Shown here: positions 1 through 64,000 of the stretch, piece by piece
Layout: each line of letters opens with the position of its first letter
Numbering within the stretch: position 1 is the stretch's first letter
Source of the DNA: Bacteroidia bacterium
Lineage (GTDB): Bacteria > Bacteroidota > Bacteroidia > Bacteroidales > Paludibacteraceae
Assembly (NCBI GenBank): GCA_009930305.1
Contig: RZYM01000004.1
Coordinates: 62,001 to 126,000 of the forward strand
Reading direction: 5' to 3'
DNA: 64,000 bases
Notes under the pieces: generated by a model
Database searches by the model: none
What the model was told of the DNA's origin: nothing
What the model saw: the letters and a program-made list of their open reading frames with translations, nothing else
Translations under genes and position numbers: made by a program

Positions 1-1
1 G

Positions 2-967
2 GGTAGTAATAATGCATCTTTAGATATGTACAATTATGAAACAGGCGAATACACACAGAATATTTTTCCATCCATTAATCCGGAAGTAGTATTAGGTTTG
101 GGTGATGTATGAAATGATTTGCAGATATATGGTTCTAAAATGTATGCAGTAATAAATGCATCAAATATAATTGAGGTAATGGATGCAGCAACTGCAAAGC
201 ATATAGCTCAAATAGAAATACCAAATTGCCGAAAAATAACATTCTATCAAGGTAAGGCTTATGTTAGTTCATATGCAGGTGTTCTTTTGGAAGATAACAC
301 GCAACTTGGTTATGTTGCTGAAATAGATACAAGTAGTTTTATAGTAAACCGAACAATAAGTGTTGGCTATCAACCGGAAGGAATGGCTGCTGTAGATGGT
401 AAATTGTATGTGGCAAATTCAGGAGGTTATTTATATCCTGTATATGATAATAAATTATCAATAATTGACATCGAAACATTTACAGAAGTATCTTGTGTAG
501 AAGTTGCCGTAAATATGCAAACAGTTCAGGCTGATTCGCGCGGAAATATACTTATAGTTTCGTGGGGCAATTATTATGATGTACAATCTGATTTGATATT
601 ATTTGATACTAAATCTACAAGTATAAAAAAACGCTTTAATATAAGAGCAGGAAGTGTGTGTCTTGTAGGAGATTCTGCATATGTAGGTAATTTCGATTAC
701 CTTACGAATCAGTCAACATATACCTTGGTAAATATAGCTACAGAAGAAGTAGTTCCTGGTAGTTTTATAGCTTCCGGTTATGAGGACATAGTTTTGCGCT
801 CAGTAGCTGTAAATCCTGAAAATCATGATATCTTTTTGATGGATGCTGCCGATTATGTTTCGCCGGGAAGTATATATTGTTTTTCATCAGAAGGAGAATT
901 TAAGTGGAAAAAGACAGCTGGCAATACCCCTGGATACATTGCTTTTAAAAAGAAAACGCAGTTGTAG
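2..967 (+). pseudogene. YncE/DUF5074-like surface beta-propeller protein, 5'-truncated by the window edge and interrupted by an in-frame TGA at 110-112
   Basis: The frame starting at nt 2 reads GSNNASLDMYNYETGEYTQNIFPSINPEVVLGLGDV*NDLQIYGSKMYAVINASNIIEVMD..., continuous family-like sequence on both sides of TGA. Confidence 0.65.
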
Positions 968-1030
968 TATTATGTAAATTAATTTTTGCAATTTGCTTAC
1001 AAGTCTGTAACTTTATCGCTTTAATGATAT

Positions 1031-1654
1031 ATGGCAAAGCAAAAATTTTATACTGTTTGGAAGGGTAGAAATACAGGTGTGTTTTCAGATTGGGATACCT
1101 GTAAAGAGCAGATAAGTGGTTTTGAAGGTGCTCAATACAAATCATTTGAATCTCTTGAGGCTGCAAATCAAGCCTTTAAAGAAAATTATTGGGCAAATAC
1201 TTCAAAATCGAAAACTTCTAAATCCAAATCGGCAAATACTACAACTAATTTTGAAAAGAAGAGTATTGCTGTAGATGCTGCTTGTAGTGGAAATCCCGGA
1301 GATATGGAGTATAGAGGAGTGTACGTAAAAACGGGTGAGGAAATTTTTCATCAAGGTGTTTATAAAGAAGCAACTAACAATATAGGAGAGTTTTTAGCTA
1401 TAGTTCATGGTTTAGCATTACTTAAAAAAAAGAATAGTTCATTGCCATTATATTCCGATAGCGTAACCGCATTGGCTTGGCTTAAAGCAAAAAAATGCAA
1501 AACTAAATTAGAACGAACAAGTATAAATAATAGTTTGTTTGAACGCATTGAGGCTGCAGAAAAATGGCTGCAAGAAAATTCTTATACAACTAAAGTAATG
1601 AAGTGGAAAACTGAAGTTTGGGGCGAAATCCCGGCAGATTTTGGGCGCAAGTGA
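1031..1654 (+). CDS. rnhA: Ribonuclease H1 with N-terminal viroplasmin/RNase H-binding domain
   Basis: N-terminal KFYTVWKGRNTGVFSDWDTCKEQISGF.GAQYKSF motif plus RNase H fold (IAVDAACSGNPG, NNIGEFLAIVHGL, YSDS). Confidence 0.9.
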   Translation: MAKQKFYTVWKGRNTGVFSDWDTCKEQISGFEGAQYKSFESLEAANQAFKENYWANTSKSKTSKSKSANTTTNFEKKSIAVDAACSGNPGDMEYRGVYVKTGEEIFHQGVYKEATNNIGEFLAIVHGLALLKKKNSSLPLYSDSVTALAWLKAKKCKTKLERTSINNSLFERIEAAEKWLQENSYTTKVMKWKTEVWGEIPADFGRK

Positions 1655-2479
1655 TTAATCTAATTTCAAAAAATCGATATTGATGTTTTCGCTTTCTACA
1701 TAGACAATACCGTAATTATTATTTTTGAGCGCGTCGGTAGTCCAGTATTTAATGTTTAATATAGTTTTATCGTTTGTCTCATGAGAGTGACCTGTTATAA
1801 CTGCGTTTACATTATTATCTGCGAATAACTTAAATAATACATTCAATTCTTCTTGTTGATATATACCGTTATTAACTTCTTGAGCTATGAAATTGGTGTG
1901 TGTAACTATGAAGCAGTATCTATATTGATTACGAGTCTTAAGTTGTTCTTTGAGCCACTCTAATTGTATTTTTCCAAGAGTAGCACTACCACTTTCAAGT
2001 ATTATGTATAAATCTTGCGTGTTAGGTGTTTGAACCTTAAAACTATATGTAGAACTCCCAAAATTGTCGAGATATAGTTTCCAATCAAAATACATATCGT
2101 GATTGCCTGCTACAAAATAGCATGGCTTAGCATTAAAATTGTCAAATTGCTCTTTAGCAAATGCAGCAAATTCAGACTTACTATTGTATATGTCTCCATT
2201 AATAACAACAAAACTTGCATCAGAATTGGATGCCATAGAAAAGAATTTAGGCATCATAACTTCATCTGTATGTAGGTGTAAGTCGCTTACAATGATAAAT
2301 GAATAATCATCACTTGTTGTTATGACGTTTGATACTGGATTCTGTTCGTTTTTTTCAATAGAGTCGGCAGTGCGTTTATCTACATCATATGTGGTACGAA
2401 TAAAATCTAATGGATCAAATTCGCATGAGCATAGCGCAAGAGATATTGTAAGTGATATGTATAACTTTATATTTCCCAT
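1655..2479 (-). CDS. Calcineurin-like metallophosphoesterase, lipoprotein
   Basis: SDLHLHTDE, NGDIYNS, AGNHDMY, THTNF and TGHSHE motifs; lipobox-like LALCSC; start probably at the internal MGNIKLY. Confidence 0.85.
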   Translation of the reverse strand: MGNIKLYISLTISLALCSCEFDPLDFIRTTYDVDKRTADSIEKNEQNPVSNVITTSDDYSFIIVSDLHLHTDEVMMPKFFSMASNSDASFVVINGDIYNSKSEFAAFAKEQFDNFNAKPCYFVAGNHDMYFDWKLYLDNFGSSTYSFKVQTPNTQDLYIILESGSATLGKIQLEWLKEQLKTRNQYRYCFIVTHTNFIAQEVNNGIYQQEELNVLFKLFADNNVNAVITGHSHETNDKTILNIKYWTTDALKNNNYGIVYVESENINIDFLKLD

Positions 2480-3150
2480 ATAATACCTCCACGTACCTTG
2501 CAATCAAAATGATTGAATTGAATATTTCCTATTCCGGCAGCTCTACACTGACCTTGTATAAAATAACTTACATTACGAGGATATGCGTACGATAATTTAA
2601 TATCTAACATTATATCGGTACTTCTGCCAAAATATAGATTATCAAAATTCTTTAGACTGATGCGTATATTATAATAATTATCTCGACTCCAAATATAACC
2701 TGCAAAATTGTATAATACATTAAAGTACTCACCATATCCAGTATTAGCAGCGTGATTGTATCTAATCAAGTATCCTAATTCTACATCAAAGTGTTTTGGA
2801 ATATAGCTAACAATAATAGCCCAATCGTGTTCTCTAATTCCGGAATATGTGTGTGGATTAAATAAGTATTTACACGTAAGACGCATAGGAAACTTTGGTA
2901 TATCGAATTGATGTGATGCGTCAGCCAGCAGTGCGTGAAAGTAAGCCGTATGGTTAGGAGCAGTTGTAAGTCCGACACCTAAAGAAAAATTCCAGTTATC
3001 GTATTTGTAAGCACCAATAGCATCAATCTCAACATAAGTATTCTCAATATAGTTATTGCCGACAGTACAATATGCAGACAAACTGCCTTGCGCGTTTATG
3101 TTAAGGCTGTATGTCAATAATGTAAGAATCAGTATAACTAGTTTTTGCAT
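2467..3150 (-). CDS. Putative outer-membrane beta-barrel protein, unknown function
   Basis: Signal peptide (MQKLVILILTLLTYSLNINAQ) and alternating aromatic/beta pattern. Confidence 0.5.
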   Translation of the reverse strand: MQKLVILILTLLTYSLNINAQGSLSAYCTVGNNYIENTYVEIDAIGAYKYDNWNFSLGVGLTTAPNHTAYFHALLADASHQFDIPKFPMRLTCKYLFNPHTYSGIREHDWAIIVSYIPKHFDVELGYLIRYNHAANTGYGEYFNVLYNFAGYIWSRDNYYNIRISLKNFDNLYFGRSTDIMLDIKLSYAYPRNVSYFIQGQCRAAGIGNIQFNHFDCKVRGGIIWEI

Positions 3151-4043
3151 ATATCTTCTATATGGTTGATTATTAATTGATAATCATCAGGTGTAAACCA
3201 TTTTATAGATTCGTCACGCTTAAACCATGTAAGTTGTTTTTTAGCATAGTGGCGTGAATTTCGCTTAATTAGTTCAATAACCTTTTCTTTCGATTCTATT
3301 TCGCCATCCCGGTATGCAAACCACTCTTTATATCCAACTGTATTAAGAGCATTGAGTTGTTTTTGTGGATAAACATCCGCAGCTTCTGCTTCCAGACCTT
3401 CTGCTATCATGGCATTTACTCTAAGGTTTATCCTATTGTATAAGTCTTCAGTGGGGCGAGTAATGCCTATTTTAATTATGTTAAAATCACGTTTCTTCCT
3501 TGATGCGGTAAGAATTTCAGAATAGGGACGCCCGGTAAGCAAACATACTTCTACTGCATGAATTACTCTGCGATAGTTTTTTAAATCGACGCGTTGGTAA
3601 TGTTCAGGATCAAGCAATTTAAGCATAGCTTGCAAGCTTTCAATACCTTCTTTTTCGTATATTCTATTTAGATTTTCTCTTACTTCAGGATCTGAATTAG
3701 GAATATCGTCCATGCCATTACAAACAGCGTCAATATACATCATTGAGCCACCAACCATTAGCGCAAAATCAGACTTTTTAAATAATTCAGGAAGCAAATT
3801 AATTACATCGATCTCATATTGCCCTGCGCTATAAGTTTCATCAAGTTCCTTTGTTTCTATGAAAAAATGCTGCGCCAAATTTTGTTCTTTAAACGTTGGT
3901 GCAGCTGTTCCTATTTTAAGCCCTTTATATATTTGTCGTGAGTCAGCGGAAATTACCGGTATAGAAAAGTGTTGGGCAATCTTTATTCCCAATGCTGTTT
4001 TCCCTACACCTGTGGGGCCAAGCAACACTAGCAATGTTTTCAT
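3138..4043 (-). CDS. miaA: tRNA dimethylallyltransferase
   Basis: LLGPTGVGKTALGIKIA, ISADSRQIYKGLKIGTAAP, NTVGYKEWFAY. Confidence 0.96.
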   Translation of the reverse strand: MKTLLVLLGPTGVGKTALGIKIAQHFSIPVISADSRQIYKGLKIGTAAPTFKEQNLAQHFFIETKELDETYSAGQYEIDVINLLPELFKKSDFALMVGGSMMYIDAVCNGMDDIPNSDPEVRENLNRIYEKEGIESLQAMLKLLDPEHYQRVDLKNYRRVIHAVEVCLLTGRPYSEILTASRKKRDFNIIKIGITRPTEDLYNRINLRVNAMIAEGLEAEAADVYPQKQLNALNTVGYKEWFAYRDGEIESKEKVIELIKRNSRHYAKKQLTWFKRDESIKWFTPDDYQLIINHIEDICKN

Positions 4044-4603
4044 TTTAGGGCATCAAAGTCTTCGTCAAAATTCATGTCACTAAAACTATCTTCGTCTAAC
4101 TCTTCTATATCAAAATGCTCGTCTCCATAAAAATTCTCATCAATAGAACCAGCGTCTGTAGATGAAATAGGTTTTTTTGTATCATCAAAGTTTGGGAGAG
4201 CATATTGTTCAGGTGGATTACCGGTTGATGCGGTGCAAGCTGCGATTTCCAAATCTTTTCCGGGAATAATCTCTTTGAGTTGCATAAAGAAAGCTCTGTC
4301 TGATAAATAATCAAAAACGTATAGCAATTTTTGTTCTTCTTCTGAAACGAATTCGCTAATTACCGTTTCGTCCATTACGTAATTGTCTACGTCTGCACTT
4401 GTGTCCATTTCAACCAAAGTAATTTCTTGCTGTTTTTCCCAATCGTCATTACATATAAAGAATGATGTGATAACATCTTTTGCATATCCTACAGAATCTA
4501 AGATTGCATTATGTAACTCAGAAAATTTAGCTTCGGAATCAATGCTTATCTCGCGCATGAATCCGTCAACTTCGTCAGAAATAAGTATAAATTTGTAAAT
4601 CAT
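4040..4603 (-). CDS. PRiA4_ORF3-family protein
   Basis: N-terminal YKFILISDEVDGFMREISIDSEAKFSELHNAILDSVGY pattern; acidic C-terminus. Confidence 0.7.
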   Translation of the reverse strand: MIYKFILISDEVDGFMREISIDSEAKFSELHNAILDSVGYAKDVITSFFICNDDWEKQQEITLVEMDTSADVDNYVMDETVISEFVSEEEQKLLYVFDYLSDRAFFMQLKEIIPGKDLEIAACTASTGNPPEQYALPNFDDTKKPISSTDAGSIDENFYGDEHFDIEELDEDSFSDMNFDEDFDALK

Positions 4604-4609
4604 ACAGAA

Positions 4610-5974
4610 TTATGCATTAAGTTTACGTTCAATTTCTTCTATGCTATAGCGAAAACTCTTGTCGGTGTCAATAAGGTCTTTAACCGTTTTGCATGCATGT
4701 AAAACAGTTGCGTGATTCCTTTTTCCGATAACATTGCCTATTGATGTAAGCGAGTCTTTTGTCATTTGTTTTGCAAAATACATAGCTATTTGACGCGCTT
4801 GAACAACTTCTCTTTTGCGTGATTCAGATATCAAACTATTTACAGGAATTTGGAAGTAGTTGCATACCATATCGCGTATGGATTGAACTGTAATCTGTTT
4901 ATCTGATATAGGTACCAATGTCCCAACAACCTTCTTAGCCAAGTCAATATTGATGGTTTTTTGATTCATGGTAGATTGAGCTATAAGAGAGATGATTGTT
5001 CCTTCTAAATTTCTAATATTATCAGTTACATTTTCTGCTATGTAAGTAATAACATTTTCAGGGATTTTTAATCCATCAGCTTCAACTTTTGCTTTTAGTA
5101 TTGCTTTACGTGTTTCAAAGTCAGGAGCTTCAACCTCTGCTGTAAGACCCCATTTAAAACGAGTCAGCAAGCGGTCCTCCAATCCTTCTAACTCAGCCGG
5201 TTTCTTATCACAAGTCAGAATCAATTGCTTACCTGATTGATGTAAATGATTAAATATATGGAAAAAAGTATTTTGGGTACTCGTTTTCTTGCCTTCTCCA
5301 AATTCGTGAATATCATCAATTATAAGCATATCAACCATTTGGTAAAAATTCAAAAAATCATTTACTTGGTTGTTACGTGATGCTTCGGTATATTGCAATT
5401 GGAATAGGTTTGCAGATACATACAAAACTTTCTTCTGAGGATGCAATTCCTTTGTTTTAAGACCGATTGCATTAGCCAAGTGAGTTTTACCTACACCTGA
5501 TTTCCCGTAAATCAGAAGAGGATTAAATACAGCCTTACCAGGTTGACTTGCAATGTTAATGCCTGCAGTACGAGGTAACTTATTGCAATCCCCCTCAATA
5601 AAATTACCAAAGTTGTTATTGTAATTAAGTTGAGAATCAAACTCAGAAATACCTACACGTTTGCGTTCTGCATTTTGGTTGCTACATGGGATATCTGTAG
5701 AACCTCCACGTTTATTATCCTTATCCAGAATAACTCTATAGAACAATTTTGTATTAGACCCAAAAACTCTGAATATTGTTGAGCGCATTAGGTCTGCATA
5801 TTTTTCTTCCAAGTATTCGCGAAAGAAATGGCTTGGCACTTGTATAGTAAACGAATCGTTCACTAATTGTAGTGGAACGATAGGCTCAAACCAAGTTTTA
5901 TAACCGACCTCTCCAACGTTGTCCTTAATTACTTCAAGACATTGGCCCCATAATTGTGAAAAATCAGCGCTCAT
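4610..5974 (-). CDS. dnaA: Chromosomal replication initiator protein DnaA
   Basis: FNPLLIYGKSGVGKTHLANAIG, LIIDDIHEF, C-terminal DnaA-box-binding GKRNHATVLHACKTV. Confidence 0.98.
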   Translation of the reverse strand: MSADFSQLWGQCLEVIKDNVGEVGYKTWFEPIVPLQLVNDSFTIQVPSHFFREYLEEKYADLMRSTIFRVFGSNTKLFYRVILDKDNKRGGSTDIPCSNQNAERKRVGISEFDSQLNYNNNFGNFIEGDCNKLPRTAGINIASQPGKAVFNPLLIYGKSGVGKTHLANAIGLKTKELHPQKKVLYVSANLFQLQYTEASRNNQVNDFLNFYQMVDMLIIDDIHEFGEGKKTSTQNTFFHIFNHLHQSGKQLILTCDKKPAELEGLEDRLLTRFKWGLTAEVEAPDFETRKAILKAKVEADGLKIPENVITYIAENVTDNIRNLEGTIISLIAQSTMNQKTINIDLAKKVVGTLVPISDKQITVQSIRDMVCNYFQIPVNSLISESRKREVVQARQIAMYFAKQMTKDSLTSIGNVIGKRNHATVLHACKTVKDLIDTDKSFRYSIEEIERKLNA

Positions 5975-6210
5975 TTTTGTGTAATTATTTTAATAATTCG
6001 TATTTCATTGTCTGACAAATGTCGTTTTTTATTTTTTGAAAAAAAAATGTGTTTTTTTTTGTTTATCTCAAAATAATTGCAATGTTTTGTGCCTTAGGTA
6101 ATTATATTAATATGCTGATACACAGCTTATTATAAACTATAATTTGATAAAACTATTGACAACCAACTAATTAGCTGTATACTTATTGATTTCAAAAAAA
6201 TGAGGTAAAA

Positions 6211-6245
6211 ATAGGGAAATCGTTATGTCTCAACGGTTTCCCTAT
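6211..6245 (-). terminator. Hairpin terminator downstream of the amidase-MCE operon
   Basis: ATAGGGAAA-t-CGTT / AACG-g-TTTCCCTAT, followed on the minus strand by TTTTTA. Confidence 0.7.
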
Positions 6246-6286
6246 TAATGTTAAAACAATGTTAATTTATTAATTTTCTTTTTCTC

Positions 6287-7207
6287 TTACTTTTTGTTTT
6301 TGTCTTTACTTCCAAAAACAGAAAAATGTACATAACGTTTAGGGTTTGCCTTTAAATCTATAAGTAATTGATTAGCACTATTTGCTGTTGAATCTATGTG
6401 TAAATACAATTGTTTGTCGTTCAATAGTAATCCTAGAGTATTATCCTTGCTCTTAAATTTGTCTGATGCGAACTGCAAATTAGCTAATGTAGCATTAACC
6501 TTGTTAATAGTTGCTTTTAAGTCCATATCTGAAATTTCGGTACTGATTTTAGATAATTTGGAAGTTGTTGTTTTAACATCAGTCATTATGGTAGGTACAT
6601 CATTACTCATAATATTATTGAGTTTAACCGATGCAAGTTTTAATTCTTTTGTAGCTTCCTCTGCATTTGCCAAAGTCTTGCGTATGTTTTCATCTTCAGC
6701 AATTTTGCGTATAGCTAATATTGTTGAATCTAGTTGTGGAACCAATCTTTCTATTGGCGGCATAAGCGATTTTACAATCTCTGCAATCATACCTTCAACA
6801 ACTTCGCCTTGCAAAGTGTCGCCTGTTTGACATATCTCAGTGCTATTTCCCAACTTTAATTGTATGGCTTTGTCTCCCATTAATCCTGTTTCATAAACTT
6901 GTGCAATCGTCCCTTTGGGAACTACAAGATGCTTGTCAACAGTTATTTCCAATGTTATTGGAGCTTCCTTTGTATAATCAAAATATATATCGCTAACATG
7001 ACCTATCTTATATCCGTTTATGAGGACATGTGTGGTTTTTACAATTCCGTCAACTCTATCATATTGTACATAGAAATAGGTATTAGGTTTAAAAATGTTG
7101 ATGCCTTTTAAGTAATTGATCCCAAAATATAGCATTCCTATTGCAATAACAACTGCAATACCTATTTTTGTTTCCCGTGTTAAAAACTTCTTTTTTTTCT
7201 CGTCCAT
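6287..7207 (-). CDS. MlaD/MCE family lipid-transport protein
   Basis: N-terminal TM then MCE domain (YVQYDRVDGIVKTTHVLINGYKIGHVSDIYFD, GTIAQVYETGLMGDKAIQL). Confidence 0.88.
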   Translation of the reverse strand: MDEKKKKFLTRETKIGIAVVIAIGMLYFGINYLKGINIFKPNTYFYVQYDRVDGIVKTTHVLINGYKIGHVSDIYFDYTKEAPITLEITVDKHLVVPKGTIAQVYETGLMGDKAIQLKLGNSTEICQTGDTLQGEVVEGMIAEIVKSLMPPIERLVPQLDSTILAIRKIAEDENIRKTLANAEEATKELKLASVKLNNIMSNDVPTIMTDVKTTTSKLSKISTEISDMDLKATINKVNATLANLQFASDKFKSKDNTLGLLLNDKQLYLHIDSTANSANQLLIDLKANPKRYVHFSVFGSKDKNKK

Positions 7208-7214
7208 AATGATA

Positions 7215-8390
7215 TTATTTGGATTGTGTTTGTGTTTGATATTCTATTATTGCATCTTTAGTAGGTATCTTAACTCCTTTTTTATATGCAATAATAAATG
7301 CGTCAGGAAATTCTTTGATTACATTTCTACGTAGTTCAAACATTTCGTCTAAGTCGGTCGATTTTCCTACTATATATTTATATAGATTGCCTTCTTTTTT
7401 CGTTTCGGTTATTTTGATGCCTTTAAAAATAGCGTCATTCAATTTGTAATTGTTTTTAGAAGATAAAATTTGAACCATAAAAACAATATCTTCAGATTTG
7501 TTATTGTCAACTTTTGGGGTTGGTGCTGTTTCTGTAGTTTTTTCTTCTTCTATTTGTTTCACAACAATGGTATCTTTAACAACAGGCTCAAGAATCTCAT
7601 GAGCAGTTGGAGTATTTATACCGGTTCCGTTTTTCTTTTCCAAGTCGTGTTTATATGCTATAATTGCCCTATATAATGCGTTGGCCATTGCGATTTGATT
7701 TTTATTTTCATTTAGAGATTTTTCTTCTTCTCTATTTGAAATAAATCCCAATTCGACCAAAATTGATGGCATTGTGGTGGCTCTTAAAACTAGAAAACCG
7801 GCTTGACGAACACCTCTGTCTATTCTTTGACTCGCATTAACCAATCTTGTTTGAACCATATCTGCACAAGTGATACTTCTGTCCATATATTGGTCTTTCA
7901 TAAATTCAAACATAATGTACGAATCAGTTGAATTAGGATCGAAACCTTGATAATTTTTTTCATAATCGTCCTCTAACAAGATAACAGAGTTCTCTAGCAT
8001 TGCAACCTCCATGTTTTCTTTAGTACGAGATACACCTAAAGTAAATGTTTCAACCCCATTAGCACTTCTATTTTTTGCTGAATTGGTATGAATAGAAACA
8101 AATAAATCGGCTTTTGCGCGATTTGCAATTCTGGCTCTTTCATTTAAATCAACAAAAACATCATTATCTCTTGTGTATATAACTTTTATTTCAGGATTCT
8201 TTTCTTTAAGCATGTCTCCAAGTAGTAGAGAATGTCGTAAGTTGATGTTTTTTTCTTTTGAAAAGGATCCTATGGCACCTGCATCATGCCCACCATGTCC
8301 GGCATCAATGACTATTGTAAATGGCGCTGCATTGATAGAACCAAACAAGCAGAGTGCAAGTGAAATTGTAATTATGTGTTTTAATGACAT
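7215..8390 (-). CDS. N-acetylmuramoyl-L-alanine amidase (Amidase_3) with C-terminal SPOR-like region
   Basis: VIDAGHGGHDAGAIGSFSKEKNINL, SIHTNS, VELGFISNREEE; start moved to MSLKHIIT because the promoter-like element at 8412-8419 lies inside the longer ORF. Confidence 0.92.
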   Translation of the reverse strand: MSLKHIITISLALCLFGSINAAPFTIVIDAGHGGHDAGAIGSFSKEKNINLRHSLLLGDMLKEKNPEIKVIYTRDNDVFVDLNERARIANRAKADLFVSIHTNSAKNRSANGVETFTLGVSRTKENMEVAMLENSVILLEDDYEKNYQGFDPNSTDSYIMFEFMKDQYMDRSITCADMVQTRLVNASQRIDRGVRQAGFLVLRATTMPSILVELGFISNREEEKSLNENKNQIAMANALYRAIIAYKHDLEKKNGTGINTPTAHEILEPVVKDTIVVKQIEEEKTTETAPTPKVDNNKSEDIVFMVQILSSKNNYKLNDAIFKGIKITETKKEGNLYKYIVGKSTDLDEMFELRRNVIKEFPDAFIIAYKKGVKIPTKDAIIEYQTQTQSK

Positions 8391-8411
8391 CGTTTTGATA
8401 TGTTTTATGCA

Positions 8412-8419
8412 CAAAAGTA
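8412..8419 (-). promoter_or_regulatory. Bacteroidota -7 element (TACTTTTG) for the amidase gene
   Basis: Exact TAnnTTTG match 22 nt upstream of ATG at 8390. Confidence 0.5.
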
Positions 8420-8556
8420 GTGATTTTTTTACTAATGAGGCTTGATGTATGAGCAAATATGTAGCAAAAAATATTAAAAAATCAGATACGTCTTTATGTT
8501 ACCCTTAAAATGTGTAACTTTGCAGTTTGTTTATATACACTATTCTATAAGACTCT

Positions 8557-11316
8557 TTGAGGCAAGGTTTTCAAATACTTTTGAGCGTGTTGTTTGCATT
8601 TTTATATGCATTGTCAGCGTATTCGCAGCAAGACAGTTCTATGTTAGTGCCTGTTGTAACGTCGGATACACTCACTATTTCATTGCCATCAGATTCTGTT
8701 GCCCCTAAAACTAAAAATTCAAGTGAGGCGAGGAATAAAAGAAAACCTAAAAAAAACACCCAATCTATTACATCAGATATTGCTTATACTGCAAAAGATT
8801 CTATTGTTTTAATAGGTAATCATACCGCAATACTATATGGTGAAGCCCAAGTAATTTATAATGATATAGAATTAAAAGCCGATTATATTAGACTTCGTTT
8901 AGACAGTAATTTAGTTTATGCTACTGGAGTTCCTGATTCTACGGGCGAAAATATGAAAGGTCAGCCTGTTTTTAAAGATGGGAAAGAGTCGTATGAGGCA
9001 AAGGCAATGAAATATAATTTTAATTCAAAAAAAGGTTTTATATGGGGAACGGTAACAGAACAAGGTGAGGGCTATGTTACCAGTTCAAAAACAAAGAAAA
9101 TTTCTGAAGATGAATATTGCTTGCAGAATGGTAAGTATACAACTTGTGATCAACATGATCATCCGCATTTTTATCTTGCATTAACCAAGGCAAAAATGAA
9201 ACAGGGCAAGTATATAGTATCCGGACCTGCTTATTTGGTTGTTGAGGATATACCATTTCCACTGGCTGTCCCGTTCGGTTATTTTCCAATTAATCAAAAA
9301 TATTCGTCAGGTATTATATTCCCAACTTTTGGAGAAGAACAGACACGTGGTTTTTATGCAAAAGGGATGGGATATTATTTCGCTATTAATGACTATGTTG
9401 ATTTAGCATTAACTGCGGATGTGTATACTAAGGGCTCTTGGTCTTTGGCATTAGCTTCAAGTTATAAATGGAGGTACAAGTTTGGAGGATCTTTAAATTT
9501 GAGTTTTATCCGCAATACTTATGGCGACCCAAATACTCCTGATTATAGCTCATCTAATGATTTCAGAATTATGTGGTCTCACTCACAAGATCAGAAGATG
9601 AGTCCGTACACTTCATTTTCGGCAAGTGTAAACTTTTCAACATCAAGTTACGAACAGAACAATGTAGATAGTTATTATAATCCATCATTATTGTCTCAAA
9701 ACACGAAAAGCTCAACAGTAACATTAACACAGACGTTCCCGGAAAGTCCTTTTACTTTGTCTTTAAGTATGTATGTGAATCAACGTACATCAGATTCAAC
9801 AATAAATTTGAATTTACCATCTATTACATTGAACATGAGCCGTGTTTATCCATTTAAACGAAAACTGTCTGTCGGTAAAGAAAAATGGTATGAGAAGATT
9901 GCTATTACATATAATATGGCTCTTTCAAATAGTATTACTGCAAAAGAAAGCAAATTTATGCAGACTAATTTCTTGCGCGATTGGAAAAACGGTATCAAAA
10001 ACGAAATACCTATATCAGCATCATTTACTCTGTTTAAATATTTAAATTTGAATGTAAGTTTAAATAATTCATTGAGATGGTATTTCAGCAAAGTCAATCA
10101 ACATTGGGAGGGAGACTATTCGGGTGCTGCAGTATCAGATACTACTTATGGATTTTACAATCTATATAAATGCAGTGCATCCCTTAGTTTGCAAACACAA
10201 TTATTCGGTTTTTACAAAATAAAAAGTAAACCCGGTAAAAATGCACCTATATTTAGGCACAAAATAGTTCCATCTATAAGTTTTGCCATTGCACCTGATT
10301 TTGGTGCACCGGGTTGGGATTATTGGGGATCGTACGATCGTCCTGCATCTGATGGTTCAATGAAAACCATTTATTATGATAAGTTTGCAGGAGGAATATA
10401 TGGAGGTTCACAATCTCGGGGGTCATCCGGTAGTGTATCATTCACCGTATCTAATAATTTAGAAATGAAATATTGGAGTGAAAAAGACACTACAGGGAAA
10501 GCTAAGAAAATAACTCTTATTGATAACTTTAGTTTCGGAAGTGCATATAACATAATGGCTGATTCTCTTAATTGGTCAAACATAAACTTAAATCTTCGTT
10601 TTAAAATATATAATCAATTTACAATGAATATTGATTTTGTTTTGGATCCATATACCTATCAACTTAACGCATTTGGTTCCCCAACTAAAGTAAATGTTTT
10701 GCAAATTGAAAAGAATGGTGTTTTAGGACGTTTACAGAGTACGGGTACATCTTTTGGATACACTTTCTCAAACGAAACTTTCAAGAAAAAGACGAAAACC
10801 ACGATTCCACCTCCTTCAAATGCAGAAGGCGAATTACCTGGTGAATCATCTGAATTAGCACAAAATATCGCTTCTTTAGATCCTATGTCGGAAATGACTG
10901 AAAAAGAAAAACGAAAGGAAAGCTATAAGAGGGAAGATGCAGATTATCAAGAATTTAAAGTGCCATGGAGTTTAAGTCTTAATTATAGTATCCGATATGC
11001 ATACTCAACATTTAATTATGATATAATGGAGTATGATCGTAAACTAACGCACAACCTGAGTATTTCGGCAAATATAAATTTTACAAAGACATGGAGATTT
11101 AGTGTATCATCTTATTATGATATTACTAATAATGAATGGACTTATGTAAATTGTACGCTTTCAAAAGATTTACACTGTTGGCAAATGTCAGCAAGTTTTG
11201 TGCCCGTGGGAAGATATACAACCTATAACTTTATGATAGGAGTTAAGTCTACATTATTGCAAGATTTGAAGTACGAGAAACGAAAGGATACATCAGACAA
11301 TATAAACTGGTTTTAG
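8557..11316 (+). CDS. lptD: LptD/OstA-like LPS-assembly outer-membrane protein
   Basis: OstA-like N-terminal domain (GNHTAILYGEAQVIYNDIELKADYIRL) plus large C-terminal beta-barrel; TTG start and signal peptide. Confidence 0.85.
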   Translation: MRQGFQILLSVLFAFLYALSAYSQQDSSMLVPVVTSDTLTISLPSDSVAPKTKNSSEARNKRKPKKNTQSITSDIAYTAKDSIVLIGNHTAILYGEAQVIYNDIELKADYIRLRLDSNLVYATGVPDSTGENMKGQPVFKDGKESYEAKAMKYNFNSKKGFIWGTVTEQGEGYVTSSKTKKISEDEYCLQNGKYTTCDQHDHPHFYLALTKAKMKQGKYIVSGPAYLVVEDIPFPLAVPFGYFPINQKYSSGIIFPTFGEEQTRGFYAKGMGYYFAINDYVDLALTADVYTKGSWSLALASSYKWRYKFGGSLNLSFIRNTYGDPNTPDYSSSNDFRIMWSHSQDQKMSPYTSFSASVNFSTSSYEQNNVDSYYNPSLLSQNTKSSTVTLTQTFPESPFTLSLSMYVNQRTSDSTINLNLPSITLNMSRVYPFKRKLSVGKEKWYEKIAITYNMALSNSITAKESKFMQTNFLRDWKNGIKNEIPISASFTLFKYLNLNVSLNNSLRWYFSKVNQHWEGDYSGAAVSDTTYGFYNLYKCSASLSLQTQLFGFYKIKSKPGKNAPIFRHKIVPSISFAIAPDFGAPGWDYWGSYDRPASDGSMKTIYYDKFAGGIYGGSQSRGSSGSVSFTVSNNLEMKYWSEKDTTGKAKKITLIDNFSFGSAYNIMADSLNWSNINLNLRFKIYNQFTMNIDFVLDPYTYQLNAFGSPTKVNVLQIEKNGVLGRLQSTGTSFGYTFSNETFKKKTKTTIPPPSNAEGELPGESSELAQNIASLDPMSEMTEKEKRKESYKREDADYQEFKVPWSLSLNYSIRYAYSTFNYDIMEYDRKLTHNLSISANINFTKTWRFSVSSYYDITNNEWTYVNCTLSKDLHCWQMSASFVPVGRYTTYNFMIGVKSTLLQDLKYEKRKDTSDNINWF

Positions 11317-11337
11317 TAATCATTTAATTATAAAAAT

Positions 11338-11886
11338 ATGGACAAAAAGAATTATTATTTAGCACTTACATACGATTTATTTGTAGGTGAAGAAAAAGAA
11401 CTAATGGAACAAGCTACTATTGAAAAGCCTCTTTGCTTTTATAGTGGTTTAGGTATGATGTTAGATAAGTTTGAAGAAGCTGTAGTAGGACTCGAAATGA
11501 ATAACACATTTGATTTCGTAATACCTAAGGCTGATGCTTATGGAGAATTTGATGATGAAAGTGTAATTGATTTGCCTAAAAATATTTTTGAAGTTGACGG
11601 CAAAATTGATAATAAGGTCTTGTTTGAAGGAAATGTTGTACCTTTGCAAGATCAAGAAGGAAATAGAATTAACGCTTCGATTGTTACTATTGGAGAAGAT
11701 ACTGTAACTGTAGATTTAAATCACCCATTGGCCGGTGAAAATTTGCATTTCGTAGGAAAAGTATTAGTTAAAAGAGAAGCTGATGAAGATGAAATTAAAA
11801 ACCTTATGAGTCAGCATTCTTGTGGTTCTTGCCATGGTGACTGCGAAGGTGAAGACTGCGAAAGCGGTTGCTGCGGATGTAAGTGA
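11338..11886 (+). CDS. slyD: FKBP-type peptidyl-prolyl isomerase, SlyD-like, with Cys-rich metal-binding tail
   Basis: ALTYDLFVGEEKELMEQA..PLCFYSGLGMMLDKFEEAVVGL, NHPLAGENLHFVGKV, tail SCGSCHGDCEGEDCESGCCGCK. Confidence 0.88.
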   Translation: MDKKNYYLALTYDLFVGEEKELMEQATIEKPLCFYSGLGMMLDKFEEAVVGLEMNNTFDFVIPKADAYGEFDDESVIDLPKNIFEVDGKIDNKVLFEGNVVPLQDQEGNRINASIVTIGEDTVTVDLNHPLAGENLHFVGKVLVKREADEDEIKNLMSQHSCGSCHGDCEGEDCESGCCGCK

Positions 11887-11916
11887 AATTGTGACTAATA
11901 AATAATCTTTGGCGAT

Positions 11917-12921
11917 ATGAATACATTTGGAAATATATTCAGCCTGACTGAATTTGGTGAATCTCACGGACGCGCCATAGGCGGAGTTATTGACGGATGC
12001 CCTGCAGGAGTAATAGTAGATGAAGCTTTTGTGCAGGCTGAACTTGATAAACGTCGTCCCGGACAATCGTCATTAACAACAGCCAGAAAAGAGGCTGATT
12101 CAGTTGAATTTTTATCCGGTATATTTGAGGGTAAAACTACAGGTACTCCTATAGGTTTTGTTATATATAATACCGATCAACATTCGTCTGATTATGAGAA
12201 TGTTAAAAATGTATTCAGACCATCTCATGCCGATTTTACATATACTACTAAATATGGACTTAGAGACTATAGAGGTGGTGGACGTAGTTCGGCCCGCGAA
12301 ACCGCTTGCCGCGTTGTAGCAGGTGCTATAGCTAAATTGGCTTTGTCTCAAGTATCAAATATAAATATCTGTGCAGAAATAACGCAGGTAGCTAAGGTTA
12401 CATCCAAGGCAGATATGGATGCTGAAATTTTAAAAGCAAAACAAGATGGTGATACGGTTGGTGGCATCATAAGTTGCACTATAAAAAATGTGCCGGTAGG
12501 CTTAGGCGAACCTGTTTTTGGTAAACTTCATGCAATGTTGGCATCAGCCATGATGTCAATTAATGCAGCTAAGGGTTTTGAATATGGAACAGGTTTTGAA
12601 GGAGTTTCAATGCGCGGTTCTGAGCAAAATGACGAATTTGTTTGTGAGGGTGGGCAGGTTAAAACCAGAACAAATCGTTCCGGTGGTATTCAAGGAGGAA
12701 TCTCTAATGGTCAGGATATTTACTTTAGAGTTGCCTTTAAACCAGTTGCAACTCTTATGAAAGCTCAAAATACAATTGATGCAGGTGGTAATTCGGTTGT
12801 TTTAACTATGAAGGGAAGGCATGATGCTTGTGTATTACCTCGTGCTATACCGGTTATTGAATCAATGGCGGCAATTGTATTGTTTGATGCTTACTTAATG
12901 TCGCGTAGCTCGCGTATTTAG
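11917..12921 (+). CDS. aroC: Chorismate synthase
   Basis: [70 protein letters not shown]. Confidence 0.97.
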
Positions 12922-14237
12922 TCGTTGCATAGTTCTAACCGATAAACTTTTTTGGTATCGGCATTGATTTTATATCTGTTGTCGATGCGTTTCCCAATAA
13001 TCCATACAATATCATTGCCAGAAACGAGCAAGTAAATGTCTTGTTTCTGTGCAATGTTTGTTTTTGTATCCACAAAAAAATCGCTGAGTTTTTTAGGATT
13101 TTCCATTCCGAGCGGATAAAAATAATCGCCCTTGTACCATTTTCTTATTGTTAGTGGAAACTTTAATTTGTCTGCATCAAGCAGGGCTACTTTTGTGTCT
13201 TTGCAAATACTTGTATCAGAAACGAAGCTTATCTTTAGATGTATTGGCTGTATGCAAGAACTATCATTCTCACTTATTTCATAAGTTTTATCGTCATCCA
13301 ATTTATTTTTAGACAATATCAATCTACATCTATCAACAATTAGTTCGTGCGTGTCTGAACAAAATCGTTTTCCTGTTTGAGTGTATTTGCGTTCTGCTAT
13401 TTCTGCGATAACACTGTTGGAAAATCCATATTGTTTTAACCATTCAAACAGCAATGTTTTTGAATACGGAAATGCAAAAAGCTCTTCTTCGCAAATCCAT
13501 GTATATGTACCATCTGTTTTACATAAATTTGATAAGTCTTTATTTATAGTGTACGAATACAAAAATGCAGCTTCTTTCCAATTTTCAATATTGTTTTCCA
13601 TTGTCTGCCTGAATACCGGATTTATTTCTTCCAGCATTGGCAATAAAATATTTCTTATCTTATTTCTGGTATATTCAGTTTCTAGATTAGTTGAATCCGT
13701 AACATAACTAAGATTGTTTTGCTTTACGTAATCTTCTATTTCTTTACGGCTGATGCATAACAAAGGTCTTATTATTTTGCCATTGATAGCTTTTATTCCT
13801 GTAATTCCGTTGATGCCCGTACCTCTTATTATGTTTAGCAAGCAGGTTTCAATCGAGTCGTCCTTATGATGGGCAACGCAAATAAAATCTGCATCATGTT
13901 TAATTCTGATGCTTTCGAACCAATTGTAACGCAACTCTCTGGCTGACATTTCTATTGATATTTTATTTTCTTTTGCGTAATCTGTAGTTTTGAAACTTGT
14001 TATTTCTAATGGTATGCTCAAATCCTCGCAAAATTCTTTTACAAATGATTCGTCTCGGTCGGATTCTGCATCTCTTAATTGAAAATTGCAATGAACAGCT
14101 ATGCAATTATAGCCTAAACTATGCAAAATATGGGTTAAAACCACAGAATCGGCCCCTCCGCTCAAGGCTATGATTAACTTTGAGTTAGGTTTGATTAGGT
14201 TAAATCTTTTGATGTATTCCGCAATTTTTTGCTGCAT
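12918..14237 (-). CDS. tilS: tRNA(Ile)-lysidine synthase
   Basis: [18 protein letters not shown]-loop, [29 protein letters not shown]. Confidence 0.96.
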
Positions 14238-14302
14238 ATCAATTAAAAATATCGCAAAGATACTTTTTTCTATTGATTTGAGTTTGCATATTTCATGTAT
14301 AA

Positions 14303-14346
14303 ATAGTATTTTTGCACAAATGAATGATTTTGTGCAAAAATACTAT
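14303..14346. promoter_or_regulatory. Perfect 18-8-18 inverted repeat, candidate TetR operator overlapping the -7 element
   Basis: ATAGTATTTTTGCACAAA-tgaatgat-TTTGTGCAAAAATACTAT; contains TATTTTTG (14307-14314), TTTG at 14283-14286. Confidence 0.75.
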
Positions 14347-14360
14347 ATCGAAATTCAGTA

Positions 14361-14930
14361 ATGAAAAAAACACGTCAACTTTTTATTGAAACAGCAAGGC
14401 AAGTATTCGTAAGGATGGGTGTGACACACGCAACCATGAACGATATTGCTGAAGCTTCAAACAAGGGGCGTCGTACACTATATACGTATTTTAAAAGCAA
14501 AGAAGATGTCTATTATGCTGTAGTAGAGCAAGAATTAGCGCATCTTGTAACACATTTGGAAAAAATAATGGATAAAAATATACCTGCAAATGAAAAATTG
14601 GTAGAGTATATATATATACATTTAGATAGCATCCGAGATATTGTACAAAGTAATGGTACACTTAGGGCCGATTTCTTTAATGATATAAAAACAGTGGAGC
14701 GTGTAAGACGTCAAACCAGCATTAAAGAAATGAGAATGCTCAAAGCTATTTTGCGCGAAGGTGTTAATTCGGGATTATTTAATATTAATGATGTAGATAC
14801 TGCTGCAGCAATTATCCTATATTCTTTAAAGGGATTGGAGGTTCCATATATCAAAGAAAATGTTGCAGAACGTATGTCAGAACGAAAAGAAGCCATAGCT
14901 TCATTTATATTTAAAGGATTACGCCCTTAA
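14361..14930 (+). CDS. TetR/AcrR family transcriptional regulator
   Basis: N-terminal HTH: ETARQVFVRMGVTHATMNDIAEASNKGRRTLYTYFKSKEDVYYAVVEQE. Confidence 0.93.
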   Translation: MKKTRQLFIETARQVFVRMGVTHATMNDIAEASNKGRRTLYTYFKSKEDVYYAVVEQELAHLVTHLEKIMDKNIPANEKLVEYIYIHLDSIRDIVQSNGTLRADFFNDIKTVERVRRQTSIKEMRMLKAILREGVNSGLFNINDVDTAAAIILYSLKGLEVPYIKENVAERMSERKEAIASFIFKGLRP

Positions 14931-14941
14931 ATAATCATTTC

Positions 14942-16111
14942 TTATTGTTTGTATTTGCTTGTCCTATATGTTGGAATAGGAATAGGACGTATTTTGTCGG
15001 TAGATTCAAATGCCATTTTCATACCACTCTCGCTCGACGATTTTATTTTAGCATAATTTATGTAAACCGTACTTTTTGCAGGCATTGTAAATCCAAAGCA
15101 GTTGCCATGTATAGGTATATCTACAAGATCATTGTGATAATAAAAATTCCCGTTTTGATAATAGTATAGGGTGTCAGCCTTCTTCCTAAGTGCAATAATA
15201 TTGTCTTCAGTTTCTGATAGGCCTTCATTATACAAACTTACAAATGATTGACGGCATGAACTTTCTCCTATCAATATGTTCTTTGTTTTATTGAAAGAAT
15301 AGTAATGTATCGACCATGCAGATTTAGTTGTATCACCCATACTTATACCGAAATATTCATTATTATTCTCTGTTTGCAAACGTGCTGAAACTTCGTAGTA
15401 AAAATCATTACGGATGTCTAATCCATTAAATTTAATCGGTAAAAATACATCAGTTTCTGTTTTATTTTCAAAAACGTATTGATTATTTTCGATGCGGCCC
15501 GAATACTCTTCGTTAGGAATAGTTATAAACCAGTGATTTGGAGTTTGTGCATCTGAATATAAAATATCGTTTTCTTGAATTCCTGAGAAATCAGGTACAT
15601 AATTACTCCAAGAAGGTTCTTCGTTTGTTTGAGTAAATAATTCTTTTATGTAATAATCTTTCCGGAATCCTCGGTAATTTATGTTAGGCTCTCTTCCATT
15701 AGGAAGTTCATCTCCACACATAATACTTTTCCAATCTCCATTTTTTAAGGAGTTGTTAATGTGCGATCGCTTAGGGAATCCGTGTCCCATTTCATGAAAA
15801 ATAAGATCCTCTTTTATGTTAGTCTCGTTTGGACCTGAAATGCTATTCCAATATGTCCTATCAATTTCTATTGTAATAGGTTGACGATTAACGTAACATA
15901 AGCCTGCTACATTATCGCTTAAATTGGCAAAACGCATAATAAGTCCTAAACTATCGTAGTTTTGACCATATGTTTTTGCGTCTTGAAGAAATTTTTGAAC
16001 ATAAGGCTCAAATTCGGAATCTACGTTGTATGCTTTTGGATCTGTTGAACTGCATGATACAACAAAAAAAAGAGACAAAAAGCCGATAATATAATAGGTT
16101 AAATGTTTCAT
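14942..16111 (-). CDS. Lipoprotein with HExxH putative zinc metallopeptidase domain and C-terminal lectin-like domain
   Basis: Signal/lipobox FFVVSCSS; LIFHEMGHGFPKRSH motif; C-terminal beta-rich region. Confidence 0.6.
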   Translation of the reverse strand: MKHLTYYIIGFLSLFFVVSCSSTDPKAYNVDSEFEPYVQKFLQDAKTYGQNYDSLGLIMRFANLSDNVAGLCYVNRQPITIEIDRTYWNSISGPNETNIKEDLIFHEMGHGFPKRSHINNSLKNGDWKSIMCGDELPNGREPNINYRGFRKDYYIKELFTQTNEEPSWSNYVPDFSGIQENDILYSDAQTPNHWFITIPNEEYSGRIENNQYVFENKTETDVFLPIKFNGLDIRNDFYYEVSARLQTENNNEYFGISMGDTTKSAWSIHYYSFNKTKNILIGESSCRQSFVSLYNEGLSETEDNIIALRKKADTLYYYQNGNFYYHNDLVDIPIHGNCFGFTMPAKSTVYINYAKIKSSSESGMKMAFESTDKIRPIPIPTYRTSKYKQ

Positions 16112-17412
16112 TTGCGAGTTATTTTTGCTCCTAATGCATTTAATCTTTCATCAATATTTTCGTATCCTCTGTCTATCTGCTCAATATTATTAATAGTGCT
16201 AGTACCTTCAGCTCCTAGTGCAGCAATTAATAATGCAATACCGGCACGTATATCAGGCGAACTCATATTCGAAGCCCTTAGTCTGAATTCATCACCTAAG
16301 CCAATAATAGTAGCTCTATGTGGGTCGCAAAGAATAATTTTGGCTCCCATATCAATTAGTTTATCAACGAAAAACAATCTACTTTCAAACATCTTTTGAT
16401 GTATCAATACACTGCCTTTGGCTTTAGTCGCTACAACAAGCAAAACGCTTAATAAATCAGGGGTTAAGCCGGGCCAAGGAGCATCGGCTATTGTCATAAT
16501 AGAACCATCTATATACGAATCTATACTAAAATGTTCTTGTGCCGGAATATGAATATCATCTCCTATACATTCTAATCGGATGCCTAATTTGCGAAAACTA
16601 TCAGGTATAAGACCTAAGTTCTGCATAGACACATTTTTAATTGTAATGTCGGATGCGGTCATCGCTGCCATACCTATAAAACTGCCGACTTCTATCATAT
16701 CAGGAAGAATGGTATGTTCGCAAGCTTTTAGTGAATCCACTCCGGTAATAGTAAGCAGGTTAGATCCAATTCCTTCTATTTTGGCCCCCATACTGTTAAG
16801 CATCTTGCATAATTGCTGTATGTATGGTTCGCACGCGGCATTATATATTGTTGTAACACCATCTGCCAGAACTGCGCTCATAAGTATATTTGCGGTACCT
16901 GTAACTGAAGCCTCGTCAAGCAACATATAGCAGCCATGTAACTTTTTGCTTTCTATTCTGTATAGTTGTTTTACTTCGTCGTATGTAAAGTTGGCTCCAA
17001 GTTTGCGCATCCCTTCAAAATGGGTATCTAAACGTCTGCGTCCTATTTTATCTCCACCCGGTTTAGGTGCTATTGCATATCCTAAACGTGCTAATAGTGG
17101 ACCGAGCAACATTATAGAACCTCTTAATGAGCTACTTTTTTTGTAGTAGTCTTCTGTGTCAAAATACTCGTGTCGAATATTTCTTGCACAGAAAGTGTAT
17201 GTTTTTTTCTTAGTGTATGTTATTTCGACACCTATTTGGTGCATCAACTCAATAAGATTATTGACATCTGCAATATTAGGTACATTATTTATTGTAACAG
17301 TACTTTCGGTAAGTAAGCATGCACAAATAACCTGAAGGGCTTCGTTTTTCGCACCCTGAGGATAGATTTCTCCATTTAGTCTATGTCCGCCTTCAATAAC
17401 AAATGATGCCAT
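16108..17412 (-). CDS. murA: UDP-N-acetylglucosamine 1-carboxyvinyltransferase
   Basis: GGHRLNGEIYPQGAKNEALQVICACLL, PGGDKIGRRRLDTHFEGMRKLGA. Confidence 0.95.
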   Translation of the reverse strand: MASFVIEGGHRLNGEIYPQGAKNEALQVICACLLTESTVTINNVPNIADVNNLIELMHQIGVEITYTKKKTYTFCARNIRHEYFDTEDYYKKSSSLRGSIMLLGPLLARLGYAIAPKPGGDKIGRRRLDTHFEGMRKLGANFTYDEVKQLYRIESKKLHGCYMLLDEASVTGTANILMSAVLADGVTTIYNAACEPYIQQLCKMLNSMGAKIEGIGSNLLTITGVDSLKACEHTILPDMIEVGSFIGMAAMTASDITIKNVSMQNLGLIPDSFRKLGIRLECIGDDIHIPAQEHFSIDSYIDGSIMTIADAPWPGLTPDLLSVLLVVATKAKGSVLIHQKMFESRLFFVDKLIDMGAKIILCDPHRATIIGLGDEFRLRASNMSSPDIRAGIALLIAALGAEGTSTINNIEQIDRGYENIDERLNALGAKITRK

Positions 17413-17413
17413 A

Positions 17414-18025
17414 TTATTTTCTTCCTTGTTGTTTTTGACGATTCTTACTGTTTACAAAAATCTTCTTATTGTTGTTGGCAAGTATATCTTTAGTGTCTTT
17501 TAATTTGATTGTTTCTTCGTTTAAATTGATCTTACCATTTGAAACTTCGCGCAAATCATTAAATATTTTTTGGTCATCAACATTGTCCTTGTTCCATGTT
17601 AGGAAACATTTTTTCATGTGATTTGCCAACAATGTTACCAATTTATCTTTATTCTCGCCATTATAATCCTCTACAGCCCTAATAAACTGTATCATTTGTT
17701 GTCCGTAATAACGATATTTTACTGAAGTTTCAGGATATGGAAGAGATTCAGGTTTTGTTAAAACTAATTCTTTCGGTACTTCGTATGGATAGTCTATGTC
17801 AAGTTTATAATTTGACATCATAGCCAAGTGGTCCCACAATTTATGCTTAAAGTCGTTTACATCACGCAAATGCGGAAATAAATTTCCCATTATGTTGATT
17901 ATGGTGTGTACACAACGTGTGCGTTCGTCTCTGTCTTCAATCGTCATGGCATATTCAACCATTTGTTGGATGTTTCGACCGTATTCAGTCAAAATTAATT
18001 TGTTCTTTTGAGTATAATATTCCAT
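17414..18025 (-). CDS. DUF4290 family protein
   Basis: Recognised MEYYTQKNKLILTEYGRNIQQMVEYAM..I.DRDERTRC and its position next to murA. Confidence 0.85.
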   Translation of the reverse strand: MEYYTQKNKLILTEYGRNIQQMVEYAMTIEDRDERTRCVHTIINIMGNLFPHLRDVNDFKHKLWDHLAMMSNYKLDIDYPYEVPKELVLTKPESLPYPETSVKYRYYGQQMIQFIRAVEDYNGENKDKLVTLLANHMKKCFLTWNKDNVDDQKIFNDLREVSNGKINLNEETIKLKDTKDILANNNKKIFVNSKNRQKQQGRK

Positions 18026-18034
18026 GATGTAAAA

Positions 18035-18724
18035 TTAGAATACCTTATTTTTTGGTTTGGTAGATATAAATTCTTTAAGGTAAAATGGTTCAAAATATGC
18101 TATATCTTTAAAATCGCTTGATTGATATGCCGCTTCAGATAACGATGCCATATTCTCTGATAATGGAATGATGTCCTTCACAAAGATAGCATTTTTATGT
18201 AAAATAGTGGTTTGACATTTTCCTGATCCGTCTCCCAAAAAGTAAACTTTTCCACTATTTAGATATTCTGAATATGAATTTTCATCTATAATGTCGGCGG
18301 ATGTCTCTCTATGTTCGCTTAAATCAGGATTATATAAAGCAGCATATACTTCCATTCGACGAGCATCAATCATAGGACATAACAGTCCGTCAACAAATAC
18401 TTGTTTTTCAATAAATCCTTTTGCAATCAATTTAAGTGTTGGTATAGCAATTAGTGGTATATCCAAACCATAACATAGACCTTTTGCAAAAGAGCTGCCG
18501 ATTCTTAACCCTGTATATGAACCGGGACCACAGCTAATAGCCACTGCATCAATTTTACGATTGCGTTGTTTCGCTTCATTCATCAATTCGCTAACAAAAC
18601 TCGCTATTAGTTTACCATGGTTTTTGCCCTCACTATCAAGCTTTTGTGCTACGCAGACACCATCTTCTGAGAGAGCAGCTGAGCAAATGCGTGTAGCCGT
18701 ATCGATATTTAATATACTTGCCAT
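18035..18724 (-). CDS. tsaB: tRNA threonylcarbamoyladenosine biosynthesis protein TsaB
   Basis: MASILNIDTATRICSAALS, AISCGPGSYTGLRIGSSFAKGLCYGL. Confidence 0.94.
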   Translation of the reverse strand: MASILNIDTATRICSAALSEDGVCVAQKLDSEGKNHGKLIASFVSELMNEAKQRNRKIDAVAISCGPGSYTGLRIGSSFAKGLCYGLDIPLIAIPTLKLIAKGFIEKQVFVDGLLCPMIDARRMEVYAALYNPDLSEHRETSADIIDENSYSEYLNSGKVYFLGDGSGKCQTTILHKNAIFVKDIIPLSENMASLSEAAYQSSDFKDIAYFEPFYLKEFISTKPKNKVF

Positions 18725-18783
18725 AACAAGATGCAAAAGTAGTGATTTATGCTGAGATTTGACTAATTTAATGCAAAAAACCT

Positions 18784-18791
18784 TACCTTTG
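18784..18791 (+). promoter_or_regulatory. Bacteroidota -7 element (TACCTTTG) for the yicC-like gene
   Basis: TAnnTTTG match with TTTG at 18758-18761, 22 nt spacer. Confidence 0.55.
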
Positions 18792-18828
18792 CATTGTTTA
18801 TGGCTATAAAAAATTAAAACGATTATAC

Positions 18829-19704
18829 ATGATTCAATCTATGACTGGTTTTGGAAAGTCTGTATGTGAATTCCAAAATAAAAAAATTGTTGCTGAAATC
18901 AAGTCTTTAAATAGTAAACAAATGGATATTTCAACTAGAATATCAGGTTTGTATCGCGAAAAAGATATTGAAATAAGAAGTCGTATAGCACAAGTTTTGG
19001 AACGTGGAAAAGTTGATTTTGCATTATACACAGATAATACCAGCGCTGAGGCAAATTGTCATATAAACACTTCTGTTTTTGAAGATTATCGCAAACAAAT
19101 AGTTGCACTTGCTGCTGCAACAGGTTTGGAAGAACCTAAAGATTTGTTTCAATTATTACTAAAGATTCCTGATGTAATGAAAACGGAAGTTCAAGATTTG
19201 AATGACGAAGAGTGGAATGCAGCTCAAAGTGCTATTGATAATGCAATATCTCAACTAATTGCATTTAGAAAACAAGAAGGCGAAGGACTTGAAAAGTTTT
19301 TCTTATCTAAAATTACAAACATAGAAAATCTTTTGGCAGAAGTTCCTAACTATGAGCGTGCTCGCGTTGACAAAATAAAATCTCGTTTCGAAGATAACTT
19401 AAAATCGCTAGAAGATAAGATTACATACGATCAAAATAGAGTAGAACAGGAACTTATTTTCTACATAGAAAAGCTTGATATTAGCGAAGAAAAACAACGC
19501 TTGGCAAATCATCTTAAATATTTCCGCGATACATTGGCTAATGGAGAATCTCAAGGTAAAAAATTAGGATTCATTGCACAAGAAATGGGGCGCGAAATTA
19601 ATACTCTTGGTTCAAAGGCAAATCATAGTGAACTACAAATTATAGTAGTTAAAATGAAGGATGAACTTGAGCAAATTAAAGAACAAGTATTAAATGTTTT
19701 ATAG
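18829..19704 (+). CDS. YicC family endoribonuclease-like protein
   Basis: MIQSMTGFGKS, EIKSLNSKQMDISTRIS, C-terminal GKKLGFIAQEMGREINTLGSKANH. Confidence 0.95.
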   Translation: MIQSMTGFGKSVCEFQNKKIVAEIKSLNSKQMDISTRISGLYREKDIEIRSRIAQVLERGKVDFALYTDNTSAEANCHINTSVFEDYRKQIVALAAATGLEEPKDLFQLLLKIPDVMKTEVQDLNDEEWNAAQSAIDNAISQLIAFRKQEGEGLEKFFLSKITNIENLLAEVPNYERARVDKIKSRFEDNLKSLEDKITYDQNRVEQELIFYIEKLDISEEKQRLANHLKYFRDTLANGESQGKKLGFIAQEMGREINTLGSKANHSELQIIVVKMKDELEQIKEQVLNVL

Positions 19705-19707
19705 CTG

Positions 19708-20274
19708 ATGGATTCAAAACTGATAATATTTTCAGCACCTTCCGGATCAGGCAAAAGTACGATTATCAAATATTTGCTTGAGCAGAATCTTGGCATTGAA
19801 TTTTCAATATCAGCTACAAGTCGTCCGCCCCGCGGAACTGAAAAAAATGGGGTAGAGTACTATTTTATGAGTCCGGATGAATTCAAAGCAAAAATTGCAT
19901 CAGACGAATTTCTTGAATATCAAGAAGTTTACAAAGATAGATTTTACGGAACTCTTAAATCGGAAGTAGATAGAATCACTGCAAAAGGCAATACTACAAT
20001 TTTTGATGTTGATGTTTTAGGTGGACTGAATATAAAGAAAATGTACGGCGAAAACGCCTTGACTATTTTTGTTCAACCCCCAAGTGTCTTAGAATTATGC
20101 CACAGACTTGAACATAGAGGTACAGACTCTCCAGAGGTAATAGCTCAGAGAATAGCAAAGGCAGAATTTGAAATGACTTTTGCTAATAAATTTGATAAAA
20201 CAATAGTAAATGATAACTTGCAAGTTGCTCAACGAAATGCCGCCGAAATTATACGAGAATTTCTTGTTAGATAG
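19708..20274 (+). CDS. gmk: Guanylate kinase
   Basis: IIFSAPSGSGKSTIIKYLL, SATSRPPRGTEKNGVEYYFMS. Confidence 0.96.
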   Translation: MDSKLIIFSAPSGSGKSTIIKYLLEQNLGIEFSISATSRPPRGTEKNGVEYYFMSPDEFKAKIASDEFLEYQEVYKDRFYGTLKSEVDRITAKGNTTIFDVDVLGGLNIKKMYGENALTIFVQPPSVLELCHRLEHRGTDSPEVIAQRIAKAEFEMTFANKFDKTIVNDNLQVAQRNAAEIIREFLVR

Positions 20275-20869
20275 TGATTTGGCTGAGGTTAAAAAAGTAG
20301 GTTTGTATTTCGGTTCGTTTAATCCTATTCACAATGGTCATTTATCGTTGGCACGATTTATACTAGAGAATACTAATTTGCAAAAGTTGTGGTTTGTTGT
20401 TTCTCCTCAAAACCCATTTAAGCCTCAATCAATATTAGCTGATGACATGATGCGTTTTGAAATGGTAAGAATCGCTATAGAGGACGAGATTGATATGGAT
20501 GTTTCAGATGTTGAATTTTCGTTGCCTAAACCATCATACACAATTGATACATTAAACTATTTATCGCAAGAAAATCAGCATATTGAGTTTAGTTTGCTAA
20601 TAGGTGCTGATAACGTTGAGAATTTTTGTAAATGGAAGGATTATCAAAAAATTCTGAGCGAATATGATGTGTTAGTATATCCTAGAAATGGTTATGATTT
20701 GTCAGAAACGAATAATAAGTATCCTGAAATGCGTTGTTTAGAAGCACCTCTTTTCGATCTCTCGTCATCTTATGTGCGTAATTTACTGCGAGAAGGGAAG
20801 AACGTATCAGATTTACTTAAACCGGAAGTCCTGAAATATATTAAATCTAATAACATATACAATAACTAA
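20264..20869 (+). CDS. nadD: Nicotinate-nucleotide adenylyltransferase
   Basis: VGLYFGSFNPIHNGHLSLARF, LIGADNVENFCKWKDY; no ATG near the domain start, TTG at 20264 overlapping gmk is likely. Confidence 0.93.
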   Translation: MLDSDLAEVKKVGLYFGSFNPIHNGHLSLARFILENTNLQKLWFVVSPQNPFKPQSILADDMMRFEMVRIAIEDEIDMDVSDVEFSLPKPSYTIDTLNYLSQENQHIEFSLLIGADNVENFCKWKDYQKILSEYDVLVYPRNGYDLSETNNKYPEMRCLEAPLFDLSSSYVRNLLREGKNVSDLLKPEVLKYIKSNNIYNN

Positions 20870-20946
20870 AAAACGAATTACCCCAAAAATATTTTCCGTT
20901 AATTTTAGTAGTTACTTCTATTTAAGTCCTAATGTTTTTACTTGCT

Positions 20947-21831
20947 TTATTGTAGTTTTTCAAACCCTCTATTTACAAATGGCAGGCATATGTATAATGC
21001 TGAATGCCAATATTCCCAGTCGTGTCCGCCATCGCGAACTCTAAATTGATATGGTATTGAGGCTTTTTTCATGGCTTGAACAAAGTATACATTGCCATTA
21101 AAAAGGAAGTCGTCATCTCCGCAATCAATAAACCACCTGATTGATTGTAATTGTTTTATTGTAGAAGGATCTGCATTTGTAATGAATTTTGTGCAGTCGT
21201 TTTCCTCTATTGATTTGTCTAAATCTTTGCGTAAGATATCAAGTTCTGTATTCTCATCAATTTTGTCGCGCCCTTCCAAAGACATCGATGCGCTCATTGC
21301 ATATACACTTCCAAATACGTCCGAATGGTGTTGAGCATACGATACTGATCCGCCGCCTCCCATTGACAATCCTGCGATTGCTCTATGTCTTTTGTCGGTT
21401 TTTATGCGATATGTTGATTCTATATACGGCATAAATTCATTAAAGAAGAAAGTTTCGTATTGCCAATTAGGCATATTGAAATATCCGTTTATTTCGCCTG
21501 CAAATAAATTACCTCCGGCATTAGGAGTTACTATTATCATTTCGTCTATTTCGTCTGAAGCGAGAAGTCTGTTATAAACCTCTAATAAATCACCTTTTTG
21601 TGCCCAACATTGGTTTTTATCCCACATCCCATGCAAAAGATACAAAATAGGATATTTATGATCCGTTTGCTCATCATATCTAGCCGGTAACAAGATAGAA
21701 TAAGTACGATATGTATTTAAAGTTTTACTTTGTATAGAATCTATAACAATTTGACTTGGCGATGATTTTTTTGCCATTGTAGTTGATGTTGCAAACAATA
21801 CTATTAAGTACAAAACTATATACTTTCTCAT
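20947..21831 (-). CDS. Secreted esterase (esterase D/FrmB-like alpha/beta hydrolase)
   Basis: YPILYLLHGMWDKNQCW, AIAGLSMGGGGSVSYA, GGHDWEYW; signal peptide. Confidence 0.87.
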   Translation of the reverse strand: MRKYIVLYLIVLFATSTTMAKKSSPSQIVIDSIQSKTLNTYRTYSILLPARYDEQTDHKYPILYLLHGMWDKNQCWAQKGDLLEVYNRLLASDEIDEMIIVTPNAGGNLFAGEINGYFNMPNWQYETFFFNEFMPYIESTYRIKTDKRHRAIAGLSMGGGGSVSYAQHHSDVFGSVYAMSASMSLEGRDKIDENTELDILRKDLDKSIEENDCTKFITNADPSTIKQLQSIRWFIDCGDDDFLFNGNVYFVQAMKKASIPYQFRVRDGGHDWEYWHSALYICLPFVNRGFEKLQ

Positions 21832-21880
21832 ATTTTTAATGTTTAAATTGTTAAGATTATTTCCATACCCAAAGTATTAT

Positions 21881-22354
21881 TTATTCGTGATGATATGATT
21901 CGCCTTTGATTATGGTAAAGGCTCTATATAATTGCTCCACAAAGATAAGTCGAACCATTTGATGCGAAAATGTCATTTTTGATAGTGATATTTTTTTTGA
22001 TATTTGTTTGTAAACAGCGTCCGAGAATCCGTATGGACCACCAATAACAAAAACCAATTTGCGTGTGCCTTTATTCCTATATTTACTGATAATCCCAGAA
22101 AACTCGACCGATGTAGGTTGATCTCCATGTTCGTCAAGTAAGATTATTTCGTCTGCATTTTCAGTGGCGTTTAATATAGCTTCGCCCTCTTTCCCTTTTT
22201 GAGTATCCTCAGGCATATTCTTTGTATTTTTTAATTCGGCTATAGTTTGCCATTCAAAGTCCGTGTAATGTTTTAACCTTTGTATGTAATTATCAATCAG
22301 TTTGTTGATGTATTCATCACTGGTTTTGCCAACAACAAGTAGTGTTATTTTCAT
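21881..22354 (-). CDS. rlmH: 23S rRNA (pseudouridine1915-N3)-methyltransferase RlmH
   Basis: MKITLLVVGKTSDEYI, FVIGGPYGFSDAVY, LSKMTFSHQMVRLIFVEQLYRA; start set at the internal ATG 22354. Confidence 0.95.
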   Translation of the reverse strand: MKITLLVVGKTSDEYINKLIDNYIQRLKHYTDFEWQTIAELKNTKNMPEDTQKGKEGEAILNATENADEIILLDEHGDQPTSVEFSGIISKYRNKGTRKLVFVIGGPYGFSDAVYKQISKKISLSKMTFSHQMVRLIFVEQLYRAFTIIKGESYHHE

Positions 22355-22443
22355 ATTATTTTTTACCTTTGTGTTGTATTCTGGGCTATTATTTTTGTTA
22401 TCATATACAAATGTCGGAATAAAACCTGATAAAATCAAACAAC

Positions 22444-22839
22444 ATGAAAAATACATTTTTGTTTGCCATATTGTGGATGATGCTTGTTTCATTGCCTATA
22501 TATTCGCAAGTTGGTGATAGCCAAAAATTAATAACTTGTATATCGAAAGGTGATATTTCGACGCTGTCTAAGTATTTTGAGCCGGGAATCGAAATATCAA
22601 TACTTGGCAAAGGCGATATTTTGTCAAAGCAGCAAGCCGAGTCTGCACTATCTGATTTTTTTTCAGGTAAATCGGTTTCATCATGCAAAATTTCGCATCA
22701 AGGCAATAATGGAAATGTCAGTTTTTGCATTATTACATTGACAATGAGTAATAGAGAAGAGTACAGAGTATATGTATTGACTAAAAAAGTAGGTGAACAA
22801 CCGAGAATACAACAATTTAGAATAGATTATGTTGATTGA
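22444..22839 (+). CDS. DUF4783-like secreted protein
   Basis: Signal peptide and FLFAILWMML..QVGD..KLITCISKGDISTLSKYFEPGIEISI pattern. Confidence 0.75.
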   Translation: MKNTFLFAILWMMLVSLPIYSQVGDSQKLITCISKGDISTLSKYFEPGIEISILGKGDILSKQQAESALSDFFSGKSVSSCKISHQGNNGNVSFCIITLTMSNREEYRVYVLTKKVGEQPRIQQFRIDYVD

Positions 22840-23674
22840 CAAAAATTTAACAGAAGAAATTAAATACTGGTTCAGTGAAGATATAGGTGATGGAGATCAC
22901 ACGTCATTATCTTGTATACCACAAACAGCCATTGGTAAGTCTCGCTTGATTATTAAAGATACAGGTATTTTAGCGGGCGTTGAAGTTGCAGAAAAAATAT
23001 TTCATGCATTCGATACTGATTTAAAAATGACGGTATTTATAAAAGACGGTGCATCTGTTAAACCCGGAGATGTTGCATTTGAAGTTGAAGGTAAGGTCTT
23101 GTCGTTGTTACAAACCGAAAGATTAATGTTGAATATTATGCAACGTATGAGTGGAGTAGCAACCATTACATCCAAATATGTAAAAAGGCTCGAAGGATTA
23201 AAAACAAAAGTTCTAGACACACGTAAAACAACTCCCGGATTGAGATTGCTCGAAAAACAAGCTGTTAAAATTGGAGGAGGAGAAAATCACCGCATTGGTC
23301 TATACGATATGATTTTATTAAAAGATAATCATGTTGATTTTGCAGGTGGTATTGAAAATGCTATTAATTCGGCTATAAAATATTGTGCAGAAAAAGGTAA
23401 GAATCTTAAAATTGAAATAGAAGTGCGCAATTTTGACGAATTGAATAGAGTATTGAAATTAGGAGGTATAGACCGAATAATGTTAGATAACTTTACTCCT
23501 GAAAATACCAAGAAAGCTGTTGAACTTATTGGCGGAAGATACGAAACAGAATCGTCTGGTGGTATTACTTATGATACTTTGCGTACTTACGCCGAATGCG
23601 GAGTCGATTATATTTCAGTAGGCGCTTTGACACACTCTGTTAAGAGTTTGGATATGAGTTTTAAAGCCGTTTAA
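22829..23674 (+). CDS. nadC: Nicotinate-nucleotide pyrophosphorylase (carboxylating)
   Basis: EDIGDGDHTSLSCIP, TRKTTPGLRLLEKQAVKIGGGENHRIGLYDMILLKDNH. Confidence 0.96.
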   Translation: MLIDKNLTEEIKYWFSEDIGDGDHTSLSCIPQTAIGKSRLIIKDTGILAGVEVAEKIFHAFDTDLKMTVFIKDGASVKPGDVAFEVEGKVLSLLQTERLMLNIMQRMSGVATITSKYVKRLEGLKTKVLDTRKTTPGLRLLEKQAVKIGGGENHRIGLYDMILLKDNHVDFAGGIENAINSAIKYCAEKGKNLKIEIEVRNFDELNRVLKLGGIDRIMLDNFTPENTKKAVELIGGRYETESSGGITYDTLRTYAECGVDYISVGALTHSVKSLDMSFKAV

Positions 23675-25030
23675 ATGTCAAATAACGATAGTCTTTCTTT
23701 AGGAACTGAGCGAATATGGGTTTTGCTTAGGCAATATGCTGTACCATCAATTGTTGCGATGACCGCATCCTCTTTATACAATATGGTGGATAGTATATTT
23801 ATTGGCCAAGGTGTTGGAACTCTCGCAATTGCCGGTTTGGCAATTACTTTCCCTTTTATGAATTTAGCAGCGGCGTTTGGAGCAATGGTTGGAGTGGGAG
23901 CATCAACGGTAATATCTGTAAAATTAGGTCAGAAAGATGTTGAAGGGGCAGAACATGCAATGGGCAATGTTGTATTGCTTAACATAATGATAGGACTTAT
24001 ATTTATGGTAGTTTCTCTCTCGTTTCTGGATAATATACTTATATTTTTTGGAGCAAGCGAAGCGACATTACCATATGCTCGTGATTATATGAAAATAATC
24101 TTATATGGCAATCTTATAACTCACGTTTATTTAGGTCTGAATGCTGTAATGCGTTCTTCAGGCTATCCACGTAGCTCAATGTATACAACTTTGTTTGCAG
24201 TCGTTATTAATGGATTATTTAATTATTTGTTTATTTTTGTTTTTAATATGGGTATCAAAGGATCTGCCTTGGGTACTGTTTTAGCTCAGATTTTAGCTTT
24301 ACTAGTTGTATTGTGGCATTTTAGCAGACCCTCTACTTTTTTGCGTTTCAAATTGAGCATGTTTAAATTTAGATTAACTGTTGCGCGTAATATTTTGGCA
24401 ATCGGTTTGTCTCCATTTTTTATTAATGTATGTGCTTGTCTGGTTGTTATGCTTATTAATAATGGTTTGAAAACCCATGGAGGTGACTTGTATATAGGTG
24501 CTTATGGCATCAATAACAGAATAATATTCTTTTTCATTATGATAGTAATGGGCTTGAATCAAGGCATGCAGCCCATAGTAGGCTATAACTATGGAGCGAG
24601 AAAATTGGATAGGGTTATGTCTGGATTTAAGATGACAGTAATAAGTGCAGTTGCAGTGACTACTATAGGCTTTTTAATTTGTCAATGCTTTCCAAAATCT
24701 GTAATTTCATTATTTACAAAAGATTCAGAATTAATTGAGATAAGTGAGCATGCTTTACGTATTATTACATTTATATTCCCTGTAGTAGGATATCAAATGG
24801 TAGCTACTAATCTTTTCCAATCAGTGGGTCTTGCTAAAAAGGCAATTTTTTTGTCTTTAAATAGGCAAATGCTTTTTTTGATACCATTTCTGATTGTCTT
24901 GCCAAAATTTTTTGGAGCTGAAGGTGTTTGGTGGAGTATGCCGATGGCGGATTTCGTATCTTCAATTGTTGTTTCAATATTATTAATACATCAAATCAAA
25001 CAGTTTAAGGCTGAGTATCAAAAAAACTAA
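23675..25030 (+). CDS. MATE family efflux transporter
   Basis: PSIVAMTASSLYNMVDSIFIGQGVGTLAIAGL, GLNQGMQPIVGYNYGA. Confidence 0.93.
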   Translation: MSNNDSLSLGTERIWVLLRQYAVPSIVAMTASSLYNMVDSIFIGQGVGTLAIAGLAITFPFMNLAAAFGAMVGVGASTVISVKLGQKDVEGAEHAMGNVVLLNIMIGLIFMVVSLSFLDNILIFFGASEATLPYARDYMKIILYGNLITHVYLGLNAVMRSSGYPRSSMYTTLFAVVINGLFNYLFIFVFNMGIKGSALGTVLAQILALLVVLWHFSRPSTFLRFKLSMFKFRLTVARNILAIGLSPFFINVCACLVVMLINNGLKTHGGDLYIGAYGINNRIIFFFIMIVMGLNQGMQPIVGYNYGARKLDRVMSGFKMTVISAVAVTTIGFLICQCFPKSVISLFTKDSELIEISEHALRIITFIFPVVGYQMVATNLFQSVGLAKKAIFLSLNRQMLFLIPFLIVLPKFFGAEGVWWSMPMADFVSSIVVSILLIHQIKQFKAEYQKN

Positions 25031-25040
25031 ATTATCATCT

Positions 25041-25679
25041 ATGGCTGAAAATAAAATAATTATTTCAATAGGCAGGCAATTTGGTAGCGGAGGACGTGTT
25101 ATTGGTAGAATGCTAGCCGATTATTTCAAAATTCCGTATTACGATAAGGAACTTATTAGATGTGCGTCCGAAGACAGCGGTATTAAAGATGAGTTCTTTA
25201 AACGTGCTGACGAACGTCAATCCGGTGGTTTGTTATCAGCTTTGCATTTGGATTGGTCTTTAGGATCAATGTTTATGCCGGTAGGACAAGATAATGTCTT
25301 ATCAGGTGAATCTTTATTTAAGTTGCAATCTGAGGCTATAAAACGAGTTGCGCAAAACTCTTGCGTAATTGTTGGTAGGTGTGGTAACTATGTATTAAGG
25401 GATGACCCGGCATTATTTTCTGTGTTTATAACTGCCGATATTGAAACGCGTGTAAAACGAGTATCAACGCTTAAGGAATATGATGTGCAAGGAGAGAATA
25501 TTGAAAGTTTGGTGCGAAAAGCCGATAAGTCTCGTGCATCATATTATAATTATTATGCTAACACAGAATGGGGGGTAGCATCAACCTACGATTTGTGTAT
25601 TAATTCTTCTGTTTGCGGTATTGAAAAAACTGCTGAGATAATTGCCGAAGTAATAAAAATTACTCATTTTTCTAATTAA
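25041..25679 (+). CDS. Cytidylate kinase-like family protein
   Basis: IISIGRQFGSGGRVIGRMLADYFKIPYYDKELI, VIVGRCGNYVL. Confidence 0.88.
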   Translation: MAENKIIISIGRQFGSGGRVIGRMLADYFKIPYYDKELIRCASEDSGIKDEFFKRADERQSGGLLSALHLDWSLGSMFMPVGQDNVLSGESLFKLQSEAIKRVAQNSCVIVGRCGNYVLRDDPALFSVFITADIETRVKRVSTLKEYDVQGENIESLVRKADKSRASYYNYYANTEWGVASTYDLCINSSVCGIEKTAEIIAEVIKITHFSN

Positions 25680-25684
25680 AGCAT

Positions 25685-25717
25685 AAAAAAAGTCCCGAAG
25701 TACTTCGAGACTTTTTT
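25685..25717. terminator. Bidirectional terminator
   Basis: AAAAAAGTC-c-CGAAGTACTTCG-a-GACTTTTTT. Confidence 0.8.
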
Positions 25718-25737
25718 ATTAAAATATGATTTTATTA

Positions 25738-26508
25738 TTACTTGCTTTCTTCAACAACTCCTGCTAATTCAGGGTCAATTAAGATACGTCCGCAGTGCTC
25801 GCAAACAATTATCTTTTTGCGAAGACGAATGTCTAATTGACGTTGTGCCGGTATTTTATTAAAGCAACCGCCACAAGCATCACGTTGTATATATACAACT
25901 GCTAATCCATTGTGTGCATTTTTACGAATACGTTTAAATGCTTGTAATAAACGAGATTCAATCATTGCCTCAATTTTCTTAGCATCTTCGCGTAAACGTT
26001 CTTCTTCTTGTTTTGTTTCAACAATGATTTCGTCTAACTCTTCTTTCTTTTCGTTTAGTACAATTGTTTTATCTTCCAATAAATATTTAGATTTTTCGTA
26101 TTCTTCGTTTTTGCGTTCAATAGCAACACTGTAATCGCGGATATTCTTTTGTGCTAATTCAATTTCCAATGATTGAAATTCAATTTCTTTGCTCAAATAG
26201 TCAAATTCGCGGTTATTACGAACATTGTCAATTTGCTCTTTATATTTTGCAATCAATGCATTTGAATCAGCCATATTCTGATTGCGTTTTGCAATTTCTG
26301 CATTGATATTTGCAATTTCTGTCTCTATGTTTTTTAGACGAGTTTGTAAACCAATGATTTCATCTTCTAAATCTTGTACTTCGCCAGGTAGTTCACCACG
26401 TAAAATCTTGATTTTATCTATGTCTGACACGATTGTTTGTAAATCGTACAAGGCTTTCAGTTTCTGTTCTACTGAAATTTCTTTTGCGTCCTGAGTTTTT
26501 TCTGCCAT
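25738..26508 (-). CDS. C4-type zinc ribbon coiled-coil protein (CdsZ/DUF164-like)
   Basis: Long coiled coil then CGGCFNKIPAQRQLDIRLRKKIIVCEHCGRILI. Confidence 0.9.
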   Translation of the reverse strand: MAEKTQDAKEISVEQKLKALYDLQTIVSDIDKIKILRGELPGEVQDLEDEIIGLQTRLKNIETEIANINAEIAKRNQNMADSNALIAKYKEQIDNVRNNREFDYLSKEIEFQSLEIELAQKNIRDYSVAIERKNEEYEKSKYLLEDKTIVLNEKKEELDEIIVETKQEEERLREDAKKIEAMIESRLLQAFKRIRKNAHNGLAVVYIQRDACGGCFNKIPAQRQLDIRLRKKIIVCEHCGRILIDPELAGVVEESK

Positions 26509-26519
26509 AATGCTGGATT

Positions 26520-27302
26520 TTATAGACAATATATTGGATTGTGCTCCTTTTCTGAATTTAGGATTGCAAAGGTAGGCATTTTTTTTGAAAGTATTTCAAA
26601 AAAAATCTCTTTTGTGTATTGTTCTGATTCAAAATGTCCGATATCAGCTAAAATAAATCTTTTATCGGCCTTGAAAAAATCATGATATTTTAAATCACTT
26701 GTAACAAATATATCTGCACAGAGTTCTTTTGCTTTTGAAATTAAGAATGATCCACTGCCTCCGCAAACAGCTATAGTTTTAATTTTTCTATCGCTAATTT
26801 GTGAATGTTTGAGACATATAGGATTGAATGTATATTCCAATTGTTTTAAAAAGTCCATGCAACTAATAGGCTCATTCAATGTTCCTATCATGCCAAAACC
26901 GCTATTTGTACAATCGGATTCTAAAATTTTGCAGTTGTTGAGGTTCAGCTTTTTACACATTCTACCACTTACCCCATTAAACACTTTGTCCATGTTTGTA
27001 TGGGCCGAATATAATGCGATATTGTGTTCAATCGCTATTCTTACACAACCGCTAATCGGTTCGTCTGTAATTTTTTTTAATCCGTCAAATAATAAAGGAT
27101 GATGTGAAAGTATGAAATTACAATTTTTCTCAATTGCTTCGGATATTACAGTTTCGGTTATGTCTATACAAAGCATCACTCCACTTACAATCGCATCGCC
27201 ATTAGTTAATTGCCATCCGCAATTATCCCACTCTTCTTGTAACGAAAGAGGCGCATATTCTTCTACATATTTTGCGATGTCCGAACTTGTTACGGTTTGC
27301 AT
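26520..27302 (-). CDS. Nif3-like dinuclear metal center hexameric protein
   Basis: WDNCGWQLTNG, ILSHHPLLFDGLKKI, ALYSAHTNMDKVFNGVS, VTSDLKYHDFF. Confidence 0.93.
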   Translation of the reverse strand: MQTVTSSDIAKYVEEYAPLSLQEEWDNCGWQLTNGDAIVSGVMLCIDITETVISEAIEKNCNFILSHHPLLFDGLKKITDEPISGCVRIAIEHNIALYSAHTNMDKVFNGVSGRMCKKLNLNNCKILESDCTNSGFGMIGTLNEPISCMDFLKQLEYTFNPICLKHSQISDRKIKTIAVCGGSGSFLISKAKELCADIFVTSDLKYHDFFKADKRFILADIGHFESEQYTKEIFFEILSKKMPTFAILNSEKEHNPIYCL

Positions 27303-29293
27303 AAAATCATTGTTGATGATGCCGGTACAGTCAAATATTCTTTATTAAATTTGAATATACCATTTTGATTGATACTCTCTCCGTTGCTTATTACCCACCA
27401 ATTTTCTTGTGGTATTTCTAAACTTATTCCGTACCTATTGCCATTGTGTATAACTAATATTCGATTCCATCTATCGCCATTAGCGTTGTTATCAATAGTG
27501 TATGCAACTACGCACGCCTGACGCGGATCAAGAAAATGTAGGTTATCTTGAATCATTTTTGTGGTAGGCATTCTGAAAGCAGGGTGATTTTTGCGAAGTG
27601 AAATCAAACCCTTATAATATTGATACATAGATTCGTTAGTTTTTTTTAAATCCCAATCAATTTGATTTATGCTATCAGGTGATTGATACGAATTATGTAT
27701 TCCTTTTTTATTTCTCATAATTTCTTCACCAGCATAAATGAAAGGTATTCCTTGTGCTGTAAAGACAACGGATTGAGCAAGCTTATTGAACTTCTTAAGT
27801 TCTTGCGGAGTGACTCCTTCCGGTGCTGAGTATGATAATTTGTCGGTTAGACATAAATCGTCGTGGCAAGATACATAATTAATTACTTGCGATGGCTGAT
27901 TTGCAAAAGGTGCATTGGAGTAATTAATCAGTCCGTAATGAATCTGATCGTGTTTAGTTGCTCCTATGATGCCGAATTTAATAGTTTCATCGTAACCTTG
28001 TTTACCACATGCAAATCCGGGTTCTTTTGCATTTGCCCAACTACCTTTTAGAGCATCACGCAAATCATCACTAAAAACAGCAATTCCGTCCATCTGATTG
28101 GCATTCTGTTTTACTGCACGCTGCTCGTATGGGAGTGGAGAATCACCTGCAGTCCAACCTTCTCCATATATTAAAATAGTAGGATCGATTTCGTTTAATG
28201 CAGCCCGTATTAAATTCATGGTTTCAATATCGTGTATACCCATTAAGTCAAATCTAAATCCGTCAACGTGATATTCTGTTACCCAATATTTTACAGATTC
28301 GATAATGTATTTGCGAACCATAGCTCGTTCTGAAGCGGTTTCGTTACCACAGCCTGATGCATTTGAAAAACTTCCATCCGCATTATGGCGATAGTAATAA
28401 CCGGGTGTAATCATATTGAAGTTTGATATTTCGCACTTGAACGTATGGTTATAAACGACGTCCATTATAATGCGGATACCATTTTTGTGTAATGATTGCA
28501 CCATTTGTTTAAATTCTTTGATGCGGCAAATAGGGTCGTATGGGTTTGTAGAATAGCTGCCTTCAGGAACATTGAAATTTGCAGGATCGTAGCCCCAATT
28601 ATATTTATTCTCTTTTAGTTTTGTTTCATTTATTGATGCATAGTCAAACGAAGGCAATAAATGTATATGGGTGATGCCTAATTCCTTTAAGTGGTCTATA
28701 CCTGTTCTTTGACCGAATGAATTAACGGTTCCTTTTTCTGTAAATGCCAAAAACTTGCCTTTATTCTTCATTCCCGAATTTGCAGCCATTGAAAAATCGC
28801 GAACATGTACTTCGTAAAGCATAATGTCGTTGAATGTATTTTGAGTCGGACGTTGATCATTTTCCCATCCTTCAGGATTAGTTTCTTGCATGTCGACAAT
28901 AGCACCTCTCAATCCGTTTACGCCAACAGCTTTTGCGTACGATCCGGGGCTTTCTCTTAACCATTCATTCTCAAATTGAACTTGAAATGTATAAAAGAGT
29001 CCTTTTAGATCTCCATCTGAACTTACTTCCCAAATACCATCTTCCATTTTAATCATCAACATGGTTTCTATTGGGTCTTCGTCAATGCCTGCTTTGTATA
29101 TTCTTACTTTAGCACTATCAATATCAGGCGACCAAATTTTGAAAGTAGTTTTTGAAGGGGTATAAGTAACTTCCAAATCATTGTTATTGTATATAGGATA
29201 GTTATCGAAGGACTTATAGTGTGTTGGAAAATCAAATGATGTCATAGATATGGCAATAAAAAATATTAATACGATTTGAATAGTATTTTTCAT
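27290..29293 (-). CDS. pulA: Type I pullulanase
   Basis: YNWGYDPANFNVPEGSYSTNP, GFRFDLMGIHD, YGEGWTAG, CBM48-like N-terminus. Confidence 0.93.
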   Translation of the reverse strand: MKNTIQIVLIFFIAISMTSFDFPTHYKSFDNYPIYNNNDLEVTYTPSKTTFKIWSPDIDSAKVRIYKAGIDEDPIETMLMIKMEDGIWEVSSDGDLKGLFYTFQVQFENEWLRESPGSYAKAVGVNGLRGAIVDMQETNPEGWENDQRPTQNTFNDIMLYEVHVRDFSMAANSGMKNKGKFLAFTEKGTVNSFGQRTGIDHLKELGITHIHLLPSFDYASINETKLKENKYNWGYDPANFNVPEGSYSTNPYDPICRIKEFKQMVQSLHKNGIRIIMDVVYNHTFKCEISNFNMITPGYYYRHNADGSFSNASGCGNETASERAMVRKYIIESVKYWVTEYHVDGFRFDLMGIHDIETMNLIRAALNEIDPTILIYGEGWTAGDSPLPYEQRAVKQNANQMDGIAVFSDDLRDALKGSWANAKEPGFACGKQGYDETIKFGIIGATKHDQIHYGLINYSNAPFANQPSQVINYVSCHDDLCLTDKLSYSAPEGVTPQELKKFNKLAQSVVFTAQGIPFIYAGEEIMRNKKGIHNSYQSPDSINQIDWDLKKTNESMYQYYKGLISLRKNHPAFRMPTTKMIQDNLHFLDPRQACVVAYTIDNNANGDRWNRILVIHNGNRYGISLEIPQENWWVISNGESINQNGIFKFNKEYLTVPASSTMILCKP

Positions 29294-29456
29294 AATGTTA
29301 TGTTTCGGGTGAGTTTTTTAGGGTACCGTTTTTTCGGTTTGGAGTTGTAGTAAGGTTTGTTCTATAGGCTTACAAGTTTATAGTTAAGTTTTAGGATTCT
29401 AATTCTACAAAAATAAGGTTTATTTTTTTATTTCTTGCAGATAATAAAAAGAATTG

Positions 29457-29464
29457 TATATTTG
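29457..29464 (+). promoter_or_regulatory. Bacteroidota -7 element (TATATTTG) for nfeD-SPFH
   Basis: TAnnTTTG with TTG at 29435-29437, 19 nt spacer. Confidence 0.5.
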
Positions 29465-29489
29465 TATATAAAAAATAATAAACTACAAT

Positions 29490-29918
29490 ATGGAACCATA
29501 TCATTATTGGCTAATTGCTGCTATTCTACTAACAATATTAGAAATATTTACTGCAACATTTTCCGTATTTTGTTTTGCAATAGGTTGTATTTTTGCTGTA
29601 ATCTCAGCTTTGTGCGGATTAAACTTTAATTGGCAAGTCCTCTCCTTAATAATTGGCACAGTGCTTGGCTTTGTTTTAGTCAGACCATTTGCCCTGAAAT
29701 TTTTAAATAAGAAAAAGAATATAGCAACTAATGCGGATGCTCTGATTGGACGAATTGCAGTAGTTTCTGAAACCATAGAAGCTTCTAAAGGTACCGGTCG
29801 GGTTATGGTTGATGGGGATGATTGGAAGGCTATAACGTCTGATAATGAGATTATTGAAAAAGGTGATAAAGTAAAAATTGTTGGAAGGGATAGCATTATA
29901 TTAACCGTAAAAAAATAA
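29490..29918 (+). CDS. NfeD-like membrane protein
   Basis: TM helices then OB-fold: ALIGRIAVVSETIEASKGTGRVMVDGDDWKA. Confidence 0.9.
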   Translation: MEPYHYWLIAAILLTILEIFTATFSVFCFAIGCIFAVISALCGLNFNWQVLSLIIGTVLGFVLVRPFALKFLNKKKNIATNADALIGRIAVVSETIEASKGTGRVMVDGDDWKAITSDNEIIEKGDKVKIVGRDSIILTVKK

Positions 29919-29922
29919 AATT

Positions 29923-30885
29923 ATGAATGCAGGAACAATCGTGCTACTTATTTTAGTAGTACTCGTGGTGATTTATGTTTTGAGAGGATTTAAGATAGTA
30001 TCTCAATCGGAAACAATGATAGTTGAGCGACTGGGAAAATATCAGCGTACAATAACTGCCGGTATTAATATCATTTTGCCAATTGTAGAAAGAGCAAAAG
30101 ATACAGTTACTCGTATGCCTAATGGATCTTTACGAATGAATTCGCGTATAGACTTACGTGAGCAAGTATATGATTTTGACAAACAAAGCGTTATTACTAA
30201 AGATAATGTAATGACAGAAATTAATGCGTTGCTTTATTTTCAAATTGTTGATCCTATGAAATCTGTATATGAAATACAGAATTTGCCTTTAGCTATAGAA
30301 AAATTGACTCAAACTACATTGCGTAATGTAGTCGGCGAAATGGAATTAGATGAGACATTAACATCGCGTGATACTATCAATTCAAAATTGCGTAATGTTC
30401 TTGATGAGGCTACTAATAAATGGGGCGTAAAGGTTAATCGTGTTGAATTGCAAGATATTACACCGCCTGAAAGTATTCGTTTTGCTATGGAAAAACAAAT
30501 GCAAGCTGAGCGTGATAAACGTGCGGAAATATTAAAATCAGAAGGAGAGAAGCAGTCGGCTATATTAAAATCGGAAGGTGAAAAATCTGCAGAGATTAAT
30601 GCTGCTGAAGCTGAAAAACAAGCTAAAATATTGAAAGCACAAGGTAATGCAGAGGCTCAAATTCTTCAAGCAGAAGCAGAGGCAAAAGCAATTCGACAAA
30701 TATCGGAGGCAGTAGCTGCTCAAAAAGGTACTAATCCGGTTAATTACTTGTTGGCAATTAAGTACATTGACGGTTTAAAAGAAATGGTTAGCGGAAAAGA
30801 CAATAAGACGATATATTTACCTTATGAAGCTACCGGCGTATTAAGCTCTTTGGGTGGTATAAAAGAGATGTTTAAGACTCAATAA
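29923..30885 (+). CDS. SPFH/Band 7 (paraslipin/QmcA-like) protein
   Basis: GFKIVSQSETMIVERLGKYQRTITAGINIILPI..., ERDKRAEILKSEGEKQSAILKSEGEK. Confidence 0.94.
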   Translation: MNAGTIVLLILVVLVVIYVLRGFKIVSQSETMIVERLGKYQRTITAGINIILPIVERAKDTVTRMPNGSLRMNSRIDLREQVYDFDKQSVITKDNVMTEINALLYFQIVDPMKSVYEIQNLPLAIEKLTQTTLRNVVGEMELDETLTSRDTINSKLRNVLDEATNKWGVKVNRVELQDITPPESIRFAMEKQMQAERDKRAEILKSEGEKQSAILKSEGEKSAEINAAEAEKQAKILKAQGNAEAQILQAEAEAKAIRQISEAVAAQKGTNPVNYLLAIKYIDGLKEMVSGKDNKTIYLPYEATGVLSSLGGIKEMFKTQ

Positions 30886-30904
30886 ACATTGTAAATACAA
30901 AAAG

Positions 30905-30934
30905 ACAAGACGGAACTATGTGGTTCCGTCTTGT
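30905..30934. terminator. Terminator hairpin after the SPFH gene
   Basis: ACAAGACGGAAC-tatgtg-GTTCCGTCTTGT followed by TCTTTT. Confidence 0.85.
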
Positions 30935-30975
30935 TCTTTTATAGCCATCTATTGTTGATAAATATGATATTATTA

Positions 30976-32262
30976 TTATTTGATTGTCAGACATTTACTA
31001 TCAACAGAGATCTTTTTGTATCCTCCTTTTAAAGTAATTTTTTCTCCCCTTCTTTTTACTGTATATGTATTATCATCAGATAGTGGATACCAATCTAATA
31101 TATATTTATTATTCGTTGTGCTGTAAAAGCGAGTAGGGTCGTTAAAGTGTTTGGTATATGTTCTTCTGCCATTAACTGCTATAATATTGTCACCTGCTTT
31201 AAAGCCTGCCTTATCTGCCGGACTGTCGTTTACTATATCTATTATATCACCATCTTTAAAACAGAATCCGAATCCGCTTTTTGAGCCTGTAATAACTTTG
31301 TATGGGAATGGATTGTAGCTTGCAATTGTGCGACTTTCGTTTAAGGGGTTGAATTCTTTTTCGAGGTGCATATCATAGGTGTACTGATATATAACGGGTG
31401 CCGATTGTCTCGTTGAATCAGCCATCATTCTTGTATCAAGTACAGCAAATTGCAAATATGCGTCTGTATTTATTACAGTTTTTGTATAGTCGCCAGATGT
31501 ATAAACTTTGCTATTCTGTGTAGTTACAGAAAACGGTATGTTGAAAAAGCTGTAGTATCCGGTACTGCTGCCTGTATTTACAACCTGCTCTGTTTTAGGT
31601 ATATATATAGATTGTATATCTTGATTTACATTTTTTGATGCCATAAATAATATATCGGGATGATCTGTGTTGCGAGCATATACGGGGCGTATGGAGTTAA
31701 CATAATTTTGAAGGATATTTTTGTCTGTAAGCGGGTCGTTGCCTATTACTAAAATATCATAAGTGTCATAATTAAAGAAATCTATTTCATCGTCAACCAA
31801 AACCGTAGTACCATTGTAATTATCGTTGCTTATAGTTTTAACTTCAAAGTCTGGTGAGCCTTCCGATCTTATGATTTCGTATTTGAATACAGCTTCCGCA
31901 GTTTCGTTTTTACCCGCTATCTTACGAATATATTTCAATTTTACTAAAGAACTATTCTCAAATATTTCATTAAACTGCGAAACTTGCATATCTTTGGTAG
32001 GATAGCCGTTTATTTCGAGAATAACATGACCTAAATCTGGAGTAAAAGCAACAGTTTCTGTAGCTTCTAATTTAGGAAAAGAATTTATCCATTTAATGGT
32101 TAATCCCATTGAACCGCCCCATCTGGCAACACGATCAACGTATATAGGTAAGATTTTATTTTCTTTTACATCTTCGGCATATAGCTTTGTAAAAGGAAGT
32201 GCACAAAGCAAAATTATTAATAATGATAATTTGTTTTTAATTATGGAATGTGTATTTTTCAT
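30976..32262 (-). CDS. Exported PDZ-domain protein, no recognised catalytic domain
   Basis: Signal peptide; C-terminal PDZ-like IVNDSPADKAGFKAGDNIIAVNGRRT and an earlier PDZ-like segment (DLGHVILEINGYPTKDM). Confidence 0.65.
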   Translation of the reverse strand: MKNTHSIIKNKLSLLIILLCALPFTKLYAEDVKENKILPIYVDRVARWGGSMGLTIKWINSFPKLEATETVAFTPDLGHVILEINGYPTKDMQVSQFNEIFENSSLVKLKYIRKIAGKNETAEAVFKYEIIRSEGSPDFEVKTISNDNYNGTTVLVDDEIDFFNYDTYDILVIGNDPLTDKNILQNYVNSIRPVYARNTDHPDILFMASKNVNQDIQSIYIPKTEQVVNTGSSTGYYSFFNIPFSVTTQNSKVYTSGDYTKTVINTDAYLQFAVLDTRMMADSTRQSAPVIYQYTYDMHLEKEFNPLNESRTIASYNPFPYKVITGSKSGFGFCFKDGDIIDIVNDSPADKAGFKAGDNIIAVNGRRTYTKHFNDPTRFYSTTNNKYILDWYPLSDDNTYTVKRRGEKITLKGGYKKISVDSKCLTIK

Positions 32263-32278
32263 GGCTTTCTGTATAAAA

Positions 32279-32935
32279 TTATTTCATTTCCCAAAGATTA
32301 ACTCCTACAGCAATTTCAACGCCATGGAACAGTGGCATATCTGCTGTTACCTTGTTGCCCATATATGTGTATTTATATGTGTAATCCGATCCTTTAAGCT
32401 GATAACGAATATTTACCCAGCAATATGGTGCATGTATCTCAAGTCCGCAGATAAAGGCAGGGACGCAAATATTGGCCTTTGCCGTAACATAATCACATAT
32501 CTTATAATCATCGTTGCTAAGCATAAAATCAAAACTTCCACCTACTGAAATGCCCATCGAGAACTTTTCGAAGTATAGAAAATTAAGTCCGAAACTTATA
32601 GGGATAGCGAGTATGTGAGAGTTTATTTCGATTGATTCAAATTCTGCTCTTGATATATTAGTATAGTCAAAACTCATTTGTTTGAACTTATACAAGAAGC
32701 CCATTTGATATAAATAGCGATTGCTAAGTCCCAAATAGACTCCACCCCCGTAAGTGTTGCTTTTGTAATTTGAAAATTGCATTGAATTACCTCCGTCTAT
32801 TGGAAACGAAGCAATATCGCTGCCTGCAAATGTAGGGGTGTAAAGCCCTCCAAGCGAAACGTACATGTCCTTTGCATTTAGGCTAATCCCGCTTAATAGC
32901 ATAATGATTATGCAAAACAATCTAATTTTTTTCAT
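32279..32935 (-). CDS. Putative outer-membrane beta-barrel protein
   Basis: Signal peptide; YVSLGGLYTPTFAGSD..., GISVGGSFDFML repeats of beta strands. Confidence 0.5.
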   Translation of the reverse strand: MKKIRLFCIIIMLLSGISLNAKDMYVSLGGLYTPTFAGSDIASFPIDGGNSMQFSNYKSNTYGGGVYLGLSNRYLYQMGFLYKFKQMSFDYTNISRAEFESIEINSHILAIPISFGLNFLYFEKFSMGISVGGSFDFMLSNDDYKICDYVTAKANICVPAFICGLEIHAPYCWVNIRYQLKGSDYTYKYTYMGNKVTADMPLFHGVEIAVGVNLWEMK

Positions 32936-33115
32936 ATTAGTAGAGCTATATTATTAATAATATCGAGCTTTGTCGATAAAAATATTTTGCTTATTTAATA
33001 ATAGTGTATCAATGAGTCGTCATGCAAATCTACATAAAAATAAAATCCATTGTACTTCAAACTAATAAAAAGATTGAAACAACTATATTTTTAATGCGAT
33101 TTGTTAATTTGATTT

Positions 33116-33799
33116 TTATTTGCTCACCATTGATTCCATGGCTTTCCAAAGATTGTCGTTTTCTGGAACAGGTGCTATGATGCAAACTTCTTTTTTACTT
33201 ATAGGATGGATAAATTCTATTTTACGGGCGTGTAGACTGATTCCTCCATCTTTATTTGATCTGTCGAAACCATATTTTAAATCACCTTTGATAGGGCTGC
33301 CTATATGAGCTAATTGACACCGTATTTGGTGATGTCTGCCGGTTTCTAAATCAATTTCCAGTAGGGTGTAGTTATCTGATTGTGCAATTGTCTTGTAAGA
33401 AAGGATTGCTTTTTTTGCATCCCCTTTGGGTTGTTCGTATGCGTAAGATTTATTTTGTTTCTCGTTACGAACCAAGTAGTGTTCTAAGCGTTTCTCAGGT
33501 TCTTTAGGAGGGTTTTTAACGATAGCCCAATAGTTCTTTTTGATTTCTCTATTTCGGAGCATCTCGTTAAATCTTTCAAGTGCTTTTCCTGTTTTAGCAA
33601 ACACAACGACACCGCTTACAGGTCGGTCTAATCTGTGTGTGACACCGCAAAAAACATTTCCGGGTTTTGCATACTTTTCTTTCAAGTATTTCTTTACGGT
33701 TTCAGCAAGTGGTTCGTCTCCGGTCTTGTCGCCTTGAACTATTTCGTTGCATGTTTTATTTACAGCGATAATATGATTGTCCTCGTACAGAATAGTCAT
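33116..33799 (-). CDS. RluA-family RNA pseudouridine synthase
   Basis: GVTHRLDRPVSGVVVFAKT, LETGRHHQIRCQLAHIGSPIKGDLKYG. Confidence 0.93.
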   Translation of the reverse strand: MTILYEDNHIIAVNKTCNEIVQGDKTGDEPLAETVKKYLKEKYAKPGNVFCGVTHRLDRPVSGVVVFAKTGKALERFNEMLRNREIKKNYWAIVKNPPKEPEKRLEHYLVRNEKQNKSYAYEQPKGDAKKAILSYKTIAQSDNYTLLEIDLETGRHHQIRCQLAHIGSPIKGDLKYGFDRSNKDGGISLHARKIEFIHPISKKEVCIIAPVPENDNLWKAMESMVSK

Positions 33800-33805
33800 A
33801 GATTA

Positions 33806-34534
33806 TTATTTCCTTTGTCTTACTGCTTCGTATATAAGTATACCTGCAGCTACCGATACATTTAAGGATGCTATTTCACCAAGTATTGGAATACGTGCAG
33901 ATTCATCGCATAGTGCTAGTATACTTTGCGAGATTCCTATATCTTCTGCACCCATTACAATAGCTGTAGGCTCTGTATATGATATTTGCGTATAGTCTTT
34001 TGCAGCTTTTTCGGATGCTGCAATAAGTTTGATACCTGAATCTTTCATAAATTGCAGTACGTATGCCAAATTATGTTCACGGCATACGGGAATGGTCATT
34101 AATGCTCCTGCCGATGTTTTTATTGCATCTGCATTTACGGGGGCACTTCCTGATTGTGGAAGTACTATTGCGTCAACTCCGGCGCACTCGCAAGTACGTG
34201 CTATTGCTCCAAAGTTACGTACGTCTGTAACTCCGTCTAATACAACAATCAACGGACTTTTCCCTACCTCGTATAAGGAGGGAATTATGTCCGTGATTCT
34301 TTGATATGTTATTGGTGAAATAAATGCTATAGCTCCCTGATGATTCTTCTTTGTAATGCGGTCTATTCTTTCTATAGGTACGCGTACAACCGGGATGTTG
34401 CGTCCTTTAACAGCTGCAAATAACTCTTTTGCCAAGTCACTTTGCATGTCTTTCTTTAAAAGTATTTTATCTATCTCTTTGCCGGATTCAATAGCTTCTA
34501 TTATGGCACGTAGTCCGAATATCAGGTCGTTCAT
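33806..34534 (-). CDS. rlmB: 23S rRNA (guanosine-2'-O-)-methyltransferase RlmB
   Basis: GLRAIIEAIESGKEIDKILLKK, VVLDGVTDVRNFGAIARTCECAGVDAIVLP, IVMGAEDIGIS. Confidence 0.93.
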   Translation of the reverse strand: MNDLIFGLRAIIEAIESGKEIDKILLKKDMQSDLAKELFAAVKGRNIPVVRVPIERIDRITKKNHQGAIAFISPITYQRITDIIPSLYEVGKSPLIVVLDGVTDVRNFGAIARTCECAGVDAIVLPQSGSAPVNADAIKTSAGALMTIPVCREHNLAYVLQFMKDSGIKLIAASEKAAKDYTQISYTEPTAIVMGAEDIGISQSILALCDESARIPILGEIASLNVSVAAGILIYEAVRQRK

Positions 34535-34535
34535 T

Positions 34536-35555
34536 TTATTTCTTTAGGTATTCCATTATTTTTTGTTCCAGTTCTGCGGATAATTCAGGATTATCGCTTA
34601 TCAGTTTCTTTGTTGCATCGCGACCTTGTGCTAATTTGGTTTCTCCATAGCTAAACCAAGAACCGCTCTTCTTGATAATGCCACCCTCTACACCCAAGTC
34701 TACAATTTCACCGCTGCGTGATATGCCTTCGCCAAACATTATGTCGAATTCTGCTTTGCGGAACGGAGGAGCAACTTTGTTCTTTACAACTTTCACGCGT
34801 GTTTGATTTCCCATAACTTCATCTCCTTCTTTGATTTGTCCTATTTTGCGGATATCCAAACGAATTGATGCATAAAATTTAAGAGCGTTACCACCGGTTG
34901 TCGTTTCAGGATTTCCGAACATAACTCCGATTTTTTCGCGTAATTGGTTGATAAAAATACAGCAAGTATTTGTCTTATTGATGTTTGCTGTAAGTTTACG
35001 TAATGCTTGTGACATTAATCGTGCTTGTAATCCCATTTTTGAATCACCCATATCACCTTCAATTTCTGCTTTAGGTGTTAGAGCTGCAACAGAGTCTATT
35101 ACTATAATGTCAATTGCTGATGAACGTATTAGTTGGTCTGCAATTTCAAGTGCTTGTTCGCCATTGTCAGGTTGTGATATGAAAAGATTTTCTACATCAA
35201 CACCTAATTTTTGTGCATAGAAACGATCAAATGCGTGCTCTGCATCAATAATAGCTGCTATACCACCTGCTTTTTGAGCTTGTGCAATTGCGTGTATTGC
35301 TAATGTTGTCTTTCCTGATGATTCAGGTCCGAATATTTCAATAACGCGGCCGCGTGGAAGTCCACCAACTCCTAATGCAGCATTAAGGCCTATAGATCCT
35401 GTTGGTATAACCGGAACGTCTACTACGTGGTCGTCTCCAAGTTTCATGATAGTACCTTTACCATGATCCTTTTCAATTTTGTCGATTGCTAATTGTAAAG
35501 CTTTTAATTTCTCCAAGTTTGGCTTTAGTGCTTCTTTTTTTTCTTCTGTTGCCAT
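34536..35555 (-). CDS. recA: Recombinase RecA
   Basis: [56 protein letters not shown]; start set at MATEEKKE. Confidence 0.98.
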
Positions 35556-35611
35556 AAATCGTTGTTTTTTTAAGGAGAGTATCTCCGTTAGATTAATATT
35601 AAGATTATCTG

Positions 35612-35619
35612 CAAAGATA
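35612..35619 (-). promoter_or_regulatory. Bacteroidota -7 element (TATCTTTG) for recA
   Basis: TAnnTTTG match about 57 nt upstream of recA ATG. Confidence 0.5.
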
Positions 35620-35684
35620 CACAATTTTATTGCCTACTTACGTATGACTTACCGATTGTTGATAAATTTTTATCAACAGATATC

Positions 35685-36419
35685 TTATAAAATATTTTCT
35701 ATTAGCAGCCAGATACCCATAATAATAAATAATGCGCCTACAATAGCTGTGAGCCATTTTTGTATTTTCTGGATTTTATTGATATATTTTGTTGATTTGT
35801 CGGTCCCGTATGCTATTATGCCGGCAAAAAACAAGACAGGTAATGCGGTTATTACGGCGTAAATCAGTGGTAATGTGTACCCTATTGTAGATTCGAACGA
35901 TAGTGGGATTAGCATCCCGAAGTAAAAAATAGCTGTTTCGGGGCAAAAAGCTAATGCAAATAGAACTCCTAGTAAAAATGCTCCATAAATTCCTTTAGCT
36001 TTAGGCTTTGTATGGTGGTGGCAGTTGTCGCCCTCAGTAAGACTATGATCGTGCCCCAAACCATGTATTAAAATTACGGAACCCACAACAATAAGAACCG
36101 GGCTCAATAACAATTCTCCATAATTGCCTAAAAAATTTTGTATTGGCAATATTGTAGCTCCTTGATGTAATATGTATATAAGCGTGATTCCAAGTATAGT
36201 ATATACGCAGATTCTACCTAGTGCGTATACCAAGCTGTATTTAAAAGCATGTTTTGGTGTTTCTTTGGCAATATATCCTATTGCCATCAGATTCATTGCC
36301 AGCTGACATGGATTTATTGCTGTAAGTAGTCCCAAAAGTATTGCACTAAGCCACGGAAAAGTATCAGAACTTAAAATCGATTGTATGGTTTCCATAAAGA
36401 CATATTGTTGGTAAGGCAA
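35685..36419 (-). CDS. CcdA/ArsG-like membrane permease with His-rich cytosolic loop
   Basis: LLGLLTAINPCQLAMNLMAIGYI, LALAFCPETAIFYFGML, loop GHDHSLTEGDNCHHHTKPKAKG. Confidence 0.75.
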   Translation of the reverse strand: MPYQQYVFMETIQSILSSDTFPWLSAILLGLLTAINPCQLAMNLMAIGYIAKETPKHAFKYSLVYALGRICVYTILGITLIYILHQGATILPIQNFLGNYGELLLSPVLIVVGSVILIHGLGHDHSLTEGDNCHHHTKPKAKGIYGAFLLGVLFALAFCPETAIFYFGMLIPLSFESTIGYTLPLIYAVITALPVLFFAGIIAYGTDKSTKYINKIQKIQKWLTAIVGALFIIMGIWLLIENIL

Positions 36420-36504
36420 ACAATTGACAAATTTATGAATAAAATAGTTTTGATAAAATAAAATATGTGTTTTGCAGAATGATATTTTACACAGTCATAA
36501 CAAA

Positions 36505-36536
36505 AAATAAGGAGTTGAAATTTCAACTCCTTATTT
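36505..36536. terminator. Palindromic terminator after ilvC
   Basis: AAATAAGGAGTTGAAATTTCAACTCCTTATTT, perfect 32-nt palindrome. Confidence 0.8.
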
Positions 36537-36561
36537 TGATTTTGCAATATATTGCTAAATA

Positions 36562-37605
36562 TTAATTGTTTTCAGGACGTAATTTACGTACAACTGCACC
36601 GGCTTGCCACATTTCGCTTTCGCGTAAGGTCTTCAATTCTTTTTCCAAACCGGCACGATAGTCTGGTTTAGAGTTTGAGTCAATTGAAATTTGAGCTTCG
36701 TTACCTGCTTTTACACTAGCATATAATTTTTGCATAACAGGTTTGATTGCATCGTGGAAAGGTCCCATCCAGTCTAATGCACCACGTTGTGCTGTTGTTG
36801 AGCAGTTAGCATACATCCAATCCATACCGTTTTCAGCAAACAAAGGCATCAATGATTGAGTTAACTCTTCAACTGTTTCATTAAATGCTTCTGATGGTTC
36901 GTGCCCGTTTTCACGCAATGTTTCGTATTGTGCTAAAAGCAAACCTTGGATAGCACCCATTAAAGAACCGCGTTCGCCGGTAAGGTCTGATGTAGCTTCG
37001 CGTAAGAATGTTGTTTCGAACAAATAGCCGGAACCAACACCTACACCTAAAGCAACAACTTTATCAAAAGCATGACCCGAAGCATCTTGCCAAATAGCAT
37101 AAGATGAGTTCAAACCACGGCCTTGTAAAAACATACGGCGAAGTGATGTTCCTGAACCTTTAGGAGCAATCATGATAACATCAATGTCTTTTGGAGGAAC
37201 GATGCCTGTACGGTCATTCCATGTAATTCCAAATCCGTGAGAGAAATATAATGTTTTTCCTGCTGTAAGATTACGTTTTACAACTGGCCATAATTCAATT
37301 TGAGCTGCATCAGACAATAAATATTGTATGATTGTACCACGTTGGCAAGCTTCTTCAATTTCAAATAAAGTTTCACCCGGAACCCATCCGTCAGCAACTG
37401 CTTTATCCCATGTTTTACCTTTACGTTGACCAACTATAACGTTAAAACCATTGTCGCGTAGGTTTAATGATTGACCAGGACCTTGTACGCCATAACCAAT
37501 AACTGCTATAGTTTCATTTTTCAATACTTCACGTGCTTTTTCTAAGGGGAACTCTTCACGGGTAACAACATTCTCGATTACCCCGCCAAAATTCATTTGT
37601 GCCAT
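36562..37605 (-). CDS. ilvC: Ketol-acid reductoisomerase
   Basis: IAVIGYGVQGPGQSLNLRDNG, MIAPKGSGTSLRRMFLQGRGLNSSYAI. Confidence 0.96.
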   Translation of the reverse strand: MAQMNFGGVIENVVTREEFPLEKAREVLKNETIAVIGYGVQGPGQSLNLRDNGFNVIVGQRKGKTWDKAVADGWVPGETLFEIEEACQRGTIIQYLLSDAAQIELWPVVKRNLTAGKTLYFSHGFGITWNDRTGIVPPKDIDVIMIAPKGSGTSLRRMFLQGRGLNSSYAIWQDASGHAFDKVVALGVGVGSGYLFETTFLREATSDLTGERGSLMGAIQGLLLAQYETLRENGHEPSEAFNETVEELTQSLMPLFAENGMDWMYANCSTTAQRGALDWMGPFHDAIKPVMQKLYASVKAGNEAQISIDSNSKPDYRAGLEKELKTLRESEMWQAGAVVRKLRPENN

Positions 37606-37662
37606 AATTATTATGAATTAAAAATTTAAAGTTTAAACTGTATAAAACTTACAATTGAGTTG

Positions 37663-37670
37663 CAAAGGTA
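37663..37670 (-). promoter_or_regulatory. Bacteroidota -7 element (TACCTTTG), internal promoter for ilvC
   Basis: TAnnTTTG match in the ilvC-thioesterase gap. Confidence 0.45.
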
Positions 37671-37720
37671 CGTTTTTTTTATTGAAAGTAAACTTTTTTG
37701 TTATTATCTATGCTTAAATA

Positions 37721-38458
37721 TTACAATCTCCATGTTATTGCCGCTCTACAAAGTGAAAAATTATCATTGTCAGTTAAATTAAACAATGATTTGTTTTCGC
37801 CTTCGGAACGAACAATCTTAATACTTTGCCCATACAGAGCTTCGTGCATATAGTTGATATCAAATCGAGTGATACGTCTGTCTTTTAGAGTATCAGGCGA
37901 ATAAGTGTCTAGCATCCATTCTGCATATTTCATGCTATTGGTGTGCTGATTAAAGTCAATATCACTGAATCTTACACGATGCTCAGAAATTAATTCTCCA
38001 CTTATTGTAGATATGCTAATAGGATCTTCAACTTCGTGTGATTCTTCGGTTGCGTATTGTTGCCATTCCGGTTTGTTCCTCAAATCAAAAGGACGTCTCG
38101 TTTTTAAATCTATTACAGCCCATTGCGATGATGCTTTACATATTTCTTCTCCCTTGCTGTTATAAATTTTGAAATTTCGGGTAGTAAATACTCTGCTGTA
38201 ATTTTTTACCCAAGTTTCAATTTTTATGACATCATACATTTTAGGAAGTTGATCAATGCATATAGATAAACGCGAAACAACCCAAGTAAGACCTTCTTTT
38301 AACAAGAATTTCATACCAAAATTGTGATTTTCGGCAGCATCACCGGCTGTATTCAAAATTGCAGAACCAAGTGCAGTCAACGACATATATCCCGAACAAT
38401 CAACCTCTTGTGGGCCGATATGATGGGTAAATGTCTGAGTTAATTCATCTTTGTTCAC
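37721..38458 (-). CDS. Acyl-ACP thioesterase (FatA/FatB-like)
   Basis: Double hot-dog pattern: LTWVVSRLSICIDQLPKMYDVIKIETWV, FNQHTNSMKYAEWMLD. Confidence 0.9.
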   Translation of the reverse strand: MNKDELTQTFTHHIGPQEVDCSGYMSLTALGSAILNTAGDAAENHNFGMKFLLKEGLTWVVSRLSICIDQLPKMYDVIKIETWVKNYSRVFTTRNFKIYNSKGEEICKASSQWAVIDLKTRRPFDLRNKPEWQQYATEESHEVEDPISISTISGELISEHRVRFSDIDFNQHTNSMKYAEWMLDTYSPDTLKDRRITRFDINYMHEALYGQSIKIVRSEGENKSLFNLTDNDNFSLCRAAITWRL

Positions 38459-39009
38459 TACAATTGTTTGTTTTTTATTTTCGAATCTATACCGGCAAGC
38501 ATGTCGCTTAAACGTTCTACACGTCCACGTGTAATTGCTACACGCCCTGAACGTATAAATTGTAATACGCCTATGCTGTTTTGTAGCTCGTTAAACATCT
38601 CTTGAGTCTCTTGGTAAAGACCTGTTTTTTCAAGAACTACACAATTGTCAAGGATTTCGAGTACGCGAGTGTTGTATTTGCGTATTAAATACTCGATACC
38701 ACCCATCGCCAAAACTTTGTCTGTAGCTAATTTGAATAAAGCTATTTCTTGATATATCAGCTCATCATCAGTATTATAGTATGCTTTTAATATATCAACA
38801 CGCTTATCTATTTGTTTTACTACCTTTTTTATAGTATCTAAATCGGTAACTACCGTTATGGTAAACTTATGGATACCTTTAATGGCAGATGGAGATACTG
38901 ATAATGTTTCAATATTTATTTGCCTACGAGTAAATACAATGGTAATTTGATTCAAAAGACCTGGTGTATTCTCAGAAAAAACGGTTACGGTATATACTTT
39001 ATTTTCCAT
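38458..39009 (-). CDS. ilvN: Acetolactate synthase small subunit
   Basis: YTVTVFSENTPGLLNQITIVFTRRQINIETLSVSPS ACT domain. Confidence 0.93.
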   Translation of the reverse strand: MENKVYTVTVFSENTPGLLNQITIVFTRRQINIETLSVSPSAIKGIHKFTITVVTDLDTIKKVVKQIDKRVDILKAYYNTDDELIYQEIALFKLATDKVLAMGGIEYLIRKYNTRVLEILDNCVVLEKTGLYQETQEMFNELQNSIGVLQFIRSGRVAITRGRVERLSDMLAGIDSKIKNKQL

Positions 39010-39012
39010 GAT

Positions 39013-40716
39013 TTATTTCTCCTCTCCTAATAAAATGTCAGTAACAGCACCACCTGCCGGTGTCATAGGATATACAAGACCAGCTTCTTCAACATTAACT
39101 ATTAACAAAAATGCTTTGTCATCGGCAATCATTTCGGTAATTGCATTATCTAATTCATCACGTTTCGAAACACATTTGCTTTTGATTCTGTATGCACTAG
39201 CAATCGCCTGAAAATCAGGATTAACCATAGGTGTATATGAGTAGCGTTTGTGGAAAAATAATTCTTGCCATTGACGTACCATACCTAAGTAATTGTTATT
39301 TAGAATGATGATTTTAACACCTAAATTTTCTTGCATTATAGTGCCAAGTTCTTGTAGTGTCATTTGGAAACCACCATCTCCACAGAACAAACATACCGTG
39401 CGATCGGGTGCAGCTATTTTTGCTCCTATTGCTGCAGGTATACCGAATCCCATGGTACCCAAACCACCGGATGTTACTACACTGCGTTTTTTGCTAAACT
39501 GAAAATATCTAATGGCAACCATTTGATTTTGTCCTACATCGGTTACCAATATTGCTTCTTTATTTGTTGCATCAGAGATTCTTTTGACAACTTCAGCCAT
39601 TTTGATCGGGCTATCGCTGCTTGGATTAAGGTCGTGTTTTATTACAGAGTTCAACTCTTGCTTGTAATAATCATCGAATGATGCGATCCATTCTGTATGT
39701 TTTGTTTCTTTAATAAGTGCTGTTACAGCAGGTATTGTTTCTTTAACATCACCAATTACAGCGAGGTCTGTTTTTATATTCTTATCTATTTCAGAAGGGT
39801 CTATATCAAAATGAATGATTTTAGCTTGTTTGGCATAGGCGTTGAGATCCCCGGTTATGCGGTCGTCAAAACGCATACCTATTGCTATTAAAACATCACA
39901 TTCGTTAGTTTTTAAATTAGGACCAATATTGCCGTGCATACCAAGCATACCTTTGTTTAAATGATAGTCTGTCGGCATAGCAGATTCGCCAAGCAGTGTC
40001 CATGCTGCAGGTATATCGGCTTTGTCGAGCATCTGCATTAATTCGTCTTCGGCTTGTCCTATAGTAACACCATGTCCGATGAGGGCAAATGGTTTTTTTG
40101 CATTGTTTATTAAATCGGCAGCTGCCTTTATTTTTTCAGGATTCATTTCAGGTACAGGGATATAGCTGCGTATAAAATTGCATACTTCAGGTTTGTAATC
40201 GACTTTTGCAAATTGTGCATTCTTTGTAAAATCAAGTACAACAGGACCCGGACGTCCGCTTTTAGCAATATAAAATGCTCTTGCAACAGCCCATGCAATC
40301 TCTTTGGGATCACGTATTTGATAACTCCATTTTGTTATTGGTTGTGTTATACCGACTAAGTCAGTTTCCTGAAATGCATCAGTTCCTAAGATACCTGCGG
40401 GAACTTGACCTGCAATTACTACCAAAGGGGTACTATCCATCTGTGCATCAGCAATACCTGTAATGGCATTTGTAGCACCCGGACCTGATGTTATTATAAC
40501 AACACCTGGTTTTCCACTTACACGAGCATATCCTTGTGCTGCATGTGTTGCTCCTTGTTCGTGACGCACTAAAATATGCCTTAGTTTGTCTTTGTAATCG
40601 TACAAAGCATCAAATACCGGAATTATTTGTCCACCGGGATACCCGAAAATAGTATCCGTCCCTTCGTTTAAAAGTGCTTCCATTAGGGCATAAGCACCTG
40701 CCATTGTATTTGCCAT
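39013..40716 (-). CDS. ilvB: Acetolactate synthase large subunit
   Basis: TIFGYPGGQIIPVFDALYDY, RHEQGATHAAQGYARVSGKPGVVIITSGPGATN. Confidence 0.97.
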   Translation of the reverse strand: MANTMAGAYALMEALLNEGTDTIFGYPGGQIIPVFDALYDYKDKLRHILVRHEQGATHAAQGYARVSGKPGVVIITSGPGATNAITGIADAQMDSTPLVVIAGQVPAGILGTDAFQETDLVGITQPITKWSYQIRDPKEIAWAVARAFYIAKSGRPGPVVLDFTKNAQFAKVDYKPEVCNFIRSYIPVPEMNPEKIKAAADLINNAKKPFALIGHGVTIGQAEDELMQMLDKADIPAAWTLLGESAMPTDYHLNKGMLGMHGNIGPNLKTNECDVLIAIGMRFDDRITGDLNAYAKQAKIIHFDIDPSEIDKNIKTDLAVIGDVKETIPAVTALIKETKHTEWIASFDDYYKQELNSVIKHDLNPSSDSPIKMAEVVKRISDATNKEAILVTDVGQNQMVAIRYFQFSKKRSVVTSGGLGTMGFGIPAAIGAKIAAPDRTVCLFCGDGGFQMTLQELGTIMQENLGVKIIILNNNYLGMVRQWQELFFHKRYSYTPMVNPDFQAIASAYRIKSKCVSKRDELDNAITEMIADDKAFLLIVNVEEAGLVYPMTPAGGAVTDILLGEEK

Positions 40717-40718
40717 AT

Positions 40719-41153
40719 CTATCTTTGTGTAAATAATAATTTCTTTTTAAAAATAAAATTCCATACAAACACTATAATTGTTGTAATTAACTTTGATAAC
40801 ATGTAATATATAGAACACAAACTTGTAAACACCCACATCAGTCCGATATTTAGAAGAATTCCGCTTAGTCCGATTAATAGGAAAACTGAAAATTCAACAA
40901 TCTTATCTTTTGTTCTGTGTTCATCAAATATCCAATAAATACTTAGTATATATGTAATTACCAATCCTACCGAAAACCCGCAGGCGCTTGATACTAAGTA
41001 ATGAAATCCTGCATATTCTGTCAAAATATATAGGGTTACATAATCAAAAACAAACGCCAACCCACCAGAGCATATATATCTGCATATTTGCACCAACGTG
41101 CTATGAGCAGGCTTTTTGCCAAGTACTTCTTTTATGAGCGTTATCAGGTTCAT
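40719..41153 (-). CDS. GtrA family membrane protein
   Basis: Four TM helices; QICRYICSGGLAFVFDYVTLYILTEYAGFHYLVSSACGFSVGLVITYILSIYWIF. Confidence 0.9.
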   Translation of the reverse strand: MNLITLIKEVLGKKPAHSTLVQICRYICSGGLAFVFDYVTLYILTEYAGFHYLVSSACGFSVGLVITYILSIYWIFDEHRTKDKIVEFSVFLLIGLSGILLNIGLMWVFTSLCSIYYMLSKLITTIIVFVWNFIFKKKLLFTQR

Positions 41154-41890
41154 GTAAATAATTTAGAATACATAAGTTTCCATTTGCACAGTTTGTATAC
41201 AATTGATACTCTGATAACTCCGAGCCCATAAATTGTACTGCGTTTTAAATTAATTGATGATGCATCGTCAAAATATTTGGTAGGGCAGGTTATTTCTCCT
41301 ATTTCGTAACCTTTCATAAATATTTGTGCCAGCATTTCGTTGTCAAAAATAAAATCGTCAGAATCGACATTGTAATTTATATTTCTTAGTACTTGTGCCG
41401 AAAATGCTCTGTATCCTGAATGATATTCTGACAGTTTTTGATGTAACAAAATATTTTCAAATAATGTCAGGCATCTGTTAGACACGTATTTAATAATAGG
41501 CATCCCTCCTTTTAATGCACCCATACCTAAAATCCGTGAGGCCATAACAACAGGGTATAAATCATTGGCGATTAAGTATGATATTGAATGTATTAACTTT
41601 GGAGTATATTGATAATCAGGATGTAACATAATAATTATATCGGCTCCTAATTCCAATGCTCTATTGTAACACGTTTTCTGATTGCCTCCATAACCTTTGT
41701 TCTTTTCGTGAATCAGAACTTCTTTTATACCAAGTTCTTTGGCTTTGGCAATGGTATTATCTTTACTGCAATCGTCAGTTAAAATCACTTCATCAACAAT
41801 GTCGAGAGGGATTTCTTTATATGTTTGCTCCAATGTTTTTTCTGCATTGTAAGCAGGCATTACAACTACGATTTTTTTTTCGTTTAGCAT
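41150..41890 (-). CDS. Glycosyltransferase family 2 (polyprenyl-phosphate sugar transferase-like)
   Basis: KIVVVMPAYNAEKTLEQTYKEIPLDIVDEVILTDDCSKDNT, IIMLHPDYQYTP. Confidence 0.92.
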   Translation of the reverse strand: MLNEKKIVVVMPAYNAEKTLEQTYKEIPLDIVDEVILTDDCSKDNTIAKAKELGIKEVLIHEKNKGYGGNQKTCYNRALELGADIIIMLHPDYQYTPKLIHSISYLIANDLYPVVMASRILGMGALKGGMPIIKYVSNRCLTLFENILLHQKLSEYHSGYRAFSAQVLRNINYNVDSDDFIFDNEMLAQIFMKGYEIGEITCPTKYFDDASSINLKRSTIYGLGVIRVSIVYKLCKWKLMYSKLFT

Positions 41891-41891
41891 T

Positions 41892-43553
41892 TTAATAAAT
41901 TTGTGGTTTGCGAACATAAAAAGCAAACCCATTCTTTTTATTTATCAGTTTTGCATCTTGAACTTCTGATTCGAAACTGCTTACTTCCAATGAAATATCT
42001 TTAAGTACAAAATAACAATCTTTGTCTAACTGCCCATGCATTAAATATTGTGCATCTGCATTTTTGTTTTGTATTTGTCTGTCAGAGTAAAAGTACTGTG
42101 CGTAACTTTTAAAATACGGCAAATATATATAGCAATCTTCAGTCTTTTTACTTTCATAAAACTCAATGGCAGCAGCCTGAGAATATTTCTCAACTTGTGG
42201 AACTATAAATAATAATGCCGAATATATGAATATTATGCTTGATGCACACATAATGCTAAAATTCTTATAGCTAAGTATTTTATTTGATTTAATGCACATC
42301 CACACAACGCCTAATATAAAAATAAGACTGAATGCAAACTCAAATCCGTACCAAGTAGCATTTGCTTGCATGTTTCCTATAGCAAACTCATCTAATATGT
42401 ATGGGTATAATAAATGCTTGAAATTGTCGAATTGTGTTACCAAAGTAACTGCAAAACCAAGCAAGCAAGCCATTATTATTAGTAAAATCTTTACATATTT
42501 AGGCATCACTGTTTTCCCATTCATGTATCTTTCGCATGCAAATGCCGCAATAAATGTTAGTGGGAAATAGCACATTGACGAGTAGTGTATGATTTTAGTT
42601 CTGACTATTGAGAATAAAATTAAAACTACCCAGAACAGAATCATCATCCATTTGTAAAAACGCTTGAATGATTCATCTTTTTCTGTATTTGTTATTTTAT
42701 AGTTGAATGCCGGCAATGACAATATTGATGCAGGGAACACTCCTATAAAAAGAATCACAAAATGATACAGAGGGAATCCTCCATGTCCTGCGTCTTTTGT
42801 TTCAAATAATCGTATTTGGTAAACAATAAAATCTTGTATTATTGAAAAATTTCCATCAATTATTTGTAAGATAAACCATAACCCTCCGGTTAATGCTAGT
42901 ATAATAAAAAACAATATAGCTTGATGCCATTTAAAATTTAATTTAAAGTTGTTGGTAATAAGATATATGCAAAAAGTTAAACAGAATATCAATAATCCGA
43001 CAGGTCCTTTAGTTAATATTGCTAAGCCTAAGAAAAAAGCTGATGCAAAAACTTTGATGGTGCTGTGTTTCCTATTTCCGGGGTCTGTGAAAATTATAAA
43101 ATAATATGTTCCCAGAAATATAAATAGATTGAACCACGGGTCGATAATTCCACTTTTAAAATACATAAATGGCAATAATGAACATGCGTATAACATTGTC
43201 CACAACAGTCCGAAACGTCTGTCTCTTATTTTACTGCCTATATTATATAATACGAGCAATGTTATGATTCCGCATATTGCATCAGGTATACGAGCAGCAA
43301 ATTCATTAATTCCGAATAATTTCATCGAAACTACTTGCATCCAAATAAATAAGGGGGGTTTCTCCCAGAATTGTTCATAATTTATTTGTACTGTAAGATA
43401 ATCGCCGCTCATAATCATTTCGCGAGCAGACTCTGCAAAATTGATTTCATCCCAATCGAATAGATGAACTGAACCTATTCCTGGTATAAAAAATAATGCT
43501 GCTGCAATAGCAATACCTATTTGAATTAATATATTTTCTGTCTTTGCACTCAT
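41892..43553 (-). CDS. ArnT-like glycosyltransferase (GT39/GT83 type)
   Basis: FDWDEINFAESAREMIMSGDYLTVQINYEQFWEKPPLFIWMQ motif; multiple TM helices. Confidence 0.88.
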   Translation of the reverse strand: MSAKTENILIQIGIAIAAALFFIPGIGSVHLFDWDEINFAESAREMIMSGDYLTVQINYEQFWEKPPLFIWMQVVSMKLFGINEFAARIPDAICGIITLLVLYNIGSKIRDRRFGLLWTMLYACSLLPFMYFKSGIIDPWFNLFIFLGTYYFIIFTDPGNRKHSTIKVFASAFFLGLAILTKGPVGLLIFCLTFCIYLITNNFKLNFKWHQAILFFIILALTGGLWFILQIIDGNFSIIQDFIVYQIRLFETKDAGHGGFPLYHFVILFIGVFPASILSLPAFNYKITNTEKDESFKRFYKWMMILFWVVLILFSIVRTKIIHYSSMCYFPLTFIAAFACERYMNGKTVMPKYVKILLIIMACLLGFAVTLVTQFDNFKHLLYPYILDEFAIGNMQANATWYGFEFAFSLIFILGVVWMCIKSNKILSYKNFSIMCASSIIFIYSALLFIVPQVEKYSQAAAIEFYESKKTEDCYIYLPYFKSYAQYFYSDRQIQNKNADAQYLMHGQLDKDCYFVLKDISLEVSSFESEVQDAKLINKKNGFAFYVRKPQIY

Positions 43554-43559
43554 AAAAAG

Positions 43560-45392
43560 TTAATCAATTAAGCGAACAGCTCCTTTGTCAGCAGAACTAA
43601 CTAAAGATGCGTATGCTCTCAAAGCTTTTGATATTTCGCGATTTCGTCCTATTGGTTTAAAGGCATCTTTACCGCGTGCTTCTTCTTCTTTTCTGCGTGC
43701 GGCTAACTCTGCATCACTCAATTTTACATTAATGCTGCGAGCCGGTATATCTATCTCTATAATGTCGCCATCTTTTATTAAACCTATATTTCCACCTGAT
43801 GCAGCTTCCGGTGAAATGTGACCTATACTTAGTCCTGATGTACCTCCTGAAAAACGTCCGTCAGTTATTAAGGCGCATTCTTTACCCAAGTGGCGTGATT
43901 TGATGTATGAAGTAGGGTAGAGCATCTCTTGCATACCCGGTCCACCTTTAGGCCCTTCGTGTGTGATAACAACTACGTCTCCTGCTTGAACTTTATTGCC
44001 TAAGATACCGTCACAAGCTGATTCTTGTGAGTTAAACACAACAGCTTTGCCGCTAAATTTCCATAAACTTTCGTCAACGCCTGCAGTTTTAATAACGCAT
44101 CCGTCTATGGCGATATTTCCTTTTAAAACGCCAAGTCCACCATCTTTGGTATAGGCGTGAGCCATATCTCTTATGCAACCTTCTGCACGGTCCGTATCAA
44201 AATTGTTGTATGTGGTATTTTGTGAACCTAATTCCAAATTGAATTTATTGCAAGGTGCACTTGAATATATGCGTTTTGCATCGTCTGAAATGTTATCTGA
44301 GCATATATCATATGCTTTAATAACTTCTCCTACTGTCATGCCGTCAACTCGTTTTGCTTCTGTATGTAGCAAACCGCCTTTTGCCAATTCATTTAATATC
44401 CCGAGTACACCTCCTGCGCGATTTACATCTTGCAAGTGGTATTTTGCTGTATTAGGGGCTACTTTACACAAACATGGTGTTTTGCGAGATAGTTGGTCTA
44501 TGTCTTCCATTGTAAAATCAACTTCTGCTTCGTGTGCAATAGCGAGCAAGTGCAAAACAGTATTGGTAGAACCGCCCATTGCAATGTCTAATGTCATAGA
44601 ATTTAAAAATGCATTACGTGTTGCAATACTTCTAGGTAAAACGCTTTCGTCTCCGTTTTCGTAGTACGCAAGTGCATTTTTTACAATCTGTTTTGCAGCA
44701 TCCATAGCTAATCTTCTACGATTTGCGTGTGTAGCTAATATAGTTCCATTGCCCGGAAGCGCCATTCCAAGTGCTTCATTAAGGCAATTCATTGAATTCG
44801 CTGTGAACATACCTGAACAACATCCGCAACTAGGACATGCGCTATGTTCGATTTCGTTTACATCTTTATCCGAAACGCTTGTATCTGCCGATTTTATCAT
44901 TGCATCAATAAGATCCAAGTGTTGTCCTTTCCATTCTCCGGCTTCCATAGGTCCGCCTGATACAAAAACTGCAGGGATGTTTAGTCGCATAGCTGCAATA
45001 AGCATACCCGGGGTTATTTTATCGCAATTGCTTATACAAATCATTGCATCAGCTTTGTGTGCGTTAACCATATATTCAACGCTATCTGCAATAATATCTC
45101 TACTTGGTAGGGAATATAACATGCCATCATGTCCCATTGCTATACCATCATCAATTGCAATTGTGTTAAATTCAGCAGCGAAACAACCTAAGCTTTCAAT
45201 TTCAGCTTTGATTTCTTGTCCTATTTCGTGTAAATGTACGTGTCCGGGAACAAATTGTGTGAATGAGTTGACAACAGCAATAATAGGTTTGCCTACTTGA
45301 TTCGGTTTCATACCATTAGCACGCCACAAAGCTCTGGCTGCTGCCATTCTTCTGCCTTGTGTACACTGATCGCTTCTAAGAGAATGTTTCAT
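43560..45392 (-). CDS. ilvD: Dihydroxy-acid dehydratase
   Basis: [68 protein letters not shown]. Confidence 0.97.
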
Positions 45393-45416
45393 ATTTTGTT
45401 ATGTTAAGTTTTACAG

Positions 45417-45458
45417 AAAAAAAAACCTTCCCCATTTTGGCGGGAAAGGTTTTTTTTG
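45417..45458 (-). terminator. Intrinsic terminator in the ilv leader (attenuator)
   Basis: Minus strand AACCTTTCCC-GCCAAAAT-GGGGAAGGTT followed by a T9 run (counting the two stem T's), 25 nt before ilvD ATG; flanking A8 can extend the stem. Confidence 0.88.
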
Positions 45459-45490
45459 ATATCAATTCACATACCCGTCTTCATGAATGT

Positions 45491-45541
45491 TTATACCTTC
45501 AAGACTACAAAACCCACGACTACGGATACAATAACTTTCAT
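45491..45541 (-). CDS. Val-rich leader peptide for ilv operon attenuation (MKVIVSVVVGFVVLKV)
   Basis: ATG AAA GTT ATT GTA TCC GTA GTC GTG GGT TTT GTA GTC TTG AAG GTA TAA; 8 Val, 1 Ile, 1 Leu in 16 codons; promoter upstream, terminator downstream. Confidence 0.85.
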   Translation of the reverse strand: MKVIVSVVVGFVVLKV

Positions 45542-45560
45542 TTTTCTTCTTATTAGACCA

Positions 45561-45589
45561 CAAAAGTACAATTTTTTTTTGAAAACAAA
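45561..45589 (-). promoter_or_regulatory. ilv operon promoter: -33 TTTG (45586-45589) and -7 TACTTTTG (45561-45568)
   Basis: Exact consensus elements, 17 nt spacer, placing the start just upstream of the leader ATG. Confidence 0.7.
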
Positions 45590-45788
45590 GAATTAAATTG
45601 CTATTATAAATGTAATAACATGTTATTTTGATATTCTATTGTTCAGAGATATAGCTATATTTTTGTGTTTAATGATGTATTAAGGTTAATTATTGATACA
45701 AAATTTCACTCTAATACGTTTGCTTAAAAGAAGTCGAAAAATTGCTCATAAGTTTATTTATTTTATTGTTGCCTCACGATTAAATTAT

Positions 45789-45796
45789 TATCTTTG
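45789..45796 (+). promoter_or_regulatory. Bacteroidota -7 element (TATCTTTG) for the phosphohexomutase gene
   Basis: TAnnTTTG match 22 nt before ATG. Confidence 0.5.
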
Positions 45797-45817
45797 CCAA
45801 CCGAATAAAATGAAAAC

Positions 45818-47566
45818 ATGGAAAACAATTTACTATTGGATGTTCGTAAGAAAGCTGAGGTATGGCTTAACGGAGATTACGATCAAGACACAAAAAATCA
45901 AATAAAAGCTTTACTTGATAACGAAGACACTACCGATTTGATAGAATCTTTTTATAAAGATTTAGAATTCGGAACAGGTGGTTTACGCGGTATTATGGGT
46001 GTCGGTACAAATCGAATGAATATTTATACCGTAGGAGCAGCTACTCAAGGCTTGGCAAATTTCTTAAAAAAAGAATTTGGTAAAACAAAACAAATTAAAG
46101 TTGTTGTAGGTTATGATTGTAGAAACAATAGCCGCTTGTTTGCTGAAACAACAGCCAATATTTTTTCTGCAAATGGAATAAAAGTTTATTTGTTTGAGAA
46201 TCTACGTCCAACTCCCGAAATTTCATTTGCTATTCGCGAATTAGGCTGCCAAAGTGGTGTAGTAGTAACAGCAAGTCATAATCCAAAAGAGTATAATGGA
46301 TACAAGGCTTATTGGGAAGATGGTGCGCAAGTAATTCCTCCATACGACACAGGCATCATTTCTGAGGTAAATAAAATCAAACATATAGAGAATATCCATT
46401 TTGAGGGTAATCCTGAATTGATAGAAATTATAGGTGAGAATATCGACAATCTATTTTTAGATAAAATCAAAAAATTGTCTTTGTCACCTGACTCCATATC
46501 TCGTAATAAAGATATGAAGATTGTATATACTCCAATACACGGAACCGGTATAACATTGATACCTAAGGCATTGAAAATGTATGGATTTACCAATATTATT
46601 GATGTACCTGAGCAAAATGTAATAAGTGGAGATTTTCCAACAGTTAAATCTCCAAATCCGGAAGAACCTGCAGCTTTAAAATTGGCTGTAGATAAGGCTA
46701 GTTCTGTTGATGCAGATATAGTTATGGCTTCAGACCCAGATGCAGACCGTATGGGTATAGCTGTAAAGAATGATAAGGGCGAATGGATTTTAGTTAATGG
46801 TAATCAAACAGCACAAATGCTAGTTTATTACTTGATTCGTCGTTATAAAGAATTAGGACGTTTAAAGGGTAAAGAATATATTGTTAAAACAATAGTAACC
46901 ACAGAGCAAATAGCTGAGATTGCTAAACGCTATAAAGTTCCTTATTTTGATTGCTATACAGGTTTCAAATGGATTGCTGCGATTATTCGTGAGCAGGAAG
47001 GGAAAAAACAATACATAGGTGGTGGAGAAGAAAGCTACGGATTCTTGGTTGAAGACTTTGTTCGTGATAAAGATGCAGTGTCATCTTGTGTTATTATGGC
47101 AGAAATTGCAGCCTGGGCAAAAGATAATGGCAAAACAGTTTACGAGCTATTACAAGATATTTATTTGGAATTTGGATTCTCTAAAGAAAAAGGAATATCT
47201 GTAGTTAAAAAAGGGAAATCGGGTGCCGAAGAAATCAAGAAGATGATGACTCAATTTCGTAGTTGTCCTCCTAAAGAAATAGCAGGTTCTAAGGTTACAA
47301 TTATTAAAGACTATAATGCATTGCGCATGATAGATTTAGCTGCCGGAGCAACAACTAATATGGAAATGCCTGAAACTGCAAATGTATTGCAATACTTTAC
47401 AGAAGATGGTACTAAAATATCTGTCAGACCTTCAGGAACAGAACCGAAAATCAAATTTTACGTAGAAGTTAGACTTCCATTGAAATCGCGCGAAGAATTT
47501 GATGCTGTTGATGCTGCTGCAGAAGAAAAAATTTTGGCAGTTAAGAAATCCCTGCATTTAGATTAA
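45818..47566 (+). CDS. Phosphoglucomutase/phosphomannomutase family (phospho-sugar mutase)
   Basis: FGTGGLRGIMGVGTNRMNIYT, VVTASHNPKEYNGYKAYW, ASDPDADRMGIAV, SVRPSGTEPKIKFY. Confidence 0.95.
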   Translation: MENNLLLDVRKKAEVWLNGDYDQDTKNQIKALLDNEDTTDLIESFYKDLEFGTGGLRGIMGVGTNRMNIYTVGAATQGLANFLKKEFGKTKQIKVVVGYDCRNNSRLFAETTANIFSANGIKVYLFENLRPTPEISFAIRELGCQSGVVVTASHNPKEYNGYKAYWEDGAQVIPPYDTGIISEVNKIKHIENIHFEGNPELIEIIGENIDNLFLDKIKKLSLSPDSISRNKDMKIVYTPIHGTGITLIPKALKMYGFTNIIDVPEQNVISGDFPTVKSPNPEEPAALKLAVDKASSVDADIVMASDPDADRMGIAVKNDKGEWILVNGNQTAQMLVYYLIRRYKELGRLKGKEYIVKTIVTTEQIAEIAKRYKVPYFDCYTGFKWIAAIIREQEGKKQYIGGGEESYGFLVEDFVRDKDAVSSCVIMAEIAAWAKDNGKTVYELLQDIYLEFGFSKEKGISVVKKGKSGAEEIKKMMTQFRSCPPKEIAGSKVTIIKDYNALRMIDLAAGATTNMEMPETANVLQYFTEDGTKISVRPSGTEPKIKFYVEVRLPLKSREEFDAVDAAAEEKILAVKKSLHLD

Positions 47567-47581
47567 TACAGTAAAATAAAT

Positions 47582-47623
47582 AAAAGAATAGGCATACATC
47601 ACATGATGTATGCCTATTCTTTT
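47582..47623. terminator. Bidirectional terminator between the convergent mutase and corA genes
   Basis: AAAAGAATAGGCATACATCA-ca-TGATGTATGCCTATTCTTTT, 20-bp perfect stem. Confidence 0.9.
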
Positions 47624-47639
47624 TTGTGCATAATTTGTA

Positions 47640-48572
47640 TTAGAACCAGCGTTTCTTAATAAAGAATCCGGTAGTGAAGGCAGTTATTAATATTGATGTT
47701 AAAATAACAATCAAGAATGTCCAATTAAAAATTGTAGTTCCTGATTCTAAGTTCATACCAAAATAACTTGCTATCAATGTAGGCATCATTAATACAATAG
47801 ATATTGTCGTTAAACGTTTCATAACAACATTCAAATTATTTGATATGACTGATGCGTAGGCATCCATCATTCCACTTAGAATGTCGCTATATATATTTGT
47901 CATTTCCAAAGCCTGTTTTGATTCAATTTCAACGTCCTCAACAAGTTCCGGATCGTATAAATCTTTTGTATTACGTAAATTTTTAAGCCTATGAGTCAGT
48001 ATTTCGTTTCCACGAAGCGAAGTCGTGAAAAAAACAAGGCATTTCTCTAATTTTAGCAAGGTTTGTAAATCTTCATTCCGAATAGAATTTTCGAGTTGCT
48101 TTTCTGCAATTTTTGTACGATTGTTAATTTGTTTCAAGTACTTCAAAAACCATATACTTGATGACAAAAGCAGACGAAATACAAAGTTTAAATTATCTGT
48201 TCGTTCAATATTTTTGCGTTTGGTATATTGTATAAAGTCAGTTATAAGATCTGTTTGATAGAAACACACAGATACAAATACATCGTCCTTAAAAATTATA
48301 CCTAGAGGCACCGTAGTAAATGGAACAGAGTTAAAATCTTCTGTTTCTTTACAAGGTATACGCATTAAAATAAAACACCAGCCATCTTCAACTTCGATAC
48401 GAGGTCTTTCGTCCATATCTTCAATATCTTCGTAAAAAGCAGAAGGTACGTGCAATTCATTTATAATGTAATCAGCATCGCTTTGAGTAGGTTTTACAAT
48501 ATTAACCCAGCAGTTGGGTTCCCATTGTTGGCAGGGAACAAGTCCGTTCCCGTTTTTCAAAAAGGTTCTCAT
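47640..48572 (-). CDS. corA: CorA-family magnesium transporter
   Basis: C-terminal MMPTLIASYFGMNLESG (YGMN-like motif), two TM helices; start at MRTFLKNG preceded by GGAGGAAAACC. Confidence 0.93.
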   Translation of the reverse strand: MRTFLKNGNGLVPCQQWEPNCWVNIVKPTQSDADYIINELHVPSAFYEDIEDMDERPRIEVEDGWCFILMRIPCKETEDFNSVPFTTVPLGIIFKDDVFVSVCFYQTDLITDFIQYTKRKNIERTDNLNFVFRLLLSSSIWFLKYLKQINNRTKIAEKQLENSIRNEDLQTLLKLEKCLVFFTTSLRGNEILTHRLKNLRNTKDLYDPELVEDVEIESKQALEMTNIYSDILSGMMDAYASVISNNLNVVMKRLTTISIVLMMPTLIASYFGMNLESGTTIFNWTFLIVILTSILITAFTTGFFIKKRWF

Positions 48573-48579
48573 TGGTTTT

Positions 48580-48674
48580 CCTCCAAATGTTAAAAGAATG
48601 GAGGAGACCAAATCCCTCCATTCTAAATGATTGTTTGTTCCGGATGATAATCGTCCATGTTTATTTTAGAATGG
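48580..48674 (-). ncRNA. Candidate structured 5' leader (RNA switch) of corA
   Basis: CCATTCTAAA (48665-48674), TTTAGAATGGAGG (48615-48627), TCCTCCATTCT (48595-48605) and TGGAGGA (48579-48585) can form mutually exclusive stems of 10, 10 and 7 bp; last contains the SD. Confidence 0.6.
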
Positions 48675-48683
48675 TTACGGCTG

Positions 48684-48691
48684 CAAATGTA
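48684..48691 (-). promoter_or_regulatory. Bacteroidota -7 element (TACATTTG) for corA
   Basis: TAnnTTTG match just upstream of the structured leader. Confidence 0.5.
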
Positions 48692-48849
48692 GCGATAAAT
48701 TTTGGAATGTGAAATATGCAACAAATAAACAATTCAATTAATTCAGCATTTTTTTTTCTATGTGTGTAACCAAGCCCGAAATAAAATTGTTGTATGTACA
48801 ATTGCTGTTAAATAGTATTTTTGTTTTGTTGCTATTGATATAAACATAA

Positions 48850-48890
48850 TTAAAGGGTACAAATTACATAATGCAATTTGTACCCTTTAA
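48850..48890. terminator. Terminator hairpin after ddh
   Basis: TTAAAGGGTACAAATT-acataatgc-AATTTGTACCCTTTAA, 16-bp perfect stem. Confidence 0.75.
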
Positions 48891-48909
48891 TTTATTAGTT
48901 TAGAGTTGA

Positions 48910-49812
48910 TTAAACCAAACTCTTTATTAAAGTTTCCCTATCTCCGCTAAGTAAATCCATAGGAGCTATTTCGGGTAGAGCATAAGCTCCTGGTTTCTGT
49001 TTTACAACGGCACGTGCACATGATACTAAGATTTGTGCTGTAAGTGCAGGATTATTAATGCTCATAGAAAAACTCATGCGTTGGTTCTGTGTCATACCTG
49101 AAACGCCTTTGCGTTCTAAAAATACACCATGTCCCATATCTTTTATTCTATCAACACTTTCTACTTCCATTACGTGTGTCTCGTCGTGTGCGAAGTATGA
49201 ATCTGCCTTAATTTCAGCTGTTACGTCTGCAAGTGATGCCCCTTTTTCCAATTCTACATAAACCATACGGCGATGTATGCCTGTACCTAAAGGAATAGTC
49301 ATTGATAAAGCATTCTTTACTCCAACTTTTGAATTAGCTACAACAGAATGTCCCATACTCATACCAGGTCCGAAGTTGGTATATGTAATACCCTTGGGAA
49401 CCATTGCTTGAAATAATGTGCGGATAACAGAGTCTGTACCCGGATCCCATCCTGCAGATATGATAGATGCTACTCCATTGGCTTTTGCAACTTCATCTAA
49501 CTGTTGGTGTAGGTTCCATAATTCGCCATGTATATCGTAGCTGTCAACTGTGCAGATACCTTTTTTAAGAATTGATACTGCAATTTCAGGTACGCTACGG
49601 GTCGGTCCGCATAATATGGCTACATCAACTTTTTCAAGTTCGTCAATATTTGAAACTACCTTTATCCCGGCTAAACCGGAAGTATTGTTTGACAATGATG
49701 AGGCTCTGCGAACTACTCCGCATAATTCTATATCAGGTGCTGCCAAAGCTGCTTCTACAGAAAATTTTCCAATATTTCCGTATCCTATAATGGCAACTTT
49801 AATTTTTTTCAT
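48910..49812 (-). CDS. ddh: meso-diaminopimelate dehydrogenase
   Basis: KVAIIGYGNIGKFSVEAALAAPDIELCGVVRR, SAGWDPGTDSVIRTLFQAMVPKGITYTNFGPGMSMGHS. Confidence 0.93.
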   Translation of the reverse strand: MKKIKVAIIGYGNIGKFSVEAALAAPDIELCGVVRRASSLSNNTSGLAGIKVVSNIDELEKVDVAILCGPTRSVPEIAVSILKKGICTVDSYDIHGELWNLHQQLDEVAKANGVASIISAGWDPGTDSVIRTLFQAMVPKGITYTNFGPGMSMGHSVVANSKVGVKNALSMTIPLGTGIHRRMVYVELEKGASLADVTAEIKADSYFAHDETHVMEVESVDRIKDMGHGVFLERKGVSGMTQNQRMSFSMSINNPALTAQILVSCARAVVKQKPGAYALPEIAPMDLLSGDRETLIKSLV

Positions 49813-49829
49813 ATTAAAAATTTTAAATA

Positions 49830-51281
49830 TTATTTCTTTTTAAGGAATTCATCCATAGATGCAGCTGCTTTACGTCCATCGCCCATTGCTAGGATCACAG
49901 TAGCACCGCCACGAACTATATCACCGCCTGCAAATATCATGGGTATTGCACTTTGTAAATTGTCATTTACAATAATAGTGCCTTTCTTAGATACTTCTAA
50001 GCCTGGTATTGAATTTGGAATAAGTGGGTTAGGTGATACACCGACACTAACAATTACGGTATCAACATCAATAAGTTCTGTTGCACCTTCAATTGCTACA
50101 GGTTTACGACGCCCTGATGCATCAGCTTCGCCTAATTCCATTTTTTGCAAAAGCATTTGTTTAACACGCCCTTTTTCATCTCCGTAATATTCGATAGGGT
50201 TGTGAAGTGTTCTAAACTCTATACCTTCTTCTTTTGCATGTTTTACTTCTTCTATACGTGCAGGCATTTCTTCTTCGCTACGACGATATACTATCATTGC
50301 CAATTCAGCGCCCAAACGTTTTGCTGTACGAACAGAATCCATGGCGGTATTACCACCACCAATAACTGCTACACGTTTACCTTTTAACATAGGAGTGTCA
50401 AATTGATCTTTTGCAGCTCCCATAAGGTTAATACGTGTTAAGTATTCGTTTGATGACATGATGCCTATAAGGTTTTCACCCTTAATACCCATAAAATTAG
50501 GTAGACCGGCTCCACTTGCAACAAATAATCCTTTGAATCCTTGTTCTTTTAAATCTTCAAAAGAAATGGTTTTACCAACGATGCAATCTTTGATAAATTT
50601 AACGCCCATTTTTTCTAGATTTCCTATTTCAACATCAACAATAAAATTGGGCAAACGGAATTCAGGAATACCATATTTTAATACACCACCTATTTCGTGT
50701 AATGCTTCAAATACGGTTACATCATATCCTTTTTTTGCCATATCTCCAGCGAATGATAATCCTGAAGGGCCAGAACCTACAACACCTATTTTAATGCCAT
50801 TTGGGGTAGCAATTTCCGGTATTGAAATAGATCCGCTTTCGCGTTCGTAGTCAGCTGCAAAACGTTCCAAATAGCCAATAGCAACAGCTTTTTTGCCCAT
50901 TTTTAAATGAATACATTGGCTTTCGCATTGTCTTTCTTGTGGGCAAACACGACCGCAAACCGCAGGAAGTGCAGATGTCATTTTTAAAACCTGTGCAGCC
51001 TCTAAAAATGCGCCACGTTCAATATTTTTGATAAATGACGGAATATTGATGCTTACAGGACAACCTGTAACACAACTTGGATTAGGACAATCTAAGCAGC
51101 GTTTTGCTTCAAGTAATGCTTGGTCTTTGTTTAGTCCTTGGTTTACTTCCTCATAATTATGACTACGGTATTCACCATCTAATTCGTTCATCTTGACACG
51201 GGTAATCTCCGTACGTTCTTTGTTTTTCATTGCTTTACGCAATTCTTCACGCCAAGCAGCGCTTCTATCTGTTAGTTCCAT
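49830..51281 (-). CDS. NADPH-dependent ferredoxin:NAD oxidoreductase large subunit (NfnB / GltD-like)
   Basis: CLDCPNPSCVTGCPVSINIPSFIKNI, GVVGSGPSGLSFAGDMAKKGYDVTVFEA, VIGGGNTAMDSVRTAKRLGAE. Confidence 0.9.
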   Translation of the reverse strand: MELTDRSAAWREELRKAMKNKERTEITRVKMNELDGEYRSHNYEEVNQGLNKDQALLEAKRCLDCPNPSCVTGCPVSINIPSFIKNIERGAFLEAAQVLKMTSALPAVCGRVCPQERQCESQCIHLKMGKKAVAIGYLERFAADYERESGSISIPEIATPNGIKIGVVGSGPSGLSFAGDMAKKGYDVTVFEALHEIGGVLKYGIPEFRLPNFIVDVEIGNLEKMGVKFIKDCIVGKTISFEDLKEQGFKGLFVASGAGLPNFMGIKGENLIGIMSSNEYLTRINLMGAAKDQFDTPMLKGKRVAVIGGGNTAMDSVRTAKRLGAELAMIVYRRSEEEMPARIEEVKHAKEEGIEFRTLHNPIEYYGDEKGRVKQMLLQKMELGEADASGRRKPVAIEGATELIDVDTVIVSVGVSPNPLIPNSIPGLEVSKKGTIIVNDNLQSAIPMIFAGGDIVRGGATVILAMGDGRKAAASMDEFLKKK

Positions 51282-51297
51282 ACTTACATTCTCCGTG

Positions 51298-52122
51298 TTA
51301 TAATTGTTCTTTATATTTAGCAAAAGCTGCTTGTTCTTGTTCGCGATAAGCTCCCAAACGCATCATCATTTCGTCGAAGTTAACTTGGTGAGCATCAAAT
51401 TCAGGTCCGTCAATACATACAAATTTTGTTTCTCCTCCAATGCTTACACGGCATGCACCACACATTCCCGTACCATCAACCATAATTGTATTTAACGAAG
51501 CAACTGTTGGTACATTATATTTTTTAGTTAGAAGAGATACGAATTTCATCATGATAGCAGGACCTATAGTTACGCACAAATCAACTTTTTCGCGGTTAAT
51601 TACATTCTCGATGCCGTTAGTAACAAGTCCTTTTGTTCCATAAGAACCATCATCTGTCATAATAATTATTTCGTCAGCATATTGACGCATTTGTTCTTCC
51701 AGGATTATTAAATCTTTAGTTCTTGCAGCAAGTACTACAATTACTTTGTTGCCTGCTTTTTTCAAAGCTTCAACAATAGGCAACATTGGAGCAGTCCCAA
51801 CACCACCGCATGCGCAAACAACAGTACCGAATTTGTCAATGTGTGTTGCTTTCCCAAGTGGGCCGACAACATCTTCAATATAGTCGCCTGCATTTAGCGA
51901 GCAAAGTTTTGTTGATGAAACTCCGATTTTTTGTACAACCAATGTAATTGTGCCTTTTTCAATATCAGATCCTGCAATTGTCAAAGGAATTCTTTCTCCG
52001 TCTTTGTCAATACGAACAATAACAAAATGTCCTGCTCGGCGGGCTTTGGCTATAAGCGGAGCCTCAATGTCTAAGCTAACCACATTTTCAGAAAAGTTCT
52101 TTTTTGATATAATCTTATTCAT
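51298..52122 (-). CDS. Ferredoxin-NADP reductase / NfnA-like small subunit
   Basis: CACGGVGTAPMLPIVEALKKAGNKVIVVLAARTKDL, MVDGTGMCGACRVSIGGETKFVCIDGPEFDAHQV. Confidence 0.9.
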   Translation of the reverse strand: MNKIISKKNFSENVVSLDIEAPLIAKARRAGHFVIVRIDKDGERIPLTIAGSDIEKGTITLVVQKIGVSSTKLCSLNAGDYIEDVVGPLGKATHIDKFGTVVCACGGVGTAPMLPIVEALKKAGNKVIVVLAARTKDLIILEEQMRQYADEIIIMTDDGSYGTKGLVTNGIENVINREKVDLCVTIGPAIMMKFVSLLTKKYNVPTVASLNTIMVDGTGMCGACRVSIGGETKFVCIDGPEFDAHQVNFDEMMMRLGAYREQEQAAFAKYKEQL

Positions 52123-52169
52123 TATTTTTTTTTGAATTATAAGTTCTGGACTTTGTGTCATTTTTAAGC

Positions 52170-52240
52170 AAAAACATGTCCGAAACTATCAATTTATATA
52201 AACGGACATGGGCGGGTTAACCTAACCCGCCCGTTTATAT
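52170..52240. promoter_or_regulatory. Two competing hairpins between gdhA and nfnA (terminator or regulatory RNA)
   Basis: GGGCGGGTTA-acc-TAACCCGCCC (52210-52232) with outer ATATAAAC/GTTTATAT; overlapping CATGTCCG (52175-52182)/CGGACATG (52203-52210) followed on the minus strand by TTTTT. Confidence 0.6.
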
Positions 52241-52268
52241 CCGTGCATTTAAAGGTTAATACCAGTGC

Positions 52269-53603
52269 TTAGATTATACCTTGAGCCATCATAGCTTTAG
52301 CAACTTTCATAAAGCCTGCGATATTTGCACCTTTAGCGTAGTTGATATATCCGTCAGGTTCAGTACCGTATTTAACACAGTTTGCGTGAATGTCAGCCAT
52401 GATACCTTTTAATTTGGAATCAACTTCTTCGCGAGACCAACTTAAACGTTCTGAGTTTTGACTCATTTCCAAACCTGATGTAGCAACACCACCTGCGTTT
52501 GCAGCCTTACCCGGAGCATATAATAATTTAGCTTTTTGGAATATATCTATAGCCTCAGGAGTTGTAGGCATGTTAGCACCTTCAGATACTGCAATAATTC
52601 CATTGTTAACGAGTTTTTGAGCATCTTCAGCGTTGATTTCGTTTTGTGTTGCTGATGGTAATGCAATATCAGCTTTCTCTCCCCAAGGGCGAGCGCCTTC
52701 TACATATTTGCAACCATACTTATCAGCATATTCTTTGATACGTCCGCGTTGAACGTCTTTCAAATCTTTTACGAATTCCAATTTTTCTTTTGTGATACCA
52801 TTAGGATCATATATATAACCATTAGAATCAGAAAGAGTCAAAGGAATTGCTCCTAATTCGATTAATTTTTCGCATGTGTATTGAGCAACGTTACCTGAAC
52901 CTGATACAAGACATTTTTTGCCTTTAAGTTCGATGTTACGTGTTTTCAACATACTTAACAAGAAGTATATGTTACCATAACCGGTTGCCTCAGGACGGAT
53001 TAATGAGCCACCGAATTCCAAACCTTTACCGGTAAATGTACCTGTAAACTCGTGTTGTAATTTGCGATACATACCGAACATAAAACCAACTTCACGACCA
53101 CCAACACCTATATCACCTGCAGGTATATCAGTATTAGGACCTATGTGGCGTGCTAATTCAAGCAAATAAGCTTGGCAAAAACGCATTACTTCGTTGTTAG
53201 ATTTACCTCTTGGTGAAAAATCCGAACCACCTTTTGCACCACCCATAGGCAATGTTGTAAGAGCGTTCTTAAATGTTTGTTCGAATGCAAGGAATTTTAA
53301 AATTGATAAATTAACTGAAGAGTGGAAACGAATGCCACCTTTATAAGGTCCGATAGCCATATTGTGTTGTACACGATATGCCATATTGGTTTGTACGTTA
53401 CCTTTATCATCAACCCATGATACTCGGAATGTAAAAATACGATCTGGAATACAGAGTCTCTCAATTAAATTAGCTTTCTCGAATTCAGGATGTTTGTTGT
53501 ACTCCTCTTCAATTGAATTTAAAACCTCACTTACAGCTTGAATGTATTCAGGTTCATTTGGAAACCTTTTTTTCAAGCCTTCTACTACATTTTGTGCATT
53601 CAT
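52269..53603 (-). CDS. gdhA: NADP-specific glutamate dehydrogenase
   Basis: GPYKGGIRFHSSVNLSILKFLAFEQTFKNALTTLPMGGAKGGSDFSPRGKS, DIPAGDIGVGGREVGFMFGMYRKL. Confidence 0.96.
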   Translation of the reverse strand: MNAQNVVEGLKKRFPNEPEYIQAVSEVLNSIEEEYNKHPEFEKANLIERLCIPDRIFTFRVSWVDDKGNVQTNMAYRVQHNMAIGPYKGGIRFHSSVNLSILKFLAFEQTFKNALTTLPMGGAKGGSDFSPRGKSNNEVMRFCQAYLLELARHIGPNTDIPAGDIGVGGREVGFMFGMYRKLQHEFTGTFTGKGLEFGGSLIRPEATGYGNIYFLLSMLKTRNIELKGKKCLVSGSGNVAQYTCEKLIELGAIPLTLSDSNGYIYDPNGITKEKLEFVKDLKDVQRGRIKEYADKYGCKYVEGARPWGEKADIALPSATQNEINAEDAQKLVNNGIIAVSEGANMPTTPEAIDIFQKAKLLYAPGKAANAGGVATSGLEMSQNSERLSWSREEVDSKLKGIMADIHANCVKYGTEPDGYINYAKGANIAGFMKVAKAMMAQGII

Positions 53604-53649
53604 AATTATGTTGTTTATATAGATATAACTGTTACTTTATTTCGATGTG

Positions 53650-53657
53650 CAAAGTTA
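53650..53657 (-). promoter_or_regulatory. Bacteroidota -7 element (TAACTTTG) for gdhA
   Basis: TAnnTTTG match about 46 nt upstream of gdhA ATG. Confidence 0.5.
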
Positions 53658-53821
53658 AACAAAAAAATAGTTGAAGCACAAAAGTCATAAGTAAAAATAG
53701 ATATTAAAAAATGACATAATGCAATTTGCTATATTTTTACTATAAAAAATGTAATATTGCAACTATTTATGTTTGTTTATTTATGATTTGATATTTTGGT
53801 AGTTTTAAAAGTACGATTGTT

Positions 53822-53923
53822 ATGAAAAAAATATCATTTATATGTTTATTGTGCGTAATTTTCTTAAATTTGTTGCTCAAAGCATTAGTCTTTAAATTTA
53901 TCTTTATATTATATTATGTTTAA
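53822..53923 (+). CDS. Possible 33-aa hydrophobic peptide ([33 protein letters not shown])
   Basis: ATG...TAA uninterrupted, signal/TM-like, overlaps the next CDS start by 8 nt. Confidence 0.35.
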   Translation: MKKISFICLLCVIFLNLLLKALVFKFIFILYYV

Positions 53924-54308
53924 AAATTGCGTTATTAGTACAAAAGCAAAAGTTATTAGCATAGTTTCTGCCATATTGCTGCTAATATTGGCAGGATTTA
54001 TCTATTTCAGATTTTATTTTGTATTTGGAGAAGGTGTAAAAGCGGGTGAACTAAATTATTGTACTTACAAAGGATATGTTTTTAAAACATACGAAGGGAA
54101 ATTGATTCAATCCGGTTTTAAAGCTCAATCAGTTGGAACCATACAATCATATGAATTCCCTTTTTCTGTAGAAAGTAAAACAGTGGCTGATTCTTTGATG
54201 CGCTGCAGTGGACGACATGTAGAACTTCACTATAAAGAGTATATTGCTCCGCTTCCTTGGCGAGGTGTTAATAAGTTTGTGGTAGATGATATAATTTCAG
54301 TAAAATAA
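53916..54308 (+). CDS. Conserved membrane-anchored protein of unknown function
   Basis: N-terminal [32 protein letters not shown]...[15 protein letters not shown]-type pattern seen in Bacteroidota hypotheticals. Confidence 0.6.
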
Positions 54309-54328
54309 AATTTTTGTTATACAGTAGT

Positions 54329-54357
54329 CCCAACTCAAAAGAGTTGGGATTTTTTTT
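54329..54357 (+). terminator. Intrinsic terminator between the 130-aa gene and valS
   Basis: CCCAACTC-aaaa-GAGTTGGG then ATTTTTTTT. Confidence 0.9.
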
Positions 54358-54392
54358 ATTATATGATATACACTATATAATAACATTTTATG

Positions 54393-54400
54393 TACCTTTG
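54393..54400 (+). promoter_or_regulatory. Bacteroidota -7 element (TACCTTTG) for valS
   Basis: TAnnTTTG match 28 nt before ATG at 54428. Confidence 0.55.
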
Positions 54401-54427
54401 TCCCTTCATATTTTTAGAGACCTTTTT

Positions 54428-57052
54428 ATGGAATCAGAAAGCAAATATAAGCCTTCAGAAGTAGAGCCCAAGTGGTATCAGTATTGGTTGGATAATGGTA
54501 TGTTTAATTCGCAACCCGATAATCGCGAACCTTATACAATAGTGATACCTCCACCAAATGTAACAGGTGTTTTACATATGGGACACATGCTTAATAATAC
54601 CATACAAGATATTTTAGTAAGGCGTGCCAGAATGTTAGGTAAAAATGCATGTTGGGTACCTGGTACAGATCATGCATCAATTGCAACAGAGGCAAAAGTT
54701 GTAAATAAATTAGCACAACAAGGTATTAAAAAAACAGATCTTACGCGTGATGAGTTTTTGAAACATGCATGGGAATGGACAGACGAACATGGTGGTATAA
54801 TACTTAAACAATTACGTAAACTGGGAGCTTCTTGCGATTGGAACAGAACTTCATTTACAATGGATGAGACTCGTTCTGAAAGTGTAATAAGCGTATTCTG
54901 TGATTTATATCAAAAAGGCCTAATATATAGAGGTGTAAGAATGGTCAATTGGGATCCTAAAGCACTTACAGCTTTATCTGATGAAGAGGTTATATATCAA
55001 GAAGAGCATGGTAAATTATTTTATTTACGTTATAAAATAGAAGGAGAAGATGGATATGCAGTTGTAGCAACAACTCGTCCTGAAACCATAATGGGTGATA
55101 CTGCAATGTGTATCAATCCTAATGATCCTAAAAACCAACATCTTAAAGGTAAAAAAGTAATAGTTCCTTTAGTCGGACGTGTAATTCCTGTAATTGAAGA
55201 TGAATATGTTGATATAGAGTTTGGAACAGGTTGCTTAAAAGTAACTCCGGCTCATGATGTTAACGACTATATGTTGGGCGAAAAATATAATTTACCTACA
55301 ATAGATATCTTTAATGATAATGGTACGATAAGTCAAGCTGCCGGTATATATATAGGCAAGGATAGATTTGATGTCCGCAAGCAAATTGAAAATGACTTGA
55401 ATGCAGCAGGTTTACTCGAAAAAACCGAAGCCTACACTAATAAGGTTGGATATTCTGAACGTACCAATGTAGTTATTGAACCTAAATTGTCAATGCAGTG
55501 GTTCCTAAAAATGGAACATCTTGCGAAACCCGCTTTGGATGAAGTAATGAACGATAATCTTAAATTCTATCCTCCAAAATACAAAAATACATATCGTTAT
55601 TGGATGGAGAATATTAAGGATTGGTGTATAAGTCGTCAACTTTGGTGGGGACATCGTATACCTGCTTATTATTTGCCGCAAGGTGGTTTTGTCATAGCTA
55701 AATCGGTTGAAGAGGCTTTAGTTTTAGCAAAACAGAAAACAGGTGATACATTTTTGACCATTAAAGACTTAAGACAAGATGAAGATTGCTTGGATACATG
55801 GTTCTCATCATGGTTATGGCCTATATCACTATTTGACGGAATAAACAAACCCGGAAATAAAGATATCTCATATTATTATCCAACTGCCGACTTGGTAACA
55901 GGACCTGATATTATATTCTTTTGGGTAGCACGTATGATAATGGCGGGTTACGAATATATGGGTGATATGCCATTTAAACATGTTTATTTTACTGGTATTG
56001 TGCGTGATAAGTTAGGCAGAAAGATGTCAAAATCATTAGGTAATTCGCCTGATCCACTTGATTTGATTTCGCAATACGGAGCTGATGGTGTTCGTATGGG
56101 TATGATGTTGGCAGCCCCTGCCGGCAATGATGTCCATTTTGATGAGGCATTGTGCGAACAAGGACGTAATTTCAATAATAAGATTTGGAATGCAATGCGT
56201 TTGGTAAAAGGTTGGCAAGTTTCTGATTCTGTACAACCTGAAATAGCAAAAATGGCAGTTGAATGGTTTGATGAACAATTGAGCGCAACCATAACGGAAG
56301 TAAATGATCAATTTGATAAATATCGTTTATCGGAAGCATTACTTCGTGTTTATAAATTATTCTGGGATGAGTTTTCTTCTTGGTATCTTGAAATGATTAA
56401 ACCGGCTTATGGTCAGGCTATAGACAATATTACATATCAAGCAACATTGAAATTCTTTGAAAAATTATGCTTGTTATTGCATCCTTTTATGCCGTTTATT
56501 ACAGAAGAAGTATGGCAAGTTATTTCAGAACGTAAAAAAGGCGAAAGTATAATGTATGCATCTTGGCCGTTTGCAGGCAAAACGAATACTGAGTTTTTAG
56601 ATTCTTTTGAGCGTACCAAAGAATTGGTATCTGCCATACGTGCAATCCGTTTAGAAAAGAACATTCCATTTAAAGATGCTTTGCGTTTACAAGTATTATC
56701 TAACGATCATGATAATTCTTACAATGCTGTTGTTGCTAAAATTTGTAATATATCTTCAATAGAGGCGATATCTGAAAAGGAACCTATGTCAGTTTCTTTC
56801 TTAGTGCGTACCGTTGAATATGCTATTCCATTGGCGCAAAGTCTGAATGTTGAAGAAGAAATAAAGAAAGCAGAGGCTGAAATTAAATATTTAGAAGGAT
56901 TTTTAGTTTCTGTTGAAAAAAAATTAGGTAACGAAAAATTTGTTGCTAATGCAAAACCTGAAGTCGTTGAAAACGAGCGTAAGAAAAAGGCTGATGCAGA
57001 GAGCAAGTTGTCTAGTATGCGTCTTACATTGTCGCAATTAAATAAGAAGTAA
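54428..57052 (+). CDS. valS: Valine--tRNA ligase
   Basis: [47 protein letters not shown]; start set at [16 protein letters not shown], downstream of the terminator. Confidence 0.97.
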
Positions 57053-57096
57053 TCTGATAATCAATAAATAATTATTTTAAAATCTTTAATGCAATC

Positions 57097-58557
57097 ATGA
57101 GTGATCAACCTTCAAAAATTTCATTCTACAAAGGAGATAATATTCCTTTGGAGATGCACAAAGTTAGAATCGTACAAAAACTGTTTTTACCAAAAATAGA
57201 AGATCGTAAACAGAACATGAATGATGCCGGCAACAATACTTTCTTGTTGCAAAATCGCGACATCTTTATGGATATGTTAACCGATAGTGGTGTTAACGCA
57301 ATGAGTGATCGTCAACAAGCATCAATGTTAATAGCAGACGATAGCTATGCCGGCAGCGAGACTTACAACCGTTTAACAAATAAACTTACAGAAATTTTTG
57401 GCACAAAATATTTTCTCCCTACACACCAAGGTCGTGCTGCTGAGAATATATTGGCAGAGGCTTTTGTAAGACCGGGAATGGTAACTTTGATGAACTTCCA
57501 CTTTACAACAACAAAAGCTCACATAACTCGTATGGGCGGTTCTGTTGAAGAATTGATTATCAAAGAAGGTTTGGAACCAAACAATAATAACCCTTTTAAA
57601 GGAAACTTTGATTTGGATTTATTGCGTAAACGTATTAAAGAAATAGGACCTAAGAATGTAGCATTTGTTCGTATCGAAGCAGGCACAAACTTAGTTGGTG
57701 GACAACCCCTTTCAATGGAGAATATGTTAGCTGTATCAGATATTTGTAAAGAATATGGTGTAATGAGCATACTGGATGCATCATTATTACAAGATAATTT
57801 ATACTTTATCAAAGTACGCGAAGCAGCTGCAAAAGACATGTCAATTAGACAAATAACACGTAAATTGGCAGATGCAATGGATATTATTTACTTCTCAGCA
57901 CGTAAATTAGGTTTTGCTCGTGGTGGTGGTATCTCAATGCGTGATGAGAAACTTTGTTTGAAAATGAAAGAATTTGTTCCATTATATGAGGGATTCTTAA
58001 CTTATGGTGGTATGTCTGTTCGCGAAATGGAAGCTATTGCTGTTGGTTTGGACGAAACAATGGATTTTGATATTATATCACAAGGACCTCAATTTATCAA
58101 ATATATGTGTGACGAATTGGAGAAATATGGTGTTCCTGTTATAACTCCTGCAGGTGGTTTGGGTTGTCACTTGAATGCAAGCAAGATATTACCTCAATTG
58201 CCGCATAATCAATATCCTGCTGCTGCATTGGGATCTGCATTATATATTGCAGGTGGCGTTCGTGGTATGGAACGCGGTACATTGTCAGAACAACGTGAAG
58301 ATGATGGTACAGAACGTTATGCTGAATTAGAATTACTTCGTTTGGCAGTACCTCGTCGTGTATATACATTGTCTCAAATTAATTATGCTGTAGATCGTAT
58401 TAAATGGTTATATGATAATCGTAATTTAATTGGCGGCTTGGAATTTTATGACGAACCTAAAGTGCTTCGTTTCTTCTTTGGTCGTTTGCGTCCAATTTCA
58501 GATTGGCAAGAAAGATTAGTTGCTAAATTCCGTAAGGATTTTGGTGACAGCCTATAA
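57097..58557 (+). CDS. Tryptophanase/tyrosine phenol-lyase family beta-eliminating lyase, divergent
   Basis: DMLTDSGVNAMSDRQQASMLIADDSYAGSETY, LPTHQGRAAENIL, DIIYFSARKLGFARGGGISM, ELLRLAVPRRVYT. Confidence 0.85.
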   Translation: MSDQPSKISFYKGDNIPLEMHKVRIVQKLFLPKIEDRKQNMNDAGNNTFLLQNRDIFMDMLTDSGVNAMSDRQQASMLIADDSYAGSETYNRLTNKLTEIFGTKYFLPTHQGRAAENILAEAFVRPGMVTLMNFHFTTTKAHITRMGGSVEELIIKEGLEPNNNNPFKGNFDLDLLRKRIKEIGPKNVAFVRIEAGTNLVGGQPLSMENMLAVSDICKEYGVMSILDASLLQDNLYFIKVREAAAKDMSIRQITRKLADAMDIIYFSARKLGFARGGGISMRDEKLCLKMKEFVPLYEGFLTYGGMSVREMEAIAVGLDETMDFDIISQGPQFIKYMCDELEKYGVPVITPAGGLGCHLNASKILPQLPHNQYPAAALGSALYIAGGVRGMERGTLSEQREDDGTERYAELELLRLAVPRRVYTLSQINYAVDRIKWLYDNRNLIGGLEFYDEPKVLRFFFGRLRPISDWQERLVAKFRKDFGDSL

Positions 58558-58625
58558 TTGCTGATTCTGGCAGATTATTAATCTTGTGAATTTGTTTGTT
58601 TCTTAAAGGACAAATATATATATAT

Positions 58626-58669
58626 ATACAAAAAGGATGATTCTTAGCTGAGAATCATCCTTTTTGTAT
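58626..58669. terminator. Bidirectional terminator
   Basis: ATACAAAAAGGATGATTCT-tagctg-AGAATCATCCTTTTTGTAT, 19-bp stem. Confidence 0.9.
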
Positions 58670-58686
58670 GAAGTTATAGCCTATAA

Positions 58687-60507
58687 TTATTCTTCAGGAT
58701 ACATAGATGCAATTTCTTTTGCAAATAGCTCATTGATTACCTTACGTTTAAGTTTTAATGTATTGGTAAGGTGTCCTTGCTCCATTGTAAAAGGTTTAAA
58801 AAGTAGAGTAAATTTCTTGATCTGTTCGTATTTTGCCAATTCTTTGGTTCGATTATTAATAACATTTTCGTATAAAGCAACAATCTCAGGCTTCTGTATT
58901 AGCTCTGCGCGTGATTCATATTTAATACCTTTTTCTTTTGCATATGTCTCAAGAGCATCGAATGCCGGTACGATAAGCATTGTAACATATTTACGTTCAT
59001 TCCCTATTGCAGCTGCTTGCTCTACATATTTATCATCACAAATAATACCTTCTAACAATTGTGGTGCAATGTATTTTCCTCCGGCAGTTTTAAATAAATC
59101 TTTGATACGGTCTGTAATGTATAAATTATTGTCCATATCAATATATCCTGAATCCCCGGTTTTAAACCAACCGTCACTTGTAAATGCTTCTTTGTTTGCA
59201 TCCGGGCGTTTGTAATATCCGGATGTAATAGTCTTGCCTTTTAGTAAGATTTCGCCTTCTTCCGATATTTTTACTTGTAAATTTGGCATAATACGACCAA
59301 TTGAACCAATTACGTAATCGCGATTCTCAGGGAAGAAACATGATACAGTAGCTGTTGATTCAGTTAAGCCGTATCCGTAGCAAACATTTATGCCGATAGC
59401 ATGCATAAATTCGTTTATTTCATCAGACAAGCGTGCGCCGGCGCATGGAAAATATTTACAATTTTCCAAACCGGCAGCCTTATGTACCATATTAAATAAA
59501 GGCTTAGCAAAAAGTTTGTATCTTGTTTCTAAATCGGGAGGGGTATGTTTGCCATAGCGTTTATAATTCAGATTTCTTTTACGACCAATAGAAATAGCCC
59601 ATTTAAAGAATGTTTGCATTATTTTAGGCGTAGATTCTATTTTTGCATTTACAGCAGCATAAACTTTTTCCCAATACCTTGGTACAGCACACATTAGAGT
59701 AGGGCGTACCTCTAAAATGGTTGACTGAATCTCTGCAGGTGAGTGGTTAATGTATACCTTCACGCCATGGTCTAAACAAAAATAATCCCATGTACGTTCA
59801 AATACGTGTGTTAATGGCAAGAATGCCATAGATGTATCATTTTCGGTAGTAATAGCAAGTCTTTCTTCGTGTATGCGTATTGCCTCAGTGAAATTAAATT
59901 GATGTAACATTACTCCTTTGGGAGTACCTGTAGTTCCTGATGTGTATAAAATGTTCATCAAGTCGTCTTCTGAAGTTTTTGCTAAACGTCTATCTATTTC
60001 TACATCATTGTTAGCTTTTTCGCCGACAAGGAGTAAATCGCTATATCTTATGGCGTTTTTATTACCTTTTAAATCCACTTTAGGATCTATAACAATCAAC
60101 TTCTTTATGAATTTTGAAGTTTTTTGAACCTCAATTGCAACATCATATTGATATTGTTCTCCAATGAACAGATACTCAATTTCTGCATCATTTACTATGT
60201 ATTCGATTTGAGGAGCAGTTGATGTTGCATATAATGGAACAGATGCTGCTTTTGCAGCAAAATTGGCAAAGTCGGCAACAATAACTTCATACATATTTTG
60301 TGAGAATATACCGATGCGGTCACCTTCTTTTACATCCATTGAAATTAATGCTTTACCAATTAGACGAACTTGGCGTGCAAATTCATTCCATGTTATAGGT
60401 AACCATATTTTAGTATCGTCATCGCGAAAATACATCGCAGGACGATCTCCATATTTCTTAGCTTGAGTAAATACTAAATGTGACAGATGAACATTGTTCT
60501 TTTCCAT
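58687..60507 (-). CDS. Long-chain acyl-CoA synthetase (AMP-forming)
   Basis: ILYTSGTTGTPKGVMLHQFN, CYGYGLTESTATVS, GWFKTGDSGYIDMDNNLYITDRIKDLFKTAGGKYIAP. Confidence 0.94.
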   Translation of the reverse strand: MEKNNVHLSHLVFTQAKKYGDRPAMYFRDDDTKIWLPITWNEFARQVRLIGKALISMDVKEGDRIGIFSQNMYEVIVADFANFAAKAASVPLYATSTAPQIEYIVNDAEIEYLFIGEQYQYDVAIEVQKTSKFIKKLIVIDPKVDLKGNKNAIRYSDLLLVGEKANNDVEIDRRLAKTSEDDLMNILYTSGTTGTPKGVMLHQFNFTEAIRIHEERLAITTENDTSMAFLPLTHVFERTWDYFCLDHGVKVYINHSPAEIQSTILEVRPTLMCAVPRYWEKVYAAVNAKIESTPKIMQTFFKWAISIGRKRNLNYKRYGKHTPPDLETRYKLFAKPLFNMVHKAAGLENCKYFPCAGARLSDEINEFMHAIGINVCYGYGLTESTATVSCFFPENRDYVIGSIGRIMPNLQVKISEEGEILLKGKTITSGYYKRPDANKEAFTSDGWFKTGDSGYIDMDNNLYITDRIKDLFKTAGGKYIAPQLLEGIICDDKYVEQAAAIGNERKYVTMLIVPAFDALETYAKEKGIKYESRAELIQKPEIVALYENVINNRTKELAKYEQIKKFTLLFKPFTMEQGHLTNTLKLKRKVINELFAKEIASMYPEE

Positions 60508-60517
60508 TTTGTGTAAA

Positions 60518-61480
60518 TTAGTCGGTTATTGTTTTTTTTAGTGTTTTCTTTTTAGTGTCAGTTTTCGGTTCTGTAACTTCTTGCTCTTCTTTCCGTTTTT
60601 TTAATTGGGCTTTAAAAGATTTTGTTTTAATAGTTTGTATAGCTTTTTCTGCAGCTTCTTGTTGTGACTCCTTCTTGCTTAAACCATGTCCTGAGCCAAC
60701 TATTATTCCTTCTACTTCAATTTTTGAATGAAAAATTGAAACATTGTGTGCTTTATCATAGTTAACGTCAGCAACAATAAAATTATATTGATACTTGTAA
60801 CGTTGTGCCCATTCAATAAAACGCGATTTGAAATTAACTTCATTTTCTACTGTTTGGTATAAATCAATATATTTTTCAAGTACAATTTTATTGATAAAGA
60901 ATTTGCATTTAGCAAATCCTCTGTCAAGATAAATGGCTCCCATCAACGCTTCGAAAGCATTTCCGTTGATATGTACCTTTTGAAAGTTCTGTGTACTTCT
61001 TTTGTCGGATATAACCATAAGATCTAATCCCAATTTAACTGCAAGATCATCTAATGTTGCGCGTTGAACCAAACGAGAGCGTATACAAGTTAATTCTCCC
61101 TCTTTTTTATTTGGAAATTCTTCGTATAAAATATCAGATACCGCAGCACTTAAAATAGCATCTCCTAAGTATTCCAAACGTTCATTATTTAACGTATCGC
61201 CTGTTGCTGTCTTTATATATGTTGAGCGATGCAGTAGAGCTAAGTTGTAGTACTCCATATTAATTGGAGTAAAACCAAGCATTTTTTTTAAATGGAAATA
61301 AGGTTCTTCCTTTTTTGAAAAAAAGAACCTTATTCTCGATTTTATTTCTTTTATCAAGATGATAAATTGTTTAACCGGATTATTTGACAAATTTCTTAAC
61401 AATGATGCTCGCGTTGTGTCCCCCAAATCCAAAAGTATTGGATAGTGCGGCGCGAACAGTGCGTTTTTGTGCTTTGCCAA
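60518..61480 (-). CDS. rnc: Ribonuclease III (true start uncertain; the annotated ORF overlaps fabF)
   Basis: NERLEYLGDAILSAAVSDILYEEFPNKKEGELTCIRSRLV, C-terminal dsRBD GHGLSKKESQQEAAEKAI. Confidence 0.93.
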   Translation of the reverse strand: MAKHKNALFAPHYPILLDLGDTTRASLLRNLSNNPVKQFIILIKEIKSRIRFFFSKKEEPYFHLKKMLGFTPINMEYYNLALLHRSTYIKTATGDTLNNERLEYLGDAILSAAVSDILYEEFPNKKEGELTCIRSRLVQRATLDDLAVKLGLDLMVISDKRSTQNFQKVHINGNAFEALMGAIYLDRGFAKCKFFINKIVLEKYIDLYQTVENEVNFKSRFIEWAQRYKYQYNFIVADVNYDKAHNVSIFHSKIEVEGIIVGSGHGLSKKESQQEAAEKAIQTIKTKSFKAQLKKRKEEQEVTEPKTDTKKKTLKKTITD

Positions 61481-62645
61481 AGGTAAAGTTAAGGCGATAA
61501 TCTATTTCTTCATCTTCCTCACCTGTAAAATTAATTGTAGGTGGTACGATGTCGTTTTGTACAGACAAAACGCAAGCTATGGTCTCAACTGCACCCGTTG
61601 CACCCAATAAGTGTCCGGTCATTGATTTTGTCGAACTGATATTGAGTTTATAAGCATGTTCGCCAAAAACTTGTTTAATGGCTTTTACTTCAGATACATC
61701 TCCCACAGGTGTTGAGGTTCCGTGAACATTTATGTAATCGATATCCTCTACACCCATATTAGCATCATTCAAGGCATTCTTCATTACTAAAATGGCTCCT
61801 ACTCCATCCGGATGTGATGCTGTTAAATGGTATGCATCAGCAGATTCTCCTTCTCCAGCTACCTCTGCGTAAATTTTTGCACCTCGTTTAATGGCGTGCT
61901 CCATTTCTTCTAAAATAAGGCATCCTGCACCTTCACCCATTACAAAGCCATCGCGGCTTTTACTGAAAGGACGTGATGCCGTTTGAGGGCTATCGTTGCG
62001 TGTAGAAATTGCGTGCATAGAGTTGAATCCGCCAACTCCACCTTGCGTAATAGGAGCTTCTGCACCACCTGCTACTATAATATCAGCTTTTCCTAAACGA
62101 ATATGATTAAAAGCATTTGTTAAAGCATTAGTTCCTGATGCACAAGCTGATACACATGCAAAATTTGGACCTCTAAATCCATATTCCATTGAAATGTGTC
62201 CACATGCAATATCTGCAATCATTTTGGGAATGAAAAACGGACTGAAACGTGGTGTACCGTCGCTTTTTGCGAATTCGCAAAATTCTTGTTCGAAGGTTGA
62301 TAAACCTCCAATACCAACTCCAAAAATTACACCGATACGATCTAAGTCTTCTTTTTCTTTATCGATGTTTGAATCTGAGATGGCTTGCCTTGCCGCTACA
62401 ATGGCATATTGACTATATAAATCGTGTTTTTTAAGTTCTTTTCTATCGAAGTGTTGGTCTGCGTCAAAACCTTTCACTTCGCAAGCAAATTGCGTTTTGA
62501 ATTTTGAAGTATCAAAACGAGTAATAGGCCCGGCTCCACTCACACCAATTAGCAGAGCATTCCAGAAATCCGGAACATTATTGCCTATTGGTGTCAGTGC
62601 ACCCAAACCTGTTACTACTACTCTTTTTAATTCCATAAGGTGCAA
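61380..62645 (-). CDS. fabF: Beta-ketoacyl-ACP synthase II
   Basis: VVVTGLGALTPIGNNVPDFWNALL, ACASGTNALTNAFNHIRLGKADI, NVHGTSTPVGD, NTFGFGGHNASII. Confidence 0.97.
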   Translation of the reverse strand: MHLMELKRVVVTGLGALTPIGNNVPDFWNALLIGVSGAGPITRFDTSKFKTQFACEVKGFDADQHFDRKELKKHDLYSQYAIVAARQAISDSNIDKEKEDLDRIGVIFGVGIGGLSTFEQEFCEFAKSDGTPRFSPFFIPKMIADIACGHISMEYGFRGPNFACVSACASGTNALTNAFNHIRLGKADIIVAGGAEAPITQGGVGGFNSMHAISTRNDSPQTASRPFSKSRDGFVMGEGAGCLILEEMEHAIKRGAKIYAEVAGEGESADAYHLTASHPDGVGAILVMKNALNDANMGVEDIDYINVHGTSTPVGDVSEVKAIKQVFGEHAYKLNISSTKSMTGHLLGATGAVETIACVLSVQNDIVPPTINFTGEEDEEIDYRLNFTFGKAQKRTVRAALSNTFGFGGHNASIIVKKFVK

Positions 62646-62653
62646 AGAGCTGT

Positions 62654-62890
62654 TTATTTTCCGTTAGCTTCAATGTAGTTGATAGCGTCTTGTACAGTTG
62701 CAATCTTTTCTGCTTGGTCATCAGGAATTTGAATACCGAATTCTTTCTCGAATTCCATAATCATTTCTACTGTGTCCAATGAATCAGCTCCTAAATCAGC
62801 TGTGAAACTTGCTTCAGGAACAACTTCTGACTCTTCAACGCCTAACTTTTCTACAATAATAGCTTTTACTCTAGATGCTACTTCTGACAT
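62654..62890 (-). CDS. acpP: Acyl carrier protein
   Basis: [35 protein letters not shown]. Confidence 0.98.
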
Positions 62891-62934
62891 AACATTAAAT
62901 TTTAGTTAGTAAATATTTTAATTTTTTTGTGCTG

Positions 62935-62942
62935 CAAAGATA
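62935..62942 (-). promoter_or_regulatory. Bacteroidota -7 element (TATCTTTG) for acpP-fabF-rnc
   Basis: TAnnTTTG match upstream of acpP. Confidence 0.5.
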
Positions 62943-63112
62943 AGTCATTTTATGTAAACTGCGCTATTTTGATAATAAAATATGCACAAAACAACTAAAA
63001 ATGTGCAATCATTAATATGCGATATGTAAAAAATAAGTACTTAATTATTTGATTTTTAATTTGTTGATAAAATGTTAAATGTTGATAACTTTTTTCTTTG
63101 AATTCTTTGCTG

Positions 63113-63120
63113 TACTTTTG
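63113..63120 (+). promoter_or_regulatory. Bacteroidota -7 element (TACTTTTG) for purN
   Basis: TAnnTTTG match 15 nt before ATG at 63136. Confidence 0.5.
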
Positions 63121-63135
63121 TGCAAAATTATAATC

Positions 63136-63705
63136 ATGAAAAAAGTTGCGATTTTTGCATCCGGTTCAGGAAGTAATGCTGAGAACATAATAAACTACTA
63201 TAAAGGTAATAAAGAAGTATCTTTTCCTCTTATTCTAACTAATAAGTGTGATGCATATATACGCGAGCGTGCAAAAAAGTTAGATGTACCATGTATTGTT
63301 TTTCAAAAACAAGATATGAGTAATGGTATCTTGCTTAAAATATTGAAAGATGCAGGTATAGATTTTATAGTTTTAGCCGGTTTCTTGTTAAAAGTATCAG
63401 ATGAAATTATAGCAGCATATCCTAAAAAAATAATAAATATACATCCGGCACTTTTACCTAAATTCGGTGGTAAGGGCATGTATGGAGATAGAGTTCACGA
63501 AGCGGTTGTTGAGGCTGGCGAAACAGAAAGTGGCATTACCATACATTATATAGACGATCATTATGATGCCGGAACTATTATTTTTCAGACAAAATGTAAA
63601 GTCCTTCCATCTGATAAGCCTTCTGATGTTGCCACTAAGGTTCATGCTCTGGAATATGCTAATTTTCCGAGAGTTATAGGCGAATGTATACTTAGAGACG
63701 CCTAG
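63136..63705 (+). CDS. purN: Phosphoribosylglycinamide formyltransferase
   Basis: VAIFASGSGSNAENIINYY, INIHPALLPKFGGKGMYGDRVHEAV, GITIHYIDDHYDAGTIIFQ. Confidence 0.95.
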   Translation: MKKVAIFASGSGSNAENIINYYKGNKEVSFPLILTNKCDAYIRERAKKLDVPCIVFQKQDMSNGILLKILKDAGIDFIVLAGFLLKVSDEIIAAYPKKIINIHPALLPKFGGKGMYGDRVHEAVVEAGETESGITIHYIDDHYDAGTIIFQTKCKVLPSDKPSDVATKVHALEYANFPRVIGECILRDA

Positions 63706-63760
63706 ATTGCTTGTTCATAACTTTTAGTTAAAAGTATTTTTTTATAGCTTGCATTCTCTG

Positions 63761-63800
63761 TATCTTTGAAATTCTGACATACAAAAAAACAGTCAGAATT
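63761..63800 (+). promoter_or_regulatory. dnaE promoter region: TATCTTTG (63761-63768) followed by a 9-bp inverted repeat
   Basis: AATTCTGAC (63770-63778) / GTCAGAATT (63792-63800). Confidence 0.55.
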
Positions 63801-63812
63801 AAAGATTTGATT

Positions 63813-64000
63813 ATGAGTTTTGTACACCTACACGTCCACTCCCACTATTCTGTTTTAGATGGAATGTCTAAAGTTCCTGATTTAATTAATAAAGCAGTTG
63901 CTTGCGGCATGCCGGCGATTGCTCTTACCGACCATGGAAACATGTTCGGTATAAAGGAATTTACGGATGAGGTTAATAAATTAAATGCTAAGCCTAAAAA
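63813..64000 (+). CDS. dnaE: DNA polymerase III alpha subunit, N-terminal fragment (runs off window)
   Basis: MSFVHLHVHSHYSVLDGMSKVPDLINKAVACGMPAIALTDHGNMFGIKEF, PHP domain. Confidence 0.93.
   Translation, partial: MSFVHLHVHSHYSVLDGMSKVPDLINKAVACGMPAIALTDHGNMFGIKEFTDEVNKLNAKPK

Follow-up and report, generated by a model that had tools for sequence, protein, structure and literature searches.

The ilvD gene of a gut bacterium of the order Bacteroidales is very probably preceded by a ribosome-mediated transcription attenuator of the classical type, to judge from the sequence of its leader and from the leaders of its relatives. Attenuation by leader peptides is a textbook mechanism, known from enterobacteria. 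The mechanism class is known, then; sequence comparison adds, with good support, that a widespread, covarying element appears to be conserved before ilvD in the Bacteroidales, a dominant order of the animal gut. Such an element would yield a rule, direct and testable, that governs when these bacteria commit to valine synthesis, and its leader is an unannotated small gene that could be sought by ribosome profiling. Throughout, ‘the window’ denotes the whole stretch of DNA that was analysed, 64,000 nucleotides in length.

The ilvD leader and the genes behind it

All parts of the leader lie on the minus strand. The putative promoter (45561..45589) consists of a −33 element, TTTG (45589-45586), a 17-nt spacer, and a −7 element, TACTTTTG (45568-45561), which fits TAnnTTTG; together these conform to the Bacteroidota sigma consensus. 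The pattern TTTG-N17-23-TAnnTTTG occurs just 9 times on the two strands of the 64 kb window. The promoter is followed by a leader peptide ORF of 16 codons, MKVIVSVVVGFVVLKV* (45491..45541), comprising 8 Val, 1 Ile and 1 Leu. Eight of the 15 residues after Met are thus Val, a fraction (0.53) that ranks first among the 663 distinct ORFs, 10-30 codons long and beginning with ATG, that the two strands of the window contain; the runner-up reaches 0.44. The core of segment 1, UGUAUCCGU (45522..45530), falls within codons 4-7, early in the Val run, and the whole segment 1 arm extends over approximately 45536-45506. The core of segment 2, ACGGGUAUG (45470..45478), lies 3' of the leader stop codon, and is the candidate for both the antiterminator arm and the partner of segment 1. 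Segment 3, the terminator 5' arm (AAACCUUUCCC, 45441..45457), and segment 4, the terminator 3' arm with its U tract (GGGGAAGGUU, 45416..45434), make up the terminator hairpin; the assignment of segment 4 draws on sequence, hairpin and covariation. This predicted intrinsic terminator (approximately 45456-45419; dG −18.9 kcal/mol) carries a U tract and stands about 25 nt 5' of ilvD. It was not reported by a simple terminator scan of the window. The original prediction had claimed the promoter, the 16-codon Val-rich ORF and the terminator about 25 nt before ilvD; all three are present where it had placed them, and the parts stand in the order and spacing expected of an attenuator.

The 5' neighbour of ilvD is a divergent, phosphohexomutase-like gene (45818-47566, plus strand), and no same-strand gene ends just 5' of the leader region. 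Because the neighbour is divergent and nothing on the same strand ends upstream, the terminator would be premature for ilvD and would act only on ilvD-bound transcripts. One might suppose instead that a short ORF lies by chance beside an ordinary terminator ending some other unit, short ORFs being present in many intergenic regions and single terminators being common. That no same-strand gene ends there, that the Val fraction tops the 663 ORFs, and that the arrangement is conserved and covaries (see below) all speak against this; the comparative data already disfavour it, and we consider it extremely improbable.

The first gene of the presumed operon, ilvD itself (43560..45392, minus strand), encodes dihydroxy-acid dehydratase and matches NCBIfam NF009103/TIGR00110 above cut-off; it would be the first gene under control of the attenuator. 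On the same strand, and separated by short gaps, follow genes identified by family matches as a GT39-like glycosyltransferase (GT39/ArnT-like; 41892-43553), a GT2 (41150-41932), a GtrA-like protein (40719-41153), ilvB (39013-40716) and ilvN (38458-39009). An acyl thioesterase-like gene (37721-38458) separates ilvN from ilvC (36562-37605), the last identified by inspection of its translation. The genes from ilvD through ilvC (36562..45392) are presumed from this layout to form one operon. Three membrane glycosylation-type genes (40719-43553) are inserted between ilvD and ilvB, which would place them behind a valine attenuator. In most relatives, ilvB directly follows ilvD; the GT39 gene is common to the nearest named relative (L006/L016). 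The thioesterase-like gene inside the ilv operon is of the acyl-ACP/acyl-CoA kind.

Conservation and covariation among relatives

Regions upstream of ilvD were gathered from the genus, from named genomes and from the family, and were scanned for a terminator preceded, at a distance of 5-100 nt, by a short ORF; a locus passed when the Ile+Leu+Val content of the ORF gave p <= 0.05 and the terminator had dG <= −9. A Val/Leu/Ile-rich leader with a terminator was found before ilvD in 66 of 132 Bacteroidota loci, versus none of 264 shuffled regions and none of 22 ilvD loci from outside the phylum. Pooled, the leaders are composed of 22% Val, 18% Leu and 14% Ile, and a TAnnTTTG element stands directly 5' of the leader ATG in the relatives also. 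Named carriers include Bacteroides, Phocaeicola, Paludibacter, Tannerellaceae, Dysgonomonadaceae, Prolixibacteraceae, Labilibaculum, Alistipes and Odoribacter; the named genus closest to the window is Candidatus Enterocola (Bacteroidales). What the window's leader has in common with most of these is composition, not sequence. A phylum-wide search for ilvD returned mostly a distant ilvD type, of about 50% identity. Alignment of the regions 5' of ilvD had been proposed as a check, and it bears the idea out: branched-chain-rich ORFs are conserved in relatives, and the terminator covaries.

Within the window's genus, the device occurs before ilvD in 4 of the 14 genomes that have ilvD (the window, L006, L008 and L014), and is absent from the other 10. 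Six of the genomes without it (L002, L005, L007, L010, L012 and L013) keep the divergent phosphohexomutase-like neighbour, with neither leader nor terminator 5' of ilvD. In L004, the phosphohexomutase-like gene instead shares the strand of ilvD and lies directly 5' of it; L011, too, has this gene directly 5' of ilvD, with its end readable just before ilvD. Val codon usage in ilvD leaders is uneven (GTC 155, GTG 128, GTT 28 and GTA 24, across 74 Bacteroidota loci), and the window's leader is unlike its relatives in this respect, with GTA making up 4 of its 8 Val codons. The nucleotide motif CGTCGTGG recurs in ilvD leaders.

Covariation was assessed in a MAFFT alignment of 75 ilvD leaders. For the terminator (3:4), 95.6% of cells are paired and 11 of 12 pairs have changed on both sides, a result matched in 0 of 500 shuffles. 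For the antiterminator (2:3), 75.3% of cells are paired and 48 cells are double-changed, with 0 of 500 shuffles doing as well on either count, and the signal peaks at slide 0; how many pairs show double changes is unremarkable, since 222 of 500 shuffles match that number. The shuffle control leaves sequence relatedness in; the slide control removes it. That covariation is weaker for 2:3 than for 3:4 is due in part to register slips. In the relatives, the segment 2 arm begins at the leader stop codon with the consensus GGUGAGnAnGGUUnUGU. This arm is similar to the terminator 3' arm and complementary to its 5' counterpart, CCUUUCUCACC. Across 76 leaders, the segment 2:3 duplex has a median z of −3.0 versus shuffles, and starts at a median of 3 nt before the stop codon.

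Dependence of the 2:3 pairing on the position of the ribosome was predicted for the transcript as it stands before segment 4 is made. In three leaders (L161, L008 and L096), predicted 2:3 pairing is high with the ribosome on the control codons and drops as the ribosome nears the stop codon. Equilibrium folding of the full leader barely shows the switch, because the terminator then wins almost wherever the ribosome stands; the switch is revealed only when the transcript is folded without segment 4.

Other regulatory elements, such as T-boxes, metabolite riboswitches and protein-bound leaders, likewise take the form of a structured leader and terminator ahead of a biosynthetic operon, and were one of these at work here, the Val-rich ORF would be accidental. 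Rfam holds no family matching the ilvD leader: scans of the window and of six related or leuA loci gave no family at gathering score and no T-box match, and the sub-threshold matches were scattered over unrelated families, including the Thr leader (25 of 55 bits). Branched-chain-rich ORFs, moreover, recur before ilvD and appear in 0 of 264 shuffles. We judge a regulator of another kind to be very unlikely.

Pairings in the window and the proposed switch

In the window itself, covariance-model alignment identifies AAGACGGGUAUGUG, starting 9 nt after the stop codon, as the counterpart of the conserved segment 2 arm. Two other placements of this arm proved wrong: that in the MAFFT alignment, which the covariance-model alignment corrected to AAGACGGGUAUGUG, and that of a first pass taking the best duplex per leader, which chose the wrong arm for the window (z +1.0). 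The dominant predicted structure is the 1:2 hairpin, in which UGUAUCCGU, within the Val codons, pairs with ACGGGUAUG, extended by their flanks. The leader up to the terminator has an MFE of −22.1 kcal/mol, with 1 of 1000 dinucleotide shuffles folding as low, and the z for segment 1:2 in the window is −3.6. Val codons 3-9 overlap segment 1, and the 1:2 hairpin is lost in silico when they are masked. With a ribosome on codons 5-12, 1:2 cannot form, and the remaining transcript is predicted to pair CGGG with CCCG of the terminator arm, a 2:3 fold; from codon 13 onward, 1:2 pairing may return if it is allowed to span the ribosome. Unlike in the relatives, a ribosome at the stop codon of the window's leader leaves segment 2 uncovered.

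The 2:3 pairing of the window is weak (−5 to −7 kcal/mol), about half of the shuffles being as good, and on this account the antiterminator step in the window's genome rests on homology. Apart from the terminator hairpin, none of the particular pairings proposed from the window's sequence in the original prediction held up, although the complementary letters are present. Pairing of GAAGGU with ACCUUU as the antiterminator (−6.2 kcal/mol) is no better than chance, 13% of shuffles doing as well, and does not involve the conserved arm, which aligns to AAGACGGGUAUGUG; the suggested alternative, through GGGUUUU, is at chance level, its best pairing being matched by 17% of shuffles; and the GUCUU/AAGAC pause hairpin is not a favoured fold, the far larger 1:2 hairpin being favoured instead. 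The broader proposal, an attenuator of the ilv operon, fares well on the comparative evidence of leaders and of covarying terminator and antiterminator, and loses its antiterminator arm and its pause hairpin.

The weakness of the 2:3 pairing, both in the window and in its genus relative L014 (z −0.1), could mean that the device is in decay: a remnant of an ancestral Bacteroidales attenuator, whose antiterminator has eroded in this genus and whose terminator now serves mostly to hold ilvD transcription at a fixed, low level. Its absence from most members of the genus, even where the divergent neighbour persists, fits such a history. Erosion ought to have cost the leader its codon bias, however, and here the Val run is retained, as are the spacing of the promoter and a 1:2 hairpin far beyond chance; a sharp predicted attenuator is also kept at leuA of the same genome (see below). 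Decay seems to us unlikely, though deserving of some weight.

A working attenuator would operate as follows. RNA polymerase would start at the TTTG/TAnnTTTG promoter, and the leader would be translated as it emerges. With ample Val-tRNA, the ribosome would reach the stop codon and leave; segments 1:2 and 3:4 would then pair, and transcription would end before ilvD. With Val-tRNA in short supply, the ribosome would stall in the Val run (codons 3-9) and cover segment 1. Segment 2, so freed, would pair with segment 3, the terminator would fail to form in time, and transcription would run on into ilvD and the genes that follow. We infer that the leader is translated, that valine is the signal, and that the weak 2:3 pairing is used in the window's genome; the switch step ascribed to the window is borrowed from what its relatives appear to do. 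In the ilvB leader of Streptomyces coelicolor, replacing the candidate regulatory codons was without effect (work cited in PMC1262725), and from this it follows that a leader of such a kind is no proof of attenuation.

Known attenuators, and a second candidate switch before leuA

Enterobacterial ilvL (ilvGMEDA) and ivbL (ilvBN) resemble the ilvD leader in having a short peptide rich in branched-chain residues, in standing before ilv genes that they control and, as predicted from the leaders of relatives, in having mutually exclusive antiterminator and terminator. They differ in phylum, peptide, RNA sequence and order of the controlled genes, and in that most relatives build the segment 2 arm around the leader stop codon. 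The match to ivbL/ilvL that had been drawn accordingly extends to the logic and not to homology, there being no Rfam family at gathering score and no ilv leader among the sub-threshold matches. Leader-peptide attenuation of ilv operons in E. coli and Salmonella is among the work cited in PMC5794164. The ilvD leader of Staphylococcus aureus likewise places a leader peptide and a terminator directly before ilvD, and its amino-acid-dependent attenuation has genetic support; its peptide is Leu-rich where the window's is Val-rich, and its proposed antiterminator spares the terminator stem and pairs with the poly-U tail (PMC5794164). Actinobacterial ilvB leaders have short ORFs with runs of Ile/Val/Leu codons, and terminators, before ilv genes, but their ORFs overlap the terminator and their mode of regulation is disputed by Streptomyces mutants (PMC1262725, PMC10272879).

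A survey in 2010 found leader-peptide attenuation known only in Proteobacteria and Actinobacteria, to which Firmicutes were then added (PMC2965389). Nearer to the window, ORFs that recall leader peptides occur in some of the long 5' UTRs of B. thetaiotaomicron (PMC7366714), and the transcriptome of Flavobacterium psychrophilum, from the same phylum and another order, is described as offering strong hints of attenuation by leader peptides ahead of operons for amino-acid biosynthesis, with no ilv leader named in the main text (PMC9723704). We found no earlier description of an ilvD leader attenuator in Bacteroidales, and one may have been predicted in the broader comparative literature on attenuation.

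A covariance model (R1) was built from the 75 ilvD leaders and used to search the window's genome. The window is its best match there, at 52.6 bits, as expected given that it is one of the 75 training sequences. The matches are mostly ordinary terminators, and the fourth, a weak one, is a leader directly 5' of leuA (contig C116:105431-105506, E 0.09; L214, minus strand). It encodes an Ile/Leu-rich leader peptide, MTNFSIILSIIILLQSSGK*, with a terminator and a strong predicted antiterminator. The antiterminator arm, GGAAGUAAG, overlaps the stop codon, and its predicted pairing with CUUACUUCC of the terminator is free of mismatches; the whole duplex amounts to −17.8 kcal/mol, reached in 3 of 1000 shuffles. 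As the ribosome changes position, the predicted switch is sharp, with 2:3 pairing high on the control codons and low near the stop. Ile-rich leaders also occur before leuA or leuCD in other members of the genus (L186, L188, L189, L193, L213, L215-L217 and L222), and the relatives' proteins encoded behind these leaders pass the NCBIfam cut-offs for 2-isopropylmalate synthase. Tentatively, branched-chain amino acid sensing in Bacteroidales may be split over at least two ribosome-read switches of one design, one reading Val (with Leu/Ile) before ilvD, and the other Ile/Leu, nearly free of Val, before leuA or leuCD. If so, the Ile run would imply that the leuA operon also serves isoleucine supply, for example by a citramalate-type route; unless it does, one would not expect a run of Ile ahead of a leucine operon.

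Follow-up and report, generated by a model that had tools for sequence, protein, structure and literature searches.

In this study, we analysed the leader of a corA gene in a window of 64,000 nucleotides (the whole stretch of Paludibacteraceae DNA under consideration), and we propose that it is probably a translational attenuator controlled by a leader peptide. Sequence comparison establishes an upstream open reading frame (uORF) with a conserved acidic start, mutually exclusive helices that covary, a register between one of these helices and the uORF stop codon, and targets that are confined to Mg2+ transport. We infer Mg2+ as the signal, the direction in which it would act and the choice between pausing and drop-off of the ribosome. 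The acidic leader peptide is the most conserved part of the leader and was overlooked in the initial annotation; therefore, the ribosome and its nascent chain are likely to be the sensor. The leader appears to belong to a conserved, apparently undescribed family of leader-peptide switches that precede genes for Mg2+ transport and occur in Bacteroidales as well as in some further Bacteroidota.

The features of the locus are listed in Table 1. The corA product matches Pfam PF01544 at 1.5e-44 as well as CorA structures; it scores 96 bits against the NCBIfam CorA equivalog cut-off of 200.75, and Mg2+ is its putative substrate. The box TACATTTG presumably acts as promoter, a role that we assign from the known Bacteroidota consensus. 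Of 107 non-redundant leaders, 88 have TTTG in the 60 nt before the uORF, with a median of 28 nt from the end of TTTG to the uORF ATG. The uORF of the window has 11 codons, is placed between the TACATTTG box and segment A, and has its stop codon inside the 5' edge of A. Segments 0, A, B and C were found at the sites where they had been annotated: 0:A and A:B each form 10 bp without a mismatch, and B:C comprises 7 bp over the Shine-Dalgarno (SD) sequence. B:C is lengthened by UUGGU/ACCAA, and this extension takes in the first nucleotide of the start codon as well. The energies in the window are -14.7 kcal/mol for A:B, -15.1 kcal/mol for B:C with its extension and -8.5 kcal/mol for 0:A, and the free leader folds as 0:A together with B:C. 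Compared with dinucleotide shuffles, the z-score of this fold is -2.70, and 2 of 200 shuffles were equally stable.

Table 1. Features of the corA leader in the window (positions counted from its first nucleotide) and groups of loci discussed in the text.
Feature	Position	Strand	Remarks
TACATTTG, candidate Bacteroidota-type -7 promoter box	48684..48691	minus	direct reading of the sequence
Segment 0, CCAUUCUAAA	48665..48674	minus	forms a 10-bp stem with A, restricted to this genome
uORF MDDYHPEQTII*, acidic leader peptide	48623..48658	minus	unannotated; stop UAG at 48625-48623
uORF codon 6 (NCG)	48643-48641	minus	
Segment A, UUUAGAAUGGAGG	48615..48627	minus	partner of B in the ON state; in this genome alternatively of 0
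UUGGU, 5' extension of B	48607..48611	minus	pairs with ACCAA 48576-48572 at the corA start
Segment B, UCCUCCAUUCU	48595..48605	minus	pairs with A or C
Segment C, UGGAGGAAAACCAAUG	48570..48585	minus	SD core GGAGG 48584-48580, spacer, corA AUG 48572-48570
corA, regulated gene	47640..48572	minus	310-aa CorA-family divalent cation transporter, GMN motif
Loci with ksgA overlap			L050, L060, L061, L066, L080, L083, L088, L090, L092, L095-L097, L099, L122, L123, L133, L134, L150
Loci with PRC-MgtE_N-CBS gene			L286-L292, L300-L302, L309-L315, L319, L321-L323, L326

An M-D-[D/E] N-terminus precedes corA in all 15 members of the genus that have this gene (L001-L015), in variants such as MDDYHPEQTII, MDDYHPDCFTV, MDDYHPEKEV, MDDYYPNNYCNL, MDDYHPEQLENQ and others. 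Scanning of GTDB contigs with the pattern ATGGACGAYTAYCAYSCNGA gave at least 120 loci. Among the matches listed, most come from Bacteroidales, where corA lies about 85-135 nt downstream; they include Prevotella, Paraprevotella, Alloprevotella, Hoylesella, Segatella, Palleniella and Paludibacteraceae. Listed matches in haloarchaea, Alphaproteobacteria and others were N-termini of long ORFs and were rejected as chance. As an unbiased test, 386 Bacteroidales genomes were searched with the CorA protein as the only criterion; 83 hold a close homologue, and 68 corA upstream regions were taken from this search. A short uORF beginning with M-[D/E]-[D/E/G] is present in 53 of these 68 regions (78%), compared to 3.4% in dinucleotide shuffles and none on the reverse strand; in 15 of the 68 a recognisable uORF is absent. 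The 53 non-redundant leaders from this search start with MDD (38), MDE (12), MDG (2) or MEE (1), and 39 of them carry Pro within residues 3-7. Besides MDDYH, leaders start with MDDSNPR, MDDPNSR, MDDSIPR, MDDSLPP, MDEGPYHS, MDEVPDY, MDDTPYQ, MEEGPYHS and MDGVP. The peptides thus have in common that positions 2-3 are acidic and that Pro often stands at positions 4-6, and the remainder varies. Since the peptide ends differ in sequence and length (8-17 aa), the function was placed in the first ~7 residues. In a wider sample of the class, a uORF was found at all six close CorA loci of non-Bacteroidales families (MDDYYYSLVLN, MDDYYSEMLN, MDDYYPKN, MEDYYPKN, MDDSQRKYY and MDDYPADG), and the more distant CorA genes mostly lack one; MDDDH ORFs at about -34 of distant CorA homologues were discounted as probable overlaps with corA itself. 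In one family (L224, L227, L229 and L230) a second ORF of ~30-35 aa, whose start has a hairpin that resembles B:C, lies between an MDDGP uORF and corA.

Structure tests were run on 107 non-redundant leaders, in which A:B and B:C are conserved, covary and share B. This bears out the two-state leader of the initial annotation, which would hide or expose the corA ribosome-binding site (RBS). Against shuffles, the mean z-score is -2.49 for A:B (69% of leaders in the best 5%) and -2.71 for B:C (78% in the best 5%). Partners were exchanged between loci as a test of covariation: true partners pair with -16.6 kcal/mol for A:B and -15.7 kcal/mol for B:C, exchanged partners with -10.7 and -9.6 kcal/mol, respectively, and the control pairs uORF:B, uORF:C and A:C gave no such signal in the same leaders. 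The helix sequences are diverse, with 79 distinct A:B helices (at least 7 bp) and 94 distinct B:C helices (at least 6 bp) in which the partners still match. Examples from relatives are GAAUGGAGG/CCUCCAUUC, GAAUAGAGG/CCUCUAUUC and GAACAAAGG/CCUUUGUUC for A:B; B:C pairs include UUGGU/ACCAA, GUACUAU/AUAGUAC and UUGUAC/GUACAA, and the B extensions of relatives pair by sequences other than UUGGU/ACCAA. At least four bases of B are common to both helices in 101 of the 107 leaders, and in 98 a B:C helix of at least 6 bp buries the RBS. Conservation in relatives had been expected for all four segments; by the exchange test it extends to A:B and B:C but not to segment 0, which was rejected as a conserved element (-7.2 kcal/mol, compared to -6.9 kcal/mol with exchanged partners). 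The strong SD sequence had been noted as unusual for the clade, in agreement with earlier work (PMC9976891), yet 93 of the 107 corA starts have an SD-like core, compared to one of the 107 uORFs.

The position of A relative to the uORF is likewise conserved. In the 107 leaders, pairing of A begins, at its 5' end, with the first nucleotide of the uORF stop codon (median 0 nt, 5-95% range -6 to +7), and this register is kept although the uORFs span 8-17 codons. Such a register is what a switch that depends on ribosome position needs. In silico, the corA start was more accessible with A freed (ribosome at codon 5) than with the ribosome at the stop codon in 90 of the 107 leaders, compared to 42% with shuffled spacers; the mean gain in accessibility was small (0.08).

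In the proposed model, a ribosome would initiate on the uORF directly after the promoter. With ample Mg2+ it would pass MDDYHP, reach the stop codon and cover A, so that B could pair with C and the RBS and start of corA would be closed (OFF). Under low Mg2+, the ribosome would be slowed or destabilised by the acidic N-terminus while on codons 2-7, in the manner of intrinsic ribosome destabilisation (IRD); A would then be free, A:B could form and the corA start would be open (ON). In the genome of the window, 0:A may give an additional default OFF state as long as the uORF is empty. Acidic residues among the first residues, by which IRD peptides are defined (PMC9718836; PMC11282234), are found in these leaders. 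DD alone is milder than the known IRD tracts. In equilibrium stability, B:C often equals or exceeds A:B, as it does in the window, and the ON state would therefore need co-transcriptional folding or a held ribosome. Since a clean drop-off in the window would let 0:A and B:C re-form, a pause fits better at this locus.

The same type of leader was found in front of other genes. In 18 Paludibacteraceae-type loci (Table 1), an MDDYH uORF overlaps the start of ksgA/rsmA, whose ATG lies at +22 in another frame in 17 of the 18, and ksgA is followed by a second gene of the CorA family wherever the locus extends far enough (by Pfam for L092). Since a ribosome paused over codons 4-6 would sit on the ksgA AUG, drop-off fits better at the ksgA-corA loci. 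Further targets were searched for with the pattern of an MD[D/E]xP leader after TTTG. Several matches inside or across other genes were rejected as chance; the targets comprise seven MgtE genes and 24 distinct PRC-MgtE_N-CBS genes (26 loci, two of them duplicates), with MgtE assigned by phmmer to Pfam-verified MgtE and some targets by reading of their N-termini. A gene of the Nramp family follows the PRC-MgtE_N-CBS gene in all five cases examined. One of these Nramp proteins was compared with solved structures and matched 7qia with 375 bits, compared to 99 bits for MntH structures; we take 7qia to be the Mg2+ Nramp of Eggerthella lenta. The 424-aa protein with PRC-barrel, MgtE_N and CBS domains resembles a cytosolic partner that would gate an Nramp Mg2+ transporter. 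One leader precedes an MgtA-type Mg2+-translocating P-type ATPase (1207 bits, cut-off 611). Another, an MDDYHAE leader with a 41-aa uORF (L180:1501-1900), precedes a CNNM-CBS-CorC gene in a genome whose corA has no uORF; no second case was found in that family. In a separate locus (L308, genome G493), a MDEGPATRLLTVSMER leader stands before a 460-aa ORF that is porin-like by eye, followed by an unrelated gene; this is possibly an outer-membrane route for Mg2+. In the non-CorA leaders (n=33), the z-scores of A:B (-1.83) and B:C (-2.27) are weaker than in the corA set, with an A:C background of 10/33.

Magnesium is the common factor of the targets, which fall into five unrelated transporter families. 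Of the metal-sensing RNA suggested in the initial annotation, the link to metal is much strengthened by these families; a stand-alone RNA built on segment 0 is not, as this segment is unconserved. An M-box was present in two of 109 Bacteroidales genomes (L336 and L337), in both ahead of an MgtE-like ORF, and pattern searches of these two found no MDDY or MD[D/E]xP leader. It seems more likely than not, with somewhat less assurance than for the corA leader itself, that one family of acidic leader peptides controls much of the Mg2+ uptake of Bacteroidota (CorA, MgtE, Nramp-type, MgtA and CNNM). The ribosome, destabilised on M-D-D/E-x-x-P at low Mg2+, would be the sensor, coupled to SD-hiding translational switches that replace the rare M-box.

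Potentially, the same switch could respond to a general signal, i.e., the activity of an EF-P/EttA-like factor, amino-acid supply or ribosome stress. Acidic and Pro-containing starts respond to such factors in E. coli (PMC11282234). Furthermore, codon 6 is a near-invariant NCG in the 79 MDDY leaders (GCG in 48 of 48 with Ala, CCG in 18 of 22 with Pro, TCG in 4 of 5 with Ser), which suggests a component of decoding rate. In the leader set, base pairing to A, B or C does not account for this fixed codon. As a cause of the fixed codons, a helix between A and uORF codons 4-6 was considered; it is suggestive at some loci and unsupported over the whole set. For codons 3-8 with A, the counterpart of region 1 with region 2 in mgtQ, the mean z-score is -0.59 with 17% in the best 5%, the pairing is not favoured over synonymous recodings, and it is clear at some loci only. 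However, a general signal is unlikely in view of targets limited to Mg2+ transport in unrelated families and of leaders that share no amino acid except D/E at positions 2-3.

An RNA that binds the metal itself and selects 0:A with B:C or A:B, independently of uORF translation, would also be consistent with a two-state structure over the corA start and with Mg2+ transporters as targets. Such a stand-alone riboswitch is nevertheless very unlikely. In Rfam, the window leader had no match that reached the gathering score, and with E relaxed to 1 no meaningful hit appeared either, in line with the annotated absence of a described Mg2+ riboswitch class. Moreover, there is no conserved aptamer core, the short helices having locus-specific sequences, and conservation is highest at the beginning of an ORF, whereas segment 0 is unconserved.

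It seems highly improbable that the leader attenuates transcription, either with A:B as intrinsic terminator or, like E. coli corA, with a Rho site that is uncovered when the uORF is translated. UUUU follows A:B in the window, which had led to the suggestion of a terminator, and corL and mgtL work via Rho (PMC11552253). However, at least five T within the 7 nt after B occur in only two of the 107 leaders, so the intrinsic terminator was rejected, and the RBS buried by B:C represents a translational platform. Finally, it is barely plausible that ATGGACGA is conserved as a nucleotide element (a binding site or initiation signal) and not for a peptide: codon 2 is GAC in 102 of the 107 leaders and codon 6 is NCG for Ala, Pro or Ser alike, but codon 3 (GAT, GAC, GAA or GAG), His (CAC or CAT) and Pro5 (CCG, CCT or CCA) vary while residue or charge is kept, and an in-frame stop remains at the edge of A across all uORF lengths.

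The attenuator controlled by the leader peptide is our preferred reading. In the open-access literature, we found neither an account of Mg2+ sensing by Bacteroidales, a major group of gut bacteria, nor a described Bacteroidota corA or MDDYHP leader. If the model is true, ribosome stability at low Mg2+ would be a general metalloregulatory sensor and not an enterobacterial peculiarity, the leader would name likely Mg2+ transporters in many species, and the presence of an SD sequence on corA in a clade that ignores SD would be explained. Ribosomes of Bacteroidia hide the anti-SD and largely ignore SD sequences (PMC9976891). Another gene of this clade with a strong SD is rpsU, which is autoregulated by ribosomes lacking bS21 (PMC9976891); rpsU has no leader peptide or alternative helices, whereas the SD core of corA forms one arm of B:C. 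The M-box (ykoK, RF00380) regulates corA, mgtE, mgtA and Nramp-related Mg2+ transporter genes (PMC4072509), and the leaders described here have the same transporter classes as targets. Unlike them, the M-box is a metal-binding RNA, and its covariance model gave no match in the window or in the genome it comes from.

Closer parallels are found in enterobacteria. As in mgtL and corL, which precede mgtA and corA of E. coli/Salmonella, a leader peptide with early acidic residues or Pro stands before Mg2+ transporter genes, including corA (PMC11282234; PMC11552253). MgtL carries EPDP, ribosomes pause or dissociate on acidic residues close to the N-terminus, and destabilisation of the ribosome at low Mg2+ was proposed for MgtL (PMC11282234); IRD is suppressed by Mg2+ (PMC9718836). 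However, mgtL and corL act through Rho-dependent termination of transcription, whereas the leaders described here form a translational platform. In this respect they resemble mgtQ of Salmonella, an 8-aa ORF with Asp2 and Glu5, where stem-loops 1:2 and 3:4 alternate with 2:3 and mgtB translation is on with 2:3 (PMC8092293). Both systems have a short uORF with early acidic residues before a Mg2+ transporter gene and control translation, and both use mutually exclusive stem-loops, 3:4 of mgtQ hiding the RBS (PMC8092293). They differ in that mgtQ lies between genes of an operon, whereas the uORF is located at the 5' end of the mRNA in the present case, and in that region 1 and mgtQ overlap, whereas segment 0 lies upstream of the uORF and is unconserved. 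Furthermore, the conserved MDDYH/MDxGP peptide and the multi-family regulon set the present leaders apart from mgtQ, which belongs to a different phylum and has no sequence relation to them. As far as can be told, the Bacteroidota leaders did not descend from the mgtQ, mgtL or corL attenuators and would work like mgtQ and mgtL with an unrelated sequence.
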